This document shows positions 1 to 64,000 of a DNA stretch of 64,000 bases, piece by piece. Below the pieces are notes generated by a model that saw only the letters and a list, made by a program, of their open reading frames with translations, had not been told where the DNA came from and made no database searches. The DNA lies in the NCBI GenBank assembly GCA_038040445.1, contig JBBPIG010000010.1, positions 1 through 64,000 of the forward strand, written 5' to 3'. A program made the translations under genes and the position numbers. Origin of the DNA: Acidobacteriota bacterium. Lineage in GTDB: Bacteria; Acidobacteriota; Blastocatellia; UBA7656. The first letter of the stretch is position 1; each line of letters starts with the position of its first letter.

Positions 1-64
1 GCAGTCCAAATACGCGGTCGCCCGATAGTGTCCTAGTCGACCAACACAAGATTAGTACACTACC
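1..64 (-). mobile_element. MITE end, partial copy
   Basis: The window opens inside a copy of the miniature inverted-repeat element that is complete at 55933-56158, in the opposite orientation. Bases 43-64 match its 22-bp terminal inverted repeat with one mismatch (G to T at 56). Bases 1-42 match the adjoining internal sequence with a few changes. The rest of the element lies outside the window. No coding capacity is seen. Confidence 0.8.
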
Positions 65-265
65 CCTTACTTCCGAGTTGGCGCGCTCCTTGCAAGATTT
101 GGTACAATGCTCCCGGCAGCAAAAGAACTGCCATCTCTTCTCCAAGAGTGAGCGGAATGGTAGAGGGCGAGCCGATGTGCAACGACTCGCCCTCATTTTT
201 TGGCTGTGGCTGTCGGACACGCTACTCGAACCTCCGCCGGAAAGATCTTCTCGAGGAACTCAACT

Positions 266-2347
266 ATGAAAATCAACAAGCTTCTCAGTGCGCTATTCAT
301 CGCCCTTTTCGCGGCATCAAGCTTCACTCTGGTGAGCGCCGACGAAGGCATGTGGACCTTCAATAATGTGCCCAAAGCTGAGATCAAGAAGAAGTATGGC
401 TTCGAAGTCACCGATGCCTGGCTCAAAAAGGTGCAGCTCGCTTCGGTGCGTTTCAATAGCGGCGGGTCGGGTTCGTTCGTATCAGCGGACGGACTGGTGC
501 TCACCAACCATCACATCGCCGGTGACGTGCTGCAAAAGATCAGCACCGCGGAGAATGATTACAACAAGGAAGGGTTTTATGCGCGCACGCGCGATCAAGA
601 GGTCAAGGCGCCCGACCTCGAGCTGAATCAATTGATCAGCATAGAAGACGTGACCGAGCGCGTTACTTCCGCGGTCAAGCCGGGCGCGTCTCCCGCTGAA
701 GCTAACGCTGCACGCCGCGCCGCTATCGCCAACATCGAGAAGGAATCGACCGAGAAAACAGGCTTGCGCAGCGACGTAATTACGCTTTATCAAGGCGGGC
801 AATACAATCTTTACCGCTACAAAAAGTACACCGACGTGAGGCTGGTGTTCGCGCCGGAATTTGCGATCGCGTTCTTCGGCGGCGATCCCGATAACTTCAT
901 GTTTCCGCGCTACGACCTTGATATGGCGCTCTTCCGCGTCTATGAAAACGACAAGCCTCTCAAGGTTGAGAACTACTTCAAGTGGTCAAAGGAAGGCGCG
1001 AAGGAAGGCGATCTCGTCTTCGTACCCGGCAATCCCGGCTCGACCGCTCGATTGAATACGGTGGCGCATCTCGAGTATCTTCGGGACAACGGCCTTCCGT
1101 TCGTAGTCAAGATTCTCAACCGCGAGCACGAGGTATTGGGCCGGTACAGGTCACTGGGCGAGGAGCAGTCGCGCCGCGCACAGGAAGACTTCTTCAGCGT
1201 CGAGAACAGCCTCAAGGCCCTGACCGGCGAGCTCGAGGGGTTGCAGGACAAGACACTAATCGCAAAGAAGGCAAAAGCAGAAGAGGCGCTTCGCCGCACG
1301 ATCGCCGCCAACCCGAAGAAGCAAAAGGAATACGGCGATGCTTGGGACAACATCGCGAAAGGACGCGCCGGCCTTAAGAGTTACTACAGGCATTACTCGC
1401 TGATTGGAAACGGAGCGGCCTTCAACTCCGACCTGTTCGCTAAGGCCCGCGCGCTGGTTCGGCTCGCCGCTGAAAGCTCCAAGCCAAACGCCGAACGGCT
1501 GCCCGAGTACACCGATGCGCGTCGAGCCTCGCTCGAGTTGAGTTTGTATTCGCCCGCTCCGATCTATGACGATCTCGAGAAAGTAAAACTCGCGGACTCT
1601 CTCGCGTTCATGCGCGACGAGTTAGGCGCGGATGACTCAGCCGTCAAGAGCGTGCTTGGAGGCAAATCGCCTGAGGCGCGAGCCGCGGAGTTGATAGACG
1701 GAACGAAGCTCAAGGACGTCGCCTATCGCAAACAACTCGGAGTGGGCGGCGTCAAGGCGATCGAAGAATCGACTGACCCGATGATCGTGCTCGCGCGTTC
1801 GATCGACGGCGAGGCGCGCACAATGCGCAAGCGCTACGAGACCGAAGTTCAAGCGAACGAGCGTGCGAACTACGCCAAGGTCTCGCGAGCGCTGTTCGAC
1901 ATCGAGGGCACGAAGCTCTATCCGGACGCAACCTTCACGCTGCGGCTCTCATACGGCGCGGTGAAGGGCTACCAGGAGAACGGCAAGCACGTGCCTGCGT
2001 TCACCAACTTCGCTGGGCTTTATAAGAGATCCGTTGAGCGCGGCAACAAGTTTCCTTTTGAGCTGCCCCGCCGTTGGATAGACAAGAAATCGGCGTTGAC
2101 CTTGAACACATCGTTCAACTTCGTTTCGACGAACGATATCATTGGCGGGAACTCCGGCTCTCCGGTGATCAACAGAAACGCCGAGCTGGTCGGTCTCATT
2201 TTCGATGGCAACATTCAGTCTCTGGTAGGCAATTTCGTTTTTGACGAGACGCAGAACCGAGCGGTGTCCGTCGACTCGCGGGCAATGCTCGAAGCGCTGC
2301 GTAAGGTTTACGGCGCAAAGGAAGCGGCCGACGAGCTAACGAAGTAG
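266..2347 (+). CDS. S46 family dipeptidyl-peptidase, DPP7-like
   Basis: This 693-residue exported serine peptidase should release dipeptides from the N-terminus of peptides in the periplasm. An N-terminal signal peptide (about residues 1-25) is followed by the S46 double-barrel fold. The catalytic triad can be placed by alignment to known S46 motifs: His83 in TNHHIAG, Asp219 in PRYDLDMALF, and Ser630 in GGNSGSP. Eighteen residues after the serine, in FDGN, is Gly648. This is the position where DPP7 has Gly (hydrophobic P1) and DPP11 has Arg (acidic P1), so DPP7-like specificity is inferred. The ATG at 266 is chosen because a GAGGA site lies just upstream and the signal peptide starts there; the frame stays open further upstream. 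Such enzymes are typical of asaccharolytic, peptide-using bacteria. The gene stands alone, followed by a hairpin. Confidence 0.93.
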   Translation: MKINKLLSALFIALFAASSFTLVSADEGMWTFNNVPKAEIKKKYGFEVTDAWLKKVQLASVRFNSGGSGSFVSADGLVLTNHHIAGDVLQKISTAENDYNKEGFYARTRDQEVKAPDLELNQLISIEDVTERVTSAVKPGASPAEANAARRAAIANIEKESTEKTGLRSDVITLYQGGQYNLYRYKKYTDVRLVFAPEFAIAFFGGDPDNFMFPRYDLDMALFRVYENDKPLKVENYFKWSKEGAKEGDLVFVPGNPGSTARLNTVAHLEYLRDNGLPFVVKILNREHEVLGRYRSLGEEQSRRAQEDFFSVENSLKALTGELEGLQDKTLIAKKAKAEEALRRTIAANPKKQKEYGDAWDNIAKGRAGLKSYYRHYSLIGNGAAFNSDLFAKARALVRLAAESSKPNAERLPEYTDARRASLELSLYSPAPIYDDLEKVKLADSLAFMRDELGADDSAVKSVLGGKSPEARAAELIDGTKLKDVAYRKQLGVGGVKAIEESTDPMIVLARSIDGEARTMRKRYETEVQANERANYAKVSRALFDIEGTKLYPDATFTLRLSYGAVKGYQENGKHVPAFTNFAGLYKRSVERGNKFPFELPRRWIDKKSALTLNTSFNFVSTNDIIGGNSGSPVINRNAELVGLIFDGNIQSLVGNFVFDETQNRAVSVDSRAMLEALRKVYGAKEAADELTK

Positions 2348-2361
2348 AGATAGCAAGACGT

Positions 2362-2392
2362 GCGCGGCGGTTACTGAATTTTTCCGCCGCGC
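2362..2392 (+). terminator. Possible terminator after S46 gene
   Basis: A 9-bp perfect GC-rich stem (GCGCGGCGG with CCGCCGCGC) and a 13-nt loop start 15 nt after the S46 stop codon. The tail after the stem is only weakly T-rich, so this may be a processing or weak termination hairpin. Confidence 0.45.
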
Positions 2393-2626
2393 ATCTTGAT
2401 TTAGTGCCGAGGGAATCGCTTATTTGTTGACCTGCTTGACGGCTCGCGACGGGCCATAGTCTCCCTTCGAAATCTTACCCCACTAAGCGGCATTGCGATT
2501 GCTGTTTCATCCTAATGAGTTTGATTGGATCACGATATCAGCCCAAATCGTCGGAGGAGGTAAGCAGACGTATGGTCTGTGTTGCAGTTTGTATGGATTT
2601 CGGGCAAGCGAAAAGGAGGTGCAGCT

Positions 2627-3172
2627 ATGATAAAGAGGGTTTTCGGAATTGCGATTATGCTCGGGCTAGCGGCTTCAACGCCGGTGTCGGGAGCTAAAAC
2701 TCAACAGGAGGGAAGCGTTCGCAACTACGGCTTCACTGAAAGTATTCGCAAGAAGCTGGCGACGTTACCCTACTACGGAGTATTCGACAACCTTGCGTTC
2801 GAACTCAACGGCAACACGGTCGTCCTTTCTGGACAAGTCATTCGCCCAACTACGCGTAAAGAGGCGGAGCGGCGCATCGCAAGGATGGAAGGAGTCGACC
2901 GCGTAATAAACAAGATAGAAGTGCTACCGCCGTCTTCCTTTGACGACTCGATCAGGCGACGGGTCTATAACGCCGTCTTTCGAACGGGCGGGTTACACAG
3001 ATACGCGATGGGCGCGAATCCAAGTATCCACATTGTCGTGAATCGGGGTCGCGTCACTCTCGAGGGTGTTGTCTCGAACAAGATGGACAGCCAGCTCGCC
3101 TACATGGCGGCCAATGGTGTGCCCGGCGTTTTCTCGGTAACCAATAACTTACGCGTCGGCAGCGAAGGCTAG
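2627..3172 (+). CDS. Exported protein with two BON-type domains
   Basis: This 181-residue protein has a signal peptide (residues 1 to about 24) and two consecutive BON-like modules. The first covers about residues 37-101 (FELNGNTVVLSGQV, then a regular helix ending in INKIEV). The second covers about residues 105-180 (IVVNRGRVTLEGVV ending in VTNNLRV). BON domains are found in periplasmic and outer-membrane-associated proteins and are thought to bind phospholipid. The start is fixed by an excellent AAAAGGAGG site six bases before the ATG at 2627. The same frame extends upstream but has no ribosome site there. It converges on the reductase gene at 3220 across a shared hairpin. The precise role is unknown. 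Confidence 0.85.
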   Translation: MIKRVFGIAIMLGLAASTPVSGAKTQQEGSVRNYGFTESIRKKLATLPYYGVFDNLAFELNGNTVVLSGQVIRPTTRKEAERRIARMEGVDRVINKIEVLPPSSFDDSIRRRVYNAVFRTGGLHRYAMGANPSIHIVVNRGRVTLEGVVSNKMDSQLAYMAANGVPGVFSVTNNLRVGSEG

Positions 3173-3186
3173 TGAACACGAGGGGA

Positions 3187-3216
3187 GTGGAGTGCGGCGG
3201 CATGTCGCACTCCCAC
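3187..3216. terminator. Hairpin between convergent genes
   Basis: An imperfect inverted repeat (GTGGAGTGCG facing CGCACTCCCAC, one bulge, 9-nt loop) occupies the short gap between the BON gene and the convergent reductase gene. It lacks a clear T-tract on either strand. It may act as a bidirectional terminator or 3'-end stabiliser. Confidence 0.4.
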
Positions 3217-3219
3217 CGA

Positions 3220-4239
3220 TTATTCGTCTGATACCTTGACCAACTGTTTTCCGACGTTGCCGCCTTTCAACATAGCCATGAAGGCGCGCGCCGTATTCTC
3301 GATCCCGTGTTCGATGTCTTCCTTGTATTTCAACTTTCCTTCCTTGAGCCATTGAGCCAGTTGCTTCAGACCTTCCGGATATTTGTCGGCGAACTGAAAA
3401 ACCAGGAACCCTTCCGCCCTGGCCTGCCTGACCAGCAGCATCGTTAGAATCAATCGCGGCCCCATCTCAGGCTTCTCGAGATTGTATTGCGAGATCTGAC
3501 CGCAGATCGAAATCCTTGCCCTGGTGTTGATCAATCTGAACACCGCATCGGTGATCGCGCCTCCGACGTTGTCAAAGTAGACATCGACTCCGCCGGGACA
3601 AAGCTCGCGTAGCTTCTCGTAGTAATCGCTCACGGTCTTGTAGTTGAACGCTCCATCGAAGCCAAGCTCATCAGTGAGATAACTGATCTTGTCATCCGCG
3701 CCGGCGGTTCCAATCGCACGGCAGCCTTTGATCTTCGCGATCTGACCGACTAGCGAGCCCACAGCTCCGGCTGCGCCGGAGACGACGACGGTTTCTCCCG
3801 GTTTCGGATTGCAGATCTCCAACAACCCGAAATAAGCAGTCAGACCAGGCATGCCCAGCACCCCGAGCGCAGTCGAGATAGGCGCGAGAGCCGGATCAAT
3901 TTTCCTGACTCCCTGCCCGTTCGAGACGGAGTAGTCCTGCCAGCCAAAAGACATTCCCTCGACGATGTCTCCCTCCTGGAATGAGGAATTGTTGGATTTG
4001 ACAACCCTGCCAACTGCGCCGCCTCCCATCACTTCGCCGATTTGTACCGGCGGAGCGTATGACTTAACATCGTTCATCCGGCCACGCATGTAAGGATCGA
4101 CCGAAAGGTAAATCGTGCGCACGAGAAACTGTCCATCTCCCGCGGTCGGGATTGGAGTCTCGACTAGCTTGAAATCAGAGTCTTTCGGAAATCCAACGGG
4201 CCTTGCCGCGAGTAGTATCTGTCTGTTCATCGTTGACAT
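3220..4239 (-). CDS. NADP-dependent MDR oxidoreductase, CurA-like
   Basis: This 339-residue, zinc-free medium-chain dehydrogenase/reductase resembles CurA and leukotriene-B4 dehydrogenase/2-alkenal reductase enzymes. These reduce alpha,beta-unsaturated carbonyl compounds with NADPH in the cytosol. The N-terminal GroES-like part includes RTIYLSVDPYMRGRM, a family hallmark. The nucleotide-binding motif SGAAGAVGSLVGQIAK follows near residues 160-175, then the YFDNVGG motif. No catalytic or structural zinc cysteines are present. The ATG at 4239 has a GGAG site 8 nt upstream. No partner gene is evident; it is probably a detoxification or house-cleaning enzyme with unknown native substrate. Confidence 0.88.
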   Translation of the reverse strand: MSTMNRQILLAARPVGFPKDSDFKLVETPIPTAGDGQFLVRTIYLSVDPYMRGRMNDVKSYAPPVQIGEVMGGGAVGRVVKSNNSSFQEGDIVEGMSFGWQDYSVSNGQGVRKIDPALAPISTALGVLGMPGLTAYFGLLEICNPKPGETVVVSGAAGAVGSLVGQIAKIKGCRAIGTAGADDKISYLTDELGFDGAFNYKTVSDYYEKLRELCPGGVDVYFDNVGGAITDAVFRLINTRARISICGQISQYNLEKPEMGPRLILTMLLVRQARAEGFLVFQFADKYPEGLKQLAQWLKEGKLKYKEDIEHGIENTARAFMAMLKGGNVGKQLVKVSDE

Positions 4240-4352
4240 AGGAGCTTCTCCTTTTTATCTATGAACGTTTCACCGCAGGGACGGATATGAGCGGGAGGTC
4301 TATCTCCTCAGCGTTCGTCTGCGGTAAAGCACTTCCCTTCACAACGCAATCG

Positions 4353-5333
4353 CTACTGGAACAGGTCCTTCAGCGTGACTGGCGATTTGGACTCCGAAGA
4401 CTTCAAGAACGTCACCAAATCCAAAAGCTGTTTTATCGTGTAGATCGAGGCGTAGTCTTTCGGCATAGCCGATTCGTCTACGCTCTCAACTCTGACAACA
4501 TCGGTTTTCTGAACTGTGCGCAGAACAGCAGGCAGCTCGGTCGTATCGTAAACTCGAATCGAGTCTGTGTCTTCCTCTTTCTTGACGCCGATGATCTTGT
4601 CGCCATTCCTCAGCGTGAGAGCGACGGGCGCGTAGCGCGAGTCTTTGTTTTCGCGCACGAGAATGACGTTGAAGAATATTTCTTTCGCCGATCTGTTTCC
4701 GAGCTTCGATAGGTCGGGACCGATCGGCGTTCCTTCCCCGGCGAATGAATGACACAAATGGCAGCTCTTTGCTCGAGCCGAATCGAAAAACAGAGCCTTC
4801 CCGGCTTGCACATCCCCGGCCAGTGACGAGGATGCGGTAGCCGCAGCAGGTTTTACTGAGACTGTCGATGACGGTGATGCCGGCTTATCGGCAACCGGAG
4901 CGCCGGACGCCGCCGCGGCTGACTTAGCATCCGACATTATGAACGCGACCAGCTTCCAAATCCGTTCTTCTGACAACTCCGATTTGAAACTCAGCATCCC
5001 GGTGCCGGGAATTCCGTTCGAGATGGTCTTGAACAAGTATGCCGATTCGAGCCCTTTGCCGCGCAGCCGAGGCGCTCCGCCCCCAACGCCGCCAGTCCCG
5101 TGACAGTATGCGTTGCCGCACGAGGGCGCGAATAACTTCGCGCCTTCTGCAATGAACTGCGGGTCTTTGAGCTTCTCTTCTCGCTGCACCCCTACTGATG
5201 CAAAGGCCGCGAGTTGAAGGTATCTTCCGGCAGGTATGGCGAACGCAATAACGCCGACATAGAAGAGAACCATACATCGACGCAGATGCACACTGATAAG
5301 AAGGCGCGCGCATTCGAGTCGCTCGGCGTTCAT
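4353..5333 (-). CDS. Di-haem cytochrome c, partner of PQQ dehydrogenase
   Basis: This 326-residue exported protein starts 21 nt after the PQQ dehydrogenase stop and probably takes its electrons. A hydrophobic segment at about residues 21-45 acts as signal or anchor. The first cytochrome domain has an unusual CX4CH haem site (Cys72, Cys77, His78) and a plausible axial Met113. A Pro/Ala/Ser-rich linker (about 137-172) leads to a second domain with a canonical CHLCH site (Cys191, Cys194, His195). That domain continues as the GPDLSKLGNRS...NGDKIIG pattern of the putative haem-binding domain common in Planctomycetes, Verrucomicrobia and Acidobacteria. Same strand and tight spacing indicate an operon with the dehydrogenase. 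The CX4CH site could be a true variant haem site or a lost one; sequence alone cannot settle it. Confidence 0.85.
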   Translation of the reverse strand: MNAERLECARLLISVHLRRCMVLFYVGVIAFAIPAGRYLQLAAFASVGVQREEKLKDPQFIAEGAKLFAPSCGNAYCHGTGGVGGGAPRLRGKGLESAYLFKTISNGIPGTGMLSFKSELSEERIWKLVAFIMSDAKSAAAASGAPVADKPASPSSTVSVKPAAATASSSLAGDVQAGKALFFDSARAKSCHLCHSFAGEGTPIGPDLSKLGNRSAKEIFFNVILVRENKDSRYAPVALTLRNGDKIIGVKKEEDTDSIRVYDTTELPAVLRTVQKTDVVRVESVDESAMPKDYASIYTIKQLLDLVTFLKSSESKSPVTLKDLFQ

Positions 5334-5354
5334 CTAGTGCTTCCCTTTCGGCAT

Positions 5355-7082
5355 TCATCGGCGCTCTGGCAATGCAAACACAAACAGGGCCGAACCCCCG
5401 GGCCAGCCCGCTGCCTCGGGCCAGGTCGCCGGCATGCCGCTCACGAATATCGACCCCAACCCTGAGGGCACGGCTACGTATTGGCGGCCTTTGACTGAGT
5501 AGGTGATAGGTCCGCCGCGATGACCCGAACCCGTGTTGAACGACCAGAGCTGCTTGCCGTTCTTTGCATCAAACGCAAGGAAACGACCTTCGACGTCGCC
5601 GGTAAAAAGAACGTCGCCGCCCGTGACTAGCAATGATGAAAGGATTGGATACTTGAATGGAACGCTCCACTTCTTCTGCCCGGTCAGCGGATCAAAAGCG
5701 TCAAGGTGCGCGCGAATCTTTCCGTCAGGCGGCGGCTTCACATCGACGTTGCCCGCGACGAACGGCCTGCCTTCGCGAGCCTCTTGTGGGTGCACAGTTA
5801 TGTTAGCGCACCACTCGATCCCGTCGTTGTACAACAGACCAGTGCGCGGGCTGTAAGACGAGTGATTCCAGCTTCGCCCTCCGCCCCAGTTCGGACAAAT
5901 GAGATTCGGCTTTCCGATCTCGGGCTCGTTGCGGCCGATCAACTTCCCCTCTTTGTCGATGCTCTTGACCCAGGTGATCGTGTCCACGTACGGCCAGGCG
6001 TTGATGAACTTCCCGGTGACGCGATCGAGCACCCACACGAAGCCGCTCTTGTTCGGATGCACCAGAAGCTTCTCGGTCTTGCCGTTGCGCGTGATATCGA
6101 TCAGCACCGACTCGTAAGCTGAATCGAAGTCCCAGGCGTCATGAGGGATCTCCTGGTAATACCACTTGAGTTTTCCCGTGTCGGCGTCAATCGCAACGAT
6201 GCAGTTCGTGTACAGATTGTCGCCGGGCCGCACTGAGTTGTCGAAATCCGACGACGGGTTACCGATTCCCCAAAAGATCAAGTTCTGCGCGGGGTCGTAA
6301 GAACCAGTCAGCCACGTAGAACCGCCTCCGTACTTCCACATCTCGGTCCCGCCCCAGCTCTCGTGCCCAGGCTCTCCCGGCCCCGGTATAGTGTAGAAGC
6401 GCCACGCAAGCCTGCCGGTCTTCGCGTTGAACGCGTTGATGTAGCCGCGATGCGCGCTGTCGCCCCCGGTGCCGCCGACGATGAGCTTGTCTTTGACTAG
6501 AAAAGGAGCGCCGTTGATATTGCAGCCGCATTTCTTGACGTCTTCGACTTCGACGTTCCACACCTCTTTGCCGGTCTTCGCGTCGAGCGCGACTACGTGG
6601 TTATCCATCGTGCCAAAGAAAACCAAACCGTAGCCGACGGCAACGCCGCGATTGAACTTGCCATACGGCGAAAAGAAATCACGCGGGACTTTGTAGTTGT
6701 ATGTCCACAGCCGCTCTCCGGTGTCCGCGCTCAAAGCAAAGACTCGGTTCTCGCTGGCGATCAAATACATGATTCCATCGACGACAATCGGCGTCGCGTT
6801 GAGTCCGCCCTCGACTTTTCCGGTTTGAAACACCCAGACCGGCACGAGATTCTTGACGTTGTCGGCGCGTATTTGATCGAGCGAGCTGTAACGCCACGCG
6901 TCGTAAGCCCCGAAGTAAGTGGCCCAGTTTTGCGGCTCCTTGCGCGCGTTGACCAACCGCTCGCCGGTCAATTCACTGTTGCCGTCCTGAGCACGCGCTT
7001 GCCCGAATGCTGTGAGCACCGCGATGAAAGCTACCGCGACTAAACTGGGCCGAGTTAGCTGAGACTTTTTCCAGTCGTTCAT
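5355..7082 (-). CDS. PQQ-dependent alcohol dehydrogenase, 8-blade type
   Basis: This 575-residue periplasmic quinoprotein dehydrogenase has a signal peptide (about residues 1-32) and repeated propeller-blade signatures such as GRLAWRF, GKLKWYY and GKQLWSF. The catalytic aspartate is placed at Asp318 in HDAWDFDS. The residue two positions on is Asp320, the second acidic residue that marks lanthanide-dependent (XoxF/ExaF-like) enzymes; calcium enzymes usually have Ala or Ser. The metal-ligand Asn is probably Asn275 in GIGNP. The usual metal-binding Glu position seems to be Asp208 in TGGDSAHRGY. The vicinal Cys-Cys pair near residue 140 is absent. Start ATG 7082 has AAGGAG 8 nt upstream. It is followed in the operon by a cytochrome c. 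Substrate (alcohol or other) cannot be told. Confidence 0.9.
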   Translation of the reverse strand: MNDWKKSQLTRPSLVAVAFIAVLTAFGQARAQDGNSELTGERLVNARKEPQNWATYFGAYDAWRYSSLDQIRADNVKNLVPVWVFQTGKVEGGLNATPIVVDGIMYLIASENRVFALSADTGERLWTYNYKVPRDFFSPYGKFNRGVAVGYGLVFFGTMDNHVVALDAKTGKEVWNVEVEDVKKCGCNINGAPFLVKDKLIVGGTGGDSAHRGYINAFNAKTGRLAWRFYTIPGPGEPGHESWGGTEMWKYGGGSTWLTGSYDPAQNLIFWGIGNPSSDFDNSVRPGDNLYTNCIVAIDADTGKLKWYYQEIPHDAWDFDSAYESVLIDITRNGKTEKLLVHPNKSGFVWVLDRVTGKFINAWPYVDTITWVKSIDKEGKLIGRNEPEIGKPNLICPNWGGGRSWNHSSYSPRTGLLYNDGIEWCANITVHPQEAREGRPFVAGNVDVKPPPDGKIRAHLDAFDPLTGQKKWSVPFKYPILSSLLVTGGDVLFTGDVEGRFLAFDAKNGKQLWSFNTGSGHRGGPITYSVKGRQYVAVPSGLGSIFVSGMPATWPEAAGWPGGSALFVFALPERR

Positions 7083-7390
7083 GACGACACTCCTTCATTT
7101 GCGGCGAACGTTTCGGAATCGCGCGAGATACTATCGCACACGAGCACCGACAACAAGCAGACGAGGAGAGAAACGAGAAGTCAACTTGATTGCACCGGCA
7201 CGAAGGCGTTAAATAGTCGGCGTGCCCAACTCCGACCTGGCTCCGTGGCGCGCAACAATGCGGACTGGCTTGAACCTCAACCCTGGTGACAAGGGCACTC
7301 GGTGGGGCGGCTGTCGCTTAAAACGAGTGCGGCGACAGTTCAGACAAAGCCCTTTGGTTTAGCACTCACTTGAACAAACCAGGAGGATTT
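7083..7390. promoter_or_regulatory. Divergent intergenic region with weak promoter
   Basis: This 308-bp gap separates the divergent PQQ dehydrogenase and the small exported protein gene. On the plus strand TTGATT at 7186 and TTAAAT at 7209 are 17 nt apart, a modest sigma-70 match. A 7-bp inverted repeat (CTGTCGC/GCGACAG) lies near 7311-7338. No ORF or RNA gene is recognised. Confidence 0.35.
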
Positions 7391-7846
7391 ATGAAAGAGA
7401 AACGCATACTCATTGGTTCGCTTGTCGGCGCCTTGCTGACATTAAGCATCGTCGTTTTCGCTCAAGTCAGTCGTCCGTACCGTGACGGTTCGGTGTGGAA
7501 TGTGGCATTTATCAGAATGAAGCCGGGAATGGAGACGGCTTATCTGAACTACATTGCTACCGACTGGAAAAGGAATCAGGAGGCGACGAAAAAAGAAGGG
7601 CTAATCCTCTCCTACAAGGTTTTGACGACTGAAGGTCACACTCCGGGCGACTGGAACATAATGCTGATGACCGAGTACAAAAACATGGCGACGATGGAAG
7701 CCAACGAAGCTAAGGCAGATGCTTTAGCTCAAAAGGTAATTGGCGACGACCAAAAACAGATCCAAGGGTACAAAGACCGCCTTGAAATTCGGGAGGTGAT
7801 GGGCGACAGGCTTGCGCGGGAAATTGTTTTAGAACCACGACGTTAA
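7391..7846 (+). CDS. Exported small protein, dimeric alpha/beta-barrel-like
   Basis: This 151-residue protein begins with a clear signal peptide or anchor (about residues 8-26, ending in VVFAQ). The mature part, with WNVAFIRMKPGMETAYLNY near the start and WNIMLMTEYKNMATME in the middle, resembles the ferredoxin-like fold of NIPSNAP and antibiotic-biosynthesis-monooxygenase-type proteins. The resemblance is by pattern, not by a diagnostic motif. The start is firm: AGGAGG ends four nt before the ATG. No neighbour explains its role. Similar exported proteins recur in Acidobacteria, but the function is unknown. Confidence 0.75.
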   Translation: MKEKRILIGSLVGALLTLSIVVFAQVSRPYRDGSVWNVAFIRMKPGMETAYLNYIATDWKRNQEATKKEGLILSYKVLTTEGHTPGDWNIMLMTEYKNMATMEANEAKADALAQKVIGDDQKQIQGYKDRLEIREVMGDRLAREIVLEPRR

Positions 7847-8262
7847 TGGTTTCATTTGTCGGCGCGGCTGGCGACTCCGGTTAAAACACAACACCGCCCA
7901 ACGAGTCATTGGACGCGAGCGCGAGACAGCTTGCTTCTCATCAACCCTGCGTGGTTGATTTGCGGCTTGTGCACGTTTTGTTTCGCGCCCGCGTCAACTC
8001 CGACGTTATGCGGTGCACCGCAGTCGCACTGGCCAGCAAACCAGACATGGAACTGTTCTTTGCCAAAGATTCGTCACAGAAACCCAATCGAGCCGATATG
8101 GGTGTCGTGATCAACTTTGGCGGTTGTATTCGTTGCTGAAGATTAACTCAAGCCACTCCGAGCGGCGATCGATGAAATATGTAGACAATCAGGCATTCCT
8201 GATGGCGTAGAGCTTTGGAAGCGTGAGAAATTCGCTTCGCGCGCTCCGGTGCAAGCCCTTAG
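7847..8262. other. Gap without a recognised gene
   Basis: About 415 bp follow the small exported protein. Short open frames exist on the plus strand (7856-8210) but they have no ribosome sites, mixed composition and no family likeness. It may be decayed coding sequence; I see no repeat or RNA structure here. Confidence 0.4.
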
Positions 8263-8535
8263 GTCGCGTCTTCAAGGAGCGACAACTTCACAGAAAAGCT
8301 ATCCACTGACAATCCGAAGTGGAAAACTCTTATCGGTATAACACTCTGTAGCCTTGTTGTTTCTGTGATCTGCTCGGTGTCCTCAATGCTACAATGCGCC
8401 AACTACATAAGAACTGCTGGAAGAATTGGTTCGCTTGAAACAGGCGTGAAAGATTTCATATACTATGCTGCATTAGTATTATTTGTCATAGGCATTTTTA
8501 GCTTAGTTGTTTTTGCCCTCAGAAACCTCTATTGA
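8263..8535 (+). pseudogene. Two-TM small membrane protein lacking a start
   Basis: The frame is open from a TAG at 8260 to a TGA at 8533 and encodes about 90 residues with strikingly protein-like composition. A polar N-terminus is followed by a hydrophobic helix (ending LVVSVICSV), a short loop with ARTAGRIGS-like basic residues, a second hydrophobic helix (ALVLFVIGIFSLVVF) and a short basic tail. There is no ATG, GTG or TTG ahead of the first helix, although AAGGAG lies at 8274. So the 5' end is lost, or an unusual start is used. An internal GTG or ATG would cut the first helix. It is unrecognised. It lies 34 nt before the next small gene, so the two may have formed an operon. AT-rich codon use differs from most of the window, hinting at transfer. 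Confidence 0.4.
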
Positions 8536-8569
8536 GGCGTTCGTACCTAAACTCGGAATTGGAGGCGTC

Positions 8570-8839
8570 GTGCTCAAGATAGGGGATACGATTGAGATCG
8601 TAAGAAGGTGTATTCTGGCGATTGCAGGAAAAGCTCCCGAGTCGGATGATCAGACGCTCAGCGAAGTCGGAATCACGACCGCAGATGACCTAGAACTGTT
8701 GAAGCGCTGCATTGTAGACAACGGAGTTAAACGATTTAAGTTTAGAGTCAACCTCAATCGCCTTAATGCTGTCGATTCAGATTGGAAAATTAGGGAAGTA
8801 AGCCAATTGATACAAAACTCCGCCGAGCCTTTTGAATAA
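8570..8839 (+). CDS. Small hypothetical helical protein
   Basis: This 89-residue cytosolic protein is not recognised. The likely start is the GTG at 8570, preceded by GGAGG four nt upstream; the frame is open further back but without a ribosome site. The sequence is mostly amphipathic helix (IVRRCILAIAG, DDLELLKRCIV, WKIREVSQLIQ) with a short central turn (SEVGITTADD). The pattern is loosely like a carrier-protein or death-fold-sized helical bundle, but it lacks the DSL serine motif of acyl carriers. It follows the two-TM remnant closely. Composition is less GC-rich than neighbours. Confidence rests on ribosome site and codon texture only. Confidence 0.5.
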   Translation: MLKIGDTIEIVRRCILAIAGKAPESDDQTLSEVGITTADDLELLKRCIVDNGVKRFKFRVNLNRLNAVDSDWKIREVSQLIQNSAEPFE

Positions 8840-9033
8840 TGTATAGAGTAACCTCATACGAAGAGTGCATAACGCGCTGGAGTACGAACAGGCCGCGGTC
8901 GTTCGGCAGGCACCTTTTACGCTCCGCACTTCCGTATCAGCCGGTCAGGCGCCGTTTGCGGCGCACCTCCTAGAGCTGCATTCATCGCGAAGAAAGGAGT
9001 GCTATACTCTGGCCAAGAACTTGGAGATAGGCC

Positions 9034-9324
9034 ATGAACTTGCACGAGTTGTCCACAGACAAGCGCAACGAAATCTTGCTAATCGCGGCGCGGCACGGCG
9101 CGCGCAACGTGCGCATCTTCGGCTCGGTTGCGCGCACTGAAGCGGGACGTGACAGCGATGTGGATGTGCTGGTAGATCTGGAGCCGGGGAGAAGCTTATT
9201 AGATCTTGGCGGCCTCTTGATGGAGTTGCAGGATCTGTTCGGCTGCCGCGTGGACGTCGTGACCGAGCAGGGATTGCGCCCGCGCATTCGAGAGCGCGTG
9301 CTGCGCGAGGCAGTCACGCTATGA
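9034..9324 (+). CDS. MNT-type nucleotidyltransferase (antitoxin-like)
   Basis: This 96-residue minimal nucleotidyltransferase has the complete active-site pattern: Gly30-Ser31 in FGSVAR, then Asp42 and Asp44 in SDVDVLVD, and a third acidic residue Asp74 in CRVDVVT. Proteins of this size usually pair with a HEPN-domain toxin (MntA/HepT type). MntA inactivates HepT by adding AMP to it. Here the usual downstream HEPN gene is missing: only an 11-codon frame overlaps the stop codon. The gene may be an orphan antitoxin or act on a partner elsewhere. A TATACT box at 9003, with a poor -35, could serve as promoter. Start ATG 9034 has a weak GGAG-like site. Confidence 0.85.
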
Positions 9325-9356
9325 GAGAAGAAACAGGAAACAGGGCGCGAAATTGA
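9321..9356 (+). pseudogene. Possible remnant of HEPN toxin start
   Basis: An ATG overlaps the MNT stop codon by four bases (ATGA), exactly where a coupled HEPN toxin gene normally begins. Here the frame reads only [11 protein letters not shown] before a stop. No HEPN RX4-6H motif can be found downstream to 9411. This is a positional inference, not a sequence match. Confidence 0.25.
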
Positions 9357-9411
9357 TGTCAAAAAGGGCGTCGTGGGCTCGTTCTGCAAGAAGAGATTAC
9401 TGGTGGCACGT

Positions 9412-9756
9412 CTACATAACTCTGTCGCTCTTGCAATAGAACCTCCGCAGTAAATCGTCTACATCCTTCTTTCCTATCGCTTCAAACACAACCGTCGGAG
9501 GAAGACCCAAACCCTCGGCTAGCTTGAGCGCCGTCTCGACGTTCAATGTATTGACTACTGACGAGAGAATTTTCGACAGCAAGCCTTGATCGAATCCGGT
9601 TTGCCGGCAGAAATCAACTTGACGCATACCTTTTGTGCGCAGGTTCTCGCTTACCAGGTCAGCAAGCGGGCTGTGGCGCGCATCGCTGTTTGAGCCGCCA
9701 TTCGAGCTGGCCGTACCTGCTACCCCTTTCGAGACTTCCAAGATTGGCTTAGGCAT
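9412..9756 (-). CDS. XRE-family helix-turn-helix regulator
   Basis: This 114-residue protein has a low-complexity N-terminal tail (residues 1-28) and a helix-turn-helix of the Cro/XRE type at about residues 31-90. The recognition part is RQVDFCRQTGFDQGLLSKIL, followed by the third and fourth helices (NVETALKLAEGLGLPPTVVFEAIG). It is a single-domain DNA-binding protein, likely a local repressor. It converges on the MNT gene and lies downstream of, and on the same strand as, the EPS cluster, separated by 130 bp. Its target is unknown; a toxin-antitoxin role with the MNT gene is possible but not supported by orientation. Confidence 0.75.
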   Translation of the reverse strand: MPKPILEVSKGVAGTASSNGGSNSDARHSPLADLVSENLRTKGMRQVDFCRQTGFDQGLLSKILSSVVNTLNVETALKLAEGLGLPPTVVFEAIGKKDVDDLLRRFYCKSDRVM

Positions 9757-9886
9757 TTAGGTTCCCCTCTGTCATCATTTTTGTCTTCGTTTTCTCTGTT
9801 TGAATGCACATCTTCGTCTCTGACAATGTTCAGTCATGCGTGAACGGGGCGTGAACGGGAACCGCAATGAAACGGCGCCCACCCCG

Positions 9887-10714
9887 TTAGCGTGCGCCCC
9901 GGGATAGGAACGTTACCAAGGAAGTGACGCCAACAACGCTCGATAGCTTGGTAAACGTCTTGAACAGATTCCCGTGAACCACGACAGTATCGCCTGGGCG
10001 GAGAAAAGCATTCTCTTCCGGGTTGGCTTTTCCTTTCAGGATCTTCTTCACGTCAGCCCTCAGCACTTGAACACGTCCGTCTTCGAACTGACGAAGAATC
10101 GAGACGCTGGTGCTGCCGGTATCGAGTATCCCTCCGGCGAGTGTAATTGCATCCAGCACGCGCAAGGGGCGGGTCATCACCATCAGGCCGGGAGTCTTCA
10201 CGTCACCGAGAACGCCTACTTTCGCGCTTTGAGCTTCAAGCAGCGCTAGCGTGAGGCGCGGCTCCTTGATGAACTCGGCCGCCCCGTTGGTGAGATGCTC
10301 CTGAAGCTGCGGCAAAGTCTTGCCGACGACAGTGATGTCGCCCATGAGCGGGAAATAGACTCGCCCGACTGGTGATACCGTGACCCTTTGGACAGAGTCT
10401 TCGGGATGCTTGTCGATGTAGATCGCGATGATGTCGCCCGGGCCAAGGCGGTACGAGTTGTAGAAGCTGCGATAGATCGCATTTATCTGCGATTGGATCG
10501 CCGCCTCGTCGGCGGGGCTGGCGACCTCCCCGGGATTAAGCGTACGCTCGTCAAGCGGCACGCCCTGATAACTCTTCTGGTGGACCGTGCGCGGACGGCT
10601 TCCGTCTGCGTTTGCCGATACGGCCTGCGACGTGGTCTGCGCCGCAACGATCGAACCCGCCGCGTACATACTCAACAACGCGCTCAATGTCAGACTAACA
10701 ATTCTATTTGCCAT
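9887..10714 (-). CDS. Polysaccharide export protein, Wza/GumB-like
   Basis: This 275-residue outer-membrane or periplasmic polysaccharide exporter has a signal peptide (about residues 1-26). A polysaccharide export domain follows (YRLGPGDIIAIYIDKHPEDS to FPLMGDITVVGKT, about residues 75-150). SLBB-like repeats come next (VGVLGDVKTPGLMVMTRPLRVLDAITLAGG). It would form or line the export channel for the exopolysaccharide assembled by the upstream genes. The ATG at 10714 is chosen for its AGAGGAG site; the frame continues upstream over a heptamer repeat to 10774, overlapping the previous gene. A C-terminal hydrophobic stretch (TKLSSVVGVTSLVTFL) may anchor it. It is last in the EPS cluster. Confidence 0.88.
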   Translation of the reverse strand: MANRIVSLTLSALLSMYAAGSIVAAQTTSQAVSANADGSRPRTVHQKSYQGVPLDERTLNPGEVASPADEAAIQSQINAIYRSFYNSYRLGPGDIIAIYIDKHPEDSVQRVTVSPVGRVYFPLMGDITVVGKTLPQLQEHLTNGAAEFIKEPRLTLALLEAQSAKVGVLGDVKTPGLMVMTRPLRVLDAITLAGGILDTGSTSVSILRQFEDGRVQVLRADVKKILKGKANPEENAFLRPGDTVVVHGNLFKTFTKLSSVVGVTSLVTFLSRGAR

Positions 10715-10729
10715 AGGACTCCTCTTTCT

Positions 10730-10757
10730 CGTTGCCTTTGCTCTTTGCCCTTTGCTC
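10730..10757. repeat. Heptamer tandem repeat (TTTGCYC), 4 units
   Basis: Four contiguous 7-bp units (consensus TTTGCCC/TTTGCTC) fill the gap between the sugar transferase stop and the exporter start. It is a member of the window-wide heptamer repeat class. Confidence 0.7.
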
Positions 10758-10763
10758 TCAGGT

Positions 10764-12137
10764 TCATCGTCCACCGCGGCCGAACATCATGATCTTGAAC
10801 GTCTCGAACATGATGATCGCGTCCAGCAGCAGCGATTGGTTCTTTATGTAGTAGAGATCGTATCGAAGCTTCTCGACCGAGTCCTCGACCGAAGCGCCGT
10901 ACGGGTACTTGATCTGCGCCCATCCCGTGAGCCCCGGCTTGACCACGTGCCGCTGCGAATAGTACGGAACGAGATCGGTCAATTGTTCGACGAACATCGG
11001 GCGCTCGGGGCGAGGGCCGACGAAATTCATGTTGCCGCGAAGGACGTTCACGAACTGAGGCAGCTCGTCGAACCTCAGCTTGCGAATGATGCGACCGACC
11101 CGGGTCACGCGCGGATCGTTTTCCTCGGCCCAGACCGGACCCGATTTGGCTTCCGCTCCAACGCTCATCGATCGAAACTTGATAATCTTGAAATTGCGGC
11201 CGTTCTTACTGACGCGCTCCTGTATGTAAAAGACTGGCCCGCGCGATTCAAGCTTCACCGCCAGCGCGGTCAACAGCATTATCGGCAGCGATAACACCAG
11301 CCCCACACCGGCGACAGTTACGTTCAAAACCCGGCGAACGTGATAGTCAAGGTCCGAGAGGCGGCTGCCGCGCGAGAAGATCAACCAGGATGGCCGCAAC
11401 ATTTCGCTGGCGATCTTGCCCGTGAGCCGCTCATAGTAGCGCGCGGACTCTTCAACGGCCACGCGGCCGCTCAGCGATAGATTCAACAGCTCTTCGGTTG
11501 GGAACTTGCCGCGCCGATCGGCAACGGCTACGACTATGCGATCAACCTGATGCTGTTCGACCAGGCTGCAGATATCTTCAGTCAGTCCTATCACCGATGG
11601 ATTGATCAAACTCTTGCCTATCAGTTCCGGTTTGTTGTCGACAAATCCTACGATGTGAAAACCGGCATTGCGTCGCTCGAGGGTGGCCCTCGCCAACTCA
11701 ATCGCCTGGTCACCCGAGCCAAGTATCAATACGCGCTCGCGCACGCCGAACTGCGGATGGCCGGCGCTCCACGCGACAACGAGCCGCCACGCCGGGATGA
11801 TCGCAAGGATGAGGGCGATGTCTACGAGAAACACCCCACGGCCTAACTGCAACGCGGGCACAATGTAAAACACAATCGAGAGCAACACAGTGGCCACGCC
11901 GAGTGCGATAAGCAGGTTGATGATCACTCGGCGATATCTCCGCGTGGCCGGCAGATCGTAAAGGTCGAAAAGGTAGAACGCCAACTGAATCACAACCGTC
12001 AGCATCACCAGCTTCATCCAGCCGCGCTGGCTGAAGAGCACGTCCGAACTTTCGCTTCCGAACCGGATGTGTGTCGCAGTCAATGCGGCTGAAAACAACA
12101 GCACAGTTTCGGCGATAACCAAGAACAAGCGTCTCAT
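10764..12137 (-). CDS. EPS polyprenyl glycosylphosphotransferase
   Basis: This 457-residue inner-membrane enzyme starts exopolysaccharide synthesis by moving a sugar-phosphate from a UDP-sugar to undecaprenyl phosphate. Four N-terminal membrane helices (about residues 1-110) precede a nucleotide-binding-like domain (RVLILGSGDQAIELAR onward). After a fifth hydrophobic segment (about 267-290) comes the bacterial sugar transferase domain with RGPVFYIQERV, FKIIKFRSM, RKLRFDELPQ and VGPRPERP. Length and order match the subfamily linked to PEP-CTERM/XrtA exopolysaccharide clusters. Start ATG 12137 has GGGAGAAG upstream. It is co-directional with the kinase-like and ExeA-like genes upstream. Confidence 0.92.
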   Translation of the reverse strand: MRRLFLVIAETVLLFSAALTATHIRFGSESSDVLFSQRGWMKLVMLTVVIQLAFYLFDLYDLPATRRYRRVIINLLIALGVATVLLSIVFYIVPALQLGRGVFLVDIALILAIIPAWRLVVAWSAGHPQFGVRERVLILGSGDQAIELARATLERRNAGFHIVGFVDNKPELIGKSLINPSVIGLTEDICSLVEQHQVDRIVVAVADRRGKFPTEELLNLSLSGRVAVEESARYYERLTGKIASEMLRPSWLIFSRGSRLSDLDYHVRRVLNVTVAGVGLVLSLPIMLLTALAVKLESRGPVFYIQERVSKNGRNFKIIKFRSMSVGAEAKSGPVWAEENDPRVTRVGRIIRKLRFDELPQFVNVLRGNMNFVGPRPERPMFVEQLTDLVPYYSQRHVVKPGLTGWAQIKYPYGASVEDSVEKLRYDLYYIKNQSLLLDAIIMFETFKIMMFGRGGR

Positions 12138-12216
12138 TTCTTCTCCCCGATTGCTCTACCGAACAACCGCAACTCAGGGCCGGGGGCTATCACGTCCATC
12201 TCAATTTCCCCTCAGG

Positions 12217-13287
12217 TCACCTCTTACGGCGGAACCCTCTTCCCAATAGGGATTTCTTCTCGCTCCGGCGATAAGCAACATCTGCCTCCGATTCGCTTAA
12301 CACCACTCCTAGCCGGCGCTCCTTTGGCACTAGCTTGCGGGCGGCGTTCACCTTTCTGCGATGGGTTTTATTGGCGCGCGCGACAATCACTGCTCCATCG
12401 AGGATGGCTGCGAGACGTTGCGTCTCGGACGACTCGAGTATCGAACCCGAGTCAACAACCACTAAATCGAAGAGCCGGGCCAGCTCGGCTATCACATCTT
12501 CCAACCGCGATGACATGGCATCGATGGACTGCGCAGCCGCCGGCGCTCCAGGCGTCAGCACATAGAGCCCATTCGGTTCGAGCCGAACCAGCGCGTGCTT
12601 CAAATCGCTCGAACCATCGACTAGATTCAGCCAACCTAGCTTCGCATCGATCCCCAACATTTCGCCGATAGACGAAGAAGCGGGGTTTGCTTCGATCAAC
12701 AACACGCGTCGTTCGGGATGCTTCGCCAGCGACCAGGCGGCACATGTGGCGACCGTGGTCTTGCCTTCGCCTGCTTCAGCGCTGGTGATCAGCAGCGTTT
12801 TCAGTTTTCGCTGATGCGCCAGGCTCAGCAGCTTGACGGAGAGGGCACGGTAGCGCTCGACTGCCAAAGAATCCTCACCGGTAAGCGCCGCGAGGTGCGG
12901 GTCGATAGCGAACTCGCCGATATTCGAAACAGTGATCGGTTCTTCGAACGTCATTGGTAGGCTTGGTGCTGGGCACTCCGATACTGGGCTGGGCGCCAGA
13001 GCAACGGCGGAGCGCGGCTCAAAAGCTGATGCACTCACCGGCACTGGAGCTGCCTCAACCGCTTCCGCTGCGATAGGTGACTCGGCAGATGCGGGGGTCA
13101 CCAGGTCTTCTGCAAGAACAAAGTTGTCTTCAGAGGTTGGATACGGGTTGACTGAGAAAACTTGCGGCGCGTCTACACGCCGGCCTGGCTGCGCGCTGGG
13201 CGGCGCCGGTCGGCCGATCAGACGACCCGCGTCGTCCCATCTCTCTGCTCTCACCAATGCGTTGTAGACTCTTCCCATATCTGACAC
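12217..13287 (-). CDS. CpsD/CapB-type BY-kinase-like ATPase
   Basis: This 356-residue cytosolic P-loop protein is of the bacterial tyrosine kinase family that controls exopolysaccharide chain length with a Wzz-like partner. The first 115 residues are a Pro/Ala-rich variable region. The Walker A motif is EAGEGKTT near 171-178. The Walker A' motif reads VLLIEANPA, with Glu and Asn where VLLIDADLR is usual. The Walker B-like motif is LVVVDSGS. The C-terminus lacks the tyrosine cluster normally autophosphorylated, ending instead in a Lys/Arg-rich tail. So it may be an ATPase without kinase output, or a diverged autokinase. The GTG at 13287 is the likely start; an ATG follows at 13278. It lies between the ExeA-like ATPase and the sugar transferase. 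Confidence 0.85.
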   Translation of the reverse strand: MSDMGRVYNALVRAERWDDAGRLIGRPAPPSAQPGRRVDAPQVFSVNPYPTSEDNFVLAEDLVTPASAESPIAAEAVEAAPVPVSASAFEPRSAVALAPSPVSECPAPSLPMTFEEPITVSNIGEFAIDPHLAALTGEDSLAVERYRALSVKLLSLAHQRKLKTLLITSAEAGEGKTTVATCAAWSLAKHPERRVLLIEANPASSSIGEMLGIDAKLGWLNLVDGSSDLKHALVRLEPNGLYVLTPGAPAAAQSIDAMSSRLEDVIAELARLFDLVVVDSGSILESSETQRLAAILDGAVIVARANKTHRRKVNAARKLVPKERRLGVVLSESEADVAYRRSEKKSLLGRGFRRKR

Positions 13288-13305
13288 ACGTGATCGAAGC
13301 GCGAG

Positions 13306-14397
13306 CTATGAATTCTTAGAAACGCGCACGCGCGAGAAAAACGTCAACTGAGCCTCCGAATCACTCTCGCTCTCGGAGCGAATAACATATTTTCCGTTGC
13401 CGGCAGCGGAAATCGCTTTCGGCTTTCCGGTCGCCGTGTCCGCATCGCGGCGGATGTAGCGCACTTTCGACGGCCCGGCTTGCGCGCTGGCTCCGTTATC
13501 GAAAGCAGACTGTTCGCGAGCGCCGCGTTGCCGCGGCTGTATATCTCGTTGGATGACTGCCTCGGCGACGGTCTTGGCAGATCCGATCTCGGTCGAGGTG
13601 ATGTCGAGCACTTCGACGACGTCCTCGATGATCGCAGCGGTGATCTGTGAACTGCCTTCGCTAAAGCCGGTAAGCAGCGCATTGTCACAAATGTTGTTTA
13701 TGATTCTAGGTATGCCGCCGGAGAAGCGATGGGCCATCTTGATCGCTTCGGGCTGGAACAGATTTTCGTTTGTGCAGCCGGCGATGCGCAAGCGCCAGCG
13801 AATGTATTCGCTAGTCTCGTGCGGGCTCAGCATCTTGATTGAGCACTTCAGACTAACCCGCTGCTTAAGCTGCCGCAGCTCCGGCTGGCCCAGCACGTCA
13901 TGAAGCTCGGGCTGCCCGCATAGAATGACCTGAAGCAGCTTCTCTCGATTTGTTTCGAAGTTTGACAGCAATCGAATCTCTTCAAGAAGGTGATGTGGCA
14001 GAAGGTGCGCCTCGTCGACTACGAGGACGGTGCGAAGTCCCTGCGAATGACGCGACATTAATACGTTGCCAAGCAAGCGCAGCATGCTGGCCTTTGATGT
14101 CTGAGGCCGCATACGAAACTCACCGGCTAGAAGATCAAAGAACTCTTCGGTCGAAAGCAGAGGGTTGAAGATGTAAGCGGCCAGAACGGAGCGATCCAAC
14201 GATTGAAGCATTGATCGCAGGATCGTCGTCTTCCCGGTTCCGACTTCTCCGGTAACGACTACGATGCCTTTCCCGTTTTCAATTCCGTATTGGAGGTTGG
14301 CGAAGACCTCGAGGAGGCTCTCAGTTCGAAACAGATACCTTGGGTCGGGTGCCAGGCTGAAAGGTATATCGCGCAGTCCGAAGAATTGCTTGTACAT
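13306..14397 (-). CDS. ExeA-like AAA ATPase of EPS/secretion type
   Basis: This 363-residue protein belongs to the ExeA/GspA group found in XrtA-type exopolysaccharide clusters and pilus or secretion systems. It opens with the hallmark MYKQFFGLRDIPFSLAPDPR. Walker A follows (TGEVGTGKTT, about residues 48-57), then Walker B (RTVLVVDEAHLLP, about 118-130), sensor-type NFETNREKLLQVILCGQPEL and a winged C-terminal lid. The last 100 residues are low complexity. It probably powers or gates an assembly step at the membrane. It is co-directional and close to its neighbours, consistent with one EPS operon. Confidence 0.9.
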   Translation of the reverse strand: MYKQFFGLRDIPFSLAPDPRYLFRTESLLEVFANLQYGIENGKGIVVVTGEVGTGKTTILRSMLQSLDRSVLAAYIFNPLLSTEEFFDLLAGEFRMRPQTSKASMLRLLGNVLMSRHSQGLRTVLVVDEAHLLPHHLLEEIRLLSNFETNREKLLQVILCGQPELHDVLGQPELRQLKQRVSLKCSIKMLSPHETSEYIRWRLRIAGCTNENLFQPEAIKMAHRFSGGIPRIINNICDNALLTGFSEGSSQITAAIIEDVVEVLDITSTEIGSAKTVAEAVIQRDIQPRQRGAREQSAFDNGASAQAGPSKVRYIRRDADTATGKPKAISAAGNGKYVIRSESESDSEAQLTFFSRVRVSKNS

Positions 14398-14440
14398 GAG
14401 TTTCTCTCACCTGACTTAAATGACTAATTGACCTGCGTTT

Positions 14441-16012
14441 CTAGTTTTTTGCGAGCAGCGCCAAGATGTCCGAAACGATGAGGATCTTGGCTAATGCGAG
14501 AGTCGCAAGGACGGAAATCGCTGTGGCACAGGCGAGCCGGACCCTGGCTCGCAAACGGTCGTGACGGCGCTCGGTTGCGGTTGCTGTCCTGGGTAGGGCC
14601 GCAAGCAAAGGGAGCCGCGTGTAGTGCTCGACGTCTCTGTCGCCTTGAAGCGACTTAAAACGACCAGCCTCGGCGAAACTTGCGAAAGCCGCGCCCAAAG
14701 CCAATCCCACCGCGGCGGCTACGGATATGAACAGGAGACGGTTGGGCGAGACAGGACGCTCAGGCAGGTTCGCCGGCTCGAGCACGCGAAGCTGCGCGAG
14801 GCTGGCGCCATCGGCCAGCTTGAGCTTGGCTTCTGTGTCTTGCAGATTGCTTGTCACTTCCTTGTAGCTTCGCCTAAGAGCGAGGTATTCCTGCGCTAGT
14901 TTCGACCCCATTGCGTCGCGTCGACCTGACGTCGTCTCGGGGGCCGGAGCTTGGACTGTAGGGTTAACCGCTCTGCGCACCAGTTCGCGGCCTGCGACTT
15001 CGAGATCGATTTTGAGCCGGTTGCGCTCGGACTCGAGTGCGGCCAGCTCGCGCGCCTCTGGCGACTGAGTCACCACCGCTGAGTCTTGCTGGCGGAGTTC
15101 TTCGATCTGGCGATTTATTGCGGCGATCTGATCGTTGATCGTAAGAACGCGCGGATGTTTGTCGGTAAGCTCCTGCCGGTTGATGAGCGTGTCGCGCTGC
15201 CCTTGCAGCTCAGTCCGCTTAGCGATCAGCACAGCATAGGTTGGATTGTCGCGAAGCGTAGAGTTCTTCTTTTGCTGTTCGACGATCTGCCGTTGTGTAG
15301 TGATGCGGCGGTCGACATCGGCGAGCTGTTGCTGAATCTTGTATTGCTGGTCCTTGAGGCTCTCGATGCTCATCTGCTGAGCGCGCATTGCCTCCGCCGA
15401 AAGGGCGGAGCTGCGTGCCGGCTGAGAAAGCGTACCGATAGAGAGGGCCGAACGGGAGCCAACAAGCCACGGGTTCTTCTCCTCAAGCTCACGCAATTGG
15501 ATCGAGATGTCAGCCGCCCGCTTGCGGAGAGCCTCCGGCTCCGAGTTTGACGATGACGATTCATTCGAACTCTGAGCTGCGAGTCGACCGGCCAAGTCGT
15601 CGGTCACGTTTCGAGCAGTCTCCGGATCGGTCGCGCGGTATGAGATGTTGAACGCTTCGGGCCGGGAGTAAGGGTCCGCCTCGGGTTCAATGAGGATTCG
15701 TTCGCGCATCTGCGAGATTACCGACTCAAGGGGCTCGCGGGGTAGCTTGTGCTTGCTGATTACAGCTTCCAGAGCCTCGCGGCTCGTGACTTGTTGACGA
15801 AACCCTTGGAGGCGGCCCGCAAGTTCGTTGGCACCGTCGCCCTTCAGAGGCGTGATGGCCAAGCTAGCTTTCGACTCATACATGCTCGGCAGCTCTCTCA
15901 GCGCTACTGCGGTGGCGATGGCCAGGACCGATGCCGGGATGAGTAGGGCGAGCTTGTGGCGACGCAATGCGCGCGAGTAATCGGAGAGGTGTCGGTGTCT
16001 TCGGGAATTCAT
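14441..16012 (-). CDS. Wzz/GNVR-type polysaccharide chain-length protein
   Basis: This 523-residue inner-membrane protein regulates exopolysaccharide chain length as the partner of the CpsD-like ATPase. An N-terminal helix (LALLIPASVLAIATAVAL, about residues 22-40) is followed by the Wzz domain (MYESKASLAITPL). A long periplasmic coiled-coil region runs from about residue 155 to 400. A second helix comes after the RPVSPNRLLFI motif (about 433-455), and a final hydrophobic segment near the C-terminus. ATG 16012 is preferred, with GAGG nearby; an upstream TTG at 16066 is in frame but has no ribosome site. It would be the first gene of the EPS cluster, divergent from the LuxR regulator. Confidence 0.88.
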   Translation of the reverse strand: MNSRRHRHLSDYSRALRRHKLALLIPASVLAIATAVALRELPSMYESKASLAITPLKGDGANELAGRLQGFRQQVTSREALEAVISKHKLPREPLESVISQMRERILIEPEADPYSRPEAFNISYRATDPETARNVTDDLAGRLAAQSSNESSSSNSEPEALRKRAADISIQLRELEEKNPWLVGSRSALSIGTLSQPARSSALSAEAMRAQQMSIESLKDQQYKIQQQLADVDRRITTQRQIVEQQKKNSTLRDNPTYAVLIAKRTELQGQRDTLINRQELTDKHPRVLTINDQIAAINRQIEELRQQDSAVVTQSPEARELAALESERNRLKIDLEVAGRELVRRAVNPTVQAPAPETTSGRRDAMGSKLAQEYLALRRSYKEVTSNLQDTEAKLKLADGASLAQLRVLEPANLPERPVSPNRLLFISVAAAVGLALGAAFASFAEAGRFKSLQGDRDVEHYTRLPLLAALPRTATATERRHDRLRARVRLACATAISVLATLALAKILIVSDILALLAKN

Positions 16013-16066
16013 TTTTTGCCTCGACTCTTCCCTTCTGTCGTTCTTGGCTTCCGGGATGTTCCGCAA

Positions 16067-16485
16067 CTTATGCAGCTGCCAGGCAGATAAGCCGCTCTCA
16101 TCGATAGTTAAACGAGGAATCGTGCTAGCTTTCCAGGCGGGAGAATCGCGCGCTCAGTTCCCCAAAAAGGTTATGGGTTAAAGAGGGTGAGAAACAACGC
16201 TTTGGAGTGGTCCGTCGCGAATAAGCGCCCCAATTCCAAAAGTGTTGACAATGCTAACTACGTGGCTTATAACCGAGTCGAAGCTATCTCTAGTTCAGTT
16301 TCGATTACGACTCGAGACGCCGGAGCAGAGCCTCGGGACGCAGACTCGAAAGACTACTGCTGTCCCACCGAGAAAGTCGGTCATCCTGCCCCTCAAGCTA
16401 GAACATTGCCGAATCGTTGAGATCGCCTAGCCATACCGCTCAAGGTCGTCTCGCCTCCCAGAGAACAGTACGAGGAATGCCTGTT
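16067..16485. promoter_or_regulatory. Divergent EPS/LuxR control region
   Basis: This 419-bp region lies between the first EPS gene (minus) and the LuxR-type regulator (plus). It contains the strong plus-strand promoter listed separately at 16245. No protein-like ORF is supported. Regulator binding sites for the EPS operon would be expected here, but none could be identified by eye. Confidence 0.5.
16245..16273 (+). promoter_or_regulatory. Sigma-70 promoter of the LuxR-type gene
   Basis: TTGACA at 16245-16250 and TATAAC at 16268-16273 are separated by exactly 17 nt, close to a perfect sigma-70 promoter. Transcription would start near 16280, leaving a leader of about 200 nt before the LuxR-type gene. 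Confidence 0.75.
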
Positions 16486-17103
16486 ATGTTAGCTCAAGGG
16501 TCATATGCATCCCTGCCCGTGGCAGCGCCCCCATCGGAAAGAAGAGATCGCCTCTATTGCCTGGCCGCTGCACTTGATGAGATCAACGAGGGGGCTGTGT
16601 TCCTTAACGCCGAGGGGCAACTGATCTGGCATAATCGCGCATTTGACAAGCTGCTGGTTGAAAACCGTGAAGGCCATCTATTGGTGGCTGCGGTAATCGA
16701 AGCCGCCGCCGATTTTTATCAGGAGACTTACGACTCGCGAGGAGAGACGGGCGAGCACTCTTCAGTGCGCGATATGACGGTCGGCAGAATCGAGCACGAG
16801 ATTCATTGCACGTTGATGCCTGAGGGAATGTTGAGCGCGGAGAGCTACGTTCTGTGCTTGATTAAGCGGTCGGCTTCGCGCTGGTCGAGCTATGAAGAGC
16901 ACCTCAGACAGACCTGGGCTCTGACGGAAAGAGAAGCGCAAGTGGCGGTCGAATGCCTGAAGGGCAATAAGAATCTCGAGATCGCCGAGCACTTGCGGAT
17001 AAGCGTTGAAACAGTAAATAAACACCTCGATAAGGTTTACCAGAAGGCTAACGTCCGCGGCCGCGCCGAGCTCGCATCCCGATTGCTCGACAGCGGATTG
17101 TGA
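16486..17103 (+). CDS. LuxR-type regulator with PAS-like sensor
   Basis: This 205-residue transcription factor combines an N-terminal PAS-like region (about residues 25-135, with DEINEGAVFLNAEGQLIWHN) and a C-terminal LuxR helix-turn-helix. The latter reads LTEREAQVAVECLKGNKNLE, then IAEHLRISVETVNKHLDKVY. It is probably the regulator of the divergent EPS operon. The ATG at 16486 has GAGGA nine nt upstream; an ATG at 16477 and a TTG at 16417 are in frame but badly placed. No receiver domain or autoinducer-binding domain is present, so the signal is likely a small ligand or redox state sensed by the PAS-like part. Confidence 0.85.
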   Translation: MLAQGSYASLPVAAPPSERRDRLYCLAAALDEINEGAVFLNAEGQLIWHNRAFDKLLVENREGHLLVAAVIEAAADFYQETYDSRGETGEHSSVRDMTVGRIEHEIHCTLMPEGMLSAESYVLCLIKRSASRWSSYEEHLRQTWALTEREAQVAVECLKGNKNLEIAEHLRISVETVNKHLDKVYQKANVRGRAELASRLLDSGL

Positions 17104-17330
17104 CCCAGCGGCTCTACGCAGAACGTGAGCTGTCAATCAGACAGGCTCGCAGCTCCTTGCCTCACCGCATTGTCTCTCATCTGAGAAACTTTGTCCGATT
17201 CAATCAGAACTAAGGGCGACGGGAGGGAGGCTGCGCACACTGAATCCCGCAGACTCGGCTGTTCGGACCAAATGTACCGTCCCTTTGCCAAGACTTGCAC
17301 GGGAACCCGACACAGTTTATTTTTGAACCG

Positions 17331-17603
17331 ATGCGCGTTGAAAAATCTACACCCACAATCTTTACGCCACTGGATGATGGAACGGGCGTGCTCCTTAACC
17401 TCGACACCCTCTTCTATTACAGCCTCAATCGCACTGGTGTTGTGCTTTGGCAGGAGTTAGAACGCGGCAATCCGTCCACACTCGATGATCTGGTTCGCGC
17501 GATTTGCGTGCGCTTCGAGGTGGACGAAGATGCGGCTCGCGAAGAAATCGGAGCTTTCATCGGGCGGCTCGAGGAATTCAGAATGGTCCATGTACCTGAT
17601 TGA
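17331..17603 (+). CDS. PqqD-family protein
   Basis: This 90-residue PqqD-like (peptide-chaperone) protein has the typical middle YSLNRTGVVLWQELERG and the DLVRAICVRFEVDEDAAREE helix pair. Such proteins bind ribosomal precursor peptides for radical SAM or other modifying enzymes, or occur alone next to polysaccharide genes. No radical SAM or PqqA-like gene is nearby, so its partner is unknown. A link to PQQ for the dehydrogenase at 5.4 kb is possible but far. The start is taken as ATG 17331; no strong ribosome site is seen, and an upstream frame to 17295 is open. Confidence 0.8.
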   Translation: MRVEKSTPTIFTPLDDGTGVLLNLDTLFYYSLNRTGVVLWQELERGNPSTLDDLVRAICVRFEVDEDAAREEIGAFIGRLEEFRMVHVPD

Positions 17604-18268
17604 CGCGCTGTGCCCGAGTATCCTGCGTGTCGCTATGCCGCACGTTTGAACATGGGCGGACGAACGAAAACATCCAGGTCTCGCTCAAGAATGAGGCTGG
17701 TCGCCCGAGAATTCCGCGGTCTCCGCTGCGTTCCATACGCCCAGTAAGCGGCTACAACGCTTAAGACCTGTCAGCGCTCGCTAACACTGCCAACGCCTGG
17801 CGATGTCATTGCTCACTGGAGTGTGGGGACAGACCGACCGATGGAATACGTTAGGGCTACATCCAAACATGATGGCCGCCGCTACGTTGCGATCTACCGC
17901 AAGTGGTTTAGCGATAACCTTGGCGCTTGGGAGTTGGAGTTAGTGCCCTGGACGCTCCGATTGCTGGACTTACTGGATCTGCCAAACACCTTTCCTCTTC
18001 AAATGCCTTCAGCGCGAGCGTCCGAATAGTCCTGCTCCTGGAGTTGGATTTTACGGCCTATCGTTTCGAGACCAACGCGCGAAAATCACTGCCCGGTTCG
18101 TTTCAGTGGTTTGGGAGTGAGCTCTCTACTGTGAGCGAAAGTTTTTTTCCTTCTTGGCGGGTTCCGTAAATACAGATTCTAAATGAATTAGATGAAACGA
18201 ACGAAATTCTTCCAACATTGCTCATAAATTACTTTAACTTTTTCCTTGCATCGTGTTGAAAGGTATGA
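17604..18268. other. Long gap without a recognised gene
   Basis: About 665 bp lie after the PqqD-like gene. A frame at 17841-18029 (62 codons from an ATG) has no ribosome site or family likeness. The last 120 bp (from about 18145) turn distinctly AT-rich and lead into the promoter at 18246. I see nothing else. Confidence 0.4.
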
Positions 18269-18274
18269 TATAAA
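18246..18274 (+). promoter_or_regulatory. Sigma-70 promoter ahead of candidate RNA
   Basis: TTGCAT at 18246-18251 and TATAAA at 18269-18274 have an ideal 17-nt spacer within an AT-rich stretch. No gene follows on this strand before the minus-strand tRNA, so the product is probably a non-coding RNA starting near 18281. Confidence 0.65.
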
Positions 18275-18280
18275 CCGCCG

Positions 18281-18440
18281 CGTAGACAACACCGCTTCAT
18301 GTTCCTGCCATAAAGCGGTACTGTTTTGGCGGTGCGTCCGGGGTAAGGAACATTCAGATAGGGGGCTACTGAATGTTCAAGGGGGCTTGTCGATTAGACG
18401 ACCCGGCGCACCGCATCATCATATTCCTTTGAGCCTTCCG
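18281..18440 (+). ncRNA. Candidate structured small RNA
   Basis: From the expected start site the sequence folds into nested stems. Hairpin 1 is a 7-bp stem (18291-18297 with 18313-18319). A 13-bp stem with one bulge (18329-18342 with 18402-18414) encloses two hairpins. One is a perfect 10-bp stem (18348-18357 with 18369-18378) with a G-rich loop. The other is a small stem (18389-18399). The loop of hairpin 1 (18299-18306) is perfectly complementary to 18346-18353, at the foot of the 10-bp stem, so a pseudoknot or a two-state switch is possible. No downstream plus-strand gene exists, arguing for a stand-alone RNA. It matches no riboswitch, SRP, RNase P or tmRNA consensus I know. A 6S-like role cannot be excluded. 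The 3' end is a guess. Confidence 0.5.
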
Positions 18441-18562
18441 AGTCAAGAAGTTTGACACTCAACTCAGCGAACTCCCGAATCAGACCTTGATTGCTGCGGG
18501 CGTCAATTGACAGGATTCAATCAAACTGTTGGAGACCTAGTCTTACACTCGGTGAGGGTAAG

Positions 18563-18636
18563 TACGCCCGACAGGACTTGAACCTGTAACCCCCAGATCC
18601 GAAGTCTGGTGCTCTATCCAATTGAGCTACGGGCGC
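18563..18636 (-). tRNA. tRNA-Arg (anticodon UCG)
   Basis: A complete 74-nt cloverleaf. The acceptor stem has seven pairs, the first a G-U. The D arm starts TAGCTCAATTGG. The anticodon stem is CCAGA/TCTGG with loop CTTCGGA, giving anticodon TCG. The T arm is ACAGG/CCTGT with loop TTCAAGT. CCA is not encoded. It reads CGA codons unless modified. It has its own promoter at 18651-18680. Confidence 0.95.
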
Positions 18637-18650
18637 ATCGGAACATCGAA

Positions 18651-18680
18651 AGATTACCGAGAAAGTTGCAAGTGTGTCAA
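18651..18680 (-). promoter_or_regulatory. Sigma-70 promoter of tRNA-Arg
   Basis: On the minus strand TTGACA (18680-18675) and TAATCT (18656-18651) are separated by 18 nt. The start site would fall about 8 nt upstream of the mature tRNA 5' end. Confidence 0.7.
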
Positions 18681-18724
18681 TTCCAGCCTCAGACCGGCGT
18701 GCCCAACCGGTTTTGAAGCAGCCG

Positions 18725-19429
18725 TTAGAATGGCGCTAGCGTGCTTGCCTGGTTCAACGGCCTATAAAGCTCGTTGAAGTCTCGTACACTTCTCTCGAAA
18801 ATCGATTGAAAAGACGACACATCTTCAGGATGCACGGTTAAATTGACTCCATTTGCGAACGCAAGGTAGGTGTCGAGCGTCCGTAGTTGCGGGGAGACCA
18901 GAATGACGTACGTGCGGCGGCGCACCTGTGGAGTCAGGCTGTTAACGTACTGCATCATCGCTGTGCCGCCCTGGTGGTCTGCGTCAAAGCTTGGGCTGAG
19001 TACTATAACTTCCGCACGCGATTCGTGAAGTATCTCAATCGCCTCGGGTGCGTAATCGGCGGAGAATATCTCGTAGCGCGAGGGCTCTAGCGCTGCACGT
19101 AGAGTCTCTCTTACTTGCGCGTCGTCCAGACCTAACAGCACCCGTCGGCGCTGCCAGTTCTTCGCATCCGGAACCTGAGGCTGCGACTGCTTCAGCCCGG
19201 CAAGCAGTAAGTCTGCCAGAGCCCGCAGTGAATCCTGCTGATCAGCTTCAGCGGGGATCGCCGCATCCAGCACCCCCGAGATCCCGGGCAGCCTGGGCTC
19301 CTCTTTTGGAGGCGGCATTATCGTCACTGACTGGCGGCAACGAGGACACAACACGTTGAATGGTTCAGTGGGCAGCCGCGAGTCGTCAAAGGTGAGGCTC
19401 ATCGCGCATTGCGGACAACTTGCTATCAT
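18725..19429 (-). CDS. Zinc-ribbon protein with degenerate receiver
   Basis: This 234-residue cytosolic protein starts with an MJ0042-like zinc ribbon (Cys5/Cys8 in CPQC and Cys28/Cys31 in CPRC). After a linker comes a CheY-like fold (about residues 95-215). The receiver keeps two acidic residues after strand 1 (LLGLDDAQ), but the phosphoacceptor position reads VLSPSFD, with Ser for Asp. The conserved Lys after strand 5 appears as His in LTVHPED. It is therefore probably a phosphorylation-independent pseudo-receiver. Start ATG 19429 has GAGGAG upstream. It lies 79 bp downstream of pilT on the same strand, suggesting a role in pilus control, perhaps as an adaptor. Confidence 0.75.
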   Translation of the reverse strand: MIASCPQCAMSLTFDDSRLPTEPFNVLCPRCRQSVTIMPPPKEEPRLPGISGVLDAAIPAEADQQDSLRALADLLLAGLKQSQPQVPDAKNWQRRRVLLGLDDAQVRETLRAALEPSRYEIFSADYAPEAIEILHESRAEVIVLSPSFDADHQGGTAMMQYVNSLTPQVRRRTYVILVSPQLRTLDTYLAFANGVNLTVHPEDVSSFQSIFERSVRDFNELYRPLNQASTLAPF

Positions 19430-19508
19430 TCTTGCTTCTCCTCAATTCCCGTTTCGCAATCCCTATACGCTAATCAGCTTCATCGCCAATGGATGAGGCC
19501 CTTACGCT

Positions 19509-20705
19509 TTATCTATCAACTCTTTCAACCGAACGCTGTTTAGCTGCGTCGGAGACCCGGCCCGGTACGTAGTTGCGCTCTTCACGTCGGCTCAACATAT
19601 CGTCCGAGGTGCCTAGTCCCGACAGGCGTAATAGTAGATTCGACGGATTGGTGGCGAAGGCGAGCCCATCCTCTTGAGTGATCACGCCATTTCGAATCAT
19701 CCGCTCGATCACCAAATCAAAATGTTGCATGCCCTCAAGCTCGCCGTCGTTCATCGCTTCAAGCAAGGTTTTTCCTTCGCTCTCGCCCTGCTCGATATAT
19801 TCGCGCGATCGCGGCGTTGCCTTCAGGATCTCGACCGCAGCAACTCGCCCCTCGCCATCGGCGCGCGGGAGCAGGCGTTGCGAAACGATGTAGCGGAACG
19901 ACTGCGCAAGCCGAGTTCTTATGACGTGCTCTTCGGACTTTGGGTATATGCCGATGATCCGATTCACTGTCTTTGAAGCATCCGTCGTGTGCAGCGTCGA
20001 GAGTACAAGGTGACCTGTCTCCGAAGCTTCGAGCGCGATCTCCGTCGTCTCCATGTCGCGCATTTCACCGACCAGGATCACCTTCGGCGCCTGCCGCAGC
20101 GCGGCTCGAAGCCCAAGCGCGAACGCAGGCGTGTCCGTCCCGAGCTCGCGCTGGTTGATAGTTGACTTTTTATGTTGGTGCAGAAACTCGATCGGATCTT
20201 CGATAGTGACGATGTGGTAGCTGTATTCGGTATTAATCCGGTCTATGATGGCCGCCAGCGTCGAGGTCTTACCCGATCCCGTAGGTCCGGTCAGCAATAC
20301 TATACCGTTTTTTAGATGCGCGACTTCGCCGAGTTGCGACGGCAATCCGAGGCTTTCTAGGGTCGGAACGTTAGTAGGAATCACCCGCATCACAACTGAG
20401 ATAGAACCGCGCTGCTTGAACACATTTACCCGAAAACGCACCTTACTTGGAATTGCGTAGCCAATGTCCGCTGATCCCGTCTGAATGAAGCGGCGCGCCG
20501 CATCGGTGTTGCCCTCCATCAACGACATCGCAATTATCTCGGTTTGGTAAGGGGCGAGGTTTCGTAGTCCTTTGACGTCAACAGGCGTAAGCCTTCCGTT
20601 GATCTCCACCTGAGGGGGCCGCCCTACCGAGAAGTTCAAATCGGATATGTTGTCGGCCACCGAGAGCATTTTGTCGAGGATCGGCTGAAGATCGAAAAAG
20701 CTCAT
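19509..20705 (-). CDS. pilT: Type IV pilus retraction ATPase PilT
   Basis: This 398-residue hexameric secretion ATPase drives pilus retraction and twitching at the inner membrane. N-terminal domain SDLNFSVGRPPQVEINGRL is followed by Walker A GPTGSGKTSTLAAI (about residues 133-146), the Asp box and Walker B regions, and the AIRAEVRDMETTEIALEAAETGH-like His-box seen here as EMRDMETTEIALEASETGH. The C-terminal part includes DGLAFATNPSNLLLRLSG. It could also be a PilU paralogue; no other pil genes are nearby to decide. Start ATG 20705 has GGAG 7 nt upstream. It is divergent from lpxA across 233 bp. Confidence 0.9.
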   Translation of the reverse strand: MSFFDLQPILDKMLSVADNISDLNFSVGRPPQVEINGRLTPVDVKGLRNLAPYQTEIIAMSLMEGNTDAARRFIQTGSADIGYAIPSKVRFRVNVFKQRGSISVVMRVIPTNVPTLESLGLPSQLGEVAHLKNGIVLLTGPTGSGKTSTLAAIIDRINTEYSYHIVTIEDPIEFLHQHKKSTINQRELGTDTPAFALGLRAALRQAPKVILVGEMRDMETTEIALEASETGHLVLSTLHTTDASKTVNRIIGIYPKSEEHVIRTRLAQSFRYIVSQRLLPRADGEGRVAAVEILKATPRSREYIEQGESEGKTLLEAMNDGELEGMQHFDLVIERMIRNGVITQEDGLAFATNPSNLLLRLSGLGTSDDMLSRREERNYVPGRVSDAAKQRSVERVDR

Positions 20706-20938
20706 CCTTGTCTCCTGAACACCGGGTTCTTAGGGAAGTAAGCGTCCGTTTTGTGCGGGGTCTTCTAAACGGATAGGGGCAACCGGAGGTGCAAACCCGC
20801 TGGAGGCGGCGAGTCCAAAATACGATAAGAACCCGAAAAGGGCAATACTATTCTGGCCACATGCTTTTAACGCAAAGACTATCGCGCATGATGCTCAGGT
20901 CACGCATCACTCTCACTCCCATGCTAGTATGGTGGCTC

Positions 20939-21730
20939 ATGAGCATCCACCCTACAGCGATCATCAATCCGGGCGCGAGGCTCGGCTCTAGTGTAAGCAT
21001 CGGACCTTACGCTGTGATCGAGCAGGATACCGATATTGGAGACGGCAGCGACATTCGCGCGCACGCGGTAATTAAGCGATTCACAATGCTTGGACCAGCC
21101 AACGTAATTCACGAGGGCGCAGTGCTTGGCGGTGAGCCCCAGGACCTCGACTTTGTAGACTGCACAAGCTACCTTCGCATAGGCTCAAACAATCGCATCC
21201 GCGAGGGTGTGACGATGCATCGAGGGACTCAACCAGAATCGGCCACGATCGTTGGCTCAAATTGTTTTATTATGGCTAATGCGCACGTGGCCCATAACTG
21301 CCGATTGGGAGATGAAATCATAATAGCCAACAACGTCGCGCTTGCAGGTCACGTTGAGATCGAGGATCAAGCGTTCATTTCAGGCGGAGTTGTCGTGCAT
21401 CAGTTCTGCCGCATCGGGCGTCTTGCGATGATCGGGGGAAATTCCAAGATCGTTCAGGACTGCCTGCCGTTCGTCATAACCGACGGCGCACCTGGACGCG
21501 CTCACGGCCTAAATAGTATTGGCCTTCGACGAGCGGGCTTCAAATCTAGCAATATCCACAAGCTAAAAGAGGGTTATCGTCTCGTGCTGCGATCGGGACT
21601 TCCGCTCGAACTCGCGCTTAAGCGACTCGCAGATTTCGGTGACCCGTTGGTCGATCACCTGATCGGTTTCGTTGGTGCCGCCACTCGCGGCTTCTGCCAC
21701 GAAGAAAGGAAAGAGCAAACGAAGGGTTAA
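20939..21730 (+). CDS. lpxA: UDP-N-acetylglucosamine acyltransferase LpxA
   Basis: This 263-residue enzyme transfers a 3-hydroxyacyl chain from ACP to UDP-GlcNAc, the first step of lipid A synthesis in the cytosol. The length matches E. coli LpxA (262). The left-handed beta-helix hexapeptide repeats start at once (SIHPTAIINPGARLGSSVSI). The catalytic histidine is His119 in NAHVAHNC. The C-terminal helical domain follows DGAPGRAHGLNSIGLRRAGF. The start is placed at ATG 20939 by family length, although the frame is open to 20789; the ribosome site is poor. The last codons run into a heptamer repeat. Its presence shows a lipopolysaccharide outer membrane. Confidence 0.93.
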   Translation: MSIHPTAIINPGARLGSSVSIGPYAVIEQDTDIGDGSDIRAHAVIKRFTMLGPANVIHEGAVLGGEPQDLDFVDCTSYLRIGSNNRIREGVTMHRGTQPESATIVGSNCFIMANAHVAHNCRLGDEIIIANNVALAGHVEIEDQAFISGGVVVHQFCRIGRLAMIGGNSKIVQDCLPFVITDGAPGRAHGLNSIGLRRAGFKSSNIHKLKEGYRLVLRSGLPLELALKRLADFGDPLVDHLIGFVGAATRGFCHEERKEQTKG

Positions 21731-21763
21731 GGGCAAAGCGAAGGGCTACGGGCAACGAGCGCG
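21722..21763. repeat. Heptamer tandem repeat (AAGGGCA-type)
   Basis: About six 7-bp units of AAGGGCA/GGGCAAC type follow and overlap the end of lpxA. Their complement occurs at 21802-21829, so the two arrays can form a hairpin between the convergent genes. Confidence 0.6.
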
Positions 21764-21779
21764 CGGAGGCAACGCGCCC

Positions 21780-22661
21780 CTAGCTCTCGCCGCTTCGGCT
21801 CTTGCCTTTTGCCCCTTGCCTGTTGCTTCTCCTCCAGGATTCGGCTTCTCGGCACAAGTTGTCGAGCGCGGATTGCACAGCCGCTTGTCTCCCCGCCACT
21901 TCCTCGCTGCTCGAGTCTCGCGGAACATAGATCGGCTCTGAAATAAGCGCTACCGCACGCGTGAAAGGCAAAGGTATCTGCAAGCGATCCCAACTTCGTA
22001 GCTCGATGTACCTGCTTGCGGCGATGTGAAATGGAAGTATCGCTTGCCCCGTGTGGCGAGCCAGTGTGACTGCTCCGGGCTTTGCCACGTGAGCGGGGCC
22101 GCGCGGGCCGTCAATCGTAAATCCTACTTCGATTCCGCTGTTCGAACACTCAGCCATCTCAGCCAGCGCCCGACCGCCGCCTCGAGTCGACGATCCCCGC
22201 GCCGTGCCGTAGCCGAATCGTTTTATCACACGTCCCGTGTACTCGGCGTCGCGGCTGATGCTTGACATCACTACAATACCCCGGTCGCGCCAAAACCAGG
22301 TTGCGCTGAGTATGCATACGTGCCAAAAGGTAAAGATCGGTTGATGTCCGGACGAGAGAATCGAGTCGAGATGCTCGCGGCCTCGCACTTCCCATCGCAG
22401 CGTCGAGCAGATCACGCGAATCAACAAATAGAAAAAAACGTCCGCGGCGTAAATGATCCATCGGTCGCGCGGTCCATAATTCGACAGATCGCTGAAACTG
22501 TAGACGCGGCTCCGCAGGGCATCCAAGCCGGCCGATTCTCTTGGTCGTGAGGCCCGGCGCGCCGCTCGGCGTGAGCTATCGCTCCCTTCAGTAGCAGCCC
22601 GCTTCGGGCCTTCGGTTGTAAGCGGATCAATCGGAACTAACATCAGTATGCTTGCCGGCAC
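21780..22661 (-). CDS. DUF374 lysophospholipid acyltransferase-like protein
   Basis: This 293-residue membrane-associated protein belongs to the DUF374 branch of the PlsC/LPLAT superfamily, often located with lipid A genes. The signature is IFTFWHVCILSATWFWRD (the acyltransferase His is in FTFWH), then SSISRDAEYTGRVIKRFGYG, RGSSTRGGGRAL and FTIDGPRGPAHVAKPG. It may acylate a lipid A precursor or lipoprotein-linked lipid; the substrate is unknown. Start is GTG 22661, two nt after the permease stop, or ATG 22643. The final 15 residues are encoded by a heptamer repeat and add a basic RQGAKGKSR tail, so the native C-terminus may have been altered. It converges with lpxA. Confidence 0.82.
   Translation of the reverse strand: MPASILMLVPIDPLTTEGPKRAATEGSDSSRRAARRASRPRESAGLDALRSRVYSFSDLSNYGPRDRWIIYAADVFFYLLIRVICSTLRWEVRGREHLDSILSSGHQPIFTFWHVCILSATWFWRDRGIVVMSSISRDAEYTGRVIKRFGYGTARGSSTRGGGRALAEMAECSNSGIEVGFTIDGPRGPAHVAKPGAVTLARHTGQAILPFHIAASRYIELRSWDRLQIPLPFTRAVALISEPIYVPRDSSSEEVAGRQAAVQSALDNLCREAESWRRSNRQGAKGKSRSGES
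21802..21829. repeat. Heptamer tandem repeat (TTGCCYY), 4 units
   Basis: Four contiguous 7-bp units (TTGCCTT, TTGCCCC and variants) lie within the 3' end of the acyltransferase gene. They are inverted relative to the array at 21722-21763. Confidence 0.7.
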
Positions 22662-22662
22662 T

Positions 22663-24969
22663 CTACGGCCGTTTCCTAGGGCCAGACTTGCCGTCTAATT
22701 CTTTGTGTTCGAGATTGTAGAAGTCCAGCATCACGTCGGTCTTTCCTCGGAGGTCGCGTTCGAGCCGGTCAAGCGCCACTCGCACGACATCGCGGTGATG
22801 CACTTTGCGCCGGCTGGGAACGCTGCTCACTTGAATCCATAGCTTGTGAATCAGGTTGACGTCGTCTTCGGTGAGGTGCGGCGCGTGCGCTCCCAGATGA
22901 ACGACGTGCTCAACGCCGCCGGGCTCAATCACCTTGAAGGTCACTTGCCGGCGAGGCTTCTCGGGAAGCCGCTCCCACGCGCGGCCGAGCTCTCGAGCCT
23001 GTTCCTGGGCGGTCATTTTCGACGAGAGTCCGGCAACAATAACGGCCGAATCCAACCGCATCGCGGTCTGTGCTACCGCGTCGAAGACATTCGTAGCCGG
23101 AACGATGACCAGTTCGACAGGTTTGCCATGCTTTTCCGCCAGCGCGACGACTCGCGTAAACAGCCGTTGCTCATACTCGGTGAACAGCGTCTCATCAGAC
23201 AAATCGCGCTCGCCGCCGCCGGGACCCGATATCAAGCGCGTCGTCAGCACGACTATGTCTTGCTCATCGGTGTTCGTGCGCTCGAGCACGTGTTCAAGCT
23301 GCGAGAGCGTATTGTAATCGCGTGCGCCGACCAGCACATTGCCCGGGCGCGCGCCCACCGATTGAAGATCGACCGTCTCGCTGTGCTGCAATTGAAACTG
23401 ATCGAGCTTGGACGCCGTCAAATCGAGTTTGCGTAGGTTGATCCGCTCAGAGATGGTGAAGATCGCAAAGAAGGCTGTGGTGAACAGAATGCCCGAAATC
23501 GTCGCCACCTGTTTGGTTAGCAGGTTGGTCAACGCAATTGAGATCAGGATGAGCGCGATGGTTACAAGCCCAACCGGGAACTCGATCCTCCCTATGCGAA
23601 TATTGCCGGGCACCTTCCATTCGCGCTCCTCGGGCCGCTTGAAGCGCAATACCACCGTGGCAATCGCATTGAACGAGAAACTCCAGATGACGCCGAACGC
23701 GTAAGCCTCTCCCAACACGACCGTGTCCCCTCGCGAGGCCACTATCGTGACGATTTGAAGGATCGCAATCAAGTTGATGGTTCGATAAGTCGTCCCGTAC
23801 TTCTTATGCGGCGCGCGGAACCAGTCGGTCAGCACGCCGTCTTCTGAAACGCGGTTCAGCACTCCGTTGGATCCGAGAATCGCCGTATTCACCGCTCCCG
23901 ACAACATCAGAAAACCGACGATCACCACGAATCCCTGGAATAAAAGCCTTATCCATTCCGGACCCACAAAGTTCATCGCCAGCCCCGAAATCAGGTTTGT
24001 GAGATACCGGGGCCGCTCAGAGTCAGGGATGATCGCAACCGCGAAGAACGAGACCAGGGAGGTGAACAGAAGTGAGAAGACGAAAATGACGATGCCGGCA
24101 CGCATGAGGTTCTTGAGCTTCGGGTGCTCGAGCTCGCGGTTCACCTGAGCAAGCGTCTCTTCGCCGCTCATTGCGAGTACCGAATGACCGAATGCGATCA
24201 TGATACCAAGCAGCCCGAGGATGCTTGGAGCGTTCTCGGCGAGCTTATATCGTCCGTCGCCGCTTGGGGCGAACCACGACCAATGCTTCAGCCAGCCGAG
24301 CGCGTTGTCGGGCTCACCCGCGAAACTGAGGTTCGATGGAGTCGGAGGCGGCGGCATCTGGCCCCCCTTCATCAGCAGGGTCAGGCACCCCCACCCGATC
24401 AATATCACGACCATCACCGTCGTGATGTACATGATGCGCATCGCATCGTCGCTCGATTCGTGAACTCCTTTGAGGTTGCGCCACCAAAAGTACAGGGTTG
24501 CGAGCACCGCCACTACTGCCGCCAGGTAGTTGCCGATATCAGCCGAGGGCTCCCACGGGTGGCCGAAGTAAGTCGCCGTGCTCGCTACGAGCCCAACGAT
24601 ATACTTACCCGCGGTGACCCCCGAGATCGGTCCCGTCAGGATGAAATCAAAGATCAAAGCGGAAACGCTGAGCTTGGCCATCGTCCCGCCGAGCGCCTCC
24701 TTGACCACACGATAGACGCCGCCACGCGTGAACATCGACGACGACTCGACGTAGACTATGCGCACGGCGGAGCTGAACAACATCACGCCCAGGATGAACC
24801 AGGGCGCAGCTTTGCCAATGTACTGCTCAGCAAGCCCGCCCGCGTAGAATGCAGACGAGCCCAGATCGTTGAGCACAATGGCAGCCGCTCGCCAGAACGA
24901 TATGAAGGACAACATCACCGTTGTGGCGACAACAACCTTAACGCGCGCTGGCCCCTTCGTAACGTTCAT
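22663..24969 (-). CDS. APC-family permease with cytosolic C-terminal domain
   Basis: This 768-residue transporter has about 12 membrane helices (residues 10-510) of the amino acid-polyamine-organocation type. The pattern includes GSSAFYAGGLAEQYIGKAAP near the start, TRGGVYRVVKEALGG in the helix 2-3 region, and ILTGPISGVTAGKYI. A soluble extension of about 240 residues resembles a universal-stress-protein-like domain (IVVLTTRLISGPGG, AVIVAGLSSKMTAQEQARELGRAW). Such proteins import amino acids or related compounds; the C-terminal part may regulate transport. Substrate unknown. The ribosome site before ATG 24969 is weak. The acyltransferase gene follows two nt after the stop, so the two are probably co-transcribed. 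Confidence 0.88.
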   Translation of the reverse strand: MNVTKGPARVKVVVATTVMLSFISFWRAAAIVLNDLGSSAFYAGGLAEQYIGKAAPWFILGVMLFSSAVRIVYVESSSMFTRGGVYRVVKEALGGTMAKLSVSALIFDFILTGPISGVTAGKYIVGLVASTATYFGHPWEPSADIGNYLAAVVAVLATLYFWWRNLKGVHESSDDAMRIMYITTVMVVILIGWGCLTLLMKGGQMPPPPTPSNLSFAGEPDNALGWLKHWSWFAPSGDGRYKLAENAPSILGLLGIMIAFGHSVLAMSGEETLAQVNRELEHPKLKNLMRAGIVIFVFSLLFTSLVSFFAVAIIPDSERPRYLTNLISGLAMNFVGPEWIRLLFQGFVVIVGFLMLSGAVNTAILGSNGVLNRVSEDGVLTDWFRAPHKKYGTTYRTINLIAILQIVTIVASRGDTVVLGEAYAFGVIWSFSFNAIATVVLRFKRPEEREWKVPGNIRIGRIEFPVGLVTIALILISIALTNLLTKQVATISGILFTTAFFAIFTISERINLRKLDLTASKLDQFQLQHSETVDLQSVGARPGNVLVGARDYNTLSQLEHVLERTNTDEQDIVVLTTRLISGPGGGERDLSDETLFTEYEQRLFTRVVALAEKHGKPVELVIVPATNVFDAVAQTAMRLDSAVIVAGLSSKMTAQEQARELGRAWERLPEKPRRQVTFKVIEPGGVEHVVHLGAHAPHLTEDDVNLIHKLWIQVSSVPSRRKVHHRDVVRVALDRLERDLRGKTDVMLDFYNLEHKELDGKSGPRKRP

Positions 24970-25154
24970 TCTTGTTCTTGAATTTGGCTTTCGTGGGAAC
25001 TTGCGATCGGTGGTGGTAGTGCGGGTCGCCAGTTCATTGCATGCGATAGGATACCCGCGCAGATCGTCTTGTCAAGCTAACGAACCTGCACGTATGGTTC
25101 AGTTTGACTTGCCGGGGGAGAAGGAACGGCTGATCCACGCTGCCTTCGGTGCGC

Positions 25155-25209
25155 TGATCAGCGCGGATCAGCGAAACTACAGTCAGCGTAAATCAGCGGT
25201 TCCTTTTCT
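25155..25209. repeat. Degenerate ATCAGCG repeat
   Basis: ATCAGCG recurs at 25157, 25167 and 25192, with a TCAGCG at 25182. Spacing is about 10-15 bp rather than a strict 7. It lies in the 240-bp gap between the permease and serine hydrolase genes and overlaps the region just past the hydrolase stop. Confidence 0.5.
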
Positions 25210-25211
25210 AT

Positions 25212-27299
25212 TTATTTGGAGTAGATCGCGATGCCCCAGAAGTTGATGGCTGGGGGAAACGCGTTCCAGTTGTCGAAGGAATGAGAGTCGTCCGACTTGT
25301 AACGCAATTTGTAATTCCCGGCCGGCAGCGTCACGCTGACGTCGATCAGCCGGTTCTTCGGCGCGCCGCCCGCGGGCTTTGTCTCGGATTGTTTCATCTC
25401 CCAGACTCGCTTGCCGGTCTTCTCATCTTCGATCCACCCGTAGTCGAACATCTCGCCGCCCTGTCCTTCGCCGATGGCAAAGACGCGAACGCTCTGCTCT
25501 TGCAACAGAGTGAACTCGGCGGTTTGATCCGCGTCGTCCTGAACGCGGACGATCTCGGCGAGTGGTTTCCTGGGCGCGAGATCACCAGGCAGACCCTTCG
25601 CGAACAAGGCGCTGTACGCTTTGAACAAGCGCGATGACTCGCCCGGTCGTCCGACGCTTGCGTTGAAGCGCGACTGGTTCACCAGTTCCTTCTTCACAAG
25701 ATCAGCGTACGGCTTATCCTCGGCTGCCTTCAGTCGCTGCTTCAATTCCTCAACGGAAGCTTGCCAGTTGATCTCCGGCAACGGGCCTCCGAATATCTCC
25801 GGAAAGATGAACGTCTTCAAGAATGCCAGCCCCACCGGCGAGCTGGTGACATCGCCGGCGCCAAGGTCAGTCGATCGGCTCAGGTTGTCGGTGTTGGCCA
25901 TCGCTATGAAGGTGATGTTACGATCCGGGACCTTCAAGATGAGCGACGAGTTGCACGTCCAAAACCCGTAGTGCCAGATCAGCCGCGTTCCCTTGTAGTT
26001 CTGCGTGAACCAACCGAGACCGTATGGAAGCGTCTCACCTTTTGTGGAAACCATCGGAGTGAAGGCGAGCTGCTGCGTCTCTTTGGTGAGGAATCGGTTT
26101 TGATCGATAGCGATGTCGTACTTGGCCATGTCAAGCACGGACGACATCAATCCGGCGGACACGCTGAACCGATTCGGGTACTGACCCTTTACGATGTTGA
26201 ACCTGTCATCGAGTTGGTACGGCTGAGCCAGCGTCTTGGAAACCAGGTCGAAACGCTGCCGTTGCTTCTCGGTGATCAGCGAGTCGGTCAGTGGCGACTG
26301 GTGTCCGTGAACAACTTTCCAGGTTCCTTCCGGCTTGTTCCAGACCAAAGAAACCCGCGCGGGCCCGTCGTTGCGAACCCGGCCGTTCGGCAGAGTCACT
26401 GACTGAGTGAAAATGCATGTCGTTAGAGCCGTGTTGTCGTAGATGGCCGCCTCAAGGTCGTCGACCTGAATGTTCACCCTAACGCCTACGCGAAAATCCT
26501 CGCGAAGCCCGGAGACATCGACGAACGGCGCCAGCGATCCGCCGTCACGCCGAAAAGCGTTCTGCTGTACCGCGAGATATCGCTCAATTTGATCGACGTT
26601 GCGCGAGTTGATTGCGCCGACCAGGTTCATCACGGCAGCCTTCACGTCCTCTTCTGATTTCTGGCCCGCCTGGCTTGGCGATTTGGTATGAGCGACGGGC
26701 CAGACGTTGGGCGCGGTCTCTTTCAGATCAAGCGGATCGAGGATATTTGCGATAAGGAGTTCGGCGAACGATTTGCCGGTCGCTTTCTGAATGACCTTAT
26801 CGAGTTCCGCGAAGCGATTCCCGTTGTAGCTGTAGTTTTCGCCGGGATTGCCTTCGGAAGTGTGCGAGAACAAGTGTTTCACTCGGATGACGCCTTCGCT
26901 TTCGACCAGGATGCCGTACTTTGAAACTGGATCGTCGAGCTTGATCTTTCCCTCTTGAACGAGCTGCATCAGTATGGTCGAAGCAAGAGTCTTAGTCAGC
27001 GACGCCAGATGATAAGAGGTGTGCTCGGTCGCTGGAATCTTGTTCTCGACATCGGCGTACCCAAATCCCTTCGCCCATACCACCTTCTGATCTTTCACGA
27101 TCGCGCAGGACATCGCTGGAATCTTGAGTTGTTGTCGAAGGCCGTCGAGACGTTGTTCGAGATGCGCGAGCAGCTCGCCTTCAGAGCTAGCGACGGGGCG
27201 ACTCATCGCTTTCTGACTTTCGTGTGCGGCTGGCATTCCGTGACCTAACAGCGCGACGCTCAGAACCGCAGTCATTAGGGAGCAAATTCTGATTCTCAT
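25212..27299 (-). CDS. Serine hydrolase (class C type) with inserted domain
   Basis: This 695-residue exported enzyme is of the beta-lactamase/transpeptidase-like class C family. After a signal peptide (about residues 1-25) come the SxxK motif (Ser100-Leu-Thr-Lys103), the Tyr motif (YSYN, residues 156-159) and the HYG motif that replaces KTG (in LIWHYGF). Between the second and third motifs, at about residues 215-337, sits an extra domain of SnoaL/DUF4440-like (NTF2) type: AVMNLVGAINSRNVDQIERY, then WNKPEGTWKVVHGHQSPL. A C-terminal beta-rich part (about 585-695) ends in LPAGNYKLRYKSDDSHSFD. It may act as peptidase, esterase or D-amino hydrolase; the substrate is unknown. ATG 27299 has AGAGGA six nt upstream. 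Confidence 0.87.
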   Translation of the reverse strand: MRIRICSLMTAVLSVALLGHGMPAAHESQKAMSRPVASSEGELLAHLEQRLDGLRQQLKIPAMSCAIVKDQKVVWAKGFGYADVENKIPATEHTSYHLASLTKTLASTILMQLVQEGKIKLDDPVSKYGILVESEGVIRVKHLFSHTSEGNPGENYSYNGNRFAELDKVIQKATGKSFAELLIANILDPLDLKETAPNVWPVAHTKSPSQAGQKSEEDVKAAVMNLVGAINSRNVDQIERYLAVQQNAFRRDGGSLAPFVDVSGLREDFRVGVRVNIQVDDLEAAIYDNTALTTCIFTQSVTLPNGRVRNDGPARVSLVWNKPEGTWKVVHGHQSPLTDSLITEKQRQRFDLVSKTLAQPYQLDDRFNIVKGQYPNRFSVSAGLMSSVLDMAKYDIAIDQNRFLTKETQQLAFTPMVSTKGETLPYGLGWFTQNYKGTRLIWHYGFWTCNSSLILKVPDRNITFIAMANTDNLSRSTDLGAGDVTSSPVGLAFLKTFIFPEIFGGPLPEINWQASVEELKQRLKAAEDKPYADLVKKELVNQSRFNASVGRPGESSRLFKAYSALFAKGLPGDLAPRKPLAEIVRVQDDADQTAEFTLLQEQSVRVFAIGEGQGGEMFDYGWIEDEKTGKRVWEMKQSETKPAGGAPKNRLIDVSVTLPAGNYKLRYKSDDSHSFDNWNAFPPAINFWGIAIYSK

Positions 27300-27408
27300 T
27301 ATGATCCTCTTCCAAGATGTTCCTGTTCCAGAACGACAAAGCTTCCATCGTTGCCGCAGGGTTCTATTGCGTATCACCCAGCACGCCTCATCTCGTTCAT
27401 ACATCATC

Positions 27409-29850
27409 TCATTCATACCTCAGCGCGATCATCGGGTCTACTTTGGTCGCCCTGCGTGCAGGCACCAAACAGGCTCCCAGGGCCACTCCTGCCAGCAGCA
27501 CGGCGATCGCCGCATACGTGATCGGATCTGTTGCGCTCACTCCGTACAGCAGGGTCGCAATCAAGCGGGTCAAGAAATATGCGCCCACAAGCCCGGCGCC
27601 TAACCCGATACCAGTGAGCATCATCCCTTGCCTCACAACCATCTTCAGCACATCTTGCTGCCTCGCGCCCAATGCCATCCGAATGCCGATCTCGTGCGAG
27701 CGTTGAGTCACCGAGTAGCTCATGACTCCGTAAAGACCGACCGCCGTCAAAATCAACGCCAACGCTGCAAAAATCGCCAGCAACGTCGTGTTGAAGCGCG
27801 GCTGCGCCACCGACGCCGCGACGTATTCCTCCAGCGTCTTGATGTTGTACACCGGCAGATCTCTGTCGAGAGTTCTGACCTCGCTCTGGACTGCCGCGAT
27901 GAGACTTCGCGGATCGCCATCGGTCTTGGCGACGATAGTCATCGAGTCGAACGGCAATTGAGCGTGCGGTGCGTAGTACTCAGGGTCCGGCGGCACGCCC
28001 AGGCTCAGGTGTTTTACGCTGCCGACTACGCCTACGATCTCACGCCATACCGGCTTGGTTTCATCGGTCGAGATTCCCGGCTTGATGTGCTTGCCGATGG
28101 GGTCTTCGCCGGGAAAGAACTTCTGAGCGAAGGCCTCGTTGACGATGATCACCGGCGTTGATTTCTTGTCATCGCGCTCGGTGAAGTCGCGGCCTGCAAG
28201 AAGTGGGATTCCCATCGTGCGAAAGTAATTGAGCCCTGTAGCGCGATATTCGCTGGCCGGCAGATCCCCTCTTGCCATAGGCCGGCCTTCGGTTTCAAAG
28301 CTCAGCCGGAGCCGATCGCTGCCCAACGGAAGCGGCAGGACTGCGCTGGCCGATCGAACGCCCGGGAGCGACTCAATCCGCGACAGAACCTGGCGATAGA
28401 AATCAATCTGCCGCTGAGACGAGTATTTCACTTCAGGCAGCCCGAGGCTCAGAGTCAAAACGTTGTGCGGATCGAAGCCCGGGTTTACCTGCTGCAAGCG
28501 CTGAAGGCTTTGAATCAGCAAGCCCGCTCCCACCAGCAGCACTACTGCAATCGCGACTTCGGCGACCACCAGCGCGCCGCGCATGCGATTTCTCCTCGCG
28601 CCGTCGGTTGAGCCCCGCCCACCCTCCTTGAGCGATTCCGTCAGGTCGGTCTTCGATGAATGCAGCGCGGGAAAAAGGCCAAAGACTAAGCCGGTCAAGA
28701 GTGAGACGAGCAGGGTGAAGCCGAGGACGCGGCCGTCCAGTCCTATCTGCGCCGCGCGAGGCACGTCGTCTCCGCTCAGCGCTACCAAAAGCTGTGTGCT
28801 CCAGAGCGCCACGAGCAAACCCAGCGCACCGCCGGCCAGTGACAGCAGAACACTTTCGGTGAGAAGTTGCCGCACCACGCGCGCGCGGGTCGCGCCGAGC
28901 GCGGCGCGAATCGCCATCTCCTTGTGCCGTATCGTCGCGCGGGCCAGCAGCAGGTTGGCGACGTTTGCGCAGGCGATCAAAAGAACGCACCCGACGGCGC
29001 CGAGCAAGATCAGAAGCGCGGGACGAATATCGCCGACCAAGGTCTCCAGCGCCGGTATGACGGTTATGCCTCGATGAGAATTGCTGTCCGGGTACTGCTG
29101 CTCGAGGCGGGCGGCTATAACGTCCATCTCGGACTGCGCTTGAGCGCGAGAGACATTCGGCTTGAGCCGCGCGATCACTTCCATGTAGTGCGCGCCGCGT
29201 TGTGAAGTCATTGGTTCTTCGCCGTCCGAATCAACCGCGACGGTGGCCCACAATTCGACGGATTCGTTCTGGATCGGAAACTGAAATCCTTCAGGCATGA
29301 CGCCGATGACGGTGTAGTTCTTGCCGCCGAGCAAGAGCGCTTTGCCGACAATGTCCTGATTGGAACTGAAATGAGTCTTCCAGAGTCGATAGCTCAGAAT
29401 CACCACCCGTCCGCTGTCGCCGGGCTTGTCCTCTTCAGGGAGAAACGATCGGCCAAGACTCGGCGTGACCCCGAGAAGCGGAAACAGGTCGGCGTTCACG
29501 ACCGCGCCCTCGAGCCGCGCCGGCTCATCGACGCCCGTCAGGATGAAGTCGCTTTGATGATAAGAGGACATCCTTTCGAAGACCTGGTTCTGATCTCTCC
29601 AATCGGCGAAGTTCGGATAAGAAACCGCGCCCTGATAGATTCCGCGTTGCGGGTATGATTCAAACACGTTCACAAGCCGTTCGGGTTCCGCAAAAGGAAG
29701 CGGCCGCAGTAAGACTGCATTGACCACGCTGAAGATTGCTGTGTTGGCGCCAATGCCAAGCGCGAGAGCAATCACTGCGATCGCGGTGAAACCGGGATGC
29801 TTGATCAGCATTCGGAATCCGTATCTTAGATCTTGAAGAAGAGTTTCCAT
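27409..29850 (-). CDS. ADOP-type FtsX/MacB-like permease
   Basis: This 813-residue protein is an acidobacterial duplicated orphan permease: two MacB-like periplasmic domains and two FtsX-type membrane domains in one chain, without its own ATPase. It opens with [20 protein letters not shown] and a helix rich in [20 protein letters not shown]. The first FtsX-like core is near residues 285-430 ([20 protein letters not shown]) and the second near 690-805 ([18 protein letters not shown]). It ends in the family signature [10 protein letters not shown]. Such proteins are presumed to form a MacB-like export or lipid-handling machine with a separate ATPase. ATG 29850 has GGAGG five nt upstream; the heptamer repeat sits just before it. 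Confidence 0.92.
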
Positions 29851-29865
29851 GAAGCCTCCGCGGCC

Positions 29866-29907
29866 GGTTTCTGGTTTGTAGTTTCCGGTTTCTGGTTTCT
29901 GGCTTAT
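29866..29907. repeat. Heptamer tandem repeat (GGTTTCT), 6 units
   Basis: Six contiguous exact 7-bp units (GGTTTCT and variants) lie immediately upstream of the ADOP start, between it and the 5' stub of another ADOP gene. A short GAATCCGT duplication follows at 29912. Confidence 0.8.
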
Positions 29908-29951
29908 AGTCCGAATCCGTGCGAATCCGTCCAACCCGCGTTATCGGTGGT

Positions 29952-30032
29952 CTAGAGAGCTACGATAGTGAAACCAGGACTTCTGAGCAGCATACGAAAC
30001 CCATAGCGGGCATCCTTGAGAAGAGTCTCCAT
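29952..30032 (-). pseudogene. 5' stub of a second ADOP permease gene
   Basis: The first 26 codons of an ADOP-family gene are intact: METLLKDARYGF, then RMLLRSPGFTIVAL and a TAG stop at 29952. It has the same family opening as the complete permease gene about 100 bp downstream on the same strand. Everything after codon 26 is missing. This is the relic of a tandem gene copy lost by deletion, probably by recombination between near-identical 5' ends or at the heptamer repeat. Confidence 0.8.
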
Positions 30033-30285
30033 CTTCAGCCTCCGGGGTTGTTGTGCCGCCTCTGATGCTACTGGTTGAAAAGTTTAAACTACGTGGCGAA
30101 GGGTTAGTTCCCCGTTTCTGGGCAAGAACAGAGACTATCGCCGTGATGCTTTGGCTTCAACATGGTGCCACTGGTTTCCGAACGGCACAAACCAAAATTG
30201 GGTGTGTCTTCGTAACTCAATTTTTCAGTGCAATCGAGGCAGAACTGTAGTAGAATGCCGCCCGTCGAGGAGAGACAAATCACCT

Positions 30286-31506
30286 ATGACCTTGTCACCC
30301 TTAGAAGGCGAAAACCACATCGGTAGCGCGAGTACGCAGACGGCTGCCAAAAGCAATCTTATTCTCACTCCTTTTCCCTCCTATCAGCGGTCAGGTGAAC
30401 TAGAAAGACAAATCAGCCACGCCGGATTCTATCAAGGAATCGTGCAGACTCTCATCAGGAGCTTCAAGAGAAACCTGACTAGTGCGGACCTCGCTGCCAA
30501 ACTTGCTTCGATCGCCGATCACGCCCATACCAGTCGTCAGTTCGATCTCGTCGGCTGTGTGGGAAAACTCCTATTAGAACTGCCTTTCTCACGGCGGTGG
30601 GAGAGCGTGGCGCATTACTACGAGGCACTGAGTCTCAACCGCGGCTCCCGTGGGGACACTGCCAGCGCTGGCACCATGTTTGAACAAGTCGCAGACAAGG
30701 CCTCCTTGCAATACAGAGCGAGGGCTATGCTTGCGCTCGGAGCTAATTCGCTCGCTGCCAGCGACAACCGGACCGCGACGTTTTTCTACCGAGAGGCAAT
30801 GCGAATCGGAGCGCGCGATGACGCCTTCGCCCCAGCGACCCTCTGCTTCGCGAGCTGGATGACCGCCGTCGTCAAAGCTATGGAAGGCGATCACCGGGGT
30901 GCGTTAGCGGATCTCGAGAGCATGTTCCCACTCGTCAGGTTGGCCAGCTCAGTACAGCCTTACGCTTACTACGAGTACTTGAACACTCTGGCGGTAGAAC
31001 TGACAGAGGCAGGGAGGCTCGAAGAAGCCAGGAACGCATCGCGAATCGTGCTTGCGTCGCCATTTGCCAGTGCGTATCCTGAGTGGCGCGAGACGCGCGA
31101 TGAGATACAACTCAAGGGATTGCGCTCGTCTCGATCCGTCGTAGCTTTTGGCCACAAGATACCCGAACCTAGTAACCTTGTGCGCCTGCCTTTGCCCAAG
31201 CCAAGCGATAGCTTCGCGATCCAGGCATCTCCGGCAAGCCAACCGGCGCGCGTGCTCAGCTTGCTAGAGTGGAAGACCAAAGTGCCCAAACACTCAAACG
31301 GTGATCCTCAGGATAGGACGGCGCCCGGACCAACAACAGACGATGAGAAACGCGCCAGGCTTATGGCACTGGCGGAGCTCACCACAAGGGAAAAGCTGCT
31401 GCAGATCATGAAAATGGTCGGCGATGAACGCGTAGGTGATGACCAGTTGCTCAAGGTGCTGATCATCCTGGAGGGTGTGGAGCTGAAAGAGCATCAAGGA
31501 AGCTAA
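30286..31506 (+). CDS. Helical-repeat (TPR-like) protein, unknown role
   Basis: This 406-residue cytosolic protein is not assigned to a named family. The centre (about residues 65-270) is an array of paired helices of TPR-like texture, for example VAHYYEALSLNRGSRGDTAS, FFYREAMRIGARDDAFAPA and YYEYLNTLAVELTEAGRLEE. A Pro/Ser-rich linker (about 285-345) leads to a short C-terminal helical segment (LTTREKLLQIMKMVG). It has no signal peptide. ATG 30286 is preferred; GAGGAG lies 13 nt upstream, rather far, and an in-frame extension reaches 30151. It stands alone on the plus strand, divergent from the ADOP genes. A scaffold or signalling role is inferred only from the fold type. Confidence 0.65.
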   Translation: MTLSPLEGENHIGSASTQTAAKSNLILTPFPSYQRSGELERQISHAGFYQGIVQTLIRSFKRNLTSADLAAKLASIADHAHTSRQFDLVGCVGKLLLELPFSRRWESVAHYYEALSLNRGSRGDTASAGTMFEQVADKASLQYRARAMLALGANSLAASDNRTATFFYREAMRIGARDDAFAPATLCFASWMTAVVKAMEGDHRGALADLESMFPLVRLASSVQPYAYYEYLNTLAVELTEAGRLEEARNASRIVLASPFASAYPEWRETRDEIQLKGLRSSRSVVAFGHKIPEPSNLVRLPLPKPSDSFAIQASPASQPARVLSLLEWKTKVPKHSNGDPQDRTAPGPTTDDEKRARLMALAELTTREKLLQIMKMVGDERVGDDQLLKVLIILEGVELKEHQGS

Positions 31507-32229
31507 GTCCGTCTTGTCTGATGCCGCGACTTCCGCATCAAGCCACCAGTCGACTTCTAACCACGATCCGCGCGACCAAAACAGCGTTTGCATCTGAGTC
31601 CAGCATGCGACTGGCAGTAATGACCTTTTTCCTCAAGCTCGCGGTCGGGAAGGAGGGCTTGCCCCCGCGCGCTGATGAAGGACCACATCATTGTGAATCT
31701 CCAGCCTAAGAAAAACAGCGGGGGCCAAGCCCTCCTTCCCGGCCGCGAGCTTGAGCAGTTTGCTGATCACATCGACCCAACCTGTATGAGATAGCGGTGG
31801 GTTCTTAGCTTTGCCAGACCGAGCATGACCACAATGCTTACCTTCCGGCCGCCGCCGCAAGAACAGAGAGCACTTCGAGCGATCGAGACCGCCGGCGCTT
31901 CCTCGTTCTGACTCGCCTTGGCATGGATCCACGCTGCATAACGCTACTCCACTCAGTCAGAGCAGTACGATTCTGACAGCGCTCGCGTCCAGGCCGGTTC
32001 GCCCCTCCGTACGGCCTGTTGGTCACAATCTTGTTCCGCTCCGGAGGCTAAAGATACAGACTGGGGCGCTGCACAAAATGTTAGTAGTCTCAAGACGCCG
32101 GCGGGGCTGCACTCGCCCTTCGCAAACGAACAATCCAAGGGGAGTTTGATCTGCACGGGTTCGCGGGCTTAGCGGCCGGGCGAGGCGCGCGCGTCCTTTC
32201 GATTAGAACGAGCTCAGGCGGAGGGCCAA
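31507..32229. other. Gene-free region with long inverted repeat
   Basis: These 723 bp between the helical-repeat gene and the histidine kinase gene contain no supported ORF. The left part holds the large inverted repeat described at 31632-31755. The rest shows no ribosome sites or coding texture and may be decayed sequence. Confidence 0.5.
31632..31755. repeat. Long inverted repeat, hairpin element
   Basis: The left arm (31632-31668) and right arm (31718-31755) are reverse complements over about 37 bp with one mismatch and one indel. They are separated by a 49-nt spacer. The arms are GC-rich (core GGGAAGGAGGGCTTG). No target duplication or transposase is seen. It may be a MITE-like or REP-like element, or a strong RNA hairpin. 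Confidence 0.8.
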
Positions 32230-33405
32230 ATGCCGGTCGCTCGTGCTATGTTTTGCACATCAGAAGAGGAACGAAGTAATCGAGAAGAAATGACAGCACG
32301 CGGACTTGTACAACGTCGTTGGTTTCGCGCGGTTCTGGTCGTGGCCGCGTGGACGGTGTTCGCCGCGTTTCTAACAAGCCAGATGTATCTGGCCTACAGC
32401 CGCCGCGAGATGCCGATTCGATGGCAGCGGATCTTCCTGGTTGAGTTGATCTACGCCTATATTTGGGCGGGGCTGACACCGTTCATCCTTTGGCTCGCCC
32501 GGCGCTTTCCCATCGAACGATGGAACTGGGTTCGCAGTCTGATGGTCCATCTGGGCGTGTCCCTGTTTATCGGCTTTGCGACCAGGGTCCTGCACGATCT
32601 GATGCTGTTTTCTTTGCTCGCCGATTCCGGAGGGAGCTTCTCGGTCAGCAGGCTGCTGATGAGCGTCTACTTCATGACCGACTACGGCGTGATGATCTAC
32701 TGGCTGATCTTGCTTATCAGCTACGCATTCGACTATCAGCGGCGCTATCGAGAGGGCGAGGTCCGCGCCACGCGGTTGGAGGCTCAGCTTGCGCAGGCCC
32801 AGCTTCAGGCGCTCAAGATGCAGCTTCATCCTCATTTTCTGTTCAACACGCTTCATTCGATTTCGGCTCTTGTTCACAAGGACCCGGATGCCGCCGACAA
32901 GATGATCGCGCGTCTCGGAGACTTCCTGCGGCTGACGCTCGACAACTCGGGAGCGCAGGAAGTTTCGCTTCAGCAGGAACTCGAGTTTCTGAAGTGCTAC
33001 CTCGAAATCGAGCGTATCCGCTTCGCCGATCGGCTCACGGTTCAGATGGACATTGAGCCGCAGACCCTGGATGCGCGACTGCCAAACTTGATCTTGCAGC
33101 CGATAGTCGAGAACGCAATACGCCATGGCATTTCTCCGCGCACCGGTCCCGGTCGCATCGAAATCGAAGCCAGACGTTTGAATGGCAATCTTCAAGTTCA
33201 GGTGACAGACAATGGGCCCGGCATCCCGTCAGCTTCAAACACGGGCGCCATTATAAAAGAAGGCGTTGGCCTCGCAAATACGCAGGCCCGGCTTAAGCAG
33301 CTTTACGGCAACGACCATCGACTAGACCTCTCCAATGCCGCCGGCGGCGGCCTCACCGTTATCCTGGAAATTCCCTTCCGAGAAGACATCCAAACGCAAA
33401 ACTGA
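32230..33405 (+). CDS. LytS/YehU-type sensor histidine kinase
   Basis: This 391-residue inner-membrane kinase has four predicted membrane helices (about residues 33-55, 66-90, 103-130 and 145-168) without a recognised extracellular sensor. A short coiled coil follows, then the His-kinase dimerisation motif QLHPHFLFNTLHSISAL, with the likely phosphohistidine at His202. The HATPase_c domain has ENAIRHGI (N box), DNGPGIP (G1) and GVGLANTQARL (G2). It passes phosphate to the LytTR regulator encoded 45 bp downstream. ATG 32230 has a GGAGGG site; ATG 32290 is an alternative that would drop a 20-residue polar tail. Confidence 0.9.
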   Translation: MPVARAMFCTSEEERSNREEMTARGLVQRRWFRAVLVVAAWTVFAAFLTSQMYLAYSRREMPIRWQRIFLVELIYAYIWAGLTPFILWLARRFPIERWNWVRSLMVHLGVSLFIGFATRVLHDLMLFSLLADSGGSFSVSRLLMSVYFMTDYGVMIYWLILLISYAFDYQRRYREGEVRATRLEAQLAQAQLQALKMQLHPHFLFNTLHSISALVHKDPDAADKMIARLGDFLRLTLDNSGAQEVSLQQELEFLKCYLEIERIRFADRLTVQMDIEPQTLDARLPNLILQPIVENAIRHGISPRTGPGRIEIEARRLNGNLQVQVTDNGPGIPSASNTGAIIKEGVGLANTQARLKQLYGNDHRLDLSNAAGGGLTVILEIPFREDIQTQN

Positions 33406-33450
33406 ACCCGCGGCGACGTTCAGGCGTTAGAAGCGGTACAGGAGAAGTCG

Positions 33451-34230
33451 ATGTCAAGCTCGTCGTGTATCCGTACATTGATCGTCGATGATGAATCGCT
33501 TGCGCGCGAGCGGCTGCGCGATATCCTCTCCTCAGATGCGCAGATCGAGATCATCGCCGAGTGCGGCAACGGGCAAGAGGCGATAGATGCCATTCAATTG
33601 CATTCACCCGATCTGGTCTTCCTGGATGTGGAGATGCCGGGCAGCGACGGCTTCGGAGTGCTCGAAGCGCTACCGCCAGATCGGATACCCACTATCATCT
33701 TTGTGACCGCATATGATCAGTACGCCGTTCGGGCGTTTGAGGTCTATGCGCTGGATTATTTATTGAAGCCGTTCGACCAGGAGCGCTTCGACAAGGCGCT
33801 CGCTCGCGCAAAGGCCCAGATAGCGAGCGAGAAAAGCGAGGCGGTGAGTCAGCGGATCCTCAACGCTCTGGAAGAGATCAAGACCAGGCCAGTCCATCTG
33901 GAACGGCTGGTGATCAAAATGAACGGCCACGTGTTTTTCATAAAGGCGGAGGAGATCGACTGGCTCGAGGCAGAAGGAAACTACGTCCGTCTCCACGCCG
34001 GCAAGGAATCGTATCTGCTGAGAGACACGATAAGCGCGCTCGAGTCGCAACTCGATCCCAAGAGATTCATACGCGTTCACCGATCGGCCATCGTCAACAT
34101 CGATCGCATCACCGAACTTCAGCCCTGGTTCCACGGGGAATATCGCATCATCCTTCGCGAAGGCGTTCAGTTGACTCTATCGCGAACCTATCGCGAAAAA
34201 CTGCACGAGTTGCTGGGGAGACCGCTCTAG
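33451..34230 (+). CDS. LytTR-family response regulator
   Basis: This 259-residue transcription factor is the partner of the LytS-like kinase. It has a receiver domain (residues 8-125) with Asp13-Asp14, phosphoacceptor Asp59 in VFLDVEMPG, Thr in VTAYD and Lys in LLKPFD. A LytTR DNA-binding domain (about 155-257) contains VIKMNGHVFFIKAEEIDWLE, NYVRLHAG and RVHRSAIVNIDRI. Members often control envelope, autolysis or transport genes in Gram-negative bacteria. ATG 33451 has AGGAG five to six nt upstream. Short spacing shows an operon with the kinase. Targets are unknown. Confidence 0.93.
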   Translation: MSSSSCIRTLIVDDESLARERLRDILSSDAQIEIIAECGNGQEAIDAIQLHSPDLVFLDVEMPGSDGFGVLEALPPDRIPTIIFVTAYDQYAVRAFEVYALDYLLKPFDQERFDKALARAKAQIASEKSEAVSQRILNALEEIKTRPVHLERLVIKMNGHVFFIKAEEIDWLEAEGNYVRLHAGKESYLLRDTISALESQLDPKRFIRVHRSAIVNIDRITELQPWFHGEYRIILREGVQLTLSRTYREKLHELLGRPL

Positions 34231-34437
34231 ACAAACAGACTCATCACGCTTTTCAGTCGGCCCATCACAAAGTCCAGCAGCTTCATCCCAAAACCGTTCA
34301 GCTAAGAAAGTATTCCGCCTAGACTCCACCTGTGACGCGACCCGCGTTGGAGCGGGAACGCGCGTGTCATAAGTCCGCGCGCGGTTGATGCGGCAATCTT
34401 GTTCAGCGCGGCAAGTCCTGACCGGTTGGAGTTGGTC

Positions 34438-35010
34438 ATGAAAAGGATTGTGCCGCTTCTTGGGTTGGCGCTTGCGCTAACGGCCGCAGTCGCGCCAGCG
34501 CACAGCTTTAACATAACCGCCAGTTTCTCTCGCGCGCTTTCAATTGTTGCCGGGATGTCCGGAGCTCACCCGATCCCGGTTGTTGAACACGCGATTTCGA
34601 CTTTCGACAGGGGAGTGGTCGAAGCTTTCGGCAAAGCGTGGGGCCGCTCGGGCAACGGGACGTCAGGGAGAGAGGGCGTCGTGTTGGTTCTGCGGAAGGT
34701 TGGCGGCGGATACGATGGCAGAGATATGGGCGCTACCAACGAGCAAAAGCAGTTCACTTTTCGCTGGCACCCGTCAACGATTGCGATCGTCCACACTCAT
34801 CCAAATGCATCCGATCCGAAGCCACACGACTTAGACCTCGCGGTTGCCGACAAGTACGGAGTTCCCATCTTTACGATTACCAGCCGGGGTATGTACGCGT
34901 ATGACCCTAATACTAGGAAGATCAGCAAAGTGTTGGACAATCTGGAATGGCTCGACGCCTCGAAGTTCAGCGTCGTTCGCAAGACTATTATCTCGCAAGA
35001 CGACTATTGA
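34438..35010 (+). CDS. Exported JAMM-like (DUF4329-like) protein
   Basis: This 190-residue protein has a signal peptide (residues 1 to about 23). Its core carries a JAB/MPN-like metal-site signature: His119-x-His121-Pro in VHTHPNAS, followed by Asp133 in PHDLD, then the strand GVPIFTITSRGMYAYDP. The usual JAMM spacing is HxHx7SxxD; here the serine is replaced by His130 and spacing is one longer, so the site is degenerate or DUF4329-like. It might be an exported metallo-isopeptidase or an inactive relative. ATG 34438 has GGAG seven nt upstream. It lies 208 bp after the response regulator on the same strand; a regulatory link is possible but unproven. Confidence 0.65.
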   Translation: MKRIVPLLGLALALTAAVAPAHSFNITASFSRALSIVAGMSGAHPIPVVEHAISTFDRGVVEAFGKAWGRSGNGTSGREGVVLVLRKVGGGYDGRDMGATNEQKQFTFRWHPSTIAIVHTHPNASDPKPHDLDLAVADKYGVPIFTITSRGMYAYDPNTRKISKVLDNLEWLDASKFSVVRKTIISQDDY

Positions 35011-35040
35011 CGTTTCAGTTCGGCGCTGAGCATCAAGGCC

Positions 35041-35080
35041 AAAAAGAAAGACGCGGTGAGAGATGGACTCTCACCGCGTC
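35041..35080 (-). terminator. Rho-independent terminator of the TonB receptor gene
   Basis: A perfect 13-bp stem (35050-35062 with 35068-35080, 5-nt loop) is followed on the minus strand by a T-rich tract (complement of 35041-35049). It begins 27 nt after the receptor stop codon. The plus-strand side lacks a T-tract, so it terminates minus-strand transcription. Confidence 0.88.
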
Positions 35081-35106
35081 GCAAGATAATACTCGGCTCG
35101 CCTAAC

Positions 35107-38100
35107 CTAAAACTGAAGCCGAGCCGCAAACTGGAATGAGCGAGGACCGCCCGTACCGAACGTTCCACCCGCGCGGGTAGTCGCGGTGCCGAAGTTGGCA
35201 CCGTTGAGGACGCCGCTGTAGCCAGCGAGGTTCGAGATGTTGAGTATGTTGAATCCCTCGCCGATCAACTGCAACTTCACCCTCTCGCCGATCCCGATAT
35301 TCCGCGTCAGCCGCACGTCCTGCGAGATGAACGTGTCGCCGTTATCGATCTTGGCCGGCAGCGTGATTAACGGAGCGATCTGGCCGGGGCGCCCGGTGGG
35401 CTTGCCGGCAATAGTCGCGTTGTATTGATTCACCAACAAGCGCAACTCGTCCGCGCCGTACCGCGTGCCAAAGCCGTAGAGCGTCCCGCCCGGCAGGATT
35501 AGGGAGTTAATCCCGTCGCCGTCGAGATCCGTGTTGCTGATCACGTTGGAGAGCGGCGGCGAGCTGACTATCGGCATGATCAGACCGAACTGCCAGCCAT
35601 TCAAAGCCCCACGCGTGAATTTGTTGTCGCCTTTGTAAGCCGGCAGATCGACGAACCCGCTGAAGGTGAGGCGGTGGCGTCGATCGGAAGCTTGATAGTC
35701 CTCGCCCACTTTGAAATCGTCAATGCTGAACGGGCCGTTGGAGCTTGCTCCCGGGACATTGTTGTAGCCGGTGAACTTCGACAGCGCGTAGGAGGCGACG
35801 AAGAGATAGTGTGAACTGAACCGCTTGTCCACCTTGACGTGCAGCCCCGTGTAGCGGAAGTTGGCTGCGCTGTGCGAGACGGCAATCGGCCCGGACGAGC
35901 AGATCGCCTTCGGGTCCGCGGCCTGGGCGCCAACACAGAGGGGGATGACCGGCGTCCGCACGCCGTTGATGAACCGGTCGAAGCGGTTCTCATCGACGAT
36001 CAGCGTGTTGTGCAATCCGCCGAAATGGAGCGAGCGCCGCATCACGAAGTCAGCCGATACAACCAAATTCGACGCCAGCTCACGTTGAACGCCGACGCTG
36101 ACGTTATAAGCGAGGGGACTCACCGTATCGGGGTCGAAGATACCGCCGAAGTCCTTATTGCCGGTCGTCTTGATTAGTTCGACGCCGCGAACCGAGAGGT
36201 CTTTCCCGTTGCCCAACCCCGCCAGCGTCGCGGCACGCAACCCCGGGAGGATCGCATTGAGGCCGTTTACGGTGAGGACAGTGTTGGTTAGAATCCTTCC
36301 AAGGAGCGTCTTTTGATCGAAGGGGTTGGCTGGGTTATTGAACACGCTGAAATCAAGCCCGTAGAACGAGGAGGGAAGGATCAAGCGTCCGTTGCCCGCC
36401 GGCCCCGTGTAGGCCCGTTCGTTCAGCCGCGTCCAGAAGAGGTTCGCGTCGTGATAGACGCCCGCGCCGCCGCGAATCACCGTCTTGCCATCGCCCTTCA
36501 CGTCCCACGCAAAGCCTACACTTGGATCCCAATTGTTCTTGTCACGGTGCGGCGCTTTCAGATTGCCGCCCAGCAACGCTGACAGAATCGGCGGACGGTC
36601 GAGGTCGTGATTGAGAATGTTGGTCTCGACCGAGTAAGCGATCCCGTAATTCAGCGTGAAGCGCGAGGAGACACGCCATTGATCGGCGAAGAACCCGCGG
36701 ATGCGGTTGTTGTGCGACGCAGTCTTCAGGTTGAAAGGCTGCGGCTGGCCCGCTTCGCCGATGCCGGTGAAGAATTGGTAGAGGGGGAGTTGCTGAATCT
36801 CAAACAAGGTCGGCACGGTATCATTCAGCGGCCCCGTGCCAGTCGCGTTTAGCCTTATGCTGGCCGGCAAGTTGTTGTACAACCCCGCCACCGCCGCTTT
36901 AACCGCGGCGGGCGTCGTCGGGCTCGCTACGACGCCCGCGACTATTGCCAACAGGTGAAGCGGGTCGTAAGGCACGTTCAGCGACGGCTCCAAAAACGCC
37001 CACTTTCCGACGCCGTAGAAATGCTCCCACTCGCCGCCGAAGCGCAGCCGGTGCGAGCCCTTCTGCCAATTCAACGTGTCGGTCATCTGATAGGTGCGCA
37101 ACACGCGGTTTTGAGGCACGTTGACGTTGTTGCCGATGATGAATTGAGGCGCCAGGGTGGTGAAGGTCTGCGGCCCCCCCAGACCGATGCAGGCCACCGG
37201 GTCGGGGCAATCCTGGCTGTCGGGAATTCTCAGCCGTCCGCTGTAGAAGCTGTAGGAGTAGCGGAAGTCGTTGACCACATTCCCTGTGAACACCGAGGTC
37301 ACGCCGCCGAGCGCCTGGGTCGAGACGTTGCGGGTCGGAACCCAGTACGAAGGCATGGTGCCGCCGTCGCCGTTGAAGTTGTGATTGTTGTCCGTGCTGA
37401 ATCGCACAAAGGCGTTGTGCTTATCATTCACCTTGAAATCGATTTTGAGGTTAGTCTGTTTGAAGGTGAGCGGCTGCGGGAACGCGCCATCAAACTTCGA
37501 CCAGATCGGGTGGTTGTTGCTCACCAGCAGTACGCTGTCCTGGTTGTTATACTCCCCGTTGAAGAAGAAGAATGCCCGGTCCTTCTTGATCGGGCCGCCG
37601 AGGCTGCCGCCCATCTGCCGCCGCGCGAAGAACGGATCCTTAGTGCGCGCATCACGTTTCAGCAGCGGGTAGGCCCCGAGGTTGTGATCCCGATAGTACA
37701 TGAAGGCCGATCCGTGAAAGGCGTTTGAGCCGCTGCGCGAAACGACGTTGACCGAACCGACGCTGGTTGTGCTCGTAGAAAGATCGAATTGGAAGGTCGA
37801 GATCTGGAACTCCTGCACCGACTCCTGCGAGAAGTTCTGCGAGGTCCCTCCGGTGACTCGGTCATTGATCGTCGCGCCGTCAACCGAGATGCGCGTCAGG
37901 GCTTGCGAAGCGCCGGCGATGGAGACGCGGAAGAAGTTGTTCGGCGAAGACCCCGGATTATCGACCGACGTGACGCCCACGCCCGGTTCGAGCAAGGCAA
38001 GTTGTAGGAAGTTGCGCCCGTTTAGCGGCAGGTTTTCAACCTGCATGCGGTTAACCACGCCGTCAATCTTATAGTTCAGTTTGTCGATGATCGGGGCTTC

Positions 38101-38475
38101 GGCCACCACATCAACGACCTCGGCTTTAGTGCCGGCGCGCAACGTGGCGTTCACCGTGCTGAGACTGCCGACCTGAACGACCACTGAGATGTTATTAGTG
38201 GCGAAGCCCTCAGCTTCTATCTTTACTTCATAGTCACCGGCCGGAAGGTTCTCAACTGCGTAGATACCATCGCCGCCGGTGTTGGTTGTTCTGGCAGCGC
38301 CCGTGGCCTTATTGGTGACCGTGACGTTGCCGTTTGTAATCACGGCGCCCTGTTGGTCCTTGACCAAGCCGCTGATCGAACCCGTTGGGTTTTGCGCCAT
38401 GACAGGGACGGTTGTACGTGCTACTAGCGTCAACAACGCGACACTCAGCAGCAAGAGTTTGAACTTAATGTGCAT
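35107..38475 (-). CDS. TonB-dependent receptor, Oar-like
   Basis: This 1122-residue outer-membrane protein has a signal peptide (about residues 1-28) and a carboxypeptidase-regulatory-like beta-sandwich (GSISGLVKDQQGAVITNGNV, about 31-115). A plug domain follows (LNYKIDGVVNRMQVENLPLN to VDGATIND, about 130-250), then a large beta-barrel ending in the C-terminal aromatic residue (FQFAARLQF). This is the Oar/CarboxypepD-type architecture expanded in Acidobacteria, presumed to bind peptides or complex carbohydrates at the cell surface with TonB energy. No SusD-like partner is present. ATG 38475 has AAAGGAG upstream and the transcript ends at a strong terminator. The substrate cannot be told. Confidence 0.93.
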   Translation of the reverse strand: MHIKFKLLLLSVALLTLVARTTVPVMAQNPTGSISGLVKDQQGAVITNGNVTVTNKATGAARTTNTGGDGIYAVENLPAGDYEVKIEAEGFATNNISVVVQVGSLSTVNATLRAGTKAEVVDVVAEAPIIDKLNYKIDGVVNRMQVENLPLNGRNFLQLALLEPGVGVTSVDNPGSSPNNFFRVSIAGASQALTRISVDGATINDRVTGGTSQNFSQESVQEFQISTFQFDLSTSTTSVGSVNVVSRSGSNAFHGSAFMYYRDHNLGAYPLLKRDARTKDPFFARRQMGGSLGGPIKKDRAFFFFNGEYNNQDSVLLVSNNHPIWSKFDGAFPQPLTFKQTNLKIDFKVNDKHNAFVRFSTDNNHNFNGDGGTMPSYWVPTRNVSTQALGGVTSVFTGNVVNDFRYSYSFYSGRLRIPDSQDCPDPVACIGLGGPQTFTTLAPQFIIGNNVNVPQNRVLRTYQMTDTLNWQKGSHRLRFGGEWEHFYGVGKWAFLEPSLNVPYDPLHLLAIVAGVVASPTTPAAVKAAVAGLYNNLPASIRLNATGTGPLNDTVPTLFEIQQLPLYQFFTGIGEAGQPQPFNLKTASHNNRIRGFFADQWRVSSRFTLNYGIAYSVETNILNHDLDRPPILSALLGGNLKAPHRDKNNWDPSVGFAWDVKGDGKTVIRGGAGVYHDANLFWTRLNERAYTGPAGNGRLILPSSFYGLDFSVFNNPANPFDQKTLLGRILTNTVLTVNGLNAILPGLRAATLAGLGNGKDLSVRGVELIKTTGNKDFGGIFDPDTVSPLAYNVSVGVQRELASNLVVSADFVMRRSLHFGGLHNTLIVDENRFDRFINGVRTPVIPLCVGAQAADPKAICSSGPIAVSHSAANFRYTGLHVKVDKRFSSHYLFVASYALSKFTGYNNVPGASSNGPFSIDDFKVGEDYQASDRRHRLTFSGFVDLPAYKGDNKFTRGALNGWQFGLIMPIVSSPPLSNVISNTDLDGDGINSLILPGGTLYGFGTRYGADELRLLVNQYNATIAGKPTGRPGQIAPLITLPAKIDNGDTFISQDVRLTRNIGIGERVKLQLIGEGFNILNISNLAGYSGVLNGANFGTATTRAGGTFGTGGPRSFQFAARLQF

Positions 38476-38938
38476 ATGTCTCCTTTCAATTCCTGTGAGC
38501 GGGTAAGAGTCTCGTTTTCAATCAAACTCCGTTCAATGAGCGGAGCGAGCTAAGCCTCACTATTGACCTGTCGACTCGTGGCACGGGAGAAATGCACACC
38601 AGCCGGTCAGCATCAGTCGTGCGCATAAGGCCAGATATGATTAAACTCAAGTGGCGATCCCACAACGCGGCCGTCAACCTGTAACAAGACTTATGAAATT
38701 TAATGCTTAGGAAGCCTCCAAGACGGCATATGATTGATTTTTCGCGCAAGAATGTCAAGCTGAATTGTGCTACACCGCCCCCCCGCCCCCGGGCAGCAAT
38801 TGGCCACGCGGCGACCGATTAAGGCCGTAGCCGCGGCTTCGCCCTCCGCGGGCGAATGTTGACTGCCGAAGCGGTCGGCCTATACAATCCGCCAATCATT
38901 CATCCTGATCGCGACGAATCACAAGGAGGACTAATCCT
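38476..38938. promoter_or_regulatory. Divergent region between receptor and dehydrogenase
   Basis: These 463 bp separate the receptor gene (minus) from the acyl-CoA dehydrogenase gene (plus). A plus-strand promoter is listed at 38859. The middle includes an AT-rich stretch (38685-38745) that could hold the receptor promoter, and a C-run near 38770. No ORF is supported. Confidence 0.45.
38859..38886 (+). promoter_or_regulatory. Sigma-70 promoter of acyl-CoA dehydrogenase
   Basis: TTGACT at 38859-38864 and TATACA at 38881-38886 have a 16-nt spacer (or TACAAT with 18). The start codon is about 45 nt downstream of the expected start site. Confidence 0.6.
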
Positions 38939-40096
38939 GTGGACGAGCTCTACAGCAAGGAAAACTTGCACTACCGCGACCTTGCGCGCACGATCGCCGA
39001 GCAGCATGTTAAGCCCGTCGCCGCCGAGCTCGACCGTTCTGGCGAGTATCCCTGGAGCGTAATCAAGGCTCTTCAAGAACAGGGATTGATGGGCGTATGG
39101 ATACCAAAGGACTACGGCGGAGCGGGCGCGGGCCTACTCAACCTCTGCATCGTAGTCGAGGAGATATCTCGCAAGTGCGGGGGCATCGGTTGCACTTACG
39201 TCGTCAACGCACTCGGCTCGCTGCCGATCGTCCTCGCTGGAACCGAAGAGCAAAAGAAGAAGTACCTGCCCGACATAGCTTCGGGCAAGAAGCTAATCGC
39301 CTTCTGTCTCTCGGAAAAAGACGCGGGCTCTGACGCTGGAAGTCTGAAGACTCACGCTGAACGCGACGGCGACGACTATGTGATCAACGGCGACAAGAAG
39401 TGGACCACCAACGGAGCGGCAGCAAGCATCTACAGTGTCTTTGCTACCGTGAATCCCGAGCGCGGCACTCGTGGTGTGACCGCTTTCATAGTCGAGCGCG
39501 ACACGCCGGGGTTTGAGCTGGGCAAGCGCGAAGATTTGATGGGAATACGCTGCGTGCCGGTGAACGAGACGCGCTTTCGAAACTGCCGCGTGCCCGCTTC
39601 TGAACTGCTGGGCGGCGCCGAAGGCCGCGGCTTCAAACACGCGATGATGACCCTTGACGTCGCGCGGCCATTCGTCGCTGCGCAAGGATTGGGCATCGCA
39701 CAAGGCGCGCTCGATCTGGCGCTCGAGTATACGAAGAATCGGCAACAGTTCGGACAGTCGATCGCTTCATTCCAGGGGATTCAGTTCATGCTCGCCGACA
39801 TGGCCACACAGGTAGAAGCGGCGCGCCATCTGGTATACACCGCAGCGCGAGCGGTTGACGCCGGCGTAAAGGACGTTTCGAAGATATCGGCGATGTGCAA
39901 GGTGTTCGCAACAGATACCGCGATGAAAGTGGCGACGGATGCGGTGCAGTTGTTCGGCGGGTACGGCTACTGCAGAGACTACCCGATCGAAAAGTACATG
40001 CGCGATGCGAAGATCACTCAGATCTATGAAGGTACGAATCAGATTCAGCGAATGGTTATCGGCCGCGCGCTGATCCGCGAAGGCGCGTCAAGCTAG
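38939..40096 (+). CDS. Acyl-CoA dehydrogenase
   Basis: This 385-residue flavoprotein catalyses the first step of fatty-acid or branched-chain acyl-CoA beta-oxidation in the cytosol. It passes electrons to ETF. The family signatures are CLSEKDAGSDAGSLKTHAER, KKWTTNG and RNRQQFGQSIASFQ-like (KNRQQFGQSIASFQ). The likely catalytic base is Glu364 in IYEGTNQIQR, the position of short- and medium-chain enzymes. The start is GTG 38939, supported by AAGGAGG nine nt upstream. It stands alone, with no ETF or thiolase genes nearby. Chain-length preference cannot be decided. Confidence 0.92.
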   Translation: MDELYSKENLHYRDLARTIAEQHVKPVAAELDRSGEYPWSVIKALQEQGLMGVWIPKDYGGAGAGLLNLCIVVEEISRKCGGIGCTYVVNALGSLPIVLAGTEEQKKKYLPDIASGKKLIAFCLSEKDAGSDAGSLKTHAERDGDDYVINGDKKWTTNGAAASIYSVFATVNPERGTRGVTAFIVERDTPGFELGKREDLMGIRCVPVNETRFRNCRVPASELLGGAEGRGFKHAMMTLDVARPFVAAQGLGIAQGALDLALEYTKNRQQFGQSIASFQGIQFMLADMATQVEAARHLVYTAARAVDAGVKDVSKISAMCKVFATDTAMKVATDAVQLFGGYGYCRDYPIEKYMRDAKITQIYEGTNQIQRMVIGRALIREGASS

Positions 40097-40174
40097 TCGA
40101 AGTCAGTGAAAGATCACACTCCTGGCGATCGATACCTAGCGAAGGATCACATACGCGGCTGCGTGCCTTTGTGT

Positions 40175-40621
40175 TTATTCTGTTTGATCGATGGCGATAA
40201 CGATCTTCCCGTTGGCGACGGCCTCGCCGTGACCGGTCGGCGGAGATCGCCTCAGTAAACCCGCTTCAAAAATCATCCGTCCCAGCGTCGCGAGTATCGC
40301 GCCCAACGCCGTCAACTCGAACACGATTATTCCGAAAGCCCACATTGACACGATCGGCATTCCGCCCGTCACAAGACCAACGCGCCTCGATGTCCAGACG
40401 GTCAGCAGGATCGCGAAGGCCGCTCCGAGCAAGCCGCCCGCAATCGCAAATCCCCCGATGCGCGTCTTCGGTCCATCGGTAGTCTCAAGATGCAAAGGCT
40501 CCGATGACATAACGGTGATCGACGAACTCGGCACGCCCTCACGCTGAAGCTCGCGAAGCGCGGCGACCGCTTCAGCACGAGTGTCAAACACTTCGACCCT
40601 GGTTTCAGCCATCTTGTTCAC
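40175..40621 (-). CDS. actD: DUF3341 membrane protein, ActD-like
   Basis: This 148-residue protein has an N-terminal soluble part (AETRVEVFDTRAEAVAALRE) and two membrane helices (about residues 55-77 and 88-112). This is the DUF3341 architecture of ActD, a subunit of Alternative Complex III (quinol:electron acceptor oxidoreductase). Its start overlaps the ActC stop by four bases (GTG 40621; ATG 40612 is possible), so the two are translationally coupled. Family ActD is usually somewhat longer. Assignment rests on fold pattern and the adjacent NrfD-like gene. It is the last gene; ActE (monohaem cytochrome c) and ActF are absent. Confidence 0.8.
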   Translation of the reverse strand: MNKMAETRVEVFDTRAEAVAALRELQREGVPSSSITVMSSEPLHLETTDGPKTRIGGFAIAGGLLGAAFAILLTVWTSRRVGLVTGGMPIVSMWAFGIIVFELTALGAILATLGRMIFEAGLLRRSPPTGHGEAVANGKIVIAIDQTE

Positions 40622-41976
40622 GCTTTCTCGAATCCAACTTCAGGCGAACTAACAATTGTCGCTTCACCGTGCTCGCCCAGCGGCAACCCCTCTTTGTATT
40701 CCCACACCGCGATGATAGGAAACAGCCTTGCGAAAATCGAGTACAGCAAGACGAAGTAGCCAAACGTACCCGCCGTCAATGTCAGCTCGACCCAGGTCGG
40801 GCTGTACGTCCCCCAGTTGAAAGTCAACTTCGGCTGCGCCAGCGTAGGTACGATGATCAAGAATCGCTCGAACCACATTCCAACCACGATCAGCGCGGAC
40901 GCGATCACCGTTCCCTTGATCGTCCTGAATCGCTTGATCGCAAGCAGCGGCGCCGGAATCACGAAGCAGCAAATGACCGTTCCCCAGAAGAGCGGCGAAT
41001 ACACGCCGCTCACCTTCGAGTGAAACACCGTCATCTCTTCGGGCAAGTTTCCGTACCACGTCGTCAGGTACTCGCCGAAGGTGAAGTAGAACCAGATCAG
41101 GCTCATGGTCAACAGCAACAGCCCAAGATTATTGAAGTGAACCGGGCGAAGATAGGCTTCGAGATGAAACACTCGCCTGATCACCGCCATCGCGATAATC
41201 AGCGCGGCGATGCCTGAGAAGATCGCACCCGCGACGAAGTAAGGCCCGAACATCGTCGAGTGCCACATCGGGCGAATCGTCATCGCGAAATCCCAAGAGA
41301 CGATCGTGTGTACAGAAACGGCTACCGGAATGATCACGACTGCCATCACTCGCACAGCACGTTCGAGCCGGTCCCACTGAAGCTCCGTTCCTCGCCATCC
41401 GAGACTTAACGCCCCGTAGAAGCGCCGCCACAGCCCGCGCGATTTGTCTCTCAACAAGGCGAGATCAGGAATCAGCGGCAGATACAAGTAGATGATCGAG
41501 CCAAGCAGGTAGGTGTTGATGGCGAAGAAGTCCCAAGCGAGCGGCGAGCGGAAATTCGGCCACAGACCTCGCTCGTTAGGATAGGGCACCAGCCAGTAGA
41601 AGAACTGCGGGCGGCCGAGATGGATGATCGGAAACAACGCGCCGATCATCAGAGCGAATACCGTGATTGCTTCTGCGCATCGAGTGACCGGTCTTCGCCA
41701 CTCAGCCCCGGTGACTCGCAGGATCGCCGAGATCAATGTTCCCGCGTGCGAGATGCCGATCCAGAAAACGAAGTTGGTAATATCGAGCGCCCAGAAGACC
41801 GGCCGGTTGATACCCCAAACCCCCAAGCCGCGCGAGAACTGATAGCCCAGCGCAACGACCGCGGCAAGCACGAGTAGCCCGCTTATGGCTACTGTCGCAT
41901 ACCACCCTCGGCTGGGCTTGTTAACCGGCCCGAGCAGATCGTAGTTGATCTTCGCGTATGTTGGTCTATTGGCCAA
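40618..41976 (-). CDS. actC: NrfD/PsrC-like membrane subunit, ActC-like
   Basis: This 452-residue inner-membrane quinol-interacting subunit has about ten transmembrane helices. Characteristic stretches are WALDITNFVFWIGISHAGTL and GRPQFFYWLVPYPN, typical of ActC of Alternative Complex III. It would oxidise menaquinol or ubiquinol and pass electrons to the iron-sulfur and haem subunits. The likely start is TTG 41976, only eight nt after the stop of the exported carboxypeptidase-regulatory gene, with GGGAA just ahead. So this core subunit now depends on a non-standard upstream gene for expression. It is overlapped by actD. Confidence 0.9.
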   Translation of the reverse strand: MANRPTYAKINYDLLGPVNKPSRGWYATVAISGLLVLAAVVALGYQFSRGLGVWGINRPVFWALDITNFVFWIGISHAGTLISAILRVTGAEWRRPVTRCAEAITVFALMIGALFPIIHLGRPQFFYWLVPYPNERGLWPNFRSPLAWDFFAINTYLLGSIIYLYLPLIPDLALLRDKSRGLWRRFYGALSLGWRGTELQWDRLERAVRVMAVVIIPVAVSVHTIVSWDFAMTIRPMWHSTMFGPYFVAGAIFSGIAALIIAMAVIRRVFHLEAYLRPVHFNNLGLLLLTMSLIWFYFTFGEYLTTWYGNLPEEMTVFHSKVSGVYSPLFWGTVICCFVIPAPLLAIKRFRTIKGTVIASALIVVGMWFERFLIIVPTLAQPKLTFNWGTYSPTWVELTLTAGTFGYFVLLYSIFARLFPIIAVWEYKEGLPLGEHGEATIVSSPEVGFEKA

Positions 41977-41984
41977 TTTCCCGC

Positions 41985-43832
41985 TTATTGGTTTGTCTTT
42001 CCGGATGCAGGCCTGGTCACCGTAAGGGATGGCCGATAGCGCATCAGGTAATTAGTGATGCGCTCACAGGGCTGCAAATCAACCGCAATGTTTGCAGCCT
42101 CTGCCTCGCGGCGAAGCGCAGCGCGGCCCGCCACGTCCCACGCTACCGGCCAGGTCGCTTCCTGTTTTTCATTGTCAGCAATCGGGCGAACAAGCAGCCA
42201 GTAGCGATCCGGGGCGATATTTGCGAAAGCGAATGCGCCGTCGCTCTCGGTGTCAGTTTCAGCGAATCGCTCGGCATTGCCGGCGTTCTCACGCTCGAAA
42301 GGCACAAGGTGGGCGCGGAGCCGTGCGGGCAATTTCGCTTTTTCATCCGAAGCGGCGACTCGCCCACGAATGCTGGCCGCGCCTTCCGCAACGTTGATGA
42401 TTACTCCCTTGACGTGCTCTCCCGATTTGAGCGCGATGTCATTTCGCGCCGCATTACCGGGCTGTCTGCCGGTCTTAGGCATTGTCACGGCGCGCGCATA
42501 GAGGTCTTCGTTGATTAGCTTCATTTTCAGGCGATACTGCCCCGGAGGGAGGCCTGTGACAATGAAGTCGCCCTTTTCGTCGGGCGCGCCCGATGTAATA
42601 GAATCGAAAAATAAGGCGAGGAGATCTTTGGGCGTGGCTTTGTCATTGCGTAAGGCGTTGACGACGGTTTCTTCAACCGACGCTTCGCGCGCGGGTTTGC
42701 ACTCCGGTTTGCGCTTAGCTTTCGGCGAGACTTCCATGACGATATGCCCGGCAATCGAGCCAAACCAAAGAAGCGTGAGTTCAAGTCCGGTCGCATCGGC
42801 CCCCCTAACCGTGATCGACCGTGGTTGCGAGGCCGCGTATGGGTCGTTGAAACTTTTTTGAGCTATCAAATAATAGTCTCCATCCGGCACGCCATGAAAA
42901 GCGAAAGAGCTATTCGCTTCGTAACCTTTCCAACTGCTGTCCTGAATCACGCCGCTCTTAGCGTTTATGAGCTTCAAATAATATCCGCCGGGCGATTTGT
43001 CATCCGCAGCGCCGTAACACTTGCCGCTGATGGTATGCCCCGGCTCGCTTCGATAGCTTATGTTTATCCCGCTCACTTCTTGGCCGAGACTTACTCTTAC
43101 TTCTTGCGCATCGTCGCGCCCGGATGAAGGGTAATAAATGGGAATCTCGTTGCTGAGGTCTTGATCCTGGTATACGACGATATGATTTACCTTCAGCAGG
43201 TAAGAGCCCGATGCGAGACCGTAGATTCTGTAGATGCCGCGATCATCTGTTTCACCTTGCTTAACGTTATCCCATTCGTGGGTGAACCGCACCGCACGGC
43301 TTTGTGAGTCGCGCACGCGAATGGCAACTACTTTCGCTTTTACCATCGGCGCGCCAAACGAATCTGTAACTGCGCCTGTTATGGCTCCGCCTTTGCGTAG
43401 TCTGAGTGTGACAAAGTCGCCTGTGACGTGATAGCCGCTCGATCCGCCTTTGTTATCTTGGACGTAACCTACTGCGTAGCACCATACAACAGAGGCCTTT
43501 GCCGGCAAGCCGTTCACTTGAAAGCCGCCCTCGTCATCGGTGGCAACCTCCAAGTCTTCTTCACTCCGTCCATTGACCGGCCTGACATAAACGACGACGT
43601 TAGGAAATGGCTGACCGGATTCATCCGTAACGCGCCCGCTTATCGAATCTGCGCGTTTTTGAGCCTGTTGATTTGAAGCGTCTTTTCTTCGAGCAGGCAA
43701 GACCTGCGACTGCCCCGTTTCTATGAAGGCCGCGAGCATCAATAGCAACGAGCACAATGCGGACAGGGCGCGGCAAGCCTCAACGCTGGGAGAAGGCATG
43801 TTCGCGCTACGGCGAGCGAGCTTCAAAATCAT
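41985..43832 (-). CDS. Exported carboxypeptidase-regulatory-repeat protein B
   Basis: This 615-residue exported protein has a signal peptide (about residues 20-42) and several Cna-B/carboxypeptidase-regulatory-like beta-sandwich repeats. Examples are ISGRVTDESGQPFPNVVVYV (about 64-83), GAITGAVTDSFGAPMVKAKV and ASIRGRVAASDEKAKLPARL. Separators of GIYRIYGLASGSYLL type occur. It overlaps the preceding paralogous gene by four bases (ATGA) and lies eight nt ahead of actC. No enzymatic domain is seen. Such proteins are abundant in Acidobacteria as surface or periplasmic binders. Its place inside the Act operon is odd; it may be a passenger or an accessory stabiliser. Confidence 0.85.
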   Translation of the reverse strand: MILKLARRSANMPSPSVEACRALSALCSLLLMLAAFIETGQSQVLPARRKDASNQQAQKRADSISGRVTDESGQPFPNVVVYVRPVNGRSEEDLEVATDDEGGFQVNGLPAKASVVWCYAVGYVQDNKGGSSGYHVTGDFVTLRLRKGGAITGAVTDSFGAPMVKAKVVAIRVRDSQSRAVRFTHEWDNVKQGETDDRGIYRIYGLASGSYLLKVNHIVVYQDQDLSNEIPIYYPSSGRDDAQEVRVSLGQEVSGINISYRSEPGHTISGKCYGAADDKSPGGYYLKLINAKSGVIQDSSWKGYEANSSFAFHGVPDGDYYLIAQKSFNDPYAASQPRSITVRGADATGLELTLLWFGSIAGHIVMEVSPKAKRKPECKPAREASVEETVVNALRNDKATPKDLLALFFDSITSGAPDEKGDFIVTGLPPGQYRLKMKLINEDLYARAVTMPKTGRQPGNAARNDIALKSGEHVKGVIINVAEGAASIRGRVAASDEKAKLPARLRAHLVPFERENAGNAERFAETDTESDGAFAFANIAPDRYWLLVRPIADNEKQEATWPVAWDVAGRAALRREAEAANIAVDLQPCERITNYLMRYRPSLTVTRPASGKTNQ

Positions 43833-45580
43833 TGTCGCTTCTCCTGCGGCTTCTTGCTCAAATCAAGCACGAGCGTTATTTCAACCTCCGCCCCTTCAGT
43901 TAAGGAAACGATCTTTGTGACAGTCATTGATGGCTTTATTGAGCCATCGTCCTTTCGCGGGGTGAGGAAGACATCGAGGCTTATTTCATACTCGCCTGGT
44001 GGCAGACTATCAATCACAAAGCGCCCGCGCGCATCTATGCCCCCGAACCCTCTCGTCGGGCCGCCTGATGCATTCGGCCCCAGTCCCCTGTTGTTGAACC
44101 AGGAGCCATCTTGTTTCGGCTTATTGGTAGGAGTGGCCGACACGTTGAGGCTAGCGCCTTTAGGCAGCGTGCCGCCCTCGATTTTGATTTGCCCGCGCAC
44201 AACGCCTTTGTAGCAAGCGACTACCACGCGCAAGCCTGAAACGCTCTCGCCGGGTCCGACTTCAATCTCGCCGCGTCGGACTTCAATCCCTTCCACTGTC
44301 TGCTCAACTTTGTTGAGCGGAACTCCGTCGCGCTCTATTCTGATAACCTGGAAGTCCTCGCTCCAATTGTCTGGATGAATACTTAAACGACGACTGCCCG
44401 GCGTAACTCCTGTGAGGTGAAATGATCCGTCTTTGTTTAAGGGCTCGCCAACCCACCTCGAGCCATCAGTGATGCTGAGGCGCGATAACTTGGCGACGGC
44501 CGCCGCATCGGTTGCGCCTTCGAGGACTACAACACCGCTGATGCTCCCGGAGCGATAAACTTTTATTTCCAGTCCGGCAACATCCGCGTTTGAAATCTCA
44601 AACGCTAATCCCTCGCCGTACCACAGAGAACCCCCTTCGTCGCTTATTTGGATCTTGTATTTTCCAGGATGAAGACCGTCCATACGAAACTCGCCTTTGG
44701 AATCACTTGCCTTGACATCACGAAACAATTCCTCGAAATCTCCGCTCTTGTTATCTTCAAGATTAGGTTTCTGCTCGCAAAAGACATTCTCTTGAGGAAT
44801 CGGGCTTCCGGTTTGCGCATCAACTAAGCGCCCGGTTGCTGCATAGGTCTTCGTCTTCGTCTTAACTTTAGGGCGGCGGTTGACCTTTATATCAATGCTT
44901 GTCACCTCACCGCCCGCCGCGACTTCAACCATTTCTGCCTTCGATTTATCGGTGACACCGGGATAGTAAGTCCTCGGAAACCTAACTTGATTACTACTCA
45001 TAGGACTGTTAGCTACGCCCACTCTGTAGCGGCCCGGCGGCAATCCATAAGCGCGATACACTCCGCGATCATCTGTGCTGGCTTTTGAAAACGAAAACTC
45101 CTCATAGCTGCCGTCTTTGAAAGGAACGATCTCTACATCCCCATCAATGACCGGTCGCCCGTTAGCTTCAATGGCGCGGCCCATGATGACCCCGCCCGGC
45201 ATGATCTTCAGGTCAATGCCTTCGATGTTTTCCCCTTCATCTAGTGTGAGCCACTTGCCTAACGAATCCCGGTCGTCTTCTCCGTCTTTCGTTGTAAAGG
45301 ACGGCGCGTCAAGAGTGATCCTGCAACTGCCTGCCCGAATGCCTTTCAAGTGGTAGTGGCCGCTTGCGTCAGTGAAATCAATCGCCACAAGCCCCGAATC
45401 AGATGCTCCATTTTGCAGCGCCATAACCTTGACGCCGCGCGCAGGCTTGCCCTTGAGGGTGACTGTGCCCGTGACGGAGCACGTTGCTTTTTGATCTTGC
45501 GCGCCAGATTGAGCATGCGGGCCGATTGCTGCGACAAGAATCGTTGCGATGAAGATGGTGATGCGATTGCGCGCGCGCAT
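43829..45580 (-). CDS. Exported carboxypeptidase-regulatory-repeat protein A
   Basis: This 583-residue exported protein is a paralogue of the next gene. After a signal peptide (about residues 1-27) come repeated beta-sandwich modules: CSVTGTVTLKGKPARGVKVM (about 34-53), GVIMGRAIEANGRPVIDGDV, a GSISGVVVLEGATD module, and GVVRGQIKIEGGTL. Separators such as GVYRAYGLPPGRYRVGV and GRFVIDSLPPGEYEISLDVF are present. There is no catalytic domain. ATG 45580 is chosen for AAGGAG eight nt upstream. A near-consensus promoter lies about 100 nt before it, so this pair and actC-actD can be transcribed separately from the upstream Act genes. The function is unknown. Confidence 0.85.
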   Translation of the reverse strand: MRARNRITIFIATILVAAIGPHAQSGAQDQKATCSVTGTVTLKGKPARGVKVMALQNGASDSGLVAIDFTDASGHYHLKGIRAGSCRITLDAPSFTTKDGEDDRDSLGKWLTLDEGENIEGIDLKIMPGGVIMGRAIEANGRPVIDGDVEIVPFKDGSYEEFSFSKASTDDRGVYRAYGLPPGRYRVGVANSPMSSNQVRFPRTYYPGVTDKSKAEMVEVAAGGEVTSIDIKVNRRPKVKTKTKTYAATGRLVDAQTGSPIPQENVFCEQKPNLEDNKSGDFEELFRDVKASDSKGEFRMDGLHPGKYKIQISDEGGSLWYGEGLAFEISNADVAGLEIKVYRSGSISGVVVLEGATDAAAVAKLSRLSITDGSRWVGEPLNKDGSFHLTGVTPGSRRLSIHPDNWSEDFQVIRIERDGVPLNKVEQTVEGIEVRRGEIEVGPGESVSGLRVVVACYKGVVRGQIKIEGGTLPKGASLNVSATPTNKPKQDGSWFNNRGLGPNASGGPTRGFGGIDARGRFVIDSLPPGEYEISLDVFLTPRKDDGSIKPSMTVTKIVSLTEGAEVEITLVLDLSKKPQEKRQ

Positions 45581-45684
45581 TACGTTTCTCCTTATGGTTG
45601 GCATCAGGCGTTGAAGAGACGCTCAGTTCGATCTTGCGCAGTCCAGACTCCGCGAATAAATCGGACTGAGCCGCTATGGAGGCG

Positions 45685-45713
45685 ATTATACGAGCCTTGC
45701 GCTGGCTACGCAA
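45685..45713 (-). promoter_or_regulatory. Sigma-70 promoter inside the Act gene set
   Basis: On the minus strand TTGCGT (45713-45708) and a perfect TATAAT (45690-45685) are separated by 17 nt. Expected start is near 45678, about 100 nt before the first carboxypeptidase-regulatory gene. Confidence 0.7.
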
Positions 45714-45774
45714 TCAATCACTCCTTTTGAACTGGCCGTAAACAAATTCGCTTTCCCGAACCGGTGCACGCTGC

Positions 45775-46482
45775 TCAATCGCCTTTGTTCAAATAGATCA
45801 CACGCGGCTTCGTGCCGAGTTCTTCAAGCAATCGGATCGCGCGGTTGCTCTTTGCAAGCCGCGATACTTCACTCTCCGGATCTGCGATGTTGCCGAAGTA
45901 CATTGCCTTCGTCTGGCAAGTCTGAACACACGCCGGCGTTACGTCACCATCGCGCACTTCGCGGCCTTCGTCTTTCGCTTTGTCTTCGCCCTTGCGAATG
46001 CGCTGGATGCAGAACGTACACTTCTCCATCACGCCTCGCGTGCGCACTGACACTTCCGGGTTCAGAGCTTTTTCGAGCGGCGCGTCCCATTTCGGATCGA
46101 AGAAGTTGAAGAAGCGCACCGTGTACGGGCAGTTGTTCGCGCAGTAGCGAGTACCCACACACCGGTTGTAAACTTGCGCGTTCAAGCCTTCGTCGGTGTG
46201 ATAAGTCGCATAGACCGGGCACACCGGTTCACAAGGCGCTTCCTCGCAATGCTGGCAGAGCACCGGCATGAACTTGACCTTTACGTCGGGGTATTCGCCT
46301 TCGAAGTAGCGTTCGATGCGAATCCAGTTGATCGAGCGTCCCTTCGCGGCTTCTTCGGGTCCGACGGTGGGGATGTTATTCTCGACGCGGCAAGCGACGA
46401 CGCACGCTTCGCATCCGGTGCAGCGGTCGAGGTCGATCACCATCGCCCACTGAGGTTTGTTTGATTTGGTTGCTTCGGTCAT
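45775..46482 (-). CDS. Four-cluster ferredoxin subunit, ActB2-like
   Basis: This 235-residue iron-sulfur protein of the PsrB/NrfC/DmsB type has four cysteine groups for cubane clusters. These are CTGCEACVVAC near residue 21, CQHCEEAPCEPVCP near 77, CVGTRYCANNCP near 107, and CTFC with the later CVQTCQ. It would wire the molybdopterin-type subunit to the NrfD-like membrane subunit and haems at the periplasmic face. In Alternative Complex III this part (B2) is usually fused to B1; here they are separate genes. A heptamer repeat sits right before its start. It is followed not by actC but by two unrelated exported-protein genes. Confidence 0.9.
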   Translation of the reverse strand: MTEATKSNKPQWAMVIDLDRCTGCEACVVACRVENNIPTVGPEEAAKGRSINWIRIERYFEGEYPDVKVKFMPVLCQHCEEAPCEPVCPVYATYHTDEGLNAQVYNRCVGTRYCANNCPYTVRFFNFFDPKWDAPLEKALNPEVSVRTRGVMEKCTFCIQRIRKGEDKAKDEGREVRDGDVTPACVQTCQTKAMYFGNIADPESEVSRLAKSNRAIRLLEELGTKPRVIYLNKGD

Positions 46483-46484
46483 CT

Positions 46485-46512
46485 GGTTTCGGGTTCAGGG
46501 TTCAGGGTTCAA
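46485..46512. repeat. Heptamer tandem repeat (GGTTCAG), 4 units
   Basis: Four contiguous 7-bp units lie between the B1 and B2 genes, only three bases from the B2 start codon. Confidence 0.85.
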
Positions 46513-46560
46513 GCTTTAGCTTGCCGGCCGCACACGCAACCTGAAGGTTGAACTCTGAGC

Positions 46561-48735
46561 CTATCGCTTCCTTTCCATCTGCTCCTGCAGGTCTGTTCCG
46601 AATCGGATCAGACTCGCTTTGCCGCCTACCTTGGTAACCTTCGCGCTAGTCGACTGGCCGGGCACTCCAAACGGATTCAATACAAAGACATTCGGGCCTC
46701 GGCCGTTTGCATATCTACCGAACGCAGTGTGTCCCTGACCGTACGGCATCGCGATCACTTCCGGTCTGATTGCGGGATATAGCACAGCCGGCGCACGCAC
46801 CGATCCGTGCTGGGTCGTGACCTCGACGAGGTCGCCATCGCTCACGCCGAGCGACGCGGCGGTCTTCGGGTTTATCTCAACCCAACTTCCCCACACCACC
46901 GATGTTAGCGGGTCGGGCAGTTCTTGAAGCGCCGGTAGATTCGCTGTGTCCCCTGAGCCAAGCGCCGCGTGCTCATAGCACAGCAACGTTAGCGGATACG
47001 AATCATTAGTTGTTTCTATCTGCCCAAGGAGAGTTGAAAAGCCAAGTGGCTGAACCTGCGAAACGGAGCCTTTGCCCGGCGCATCCCCAACCCAAACCCC
47101 GGCTTCCAAAAAACTCTTCAGTGGCTCATCTTCGGCATCACCACCGCGGTCAGGTGTCTTCAACCGTTGGGCGGCATACTTCACCATAGACTCCGCCGAC
47201 TGGAACGCTTCTGAGTCTGCTTCTTTGAACCCGAGGTGGCGGCAAACAGCGAGCAACACATCCGCGGTTTGCATAGTGTTGTGTTGAGGCACCAGAACGG
47301 GCTGGACAAGCGAGACAGCGGCCTTCGATCCAGCCATCAACGTTGAATGTAGGTCCCATCCTTCAAGATCCGTGTGATCCGGCATTATGAGATCAGCTAA
47401 CTGAGTCGTCTCATCCATGAATGACGAGAAACTAGCGATGAACGGCAATCCCTCAATCCACTCTATCGACCTGGGCGCAACGTGCAGAGGATTGACCCTA
47501 TGGGCGAGTAGCGCAGTTACACCCACTGGCTTGCTGGAATTGTTTAACATTATTGACAGGTCGTTTATTCCCCAAGGCCACCATCCTACGCCGGGGATGT
47601 CAACGTTCGGCAGGCCACCTAACGCATCGAATCGGCCACTCTCGGGTAGCAACACCCCTCCAGGCTTGTTGATGTTTCCAGCTAACTTGTTTAGAAAGTG
47701 GATTGCCAGTTCGTTAGTATCAGCGAGTTCTCTTGATGAGCCTGCACCTGGTCCAATCGCGAGCGGGTGTTCGGATTCCGCAAACTCGCGAGCGACGCGG
47801 ACGATGGTTTCGGCCGCGATGCCAGTTAGAGTAGCGGTCTGTTCTGGTCCGTATGCGTCGAGCGGTTCAAACAGCGCCTTTGGAGCGGTAGCGTCCTTGA
47901 CTAGCCCTTCACGGACAATCACCTGCGCGATGGCTAGGGCGATCAGACCTTCACTTCCAACAGTCGCTGGGAGCCACTGATCAGCGTTCGCTCCCGTCAT
48001 CGACATGCGCGGCTCCACCTGCACAAACTTGCCGCGCGCTTTGCCGCGGGATCGGCGAAACTCGCCAAACGCTAGCGAGTACATGACGGGCGAATGCCAG
48101 GTCTCAAGGAACCTTGCTCCGAATGATAATAAGTACGTTGCGTTAGCTATGTCGAAAATCGGCGTGGCTTCGCGCCCATAGCTCTGATCATAGCCGCGAG
48201 CCAATTCACGGCTCGACGACTCATGGGTGGCCCAAAACTTTGCATTGAGCGCGGCGCTCAGAAAGTCTACGGCAATACCGATGACCCCACGGGAGCTAAG
48301 GGTAGCGAAGACAATACCGTTGGCATTTGCACGCAGCTTATCCGCAAGCGTGTTAATCGCTTCGTCCCAACTGATCTCTTCCCACTTGCCTTCGCCGCGT
48401 TCGCCAACGCGTTTCATCGGGCCCTTGATCCGGTCGGGGTTGTACAACACCTCCAAGCCAGCCTGGCCTCGAGCGCACAACGCTCCGCGATTGACGGGAT
48501 GAAGCGGGTTGCCTTCGATCTTGTTAGCCTTGTGTTCGCGAGTTCGAACGACTATGCCGCAACCCGCCGGGCACATGCCGCAGGTGCTCGCCGTCGAGTA
48601 GTCTATGCCCGGCACGTACTCGTCGTCGGGAATCAATGCCGGAATGAGCTTCTCTTCAGGATGTCCGCACGCGGATAACAGCGAAGCGCTGGTAGCTCCG
48701 ATGCCGCTCAGGATTATGAACTCTCGACGTTTCAT
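46561..48735 (-). CDS. Molybdopterin-oxidoreductase-like subunit, ActB1-like
   Basis: This 724-residue protein has a twin-arginine-like signal with lipobox (MKRREFIILS...LLSAC23). Next come cysteines for an N-terminal cubane cluster (Cys52, Cys55, Cys59 in CGMCPAGC, and Cys87 in GALCARGQ). The molybdopterin oxidoreductase fold follows, ending in the dinucleotide-binding domain (WVEINPKTAASLGVSDGDLV). In Alternative Complex III the B1 subunit keeps this fold without molybdenum; I cannot tell from the sequence whether a cofactor is bound here. An upstream extension is in frame to 48855 but is made of heptamer repeat, so ATG 48735 is used. The neighbours are a pentahaem cytochrome and a four-cluster ferredoxin. 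Confidence 0.88.
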   Translation of the reverse strand: MKRREFIILSGIGATSASLLSACGHPEEKLIPALIPDDEYVPGIDYSTASTCGMCPAGCGIVVRTREHKANKIEGNPLHPVNRGALCARGQAGLEVLYNPDRIKGPMKRVGERGEGKWEEISWDEAINTLADKLRANANGIVFATLSSRGVIGIAVDFLSAALNAKFWATHESSSRELARGYDQSYGREATPIFDIANATYLLSFGARFLETWHSPVMYSLAFGEFRRSRGKARGKFVQVEPRMSMTGANADQWLPATVGSEGLIALAIAQVIVREGLVKDATAPKALFEPLDAYGPEQTATLTGIAAETIVRVAREFAESEHPLAIGPGAGSSRELADTNELAIHFLNKLAGNINKPGGVLLPESGRFDALGGLPNVDIPGVGWWPWGINDLSIMLNNSSKPVGVTALLAHRVNPLHVAPRSIEWIEGLPFIASFSSFMDETTQLADLIMPDHTDLEGWDLHSTLMAGSKAAVSLVQPVLVPQHNTMQTADVLLAVCRHLGFKEADSEAFQSAESMVKYAAQRLKTPDRGGDAEDEPLKSFLEAGVWVGDAPGKGSVSQVQPLGFSTLLGQIETTNDSYPLTLLCYEHAALGSGDTANLPALQELPDPLTSVVWGSWVEINPKTAASLGVSDGDLVEVTTQHGSVRAPAVLYPAIRPEVIAMPYGQGHTAFGRYANGRGPNVFVLNPFGVPGQSTSAKVTKVGGKASLIRFGTDLQEQMERKR

Positions 48736-48743
48736 TATTCTCT

Positions 48744-48829
48744 GTTCAGGGTTCAGGGTTCGTGGTTCCGGGTTGAACCCTGAACACTGAACCCGGAACC
48801 CGGAACTTGTTCCCGGAACCCGGAACTTG
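48744..48829. repeat. Heptamer array with internal inversion
   Basis: Four GTTCAGG-type units (48744-48771) are followed by seven inverted units (GAACCCG/GAACTTG, 48775-48829, one unit shortened to 6 bp). This makes a palindromic array between the cytochrome and B1 genes. It could fold into a hairpin. Confidence 0.85.
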
Positions 48830-48833
48830 TCTT

Positions 48834-49358
48834 TCATCGATGGCAGACATAGCAATCCACACTAACGCTTCGGGATTGGTGGCAGTCGATACACCATCCC
48901 ATGGTCTGGTTTACTTCGCGACGCACGCGATGCATCTCGCCGATCTTCCCGTGACACGTTGTACAATCGATTCCCGCCCTAATGTGCGGCTTATGCGTGT
49001 AGTACGCGTTAGCTTCTGGTTCGAGCCAGTACACGCGCTTCCACGGCGGCTGCTCTTTTCGCTCGGCGAACGCTGCGAGCTTCTGAACCTCGGGGCTCTC
49101 GGTCTTGATCGACTCGTGGCAACCCATGCACGTTGAAATATTAGGAATCGTCGCGTGCGACGACTTGTCTACGTTCTCGTGACAGAAGGTGCATTCAAGC
49201 TGTGGGGTGTCTTCCCCTTCTTTCGTCACGTGCTGCCAGTGATCGAATTCGATTGGTTGTACAGGCGCGTCGGGTCTGGCGGTTGCTCGCAACAGAAAGA
49301 AGCCCGCGACCGCGATCACCACGACTGCCAACACTATGAGTTTCGTCAGTCTTCTCAT
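48834..49358 (-). CDS. actA: Pentahaem cytochrome c, ActA-like
   Basis: This 174-residue membrane-anchored cytochrome has one N-terminal helix (LIVLAVVVIAVAGFFLL, about residues 7-23). Five CXXCH haem sites follow: CTFCH, CMGCH, CTTCH, CIDCH and CYVCH, the last at the extreme C-terminus. Several additional His residues could be axial ligands. The pentahaem count and first position in the gene set match ActA of Alternative Complex III. A class III/c7-type cytochrome of another molybdoenzyme complex is the alternative. The start is ATG 49358; an in-frame TTG at 49454 would add a polar leader. Translation signals are weak. Confidence 0.88.
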   Translation of the reverse strand: MRRLTKLIVLAVVVIAVAGFFLLRATARPDAPVQPIEFDHWQHVTKEGEDTPQLECTFCHENVDKSSHATIPNISTCMGCHESIKTESPEVQKLAAFAERKEQPPWKRVYWLEPEANAYYTHKPHIRAGIDCTTCHGKIGEMHRVRREVNQTMGWCIDCHQSRSVSVDCYVCHR

Positions 49359-49569
49359 CCGACTGGCTTGAGCTGCCTGGCTGAAGTTGTTGGTGCTAGG
49401 TCGCGCAGACGGCTGGCGCGACGCCAGATTATACAGACGATGTGGATGAATCAAAAATCAGATCGGCGGATTGACCGAGCGGCGCCGCGTGGAAGGTTGG
49501 AGCGGCCACCGTTTGCGCGGTGCGCGTTTCGTAGACCAATCCCGGACGTGAGTGCCTCCAACTTCAGCT

Positions 49570-52407
49570 TCAATACATTCGCTCAAGCTTGATCCCCGTG
49601 TAGTACTTTTGAAGAATCGCCGTGTACGTGTAGCCATCCTTCGCCAATCCATACGCACCAGTCTGGCACATTCCAACACCGTGGCCCCAGCCTCGTCCCG
49701 TAAACACAAACGCGACAACGCGGCCTCCCGTATCAGTCTCGCGGTCGACTACGAAGAGATATTCCTTCACGCCGAGCGCCGCCCGAATCTGAGGGCGGCG
49801 CAATCGCACGTGGCCTTCATCCCCTTTAACTTCGACCTCCGTTACCCGGCTTGAAGAGCTGAAAGCCACCGGCTCGATTTCCTCAACTCGTCCGACCTTT
49901 ATGCGGGCGCGAGTGAGCCGCTGCTGGAGATCTTCGACTGGAACGCGCTCTTGCCACTGAGCCACGCTCGAAAAGCGGTCGCTCGAAGCGCCGCGCTCTG
50001 AAGCTGCTGCTTCGAGGAAGTCCACCAGCCCCGCGGCGTTCAGATGGTAGGTGACGCGCTCGCCGCCTACGAGCGGTAGCCGGTCAACCACGTAGCTCTC
50101 GCCGCCCACGTTACGGAACAACCACGCGTCGTCGGCGACTTCGATGCCGTTAGGTTGGACATTTCGCTGTGCACCGTCTTGCGCCGTGAACTTCGGGGGC
50201 GCGAGATCCTTTGCCGCAACTCCCGGCGGGTTGTTTTCGCGCGTCTCATCTTGCTGGGCGCGCGCAACGCGGGCGGGTGCGCTCGCGTTCACACTCGTGA
50301 AGCGCGAACCTTGCCCGCGCGTCCCAGCGTTAATCGACGCCAGGATCAAACGCCCATTTTCCGAGGCCGCCGAAGTTTCAACCTTGAAACCGGAGGTCTG
50401 AGCTTTGAAATTTGAGATTTGAGATTTGCGATCGGCGGTTGATTTCGAAAAGATCGCGTGAGCCAGAGTCTCAACCGCCTGTGCTCGGGTGATCGAAGTG
50501 CGTCCGTCAAGTGGCGCGCCGGCAGGCAGACGAAGTATGCCTTCTCTTAACAGCATCGCCATATCCGCGCGGGCCGCTCGAGGCAACTGTTCGGCTCGCA
50601 AGCCAGCGAGCAAGTAGTCGACGTCCGCCGGAGCCAGCAGCGTGCTCGCCCGGTTTTCGCCGTAGATCGATGCCGCAACCAGACGCGCGAACTCAACCAG
50701 CCGCGTCACGTCGCCGTACTCGAAACTGAGCTTCTCTCTTCGAGCGAGCCGCGCGATGTTTTCTATCCAGCTCTTCACCTCCGCTTGATCGGGCGAGCCG
50801 CGCAGATAGTTACTCGTCAAGCGGCGCGGAAGCGACAACCCGAGCACCGAAAGCAGCGCGACTTCTCGAGCGATCGATCGACCGTCGGTTCCGGCCAGGA
50901 GCTCCGGCGTTCGTTTGGTCGCGATGTCTCGCCCCGCAAGCGACTGCCGGTCAGAAGCGCACGCGACCCCGCGAAGATAGGCCACGGCCTTTCCTCCGAA
51001 AACTTCTTCGTTATTCTCGGTTCGGCCCCCGCAGTTGGCGGTGTATAGCGCTTCTATGGGCGTGAGTTTTCCATCTTCGTCCGGAAAGACCGCAACCACG
51101 CCGCGCGTCTCGTGGATTGCGCGATTGGTCAGCTCGCGTTCCGAGGAGCGCCCGCCGTACACCTGATCGCGAGTGTCGTCGACAAGATCGAATCCATCAT
51201 CTCGATGACGGCTCATGCGCGCGAGCGCGTAAGAGCGCGCCGCGATCGCTTGCGCCTTTAACGCTTCGATCTCGGGATAGGCGCCCGGGGAAAGTTCCAT
51301 CGGCACCACCCCGCAAAGATAGTCTTCAAGCGGGAGCGCGTTCACCACATTGATCCGTCCGCGCGAGTTCAAAATGAGATGTATCTCGCCGCGATACTCT
51401 CTTTCTCCCACTCGAACCGTCTGCGGTCCTGAAGCAGAGACGTTTGAGGCCGCAATTGCGCTATCGCCCGGTTGGGTTCGTTCTCTGGAACTACTCGACA
51501 AGATCGGCTCGCTGCTGCGTTTGTCGCGCCGCTGCTCGGCCGCCGCGGAGACTATCAGTTCGTTCCCGCTTGAAAGCGCGATCTTATCCGCGGACAGCCC
51601 GACTATCTGAAGCTCGCCGCGTCCCGGCTTCACGCTCGAACGATCGGTCGAGTAGCCGGCTTGAGCTTTGTGTTTTGCGGCACGGGCATTTGTGTCGCTG
51701 CCCGAGTCCGGCGCGCGGCTTTCTGTCGCGTTCGAATCGGTCACTATTCGCAAGTCTTCGTAATCCTTCGCGCGCAAGCGCTCCAGCATGCGCGCCGCCT
51801 CGTTTCGAGTTTTGAACTCACCGATCAACACCTCGTATTCTTTGTGCTTCTCGTCGAAGGCCATCGTCACCGGCTCGGAGAATTTCTTCTTGAGCTCGTC
51901 GATAAGTTTGCGGGCGCGGCGCGATTCAGAGAAAGCCCCCAGGCTCACACGATACGAGGATTCGTTGGAATGGAGCGGCGCTGCCTTGTCGGATTGACGG
52001 CGCAATTCCACGCGCAGCGTTCCGCTCGAGATTTTCTTGCCCTCATCGAGGCTCGCGGGCGCGCGATTCACAACGAGGCCGGATGAACAACTGAGCGCGA
52101 CCGACGTGACATCGGTCATCAGCGCGATTCGAATGATGGGACCATCGGGCGAAGGAGACTTAGCGCGGCCGGCTTGCGGTTCTACGGTGCGAGGGCGAGT
52201 GGAGCTTCTATCCTCGCTTTGTTGGTTGCTCCTGGCACGATCCTTTGAAGATGAGGATTGTTTCTGTGCGGGCACCGCTCCGGCGAAGGTGACGGTCGCC
52301 GCAAGCAAGGCGCTTTGAGCACAGCCCGAGACAACTAGTGCCAGAGCGAATGCCAGACCGAATGCGAGACGACGCGCTGGACGCCCGCTTCTATTCACGA
52401 TGTTCAT
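49570..52407 (-). CDS. SpoIID/LytB-domain lipoprotein with SPOR domain
   Basis: This 945-residue protein has a lipoprotein signal (lipobox VSGC29) and a Ser-rich linker. A SPOR-like domain at about residues 145-215 has two repeats, SYRVSLGAFSESRRARKLID and YEVLIGEFKTRNEAARMLER. The SpoIID/LytB domain starts near residue 345 (NVVNALPLEDYLCGVVPMEL, then LKAQAIAARSYALA). The conserved end WGHGVGMCQTGAYGLA is near the C-terminus. SpoIID-like enzymes are lytic transglycosylases that cut peptidoglycan stripped of stem peptides; SPOR domains bind such glycans. It probably remodels the wall at division. The SpoIID region is interrupted by about 300 extra residues that include a 7-residue repeat at about 657-677, encoded by a heptamer array. 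Confidence 0.85.
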   Translation of the reverse strand: MNIVNRSGRPARRLAFGLAFALALVVSGCAQSALLAATVTFAGAVPAQKQSSSSKDRARSNQQSEDRSSTRPRTVEPQAGRAKSPSPDGPIIRIALMTDVTSVALSCSSGLVVNRAPASLDEGKKISSGTLRVELRRQSDKAAPLHSNESSYRVSLGAFSESRRARKLIDELKKKFSEPVTMAFDEKHKEYEVLIGEFKTRNEAARMLERLRAKDYEDLRIVTDSNATESRAPDSGSDTNARAAKHKAQAGYSTDRSSVKPGRGELQIVGLSADKIALSSGNELIVSAAAEQRRDKRSSEPILSSSSRERTQPGDSAIAASNVSASGPQTVRVGEREYRGEIHLILNSRGRINVVNALPLEDYLCGVVPMELSPGAYPEIEALKAQAIAARSYALARMSRHRDDGFDLVDDTRDQVYGGRSSERELTNRAIHETRGVVAVFPDEDGKLTPIEALYTANCGGRTENNEEVFGGKAVAYLRGVACASDRQSLAGRDIATKRTPELLAGTDGRSIAREVALLSVLGLSLPRRLTSNYLRGSPDQAEVKSWIENIARLARREKLSFEYGDVTRLVEFARLVAASIYGENRASTLLAPADVDYLLAGLRAEQLPRAARADMAMLLREGILRLPAGAPLDGRTSITRAQAVETLAHAIFSKSTADRKSQISNFKAQTSGFKVETSAASENGRLILASINAGTRGQGSRFTSVNASAPARVARAQQDETRENNPPGVAAKDLAPPKFTAQDGAQRNVQPNGIEVADDAWLFRNVGGESYVVDRLPLVGGERVTYHLNAAGLVDFLEAAASERGASSDRFSSVAQWQERVPVEDLQQRLTRARIKVGRVEEIEPVAFSSSSRVTEVEVKGDEGHVRLRRPQIRAALGVKEYLFVVDRETDTGGRVVAFVFTGRGWGHGVGMCQTGAYGLAKDGYTYTAILQKYYTGIKLERMY
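50376..50438. repeat. Heptamer repeat inside coding sequence
   Basis: Nine 7-bp register-keeping units (TTTGAGA, TTTGAAA and diverged forms) lie in frame within the SpoIID-like gene. Three units make seven codons, so the protein shows a 7-residue repeat: KSQISNF, KAQTSGF, KVETSAA. Confidence 0.8.
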
Positions 52408-52414
52408 AGCAGGA

Positions 52415-53401
52415 CTACAGGGTGAAAAAATAAACCGTAACCGTAAAGGTTAGGGCATCGCCTGCGGCTTGGGGGAATCCTTCAAAGGGACTTGCAGTAT
52501 ATATAGCTTGTCTTGCGTAGTCGTCAAGCACTGAGTAACCCGTCGAGCGCGCGAGCCGGGTGGTCAAGATCTGGCCGTCGCGTTTGATGACCAGCAGGAA
52601 GTCGGCCGAGACCTTATCTCTAAGAACGTCCTTGATCCACTCGCGCGGCATGATTCGCTCATTGGCTTTCCGGATCTTTGCGCGCACCAAAGCCATGTAC
52701 TGGCCCTGTGCCGCTTCCAGTCCGAGGGCGCTGGACTCCGATCTGTTGCCGCGTCGCACCCCGGCCGCCGTTGCGTCCGATCCAGCGGTGTTGTTGGGAA
52801 TCACGTCTGGCTTTTGTGCGGGCGTTGGCGGGGTGGGGACGGCCTGCGTTGGAGGAGTCTGCGCGATCATCGCCTCATCGAGAACAGGGATGCGATTGGC
52901 TTGTATCGACGAGGTTTCGGGCGGAGTTGGTTGATGAGCTGCCGGTGCGGTACGGTCTCGGCCGCCGCTTCCACGCGAAGCCCTCAACTGTCTTTCGATC
53001 TGATCCGCGGAAGGGAGCCGCCCGGCATTGCCTTTCTGCGTCGAAGGCTTTGGAGAGCGCGCGACGAGGTGAACGTCATCGGCGGTCGCGGGATCAAACT
53101 GAAGCCGGTTGATATCGGCGCGTTCGAGAGGTTCGGGGGCCGTTCGCAGCGCGCGGTCGGGAGGGGGCGCTAACTCTATCAGGGTCACAAGCGACGCCTG
53201 GCTTCTACCACTGGCGATCGCTCGCATCATCGCCCACGAGTCGAGCTTGATGAGCGCTGCATAGAAGATGACGTGAACGACGACCGACACCGCAAGCAGA
53301 GAAGTGAATCTGCGGTCGCGGCCGACGTTTGACCACAATGATGCGAGAGGACCTGCTCCCCTCTCTTGGTCATCGGTGTATCTGTCTAGCGTCTTGAGCA
53401 C
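52415..53401 (-). CDS. TonB-like protein
   Basis: This 328-residue protein has one membrane helix (SLLAVSVVVHVIFYAALI, about residues 34-51), a long Pro/Ala-rich periplasmic linker with TPPTQAVPTPPTPAQKP, and a TonB-like C-terminal domain (about 235-328: ADFLLVIKRDGQILTTRLAR, then SVLDDYARQAIYTASPFEGF). It should span the periplasm and energise outer-membrane receptors such as the one at 35-38 kb. No ExbB/ExbD genes are adjacent. The start is GTG 53401 with a weak site. The SpoIID-like gene follows seven nt after its stop, so the two form an operon. Confidence 0.82.
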   Translation of the reverse strand: MLKTLDRYTDDQERGAGPLASLWSNVGRDRRFTSLLAVSVVVHVIFYAALIKLDSWAMMRAIASGRSQASLVTLIELAPPPDRALRTAPEPLERADINRLQFDPATADDVHLVARSPKPSTQKGNAGRLPSADQIERQLRASRGSGGRDRTAPAAHQPTPPETSSIQANRIPVLDEAMIAQTPPTQAVPTPPTPAQKPDVIPNNTAGSDATAAGVRRGNRSESSALGLEAAQGQYMALVRAKIRKANERIMPREWIKDVLRDKVSADFLLVIKRDGQILTTRLARSTGYSVLDDYARQAIYTASPFEGFPQAAGDALTFTVTVYFFTL

Positions 53402-53416
53402 AACTTCTTGAACGCG

Positions 53417-53493
53417 GTTTCTAGTTTCTGGTTTCTAGTTTCGGCGTTCGTGGTTCAGGGTTCGTGGTTCAGGGTTCAGGGTTCAGGGTTTCA
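53417..53493. repeat. Heptamer array, 11 units, two unit types
   Basis: Eleven contiguous units keep a strict 7-bp register: four of GTTTCTA type shade into seven of GGTTCAG/GGTTCGT type. The complement of nearly the whole array occurs at 53549-53621. Confidence 0.9.
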
Positions 53494-53548
53494 AGTCGTT
53501 TGCTACTCATGAATGTCCGCTAGCTGAGTTCAAAGACGACCTCTCGAA

Positions 53549-53621
53549 CTCTGAACCCTGAACCACGAACCCTGAACCCTGAACCCTGAACCACGAACGC
53601 CGACACTAGAAACCAGAAACT
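53549..53621. repeat. Heptamer array, inverted copy
   Basis: This array is the reverse complement of the one at 53417-53493, with the same order of unit types and few changes. The pair forms an inverted repeat of about 70 bp arms around a 55-nt centre, in the gap between the TonB-like gene and the serine hydrolase gene. Confidence 0.88.
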
Positions 53622-54844
53622 CTTTCCACTCTTTCAACCGCCAGCGAGTTAAAACGCCGCCTTATCTCTTTCATATCAAACGCATCGACTCTTGGATGAA
53701 CCCGATTCGTAATTAGAACGAACACGCGCCGCTTGTGCGGGTCCATCCATATGCTTGCTCCAGTGAAGCCGTTATGGCCGAAGGCGGTCGGAGGAAGCGC
53801 CGGCCCGGCCGAACAGTCGGGCGTCTCCGCCAGTACCCACGCGAATGACCTCGACGTCGCGCAGCCCCGCGTGAAGTTGTCGCTGAACAAGTGAAGCGAC
53901 TCGGACCGCAGAAGCTCGCTGCCAGGCAAGAACTGATTTGCCATCCGGAATACTTCGCGCGCAGTTGAAAACAATCCGGCGTGCCCGGCTACCCCGCCCA
54001 TGAAGTGCGCGTTGCCATCGTGAACCTCTCCCAAAATCAAGTCCTTCCGCCACCGGTAGCGCGAGGAGATCGACGAAGACGCGCCGCCAGGCGACCTGAC
54101 CGAGAGTTCCAGGAGCGAAGCTTCGTGGTCTTCCGCTGCGAACCGAATAGGCGTGTCAAAGCCCATCAACCGCCGCCGGGCAGTCACGTCGGCGACCGCG
54201 TTCGCAAGCTCAAACGACTGGCCGTGCTCGGTCGCCGCGATCTCGCGACGCAGTTCCGGCGCCGGGTTGAACATGGTGCGCTTCAGATCCAATGGCTCGA
54301 ATATCTCTCTTTCCGCCAACCGGTCGAGCCGCTCGCCCGTGATCCGCTCCAGCACAAAGGCCAGAAGAATATAGTTTAGATCGCTGTAGATTACTTCACG
54401 CGGACCTTTCGGCTGCTGCGGTTCAAGCAGGATTTGGGAAATCGTGGCCGGGACATCCGCGCGAGTTTCGGCTTCCAGGTAAAGCGGGCGCCAGTTGGGC
54501 AAACCCGAGGTATGACTCATCAGTTGAGCCAGCGTGATCTCACGCTTGTCTTTATCATCAAACTCACTCAAGTACCGGGCAAGCGGCGCGTTCAAATCCA
54601 GTACTCCGCGTTCGGCGAATCTCACGACTAGCAGCGCCGTGACAAGCGGCTTAGTGAGCGAGGCGAGATCGTAGATTGTATCGAGGGTGACCGCTATGAT
54701 CTCGGGCTCGATGACCGCGCGGCCCAATGCATCCTCGGCGACGATTTGTCCATCCTCGCCAATAACGTACTGCGCGCCGGGAAACGAGCCGCGCGCAATT
54801 TCCGATTGGAGATAGCTGGAAATGATTTCAGCGCTGTTTGCCAT
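53606..54844 (-). CDS. Class C-type serine hydrolase
   Basis: This 412-residue enzyme is of the beta-lactamase/PBP4*-esterase family. The motifs are SLTK (in YDLASLTKPLVTALL, about residues 60-74), YSD in the Tyr-motif position (VIYSDLNYILL) and HNG (FGHNGFTGASIWMDP) in place of KTG. No signal peptide is visible, so it is probably cytosolic or non-classically exported. The function may be an esterase or peptidase. The last codons overlap the inverted heptamer array, which contributes the C-terminal residues. The gene is downstream of, and on the same strand as, the SpoU methyltransferase gene. Confidence 0.87.
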   Translation of the reverse strand: MANSAEIISSYLQSEIARGSFPGAQYVIGEDGQIVAEDALGRAVIEPEIIAVTLDTIYDLASLTKPLVTALLVVRFAERGVLDLNAPLARYLSEFDDKDKREITLAQLMSHTSGLPNWRPLYLEAETRADVPATISQILLEPQQPKGPREVIYSDLNYILLAFVLERITGERLDRLAEREIFEPLDLKRTMFNPAPELRREIAATEHGQSFELANAVADVTARRRLMGFDTPIRFAAEDHEASLLELSVRSPGGASSSISSRYRWRKDLILGEVHDGNAHFMGGVAGHAGLFSTAREVFRMANQFLPGSELLRSESLHLFSDNFTRGCATSRSFAWVLAETPDCSAGPALPPTAFGHNGFTGASIWMDPHKRRVFVLITNRVHPRVDAFDMKEIRRRFNSLAVERVERVSGF

Positions 54845-54912
54845 TAGTTCGCAACCGCTTTACTACTCAGAGAGTATAACGTCAGATTGCGATGGTTGAG
54901 AAGCAGGAGGGA

Positions 54913-54968
54913 GTGATGCGTGATCCGTGATTCGTGATGCGTGATCCGTGATGCGTGAACCGTGATGA
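54913..54968. repeat. Heptamer tandem repeat (GTGATGC), 8 units
   Basis: Eight perfect-register 7-bp units (GTGATGC, GTGATCC, GTGATTC, GTGAACC, GTGATGA) are followed at 54983-55010 by inverted GCATCAC units. The array lies between the hydrolase start and the SpoU gene stop. Confidence 0.92.
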
Positions 54969-55006
54969 CTGACCACCTCATCCGGTCACGCATCACGCAT
55001 CACATC

Positions 55007-55873
55007 TCATGCATCAGTCTTTCCCCGAAATCGGAACTCTCGTTGCCGGGCTGTTTCATAAAGCAGCATCGCCGCCGCAGCAGAGACGTTGAGCGATTCG
55101 ACTCCGTCCGCCATCGGGATGTGCACGAACTCGTCGGCGTCTACCTCCGCAGACCCTGGTATCCCAGTTGCCTCGCTCCCGACGATCAAAGCGATCGGCA
55201 CGGTCATATCCACCTCGACACACAGCTTGACCGTCGCCGCCCGAGCCGCATCCTCGATGATCGGTTGAGCTCGAGCTGGCATTGGGCACGAGGCGATTAT
55301 CTTTATCTTATGCTCGCGGCAGCGCGCGACTATGTCCTGACTCTTTGCGCCGGTGACGACCGGCAATCGAAGCGCCGAGCCCATCGAAGCGCGAATCGAT
55401 TTGTCATTGAAAGGGTCGACTGTGTAGCGAGTTGTTATGAGGCCGCTCGCTCCTGCCGCTTCGGCCGTCCGAATTATCGTGCCGAGATTTCCCGGGTCCT
55501 GCAGCCCGTCGGCAATGACTAGCAGATCAGGGGAACTCGCGAATAAATCATCGAGCTCGAAATAGGGCCGGCTGACGATGGCAGCCACTCCTTGCGGCGT
55601 TTTGGTGTCGGCGATGACTTCCATCACCTGCTTCGAAACGAGCGCGCCGCGGCATTGCACGCGACGCAGCGACTCGAGTAAGACGGCGCCTCGCTCGCTG
55701 GATTCAAGCTCGCCGGTGAAGGCGACGCTTTCGAAGCGCACTCCAGTGCTGATCGCATCTTCTATTAATCGAACGCCCTCCAGAAACACGTGCTGCCGCT
55801 CGCCCATCGAGCGCACGCGGCGAAAGCGTTTGACCAGCGGGTTCTGGCGACTGGTGATTTTCTCAACGAGCAT
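55007..55873 (-). CDS. SpoU/TrmH-family RNA methyltransferase
   Basis: This 288-residue enzyme uses S-adenosylmethionine to methylate a ribose 2'-OH in rRNA or tRNA. An N-terminal substrate-binding domain (about residues 5-95, with HVFLEGVRLIEDA) precedes the knotted SPOUT domain. Motif 1 is DPGNLGTIIRTAEAAGA, motif 2 is LIVGSEATGIP and motif 3 is VESLNVSAAAAMLLYETAR. The protein resembles RlmB/TsnR-type 23S rRNA methyltransferases; the exact target is unknown. ATG 55873 is the start. The 3' end merges with inverted heptamer units. The MITE at 55933 lies 60 bp upstream of the start and may have displaced its promoter. Confidence 0.92.
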   Translation of the reverse strand: MLVEKITSRQNPLVKRFRRVRSMGERQHVFLEGVRLIEDAISTGVRFESVAFTGELESSERGAVLLESLRRVQCRGALVSKQVMEVIADTKTPQGVAAIVSRPYFELDDLFASSPDLLVIADGLQDPGNLGTIIRTAEAAGASGLITTRYTVDPFNDKSIRASMGSALRLPVVTGAKSQDIVARCREHKIKIIASCPMPARAQPIIEDAARAATVKLCVEVDMTVPIALIVGSEATGIPGSAEVDADEFVHIPMADGVESLNVSAAAAMLLYETARQREFRFRGKTDA

Positions 55874-56744
55874 GGTTGAACGCCCGGCACAGTATACTAC
55901 ACCGTCGCGTAGACTCAGTTCGGGCGTGCATCGGTAGTGTCCTAATCTTGTGTTAGTCGACTAGGACACTATCGGCCGACCGCGTATTTGGACTGCGGTG
56001 GCGTCTTTGCGTTGCCACCGCTTTCTGTCGTTTCGTGGGCGATAACCAAAAGCGGCGGCAACGCACAAAGGCCGCCGCAGTCCAAATAATCCGTCGCCCG
56101 TCATCGGTGTCGTGCGCCAGGGCACCTGCAAATATCAACACAAGATTAGGACACTACCCGTGCATCGAGTGAGTCTTCGATGACAAGAATGTTTGCTCCG
56201 AAGGCGCAATTGTCCGGGTCACTCCCAAGATTCCGTGACCAGCGCAATATCTGGGGGCCTTTCCTGGCTCGTTCAACGAAATTAATGACCGCTTCCGCGA
56301 ATGCGCTTTCCCAGGAATGAACAGCCGCCGCCCGCCCGCGGCTGCGTACCCCCGATTTAATCCGGCGTATGAAACATTTGAGCGAACGAGAGAGCCTGGC
56401 ACGCTAGTTGGCTACGCTGTTGAAGCGGGGCAACCTAGCCTGCGTCGTTTCGGCTAACGGTTTCTCTCTTCGTCCGAAGAGAGATTCTAGCGTTGGACAA
56501 AAACGTTCCGATCTTTGACGTGAGGACCATGGATGATCGCAGCTCGGATGCGACGGAGTCGTAGAAGAGGAAGCTGATGAGAGCGCCTTTTGGATGGATT
56601 GATCATCGACGGAAGCCTCCTCCCCGCCGCCAAGGTCGAGCCCTTGCTTAGGGAAGCTAACGAACTGGTTGCAATCATGGCGGCGTCGCGGATCTCAGCC
56701 GCGCGCCGGAAGCAATCGGCAATCGCCAATCGGAAATCGGAAAT
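55874..56744. other. Repeat-bearing gap upstream of ADOP gene
   Basis: This 871-bp gap holds the MITE (55933-56158) with its target duplications, then about 420 bp of non-coding or decayed sequence, a candidate four-helix-bundle gene remnant (56581-56748) and a heptamer array. Confidence 0.6.
55933..56158. mobile_element. MITE, 226 bp, with 8-bp target duplication
   Basis: Perfect 22-bp terminal inverted repeats (starting GGTAGTGTCC) lie at 55933-55954 and 56137-56158. The element is flanked on both sides by CGTGCATC (55925-55932 and 56159-56166), an exact 8-bp target-site duplication. Inside is a second inverted repeat with arms of about 44 bp beginning TATTTGGACTGCGG (55985) and ending at 56086. 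There is no coding capacity. An 8-bp duplication and GGNNNTG-type ends fit what is known of the IS1595 family, which could supply transposase. A second copy is cut by the window start. Confidence 0.93.
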
Positions 56745-56748
56745 ATGA
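56581..56748 (+). pseudogene. C-terminal remnant, four-helix-bundle protein
   Basis: An open frame without start encodes about 55 residues. The piece KVEPLLREANELVAIMAASR resembles the last helix of small four-helix-bundle (S23-type) proteins. The frame continues through the heptamer array as RRKQSAIANRKSEI and stops inside the ADOP start region. The N-terminal part is missing. Confidence 0.35.
56714..56748. repeat. Heptamer tandem repeat (AATCGGA), 5 units
   Basis: Five contiguous 7-bp units (AATCGGC, AATCGCC, AATCGGA twice, AATATGA). The last unit contains the start codon of the ADOP gene. Confidence 0.85.
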
Positions 56749-59156
56749 TTATGGAAACTCTACTGAAGGACATTCGCTACGGCGTTCGCACTCTCTTCAA
56801 GAATCGCGGCTTTACTGCCGTCGCAGTGCTCGCGCTCGCTTTAGGCATAGGGGCCAACACTGCGATCTTCAGCGTGGTTAACGCCGTGTTGCTACGGCCG
56901 CTTCCATTTGCGCAGTCGGATCGACTCGTGATGGTTTGGGAGAAACGGCTGCAGTTGGGTCGAGTGCGCAACGTCGTCTCGCCGCCGGATTTCAACGACT
57001 GGCGCGCGCAGAATCAAGTCTTCGAAGATATGGCCGCTTTCTCCGGTCAAGGCTTCAACCTCGGCGCCAGCACCGAGCCCGAACGGATTGAAGGCGCGGG
57101 CGTATCGCCAAGCGTCTTCTCGATACTTCGCGCCCGGCCGCGCATGGGGCGCGTCTTCGAAGCTGACGAAGACAAGCCCGGCAGCAATCCGGTCGTGATC
57201 ATCAGCAGCGCGCTGTGGCGCCGAAGCTTCGCGTCTGATCCTGACATCGTCGGCAAGACAATCAAGCTGAACGAGAAGGCTCACACAGTCGTCGGGGTGA
57301 TGCCGGCCGACTTTGTTTTTCCAAACAGGGTGTCAGAGATATGGGTTCCGCTTGTCCTTTCTCCTGATGACGCCGGCAATCGCGGCGGACACAATCTGAG
57401 GGTCGTCGCCCGCTTGAAGCCGGGGGTGAGCTTGCATCAGGCGCAAACGGAAATGGATTCGATCGCGGCTCAGCTCGAGCAGCAATATCAGGTCAACACC
57501 GGGCACGGCGCGAACGTGTTCTCGCTCTACGAAGAAACCGTGGCCGGCGCGCGGCCCGCGCTGCTCGTGTTGCTTGGAGCCGTTGCGTTTGTTCTGCTGA
57601 TCGCCTGCGCAAATGTAGCTAACTTGCTGTTCGCGAGATCAGCCGCGCGGCAAAAGGAAATCGCAATTCGAACGGCGCTGGGCGCGAGGCGCTCGCGCAT
57701 TATTCGCCAGTTGCTGACGGAAAGCGTACTGCTGGCGATCACCGGGGGGATCATCGGAGTGCTGCTCGCGTTGTGGGGGTTGGACCTTCTGCTCGCAATT
57801 GGAGAGAGCAGCATTCCTCGAGTGAAAGAGATCAAGCTTGACGGGTGGGTGCTCGGTTTCAGCATGCTGATTTCAATCGCGACCGGGTTGATCTTTGGAC
57901 TCGTGCCCGCGCTTCAAGCATCCAAGCCGGACCTGAATGAAGCGTTGAAAGAAGGGAGCCGCGGCGCAAGCGGGAGCATACGCCACAATCGGACCCGCAG
58001 TCTGTTCGTCATCGCAGAGGTCGCGATCTGTCTCGTGCTGTTGATCGGCGCGGGATTGATGATCAAGAGCTTCGCGCGGCTGCTCGATGTGACCCCGGGA
58101 TTCAACCCCGAGAATGTGCTGTCGATGAATCTCGCGCTCTCGGGTTCCCGATACAAGGAAGGCCCCCAGGTCGCCAGTTTCTATCAGCGAGCGCTAGAGC
58201 GGCTGTCGTCCTTGCCAGGCGTGCAGTCGGCGGGCGCAACTACCGGGCTGCCGATGGCCGGCGGATTCGGCTCGCGGTACTTCCGAATCGAAGGCCGCCC
58301 GCCTCAACCCGCGGGTCAGGGTTTCAACGCAAACGTAAACCTGGCCACACCTGGGTACTTTCAGACTATGAACATTCCGTTTATCGAGGGACGCGATTTC
58401 GACGACCGCGACGTGATGAAAGCTCCGGAGACCGTGATCATCAATCAGGACATGGCCCGGCGCTACTGGCCCGACGAAGACCCGATCGGCAAACGCCTCG
58501 CTGTCGGCGACGGTCCGTGGCGCACTGTGATCGGAGTCGTTGGCGACGTCAAGCAAGCGGGGTTGGACATCGAGACTCGGCCGGAGATGTTTTGGCCTTA
58601 CTATCAACTGCCGATTTCGTTCGCGACGTTCGTGGTTCGCACGAGCGGTGATCCCGAAGCGATGACTTCAGCGGTGCGCGGCGCGATGCAAGAGATTGAC
58701 AGCGACCTTCCGCTTTACGACATCAAGACAGTCAACGAAGTGATATCCGAATCGGTGGCGCCGCGGCGCTTGAACATGCTGCTGCTTGGCGTCTTCGCGG
58801 GCCTTGCGCTGGTGCTTGCGGCAGTCGGGCTCTATGGCGTGATCAGTTATTCGGTGTCTCAGCGCACTCGCGAGATCGGCATAAGAATGGCTCTGGGAGC
58901 CAGTCACAAGAGCGTGCTCCGGCTGGTAGTCGGTCAAGGAATGATGTTGGCGTTGATCGGCGTGGCGATAGGAGTGATCGCTTCATTCTTCCTGACGAAA
59001 TTCATGGCGACACTGCTTTTCGGAGTGAGCGCAACCGACCCCCTCACGTTCGTAGCCATCTCGGTCTTGTTGATCGGCGTTTCGATTGTGGCAAGCCTAG
59101 TCCCCGCACGTCGAGCGATGAAGGTGGACCCGATGGTTGCGTTGCGATACGAATAG
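56745..59156 (+). CDS. ADOP-type FtsX/MacB-like permease
   Basis: This 803-residue paralogue of the permease at 27-30 kb has the same plan: METLLKDIRYGVRTLFKNRG at the start, [20 protein letters not shown] in the first helix, MacB-like periplasmic domain, FtsX core near residues 280-420 (RQKEIAIRTALGARRSRIIR), a second periplasmic domain, and a second core near 680-795 ([20 protein letters not shown]). It ends VDPMVALRYE. The family start METLL is at 56751; ATG 56745 is two codons earlier. Both lie at the edge of a heptamer array that also supplies the weak GGAA ribosome site. Another array begins exactly at the stop codon. No ATPase gene is adjacent. Confidence 0.92.
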   Translation: MIMETLLKDIRYGVRTLFKNRGFTAVAVLALALGIGANTAIFSVVNAVLLRPLPFAQSDRLVMVWEKRLQLGRVRNVVSPPDFNDWRAQNQVFEDMAAFSGQGFNLGASTEPERIEGAGVSPSVFSILRARPRMGRVFEADEDKPGSNPVVIISSALWRRSFASDPDIVGKTIKLNEKAHTVVGVMPADFVFPNRVSEIWVPLVLSPDDAGNRGGHNLRVVARLKPGVSLHQAQTEMDSIAAQLEQQYQVNTGHGANVFSLYEETVAGARPALLVLLGAVAFVLLIACANVANLLFARSAARQKEIAIRTALGARRSRIIRQLLTESVLLAITGGIIGVLLALWGLDLLLAIGESSIPRVKEIKLDGWVLGFSMLISIATGLIFGLVPALQASKPDLNEALKEGSRGASGSIRHNRTRSLFVIAEVAICLVLLIGAGLMIKSFARLLDVTPGFNPENVLSMNLALSGSRYKEGPQVASFYQRALERLSSLPGVQSAGATTGLPMAGGFGSRYFRIEGRPPQPAGQGFNANVNLATPGYFQTMNIPFIEGRDFDDRDVMKAPETVIINQDMARRYWPDEDPIGKRLAVGDGPWRTVIGVVGDVKQAGLDIETRPEMFWPYYQLPISFATFVVRTSGDPEAMTSAVRGAMQEIDSDLPLYDIKTVNEVISESVAPRRLNMLLLGVFAGLALVLAAVGLYGVISYSVSQRTREIGIRMALGASHKSVLRLVVGQGMMLALIGVAIGVIASFFLTKFMATLLFGVSATDPLTFVAISVLLIGVSIVASLVPARRAMKVDPMVALRYE

Positions 59157-59190
59157 GTTCAGGGTTCAGGGTTCGGAGTTCAGGGTTCAA
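59156..59190. repeat. Heptamer tandem repeat (GGTTCAG), 5 units
   Basis: Five contiguous 7-bp units start at the last base of the ADOP stop codon and run toward the truncated DUF1778 gene. Confidence 0.9.
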
Positions 59191-59221
59191 GAGAAGCCAG
59201 CGATTCGCTGGGCTGGCCGCT

Positions 59222-59458
59222 TCACGAGGAACTGCGCTTGAACTTTTGGGCTGCCTTACGCAATGCGGGGTTTGGCCGCTCGTCCGCATCAAGCGCCGCT
59301 AGGAAGAGGTCTCGATCGCGATTGGTCAGCCTGATCGCTTGATGGTGCTTCAGCGCTTCGTCCGAGGCGCGCAGCAGACTGCTAACGACGAAATCCGTGA
59401 GTGTCTGGTGGGAAACCAACGCGCCCTCCTCGATCTTTTCTTTAGCCCGCTTTGTCAT
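59222..59458 (-). CDS. DUF1778/TacA-like antitoxin, N-terminally short
   Basis: This 78-residue protein matches the helical part of DUF1778 (TacA-type) antitoxins: TLTDFVVSSLLRASDEALKH, then RLTNRDRDLFLAALDADERP and NPALRKAAQKF. The usual N-terminal ribbon-helix-helix strand (of RLDLRLS type) is missing from the ATG 59458 start. The in-frame extension to 59512 does not restore it, so DNA binding is probably lost. The GNAT acetyltransferase toxin normally encoded downstream is absent; the heptamer array and ADOP stop are there instead. It is an orphan, probably decaying, antitoxin. Confidence 0.65.
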   Translation of the reverse strand: MTKRAKEKIEEGALVSHQTLTDFVVSSLLRASDEALKHHQAIRLTNRDRDLFLAALDADERPNPALRKAAQKFKRSSS

Positions 59459-59512
59459 TATTGGTGTTCGCCTCTGACCCTGAATCTTACAGCCGTCGTA
59501 ACTTCCATTCAA

Positions 59513-59827
59513 TACTCTCCCGCCTCACAAGTTTGGACGCTTACAATTATCTCAATATGCCGTATAATTCGATCTGGTTTCTTGCGGCATCTACACGTAG
59601 CTACCTGGATCGAGTACGAAAAGGCAGATTCCTTTCCAGAAAGTCGGCATCTACGCATATAGGGCCATCCTGATCGGTGCAGTCAATCGAAATGTTGGGC
59701 AGTCTAATGCTCGACTCACAGTGTTGCGGTCTTTCGACCAGTGCTTGACAGCCGGTACTACTGCCGGCGCTACGAAATGCATCACTGAGCACTGCGGGTC
59801 TCGGTCAAGCTTTGAAAGGAGAACGTT
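59513..59827. promoter_or_regulatory. Upstream region of the ParA-like gene
   Basis: These 315 bp have TATAAT at 59563 with TTACAA 16 nt before it (plus strand), an acceptable promoter that would give a leader of about 250 nt. TTGACA at 59745 has no good -10 at standard spacing. A CCGGTACTACTGCCGG-type palindrome at 59752-59767 could be an operator. Confidence 0.4.
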
Positions 59828-60715
59828 GTGTCTACAATCGTCGGTTTTATTAGTGAAAAAGGTGGCGTAGGAAAGACAACTGCCTGCTACCATATTGCCA
59901 TCGCCCTACACAGGTACCACAGCAAGCGAGTCCTCGTGGTCGACACCGACTACCAGCGGGGTGGTATCACCTGTCGATTTCTTCCCGAGTTGCTCGACGA
60001 CTTCCGCTCTGGGCGCATGACCGGAATCACTCTCTTCGACAAGTTCCAACAACTTTATGGCAATACCCCGTTTTCTCTCCAGGTTGATCTTCGTACAACG
60101 AGTGAGGGACCTGATCTGCTGCCTGCCGACCCGCGACTGTCGCAAGTGACAGTCGACAAGATGCCCGCGTCCAATAACATTCGCGAAAACAATCTGAAGC
60201 TCCTGCGGCACCTTGCTTTGATTCGCGACGTTCTCGCTCCGCTAGCTGACGATTACGACTATGTTCTCGTCGATTCGCATCCAGAGATCTCGGACCTTCT
60301 TCGCACGGTGGCGTACGCATGCGATTACTGCGTATCTCCTGTCAAGCTTGATCTTCAATCAACGATCGGCGTTCCGTCCGCCCAGCAGGCGATCAACGAG
60401 GTGAATTCTGACATCGAAATGATTTCAGTTGCACTTGGCCCGGTCGAAGGCTATTCCCCAACTCGCTTCGCTGGCGCTATTGGAATGATGGCGAGAGAGT
60501 GGGGCCTGATCCTCAAGTCGACCGAACGATCAGAGTATCGCCGTTTGCAGCAGCTCGCTGGCGGCATCTTTGAAAACTACGTCACCGAAGGAGATGGCCT
60601 GCGTCAAGCGGCGGCTGCAAGATGCTCGGTGTACGACATCAGTGGGGTCAACGCCGAGCGTCAGGCATCACAATTCCGCGATATCACCAAGGAGTTCCTA
60701 ACCAAATGTCCGTAG
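59828..60715 (+). CDS. ParA/MinD-like P-loop ATPase
   Basis: This 295-residue ATPase has a deviant Walker A (EKGGVGKTT, residues 10-18) and A' (VLVVDTDYQRGG, about 35-46). Walker B follows (YVLVDSHPEISDLL, about 144-157), then a cargo-type C-terminus. ParA proteins form ATP-dependent dimers on DNA or membrane and position plasmids, chromosomes or protein complexes. No ParB gene or parS-like repeats are visible. Instead a small helical protein overlaps its end by 10 nt. The GTG start at 59828 has AAAGGAG nine nt upstream. With the convergent patatin genes it forms a compact island bordered by repeats. Confidence 0.85.
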   Translation: MSTIVGFISEKGGVGKTTACYHIAIALHRYHSKRVLVVDTDYQRGGITCRFLPELLDDFRSGRMTGITLFDKFQQLYGNTPFSLQVDLRTTSEGPDLLPADPRLSQVTVDKMPASNNIRENNLKLLRHLALIRDVLAPLADDYDYVLVDSHPEISDLLRTVAYACDYCVSPVKLDLQSTIGVPSAQQAINEVNSDIEMISVALGPVEGYSPTRFAGAIGMMAREWGLILKSTERSEYRRLQQLAGGIFENYVTEGDGLRQAAAARCSVYDISGVNAERQASQFRDITKEFLTKCP

Positions 60716-61155
60716 AGAACAAGGAAACCACCCAGATCGATCCTCGTCTGCTTGTGCAATGGCTTGGCACTATCGGTGCGAAAGCCGGGTTAATGCAAAG
60801 CAAGACCTGCACAATCGAGGTGCTTCTTACGCTCGCAAAATCGCTCGGGTTGACCCCTGCCAAGGCTAGCGCTCGACCGCGGCTCGTAGAGGACATAGTG
60901 AAGGCGGCCAGCAAGCGGATTGATATCCCGATCGAGGAACTGTACCAAATGTCAATCGAGGATCTGTTAGCCTATTTTCAGCGCATAGAGCCAACGTCTG
61001 AAGAGTTACTGGATCTCCTTCGCACCCTAGAGCTGAATCCGAAGAAAGAGGGTCACAAGAGTTTGATGGAGCTTGCTGCTCGCGAACTGAGCGAAACCGG
61101 CCGATTCCTTCGCATCGCTTCATCTAGCGGACGGGGCGACGACAAGAACAAATGA
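60706..61155 (+). CDS. Small helical partner of the ParA-like ATPase
   Basis: This 149-residue protein is not recognised. It is predicted almost wholly helical: WLGTIGAKAGLMQSKTCTIE, EVLLTLAKSLGLTPAKAS, SIEDLLAYFQRIEPTSEELL, and a charged flexible tail. The start ATG lies inside the ParA stop region (10-nt overlap), with AGGAG ten nt upstream, so synthesis is coupled. By position it should be the ParA partner, replacing ParB, but it has no helix-turn-helix that I can identify. It may be an adaptor or membrane-positioning factor. Confidence 0.75.
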   Translation: MSVENKETTQIDPRLLVQWLGTIGAKAGLMQSKTCTIEVLLTLAKSLGLTPAKASARPRLVEDIVKAASKRIDIPIEELYQMSIEDLLAYFQRIEPTSEELLDLLRTLELNPKKEGHKSLMELAARELSETGRFLRIASSSGRGDDKNK

Positions 61156-61259
61156 TTGTGATTGCAATTTCGTCGGCGGGAATGAGCGCTAGTCGCTCGC
61201 GAATCTTCGGATGGCCCCGCTGGTTCAGGCTGAGATGATCCGTATCCAACCCGTACAAG

Positions 61260-61466
61260 TTACTGCTCCGATTCGCCGGTATCATTCCCCCGACGATGGC
61301 TGGAAATCTCAGTCATGAAGTCGTCGAACGTGGGATCATCACGCAGACTGCCGTGAACCTCCGGCCAGGGGTTGGCGGAGACAGGAGAGGGCAATCCCGG
61401 AACCTCTATGTTGAACACATCGCCCATTTCATCAGCGACGTTTTCAACCAGCACTTGATATTGCAT
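61260..61466 (-). CDS. Small acidic protein next to the patatin gene
   Basis: This 68-residue protein (longer, 82 residues, if ATG 61508 is used) is unrecognised. An N-terminal strand-like piece (YQVLVENVADEMGDVFNIEV) is followed by a Pro-rich loop and an acidic helix (DDPTFDDFMTEIS). It is encoded 51 nt after the patatin stop on the same strand. ATG 61466 has GGAG nine nt upstream. It could be a chaperone, inhibitor or immunity-like partner of the phospholipase; this is inference from position only. Confidence 0.55.
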   Translation of the reverse strand: MQYQVLVENVADEMGDVFNIEVPGLPSPVSANPWPEVHGSLRDDPTFDDFMTEISSHRRGNDTGESEQ

Positions 61467-61517
61467 TTGTACTTTCTCCGTTCTTCCTTTTTGCTCTGAG
61501 CTTTTCATGCGACTTTC

Positions 61518-62909
61518 TTACGATATCAACTCGCGGAATCGCTCGATTGCCAGTTCCGACGGCCGCAGCGGAAACTCAGCGCCGAACAGGATATGCAGGT
61601 TGCACATCGTTACCACGTAGCCCTGGTACATCAGTCGTCCAGAAACATCGATTCCCAGCTTACTGAGGTTCGTGGCCACGGCTGAGTTGTCTTTCGCGAT
61701 CTGCGCCCACTTCTTTTCGCTGTCCGGCTCATTCCTCAATAGCGCGAGCACGGCCCTTGCGCGCTCGGAAACCGGGGCTGTGCCACGAGCGAACGCATTA
61801 GCCACGCGAAACGGACTCTGCGAGATCTGAACCAGTACACCTGGAAGCGCGGATGCCTTGGCCGGCTCGGCGGGATTGTTGCTGGCCACAATCACCTGTC
61901 TGCGAACGTTGGTCGTGTTGATGTACATAACGCCAATCACTCGGACAAGCGCCGCTAGCTCGCTGACGAGTGGAATGCGCCTCAGCCGAATCGGGTTCCA
62001 CGGGACCCGCGCCGACGCGTTGACAACAACGAGTTGCTTTGGCGCCTCGCGTCCCTTTCCAAGCTCTGGCCAGAGCTTGAGGCGCGCGTTGAAGCCCCGC
62101 GCCCACTCATCTCCCATGTTGTCGTACACACCCCCATCCATCAGCACCATCTCGCCGGGCGGTTCCGGAGGCCCACCGTCAGCCGGTGACGATGCGCCGG
62201 TGAAGGAGTGTTGTTTGGTTGGGAGATTCGCTGGCGGGAAAGCGCCCGGCAAAGAAGCCGATGCCTGTACCGCACGCGCCAGCGCCAAATTGGCCGGTTC
62301 CCCGTGGCCGAACATGAAGCTATAGACAAAGCCGCCGGCGAAGAACATCTGTTGGGCCGCGCGAAGATCTGTCGCGCAAATCACGTGGTCGAGGTTCTTC
62401 TTTTTCAACTCGCTGAGCGGCGTTGCGCTTCCGGCAGGTGAAAACAGCGTTGTCCTGAACGCGCGAGCACACACGAAACCTCGCTTGCCGAACAGCCAAC
62501 CCCAAACCGTCAGCCCGAGGACAAACGCGAGCAACCTCACGTACCAGGGGCCGGGCACGACTGCGAACGTCGCGAAAACGAGTACCGCGACAACGACGAG
62601 AAGCGCCAGATAGAGTTTGGTGAGAAGGGGCGCGAACAGTGTTCCTGACTTCGCGATCTGCGTGGCGAGCGGGCTCGCCACACGCTGACGGAAAGTGAGG
62701 CCGTCTGCGCTCGTGAAATCGAGCGCCTGGCCCACGAACCCGTTAGTCAGAGACCCTCCCGACACCGACGCGATGGAGGTCACGCGCGCGTTGGCTTGCG
62801 CATCTACGAGATACATAAGCGCGCCAAGCGTGAAGATGGCAGCTCGGTGCCCCCCGCCTGACAGACTGACCGCCAGACTTGCGAGTTGTGAATTGTCTTG
62901 AGCATTCAT
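61518..62909 (-). CDS. Membrane-anchored patatin-like phospholipase
   Basis: This 463-residue protein is a patatin/cytosolic phospholipase A2-like lipid acyl hydrolase. The oxyanion loop is GGGHRAA (residues 18-24). The nucleophile is Ser50 in SVSGGS, where Ser48 replaces the first Gly of the usual GXSXG. The catalytic Asp is Asp258 in LMDGGVYDN. Two adjacent membrane helices (about 97-119 and 123-141) are inserted between nucleophile and Asp, so it sits in the inner membrane. ATG 62909 has GAGGAG eight nt upstream. Patatins act as housekeeping lipases, virulence factors, or cell-killing effectors in anti-phage systems. The adjacent ParA-like pair makes the last worth testing. Confidence 0.87.
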   Translation of the reverse strand: MNAQDNSQLASLAVSLSGGGHRAAIFTLGALMYLVDAQANARVTSIASVSGGSLTNGFVGQALDFTSADGLTFRQRVASPLATQIAKSGTLFAPLLTKLYLALLVVVAVLVFATFAVVPGPWYVRLLAFVLGLTVWGWLFGKRGFVCARAFRTTLFSPAGSATPLSELKKKNLDHVICATDLRAAQQMFFAGGFVYSFMFGHGEPANLALARAVQASASLPGAFPPANLPTKQHSFTGASSPADGGPPEPPGEMVLMDGGVYDNMGDEWARGFNARLKLWPELGKGREAPKQLVVVNASARVPWNPIRLRRIPLVSELAALVRVIGVMYINTTNVRRQVIVASNNPAEPAKASALPGVLVQISQSPFRVANAFARGTAPVSERARAVLALLRNEPDSEKKWAQIAKDNSAVATNLSKLGIDVSGRLMYQGYVVTMCNLHILFGAEFPLRPSELAIERFRELIS

Positions 62910-63186
62910 GCAGTGAACTCCTCGACGTGAAAGGAAGGCTCGGACTCGTTGAGAACCCCATCAATCTTCTTTCCATCCGTACGCACGACGTACAACTCAT
63001 CTCCCAAAGCAGCGCGACGCGGCTCTTCGTGTTCTCGAAGGTGTGCAGCTTTGAGGGGCTTCTAGATCCCAGTAGTCTTAACGTGATTAAGTGCCCTGAC
63101 CCGGACCATCGCGATACCTCCAAGTGTTCGCGAACGGTTTTACACCTTACAGCCCCTTGGCAGCAAGGGCAGCAACCGGGGGCGGC

Positions 63187-63243
63187 GCCTATTTGGACTG
63201 CGCCACCCTATTTGGACTGCGCCACCCTATTTGGACTGCGCCG
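63187..63243. repeat. Three tandem 19-bp repeats
   Basis: Three consecutive 19-bp units (CCCTATTTGGACTGCGCCA and near-identical) start at 63187, 63206 and 63225. The last merges with the left arm of the hairpin element. Confidence 0.92.
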
Positions 63244-63435
63244 CCCTATTCCTCATTGTGTGACCGTCGAATGCGTGGCGGCGCTTTCTTTGGCTTGAGT
63301 AGCGCACAATCAACCGAGCCCTGACCAAGCACCGACGCGTGTGGTCTTGGCTGGGCGGAACCATTCGGAGCCAAAAGCGCCGCCACGCATGCGACAGTCA
63401 CACAATGAGGAATAGGGCGGCGCACTCCAAATAGG
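63226..63435. repeat. Inverted-repeat (hairpin) element
   Basis: The left arm (63226-63294) and right arm (63370-63435) are reverse complements over about 66 bp with a few mismatches and a small indel. The centre is 75 nt. The outer core TATTTGGACTGCG and inner GGCGGCGCTTT are shared in layout with the inner repeat of the MITE at 55985-56086. It has no coding capacity. Confidence 0.88.
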
Positions 63436-63532
63436 CCACCGCAGTCCAAGCTGGTGGCATCTCAGGAGGTTCACACCGCGAAGCCTCATGCGCTAGTATT
63501 GCGATCACACACATTCCCGCTTGGGGCGTTTG

Positions 63533-64000
63533 ATGGAGAGCATCCTTCAAGACATTCGTTACAGCATTCGTTCGCTGATCAAGACTCCGGGCTTCACCGC
63601 GGTTGCTGTCATCGTGCTCGCGCTGGGCATCGGAGCCAACACCGCAATCTTCACAGTAGTCAACGCAGTTCTGCTTCGGCCGCTTCCCTACCCCGGCTCA
63701 GATCAGCTTGTGATGCTGTGGGAAACCAATCCTCGATTCCAGATCGGCGTCGATACGCTTCCCGTCACTCACGGCAACTTCATGGATTGGCGAGAGCAGA
63801 ACAGTGTCTTTGAATATGTCTCTGTGCTGGGCGTCGGGCGCTGGAATCTGACAGGCATGGGCGACCCGGAACGAGTCAGCGGCGCAAGCGTTTCTCCAAA
63901 CTTTTTCCGGCTGATGGGAACCGAACCAAAGCTCGGCCGCGCGTTTCGCGACGATGAAGAAAAGCCAGGCGCGGGCAAGGTCGTCGTAATAAGCCACGCG
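63533..64000 (+). CDS. ADOP-type permease, truncated by window end
   Basis: The first 156 codons of a third complete-looking ADOP gene. The protein begins MESILQDIRYSIRSLIKTPG, then [18 protein letters not shown] and FMDWREQNSVFEYVS, as in the two other permeases. It includes the first membrane helix and the start of the MacB-like periplasmic domain. A GGGG site is near the ATG. The frame is still open at the window end. A hairpin repeat ends about 100 bp upstream. Confidence 0.9.
   Translation, partial: MESILQDIRYSIRSLIKTPGFTAVAVIVLALGIGANTAIFTVVNAVLLRPLPYPGSDQLVMLWETNPRFQIGVDTLPVTHGNFMDWREQNSVFEYVSVLGVGRWNLTGMGDPERVSGASVSPNFFRLMGTEPKLGRAFRDDEEKPGAGKVVVISHA

Follow-up and report, generated by a model that had tools for sequence, protein, structure and literature searches.

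Short tandem arrays with a period of 7 bp recur along a 64000-nucleotide stretch of DNA from an Acidobacteriota bacterium (assembly GCA_038040445.1, contig JBBPIG010000010.1, positions 1–64000; the window), and our analysis of this window, of its genome (G000) and of related genomes shows that most of these arrays are the paired arms of long inverted repeats, able to form hairpins, in the spacers between genes. Seven is the leading period in G000, in the same-genus genome G001 and in the related genomes G009 (another family) and G013. Repeats of this kind have already been published; the diversity of the units, the strict rule that the G-rich arm comes first and the turnover of units are new here.

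Period-7 arrays in the window, its genome and related genomes

A self-offset scan of the window found ten period-7 segments at a score of at least 12, compared with a mean of 0.0 in 20 third-order Markov shuffles; the multiples 14, 21 and 28 came next, and each remaining period gave 0–1 segments. An earlier reading of these letters (the sequence-only reading) had proposed this window-wide periodicity and had named a histogram of periods over the genome as its check. Run on sampled genome sequence, the histogram peaks at 7: 18 grid stretches of G000 (360 kb of 6.75 Mb, counts corrected by one per period for one run of N) contained 34 period-7 segments and at most six for any non-multiple of 7, and 864 kb of G000, a sample which includes two stretches picked for density (L057 and L058), contained 97, with at most eight for each non-multiple (N excluded). 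Of the 12 places listed by that reading, nine (29866, 46485, 48744, 50376, 53417, 53549, 54913, 56714 and 59156) overlap or adjoin a passing segment, the one for 50376 beginning at 50404, whereas 10730, 21722 and 21802 fall below the score and were seen by TRF only. Its term 'exact' for the repeats was an overstatement, as the period-7 arrays found by TRF in the window have 71–100% matches and are thus degenerate.

The scan of 64 control loci, which total 675 kb from diverse bacteria, yielded two period-7 segments, both from one Nitrospirae contig, on which two heptamer arrays, the sole ones in these loci, face each other (L097, 5097–5190). Among the relatives of G000, G001 had 48 period-7 segments in 336 kb (six for the next best period), G009 had 65 in 200 kb compared with 18 at period 8, and G013 had 50 in 123 kb compared with ten at period 9, the density of elements in G009 and G013 being three to four times that in G000. 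Period 7 was weak in G004 (four segments, with four likewise at period 8), G011 (two, with four at period 19) and G012 (two); four further genomes of the same family gave 11 period-7 segments in 178 kb, and there were none in the 20 kb scanned of each of G007 and G017. Octamer arrays (AAGGTGAC and GTAGCGAA) occur in G009 (L069, 8090–8215, 14994–15105 and 17963–18043; L070, 14417–14572), where one of them has an inverted counterpart, and period-9 arrays occur in G013; by eye, the period-8 arrays of G009 (e.g. AAGGTGAC) look like heptamer arrays with another step. At L039 10165–10455, a 100-base run of N is bordered on either side by identical array sequence, and contig C3 terminates within an array; the arrays seem to break this assembly.

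The elements of the window are collected in Table 1. The stem of the first hairpin pairs 53423–53490 with 53554–53621 over 68 bp and is 93% identical in register, compared with 75% at a shift of 7 and 80–83% at a shift of 14, and the DNA fold of 53410–53625 has an energy of −80.5 kcal/mol (z −15.6 compared with shuffles). The change of unit within one array that the sequence-only reading had described is present here in both arms, and the 3′ arm overlaps the called end of a beta-lactamase-family gene by 16 bp. Identity in the 54906–55024 hairpin is 0.72 in register and 0.68 at the better 7-bp shift, and a GTGATGC-type element is also found at the orthologous site of G001; in the compact hairpin at 48744–48830, shifted pairing equals register-true pairing. 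TRF reads 21711–21755 as period 19 and gives 72% matches for 21799–21830.

Table 1. Repeat elements of the window
Feature	Position	Strand	Evidence
5′ G-rich arm, GTTTCTA units changing to GGTTCAG/GTTCGTG	53417..53490	+	self-offset scan, stem search
Hairpin loop, 63 nt	53491..53553	.	stem search
3′ C-rich arm, mirror image with identical unit change and junction	53546..53621	+	scan, stem search
Second hairpin, GTGATGC/GTGATCC units, between beta-lactamase-family and SpoU genes	54906..55024	+	scan; 54913–55016 without outer stem bases
Compact hairpin, GTTCAGG / GAACCCG, with 20-bp duplication	48744..48830	+	TRF, stem search
GGGTTCA array in front of gene starting at 46482, runs into CAAGCTTTAGCTTG, no partner at score used	46491..46511	+	scan
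GGTTTCT array in divergent spacer, no partner at score used	29866..29910	+	TRF, scan
GCAATCG array, 6 bp before called start of MacB/FtsX-type gene, no partner at score used	56712..56744	+	scan
GGTTCAG array, first base is last base of MacB/FtsX-type gene stop codon	59156..59189	+	scan
TGAGATT array within called SpoIID/SPOR gene	50404..50432	+	scan
Weak CTCTTTG array, 78% matches, 9% indels	10722..10758	+	TRF; below scan score
Weak possible pair, GGGCAAA/GAAGGGC-like (21711–21755) and CTCTTGC-like (21799–21830)	21711..21830	+	TRF; below scan score

Several further features were seen alongside. The SpoIID/SPOR gene of G001 has a period-7 stretch (L170, 8587–8622) at about the place matching the array of the window, and the window also holds a 19-bp tandem repeat (63188–63250, 3.3 copies, 97%) overlapping an inverted repeat at 63212–63449, as well as a gene for what we take to be an ADOP-family permease. 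GGTTCA arrays run into the small palindrome CAAGCTTTAGCTTG at 46491–46530 of the window, at L046 5800–5891 and near 19100 of L253 in G009, where the part of the palindrome shown stops at GTTCAAGCTTTA; a related hairpin, GTTCAGGCTTTAGCCTG, is present in G000. Small palindromes such as CAAGCTTTAGCTTG may be the seeds of GGTTCAG arrays.

Hairpins between genes and the order and likeness of their arms

Among 60 arrays drawn from 464 kb (the window, the 18 grid stretches, L057 and L058), 43 had an inverted partner within 300 bp, compared with one of 60 in a control using regions elsewhere. This bears out the proposal of the sequence-only reading that several arrays, including 53417/53549 and 48744, have partners with which they could form hairpins. 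The 60 arrays merge to 40 elements, i.e. 24 hairpins and 16 elements without a partner at the score used; in the 864 kb of G000, 41 of 65 elements are hairpins, and hairpins were found in G001, G009 and G013 too.

These elements lie mainly between genes (58 of the 65 in G000, with six genic and one at the edge of a stretch), according to home-made gene calls in which start positions are less certain than stops. The 41 hairpins of G000 occupy same-strand spacers (31), convergent spacers (six) and divergent spacers (two), with two scored inside genes; the divergent class is depleted, with two of 39 intergenic hairpins compared with 76 of 363 spacers of at least 100 bp (p 0.017). Many elements fill the whole gap between the neighbouring genes. 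In agreement with the earlier remark that arrays abut start and stop codons, the median distance from hairpin edge to stop codon in the four genomes is 4–6 bp, and distances of no more than 25 bp occur on 64 of the 81 stop sides and on 32 of the 77 less surely called start sides. The stop codons beside G000 elements are TGA (21), TAG (18) and TAA (7), compared with 299, 177 and 116 respectively in the sample overall. On the idea that the arrays supply stop codons, some units do contain TAG or TGA, GGTTCAG, GCAAAGA and GAAGGCA contain neither, and 7 is not a multiple of 3.

The inner direction of a palindrome is identical on both strands: whichever strand is read 5′ to 3′, the leading arm is always the G-rich one or always the C-rich one. 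The heptamer hairpins clearly show one order: 83 of 87 are G-first, with three C-first and one tie (39/42 in G000, 19/19 in G001, 11/11 in G009 and 14/15 in G013), and the eight ambiguous hairpins excluded from the 87 are all G-first as well. Other hairpins in the same sequences (n=107) are G-first in 66 cases, C-first in 31 and tied in ten, which is significant by itself (p 0.0005), but the G-first share of heptamer hairpins differs from theirs with p 3e-7. The rule holds in 38 of 41 unit classes, some of which are variants of one another, and unpaired arrays tend to obey it as though each were one half of a hairpin (55 of 68, six genomes). There is no corresponding skew in the element-free spacers of G000, in which G exceeds C at 104 of 237 left ends and 99 of 237 right ends, and those of G009 lean slightly the G-first way (20/31 left, 12/31 right). 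One conceivable cause would be selection against G-rich DNA resembling a ribosome site before start codons, given that a G-rich arm in first place leaves the C-rich arm adjoining the start in same-strand spacers. We hold this to be very unlikely and have dropped it, because convergent hairpins, which adjoin no start codon, obey the rule just as well (10 of 10 counted). The order also agrees with the strand preference that the accessible part of Rehm et al. (PMC4692102) gives for GGGAATC-type repeats, with the G-rich sequence on the coding strand where the repeat follows a stop and on the non-coding strand where it precedes a start.

In G000, the order of the units tends to be mirrored between the arms. 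Across 24 gapless stems of at least 35 bp, identity is 0.871 in register and 0.812 at the better 7-bp shift, register-true pairing being higher in 19 stems and lower in four (p 0.0005); it was also the better in four of four stems of G013 but only in four of eight of G009, and G001 provided too few stems. One stem, at L050:10407, has a gap of exactly 7 bp. Mismatches in hairpins between same-strand genes of the four genomes comprise 69 wobble-keeping transitions, 87 pair-breaking transitions and 171 transversions, part of which may be unit variants that face each other after slippage; these data give no preference for G-U among the arm mismatches.

The loops can be flipped relative to the genes. 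G000 has 12 places that match the loop motif GGTTACGAGACTGG with no more than one mismatch, and eight of these copies are flanked by sequence homologous to the flanks of another copy, with the motif facing one way in five and the opposite way in three (L211, L222 and L224). The flanks of L218 and L224 match crosswise, with 71% (118 aa) and 42.5% (80 aa); two of the eight copies, L211 and L223, show a weak reading frame of opposite direction on their other flank. In G001, a 25-nt piece of loop is present in opposite orientations in two hairpins on either side of a beta-lactamase-family gene. Such flips could alternatively come from recombination between the arms.

Within the arrays of G000, the likeness of units barely falls with distance, from 0.851 at lag 7 to 0.814 at lag 35; as identity is nearly flat, blocks of several units appear to be copied too, and slippage by one unit is insufficient. 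The phase is kept beyond the array ends with a small excess in G000 (0.276 compared with 0.235–0.265 for other phases) and also in G001, hardly in G009 and not in G013. Neighbouring elements have a unit in common slightly above background in G000 (9/41 compared with 10%) and G013 (8/29 compared with 15%), a weak effect which was not seen in G009 (7/41 compared with 16%) or G001 (1/12 compared with 17%).

Conserved sites and changing units

To compare sites between species we used G001, the genes of which are about 68–82% identical to those of G000, a distance at which single events are not visible. In 32 orthologous spacers, a heptamer element was present in both genomes in five, in G000 only in six, in G001 only in one and in neither in 20 (Fisher p 0.011). 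For hairpins of any kind at a looser threshold, the corresponding numbers were 12, 6, 3 and 10 (p 0.029) in 31 pairs, one pair with a G001 spacer of less than 30 bp being omitted; a stricter threshold with 28 pairs gave p 0.08. Four of the six G000-only sites bear some other hairpin in G001 by the loose test.

By eye, the unit differs at two of the five common sites. At L046:10830 the flanks are conserved and an outer GAGCAAA unit is common to both genomes; in one register, the G001 arm reads GAGGATA, GATGATC, GAGGACA, GAAGGCA and GTAGGCA, where G000 has GCAAAGA and GGCGAAG (by eye). The site at 53402 of the window carries GGTTCAG in G000 and GTGAAAC/GTGATGC in G001. In other cases the unit is unchanged, i.e. 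GTGATGC at 54845 of the window, GGTTCAG at L040:19519 and GAAGGCA at L039:2205. Judging from these alignments, sites tend to be kept, with some of the units being replaced. GGTTCAG triplets are present in four of 58 genomes of the class, our own included, and absent from 54, and in five of 297 genomes across the phylum, again with our own; exact counts are 48+23 in G000, 673+514 in G009 and 347+414 in G013.

Origin of the elements and their relation to known repeats

We propose that the arrays grow and change in place by slippage combined with template switching between the arms, a DNA process to which we give an even chance of being correct. Units would be added or removed, and the register left intact, by strand slippage that mostly moves 7 nt at a time. 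The nascent strand would switch template between the arms, so that one arm is copied onto the other, keeping the arms near mirror images and sometimes flipping the loop. Further slippage would spread point changes, and unit types would shade into each other and eventually be replaced while the site stays. The rule that the G-rich arm comes first suggests a G-rich nascent strand as the place where events begin, such as an RNA:DNA hybrid or a slipped strand over the first arm. The period, the hairpins, the mirrored order in G000, the flipped loops, the lack of a wobble signature, the sites that persist with changed units and the polarity are observed; the slippage, the template switching that copies the arms and the role of a hybrid are what we infer. 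In published work, template switching between arms homogenises them and inverts spacers (PMC8604942), and in yeast, RNA:DNA hybrids linked to transcription can initiate quasi-palindrome mutations (PMC3820800), in both cases according to the accessible parts of these papers. Both expectations are seen here, the inversion of spacers in the three reversed loops among the eight flank-matched copies, and the homogenisation of arms in the 19 of 24 stems of G000 and all four of G013, with an even split in G009. The published cases, as far as the accessible text goes, are for short arms in yeast, whereas the arms here are approximately 20–90 bp long with internal 7-bp repeats.

The persistence of hairpins at a site could also mean selection, and the hairpins might be selected RNA devices, i.e. 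intercistronic stem-loops which protect or end transcripts and in which selection keeps the arms paired. Their position at the 3′ ends of genes, their scarcity between divergent genes in G000 and the persistence of sites between species are what such devices would show, but G-U mismatches are not in excess over A-C ones, Rfam matches in the window amount to one tRNA only, and terminator-like sites between 46000 and 60000 number 13 compared with 14.9 in shuffles, with a single match within an array (48809–48826), in a scan which takes loops of 3–8 only and would miss these hairpins. Efficient termination is itself improbable, judging from the filled stop-to-start gaps of same-strand genes, which leave little room for a new promoter, and we regard RNA devices as an unlikely explanation overall. 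Still less probable, in our view, are non-autonomous mobile elements (MITE- or REP-like) which insert at gene ends and have heptamers as terminal repeats. One loop motif does stand at 12 places in G000, four of them (L203, L219, L221 and L225) without flanks homologous to others, and GGTTCAG triplets are patchy, being abundant in G009 and G013 and absent from most genomes of the class. Against this, there are 41 unit classes in the hairpin arms of the four related genomes, gene duplication may have carried the eight motif copies with homologous flanks, and at orthologous sites the flanks are kept while the element differs. This variety of units accords with the observation of the sequence-only reading that arrays have unlike units; a single recent sequence copied around, which it had named as a refutation, is thereby excluded, and so is one dispersed sequence as the general cause, despite the 12-place loop family.

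A link to REP/RAYT systems was pursued through Y1 transposases, which are present in nine of ten genomes searched. REP/RAYT palindromes resemble our elements as repeated intergenic hairpins; as described in the accessible part of PMC3733652 they differ in being short conserved palindromes tied to Y1 transposases. Of 30 loci fetched, 20 were read, and three of these contain a heptamer array, each 0.7–1.4 kb from the gene and none beside it, whereas ordinary REPs flank several of the genes; we reject the link. The REP-like palindromes which flank Y1 genes are CCCCAACC..GGTTGGGG, CCCACCAACGCAGTTGGTGG, CCCCCGGTTGCACCGGGGG and CCGTGGGTTTCAACCCACGG, rather than heptamers (L307 and L314 in G000, L296 in G009, L310 in G013 and L288 in G012). 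Separately, pieces of a G000 hairpin family (L046, 7318–7435) flank a G001 Y1 transposase gene on both sides (G001:C330, 8178–8892), and this family and gene are a probable REP–RAYT pair. A dedicated enzyme which writes short units, such as a reverse transcriptase or a telomerase-like activity, would fit units that drift while the register is kept and the lead of 7 in all four genomes. We consider it highly improbable, since no single fixed template could account for 41 unit classes unless the arm itself were the template, and heptamer arrays are reported in distant phyla, which favours something universal; our search for an enzyme, which covered Y1 transposases only, tied none to the arrays.

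The sequence-only reading had argued that slippage alone would give varied periods and hence that a dedicated mechanism is at work. This argument is not borne out, because in most of the genomes that have been surveyed no class of long simple repeats is more abundant than the heptanucleotides, and polymerase contact length has been proposed to set slippage (Mrazek 2007, cited in PMC4679880 and PMC4692102, both accessible in part); moreover, periods vary somewhat in the relatives of G000. The over-representation of heptamers among the long simple repeats of many bacteria was reported in 2007 (cited in PMC4692102 and PMC4679880), and a cause was proposed, for which no test is described in the accessible parts of either paper.

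The tandem heptanucleotides of cyanobacteria (Calothrix) are known as STRR sequences, and the comparison that the sequence-only reading made with them is fair. Their heptamers, mentioned in the accessible part of PMC4692102, are alike in being tandem; the accessible text gives neither hairpin pairing nor polarity for them. Rehm et al. 2015 (PMC4692102) describe heptamer repeats with the units GGGAATC and GGGGA(C/T)T in Xanthomonas and Nostoc, with inverted pairing (70 pairs in one Xanthomonas genome and 75 in another) and a strand preference. In the accessible text these form one unit family read as quadruplex DNA, in contrast with the many classes, mirrored arms and flipped loops of our elements; among our units, a G-triplet such as that of their quadruplex-capable unit is present only in the GGGTTCA type, and many of our 41 classes have none (for example AATTGAA, GATCGAG and GCAAAGA). 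The TAACTGA repeats of Beggiatoaceae, cyanobacteria and Bacteroidetes (MacGregor 2015, PMC4679880, accessible in part) are similarly intergenic, 7 bp long and patchy across phyla; unlike our arrays they have one unit, present 2–6 times in each set of the main genome, with longer sets in some Bacteroidetes, only one inverted repeat in 170 sets, and a position mainly upstream of start codons. In Geobacter metallireducens (PMC2700814, accessible in part), there are families of four to five tandem heptamers, one class of which is drawn as a strand-switching loop, but these are annotated as putative regulatory elements, whose copy number is fixed and whose family sequence is conserved. In a literature search mostly without subscription journals, we found no publication that describes heptamer hairpins from Acidobacteriota or a rule of polarity that spans unit classes.

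A broader version of slippage with template switching would be a general bacterial DNA-copying process, with short steps (mostly 7 nt) set by the machinery rather than by homology and starts on G-rich nascent strands at the ends of genes, which writes, mirrors and rewrites intergenic hairpins in many phyla. We think this rather unlikely, its chances being lowered by the period-8 and period-9 arrays of G009 and G013. If it were true, spacer DNA would be renewed all the time, with the hairpin and its G-first polarity left in place. With dozens of unit types per cell, the sequence of the unit becomes separable from its length, and the G-first rule together with the flipped loops places concrete constraints on any model. 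The polarity points to a DNA-copying process known in outline, with the cause of 7 unexplained, and such a process, if general, would make intergenic DNA change fast and would cause breaks in the assembly of environmental genomes.
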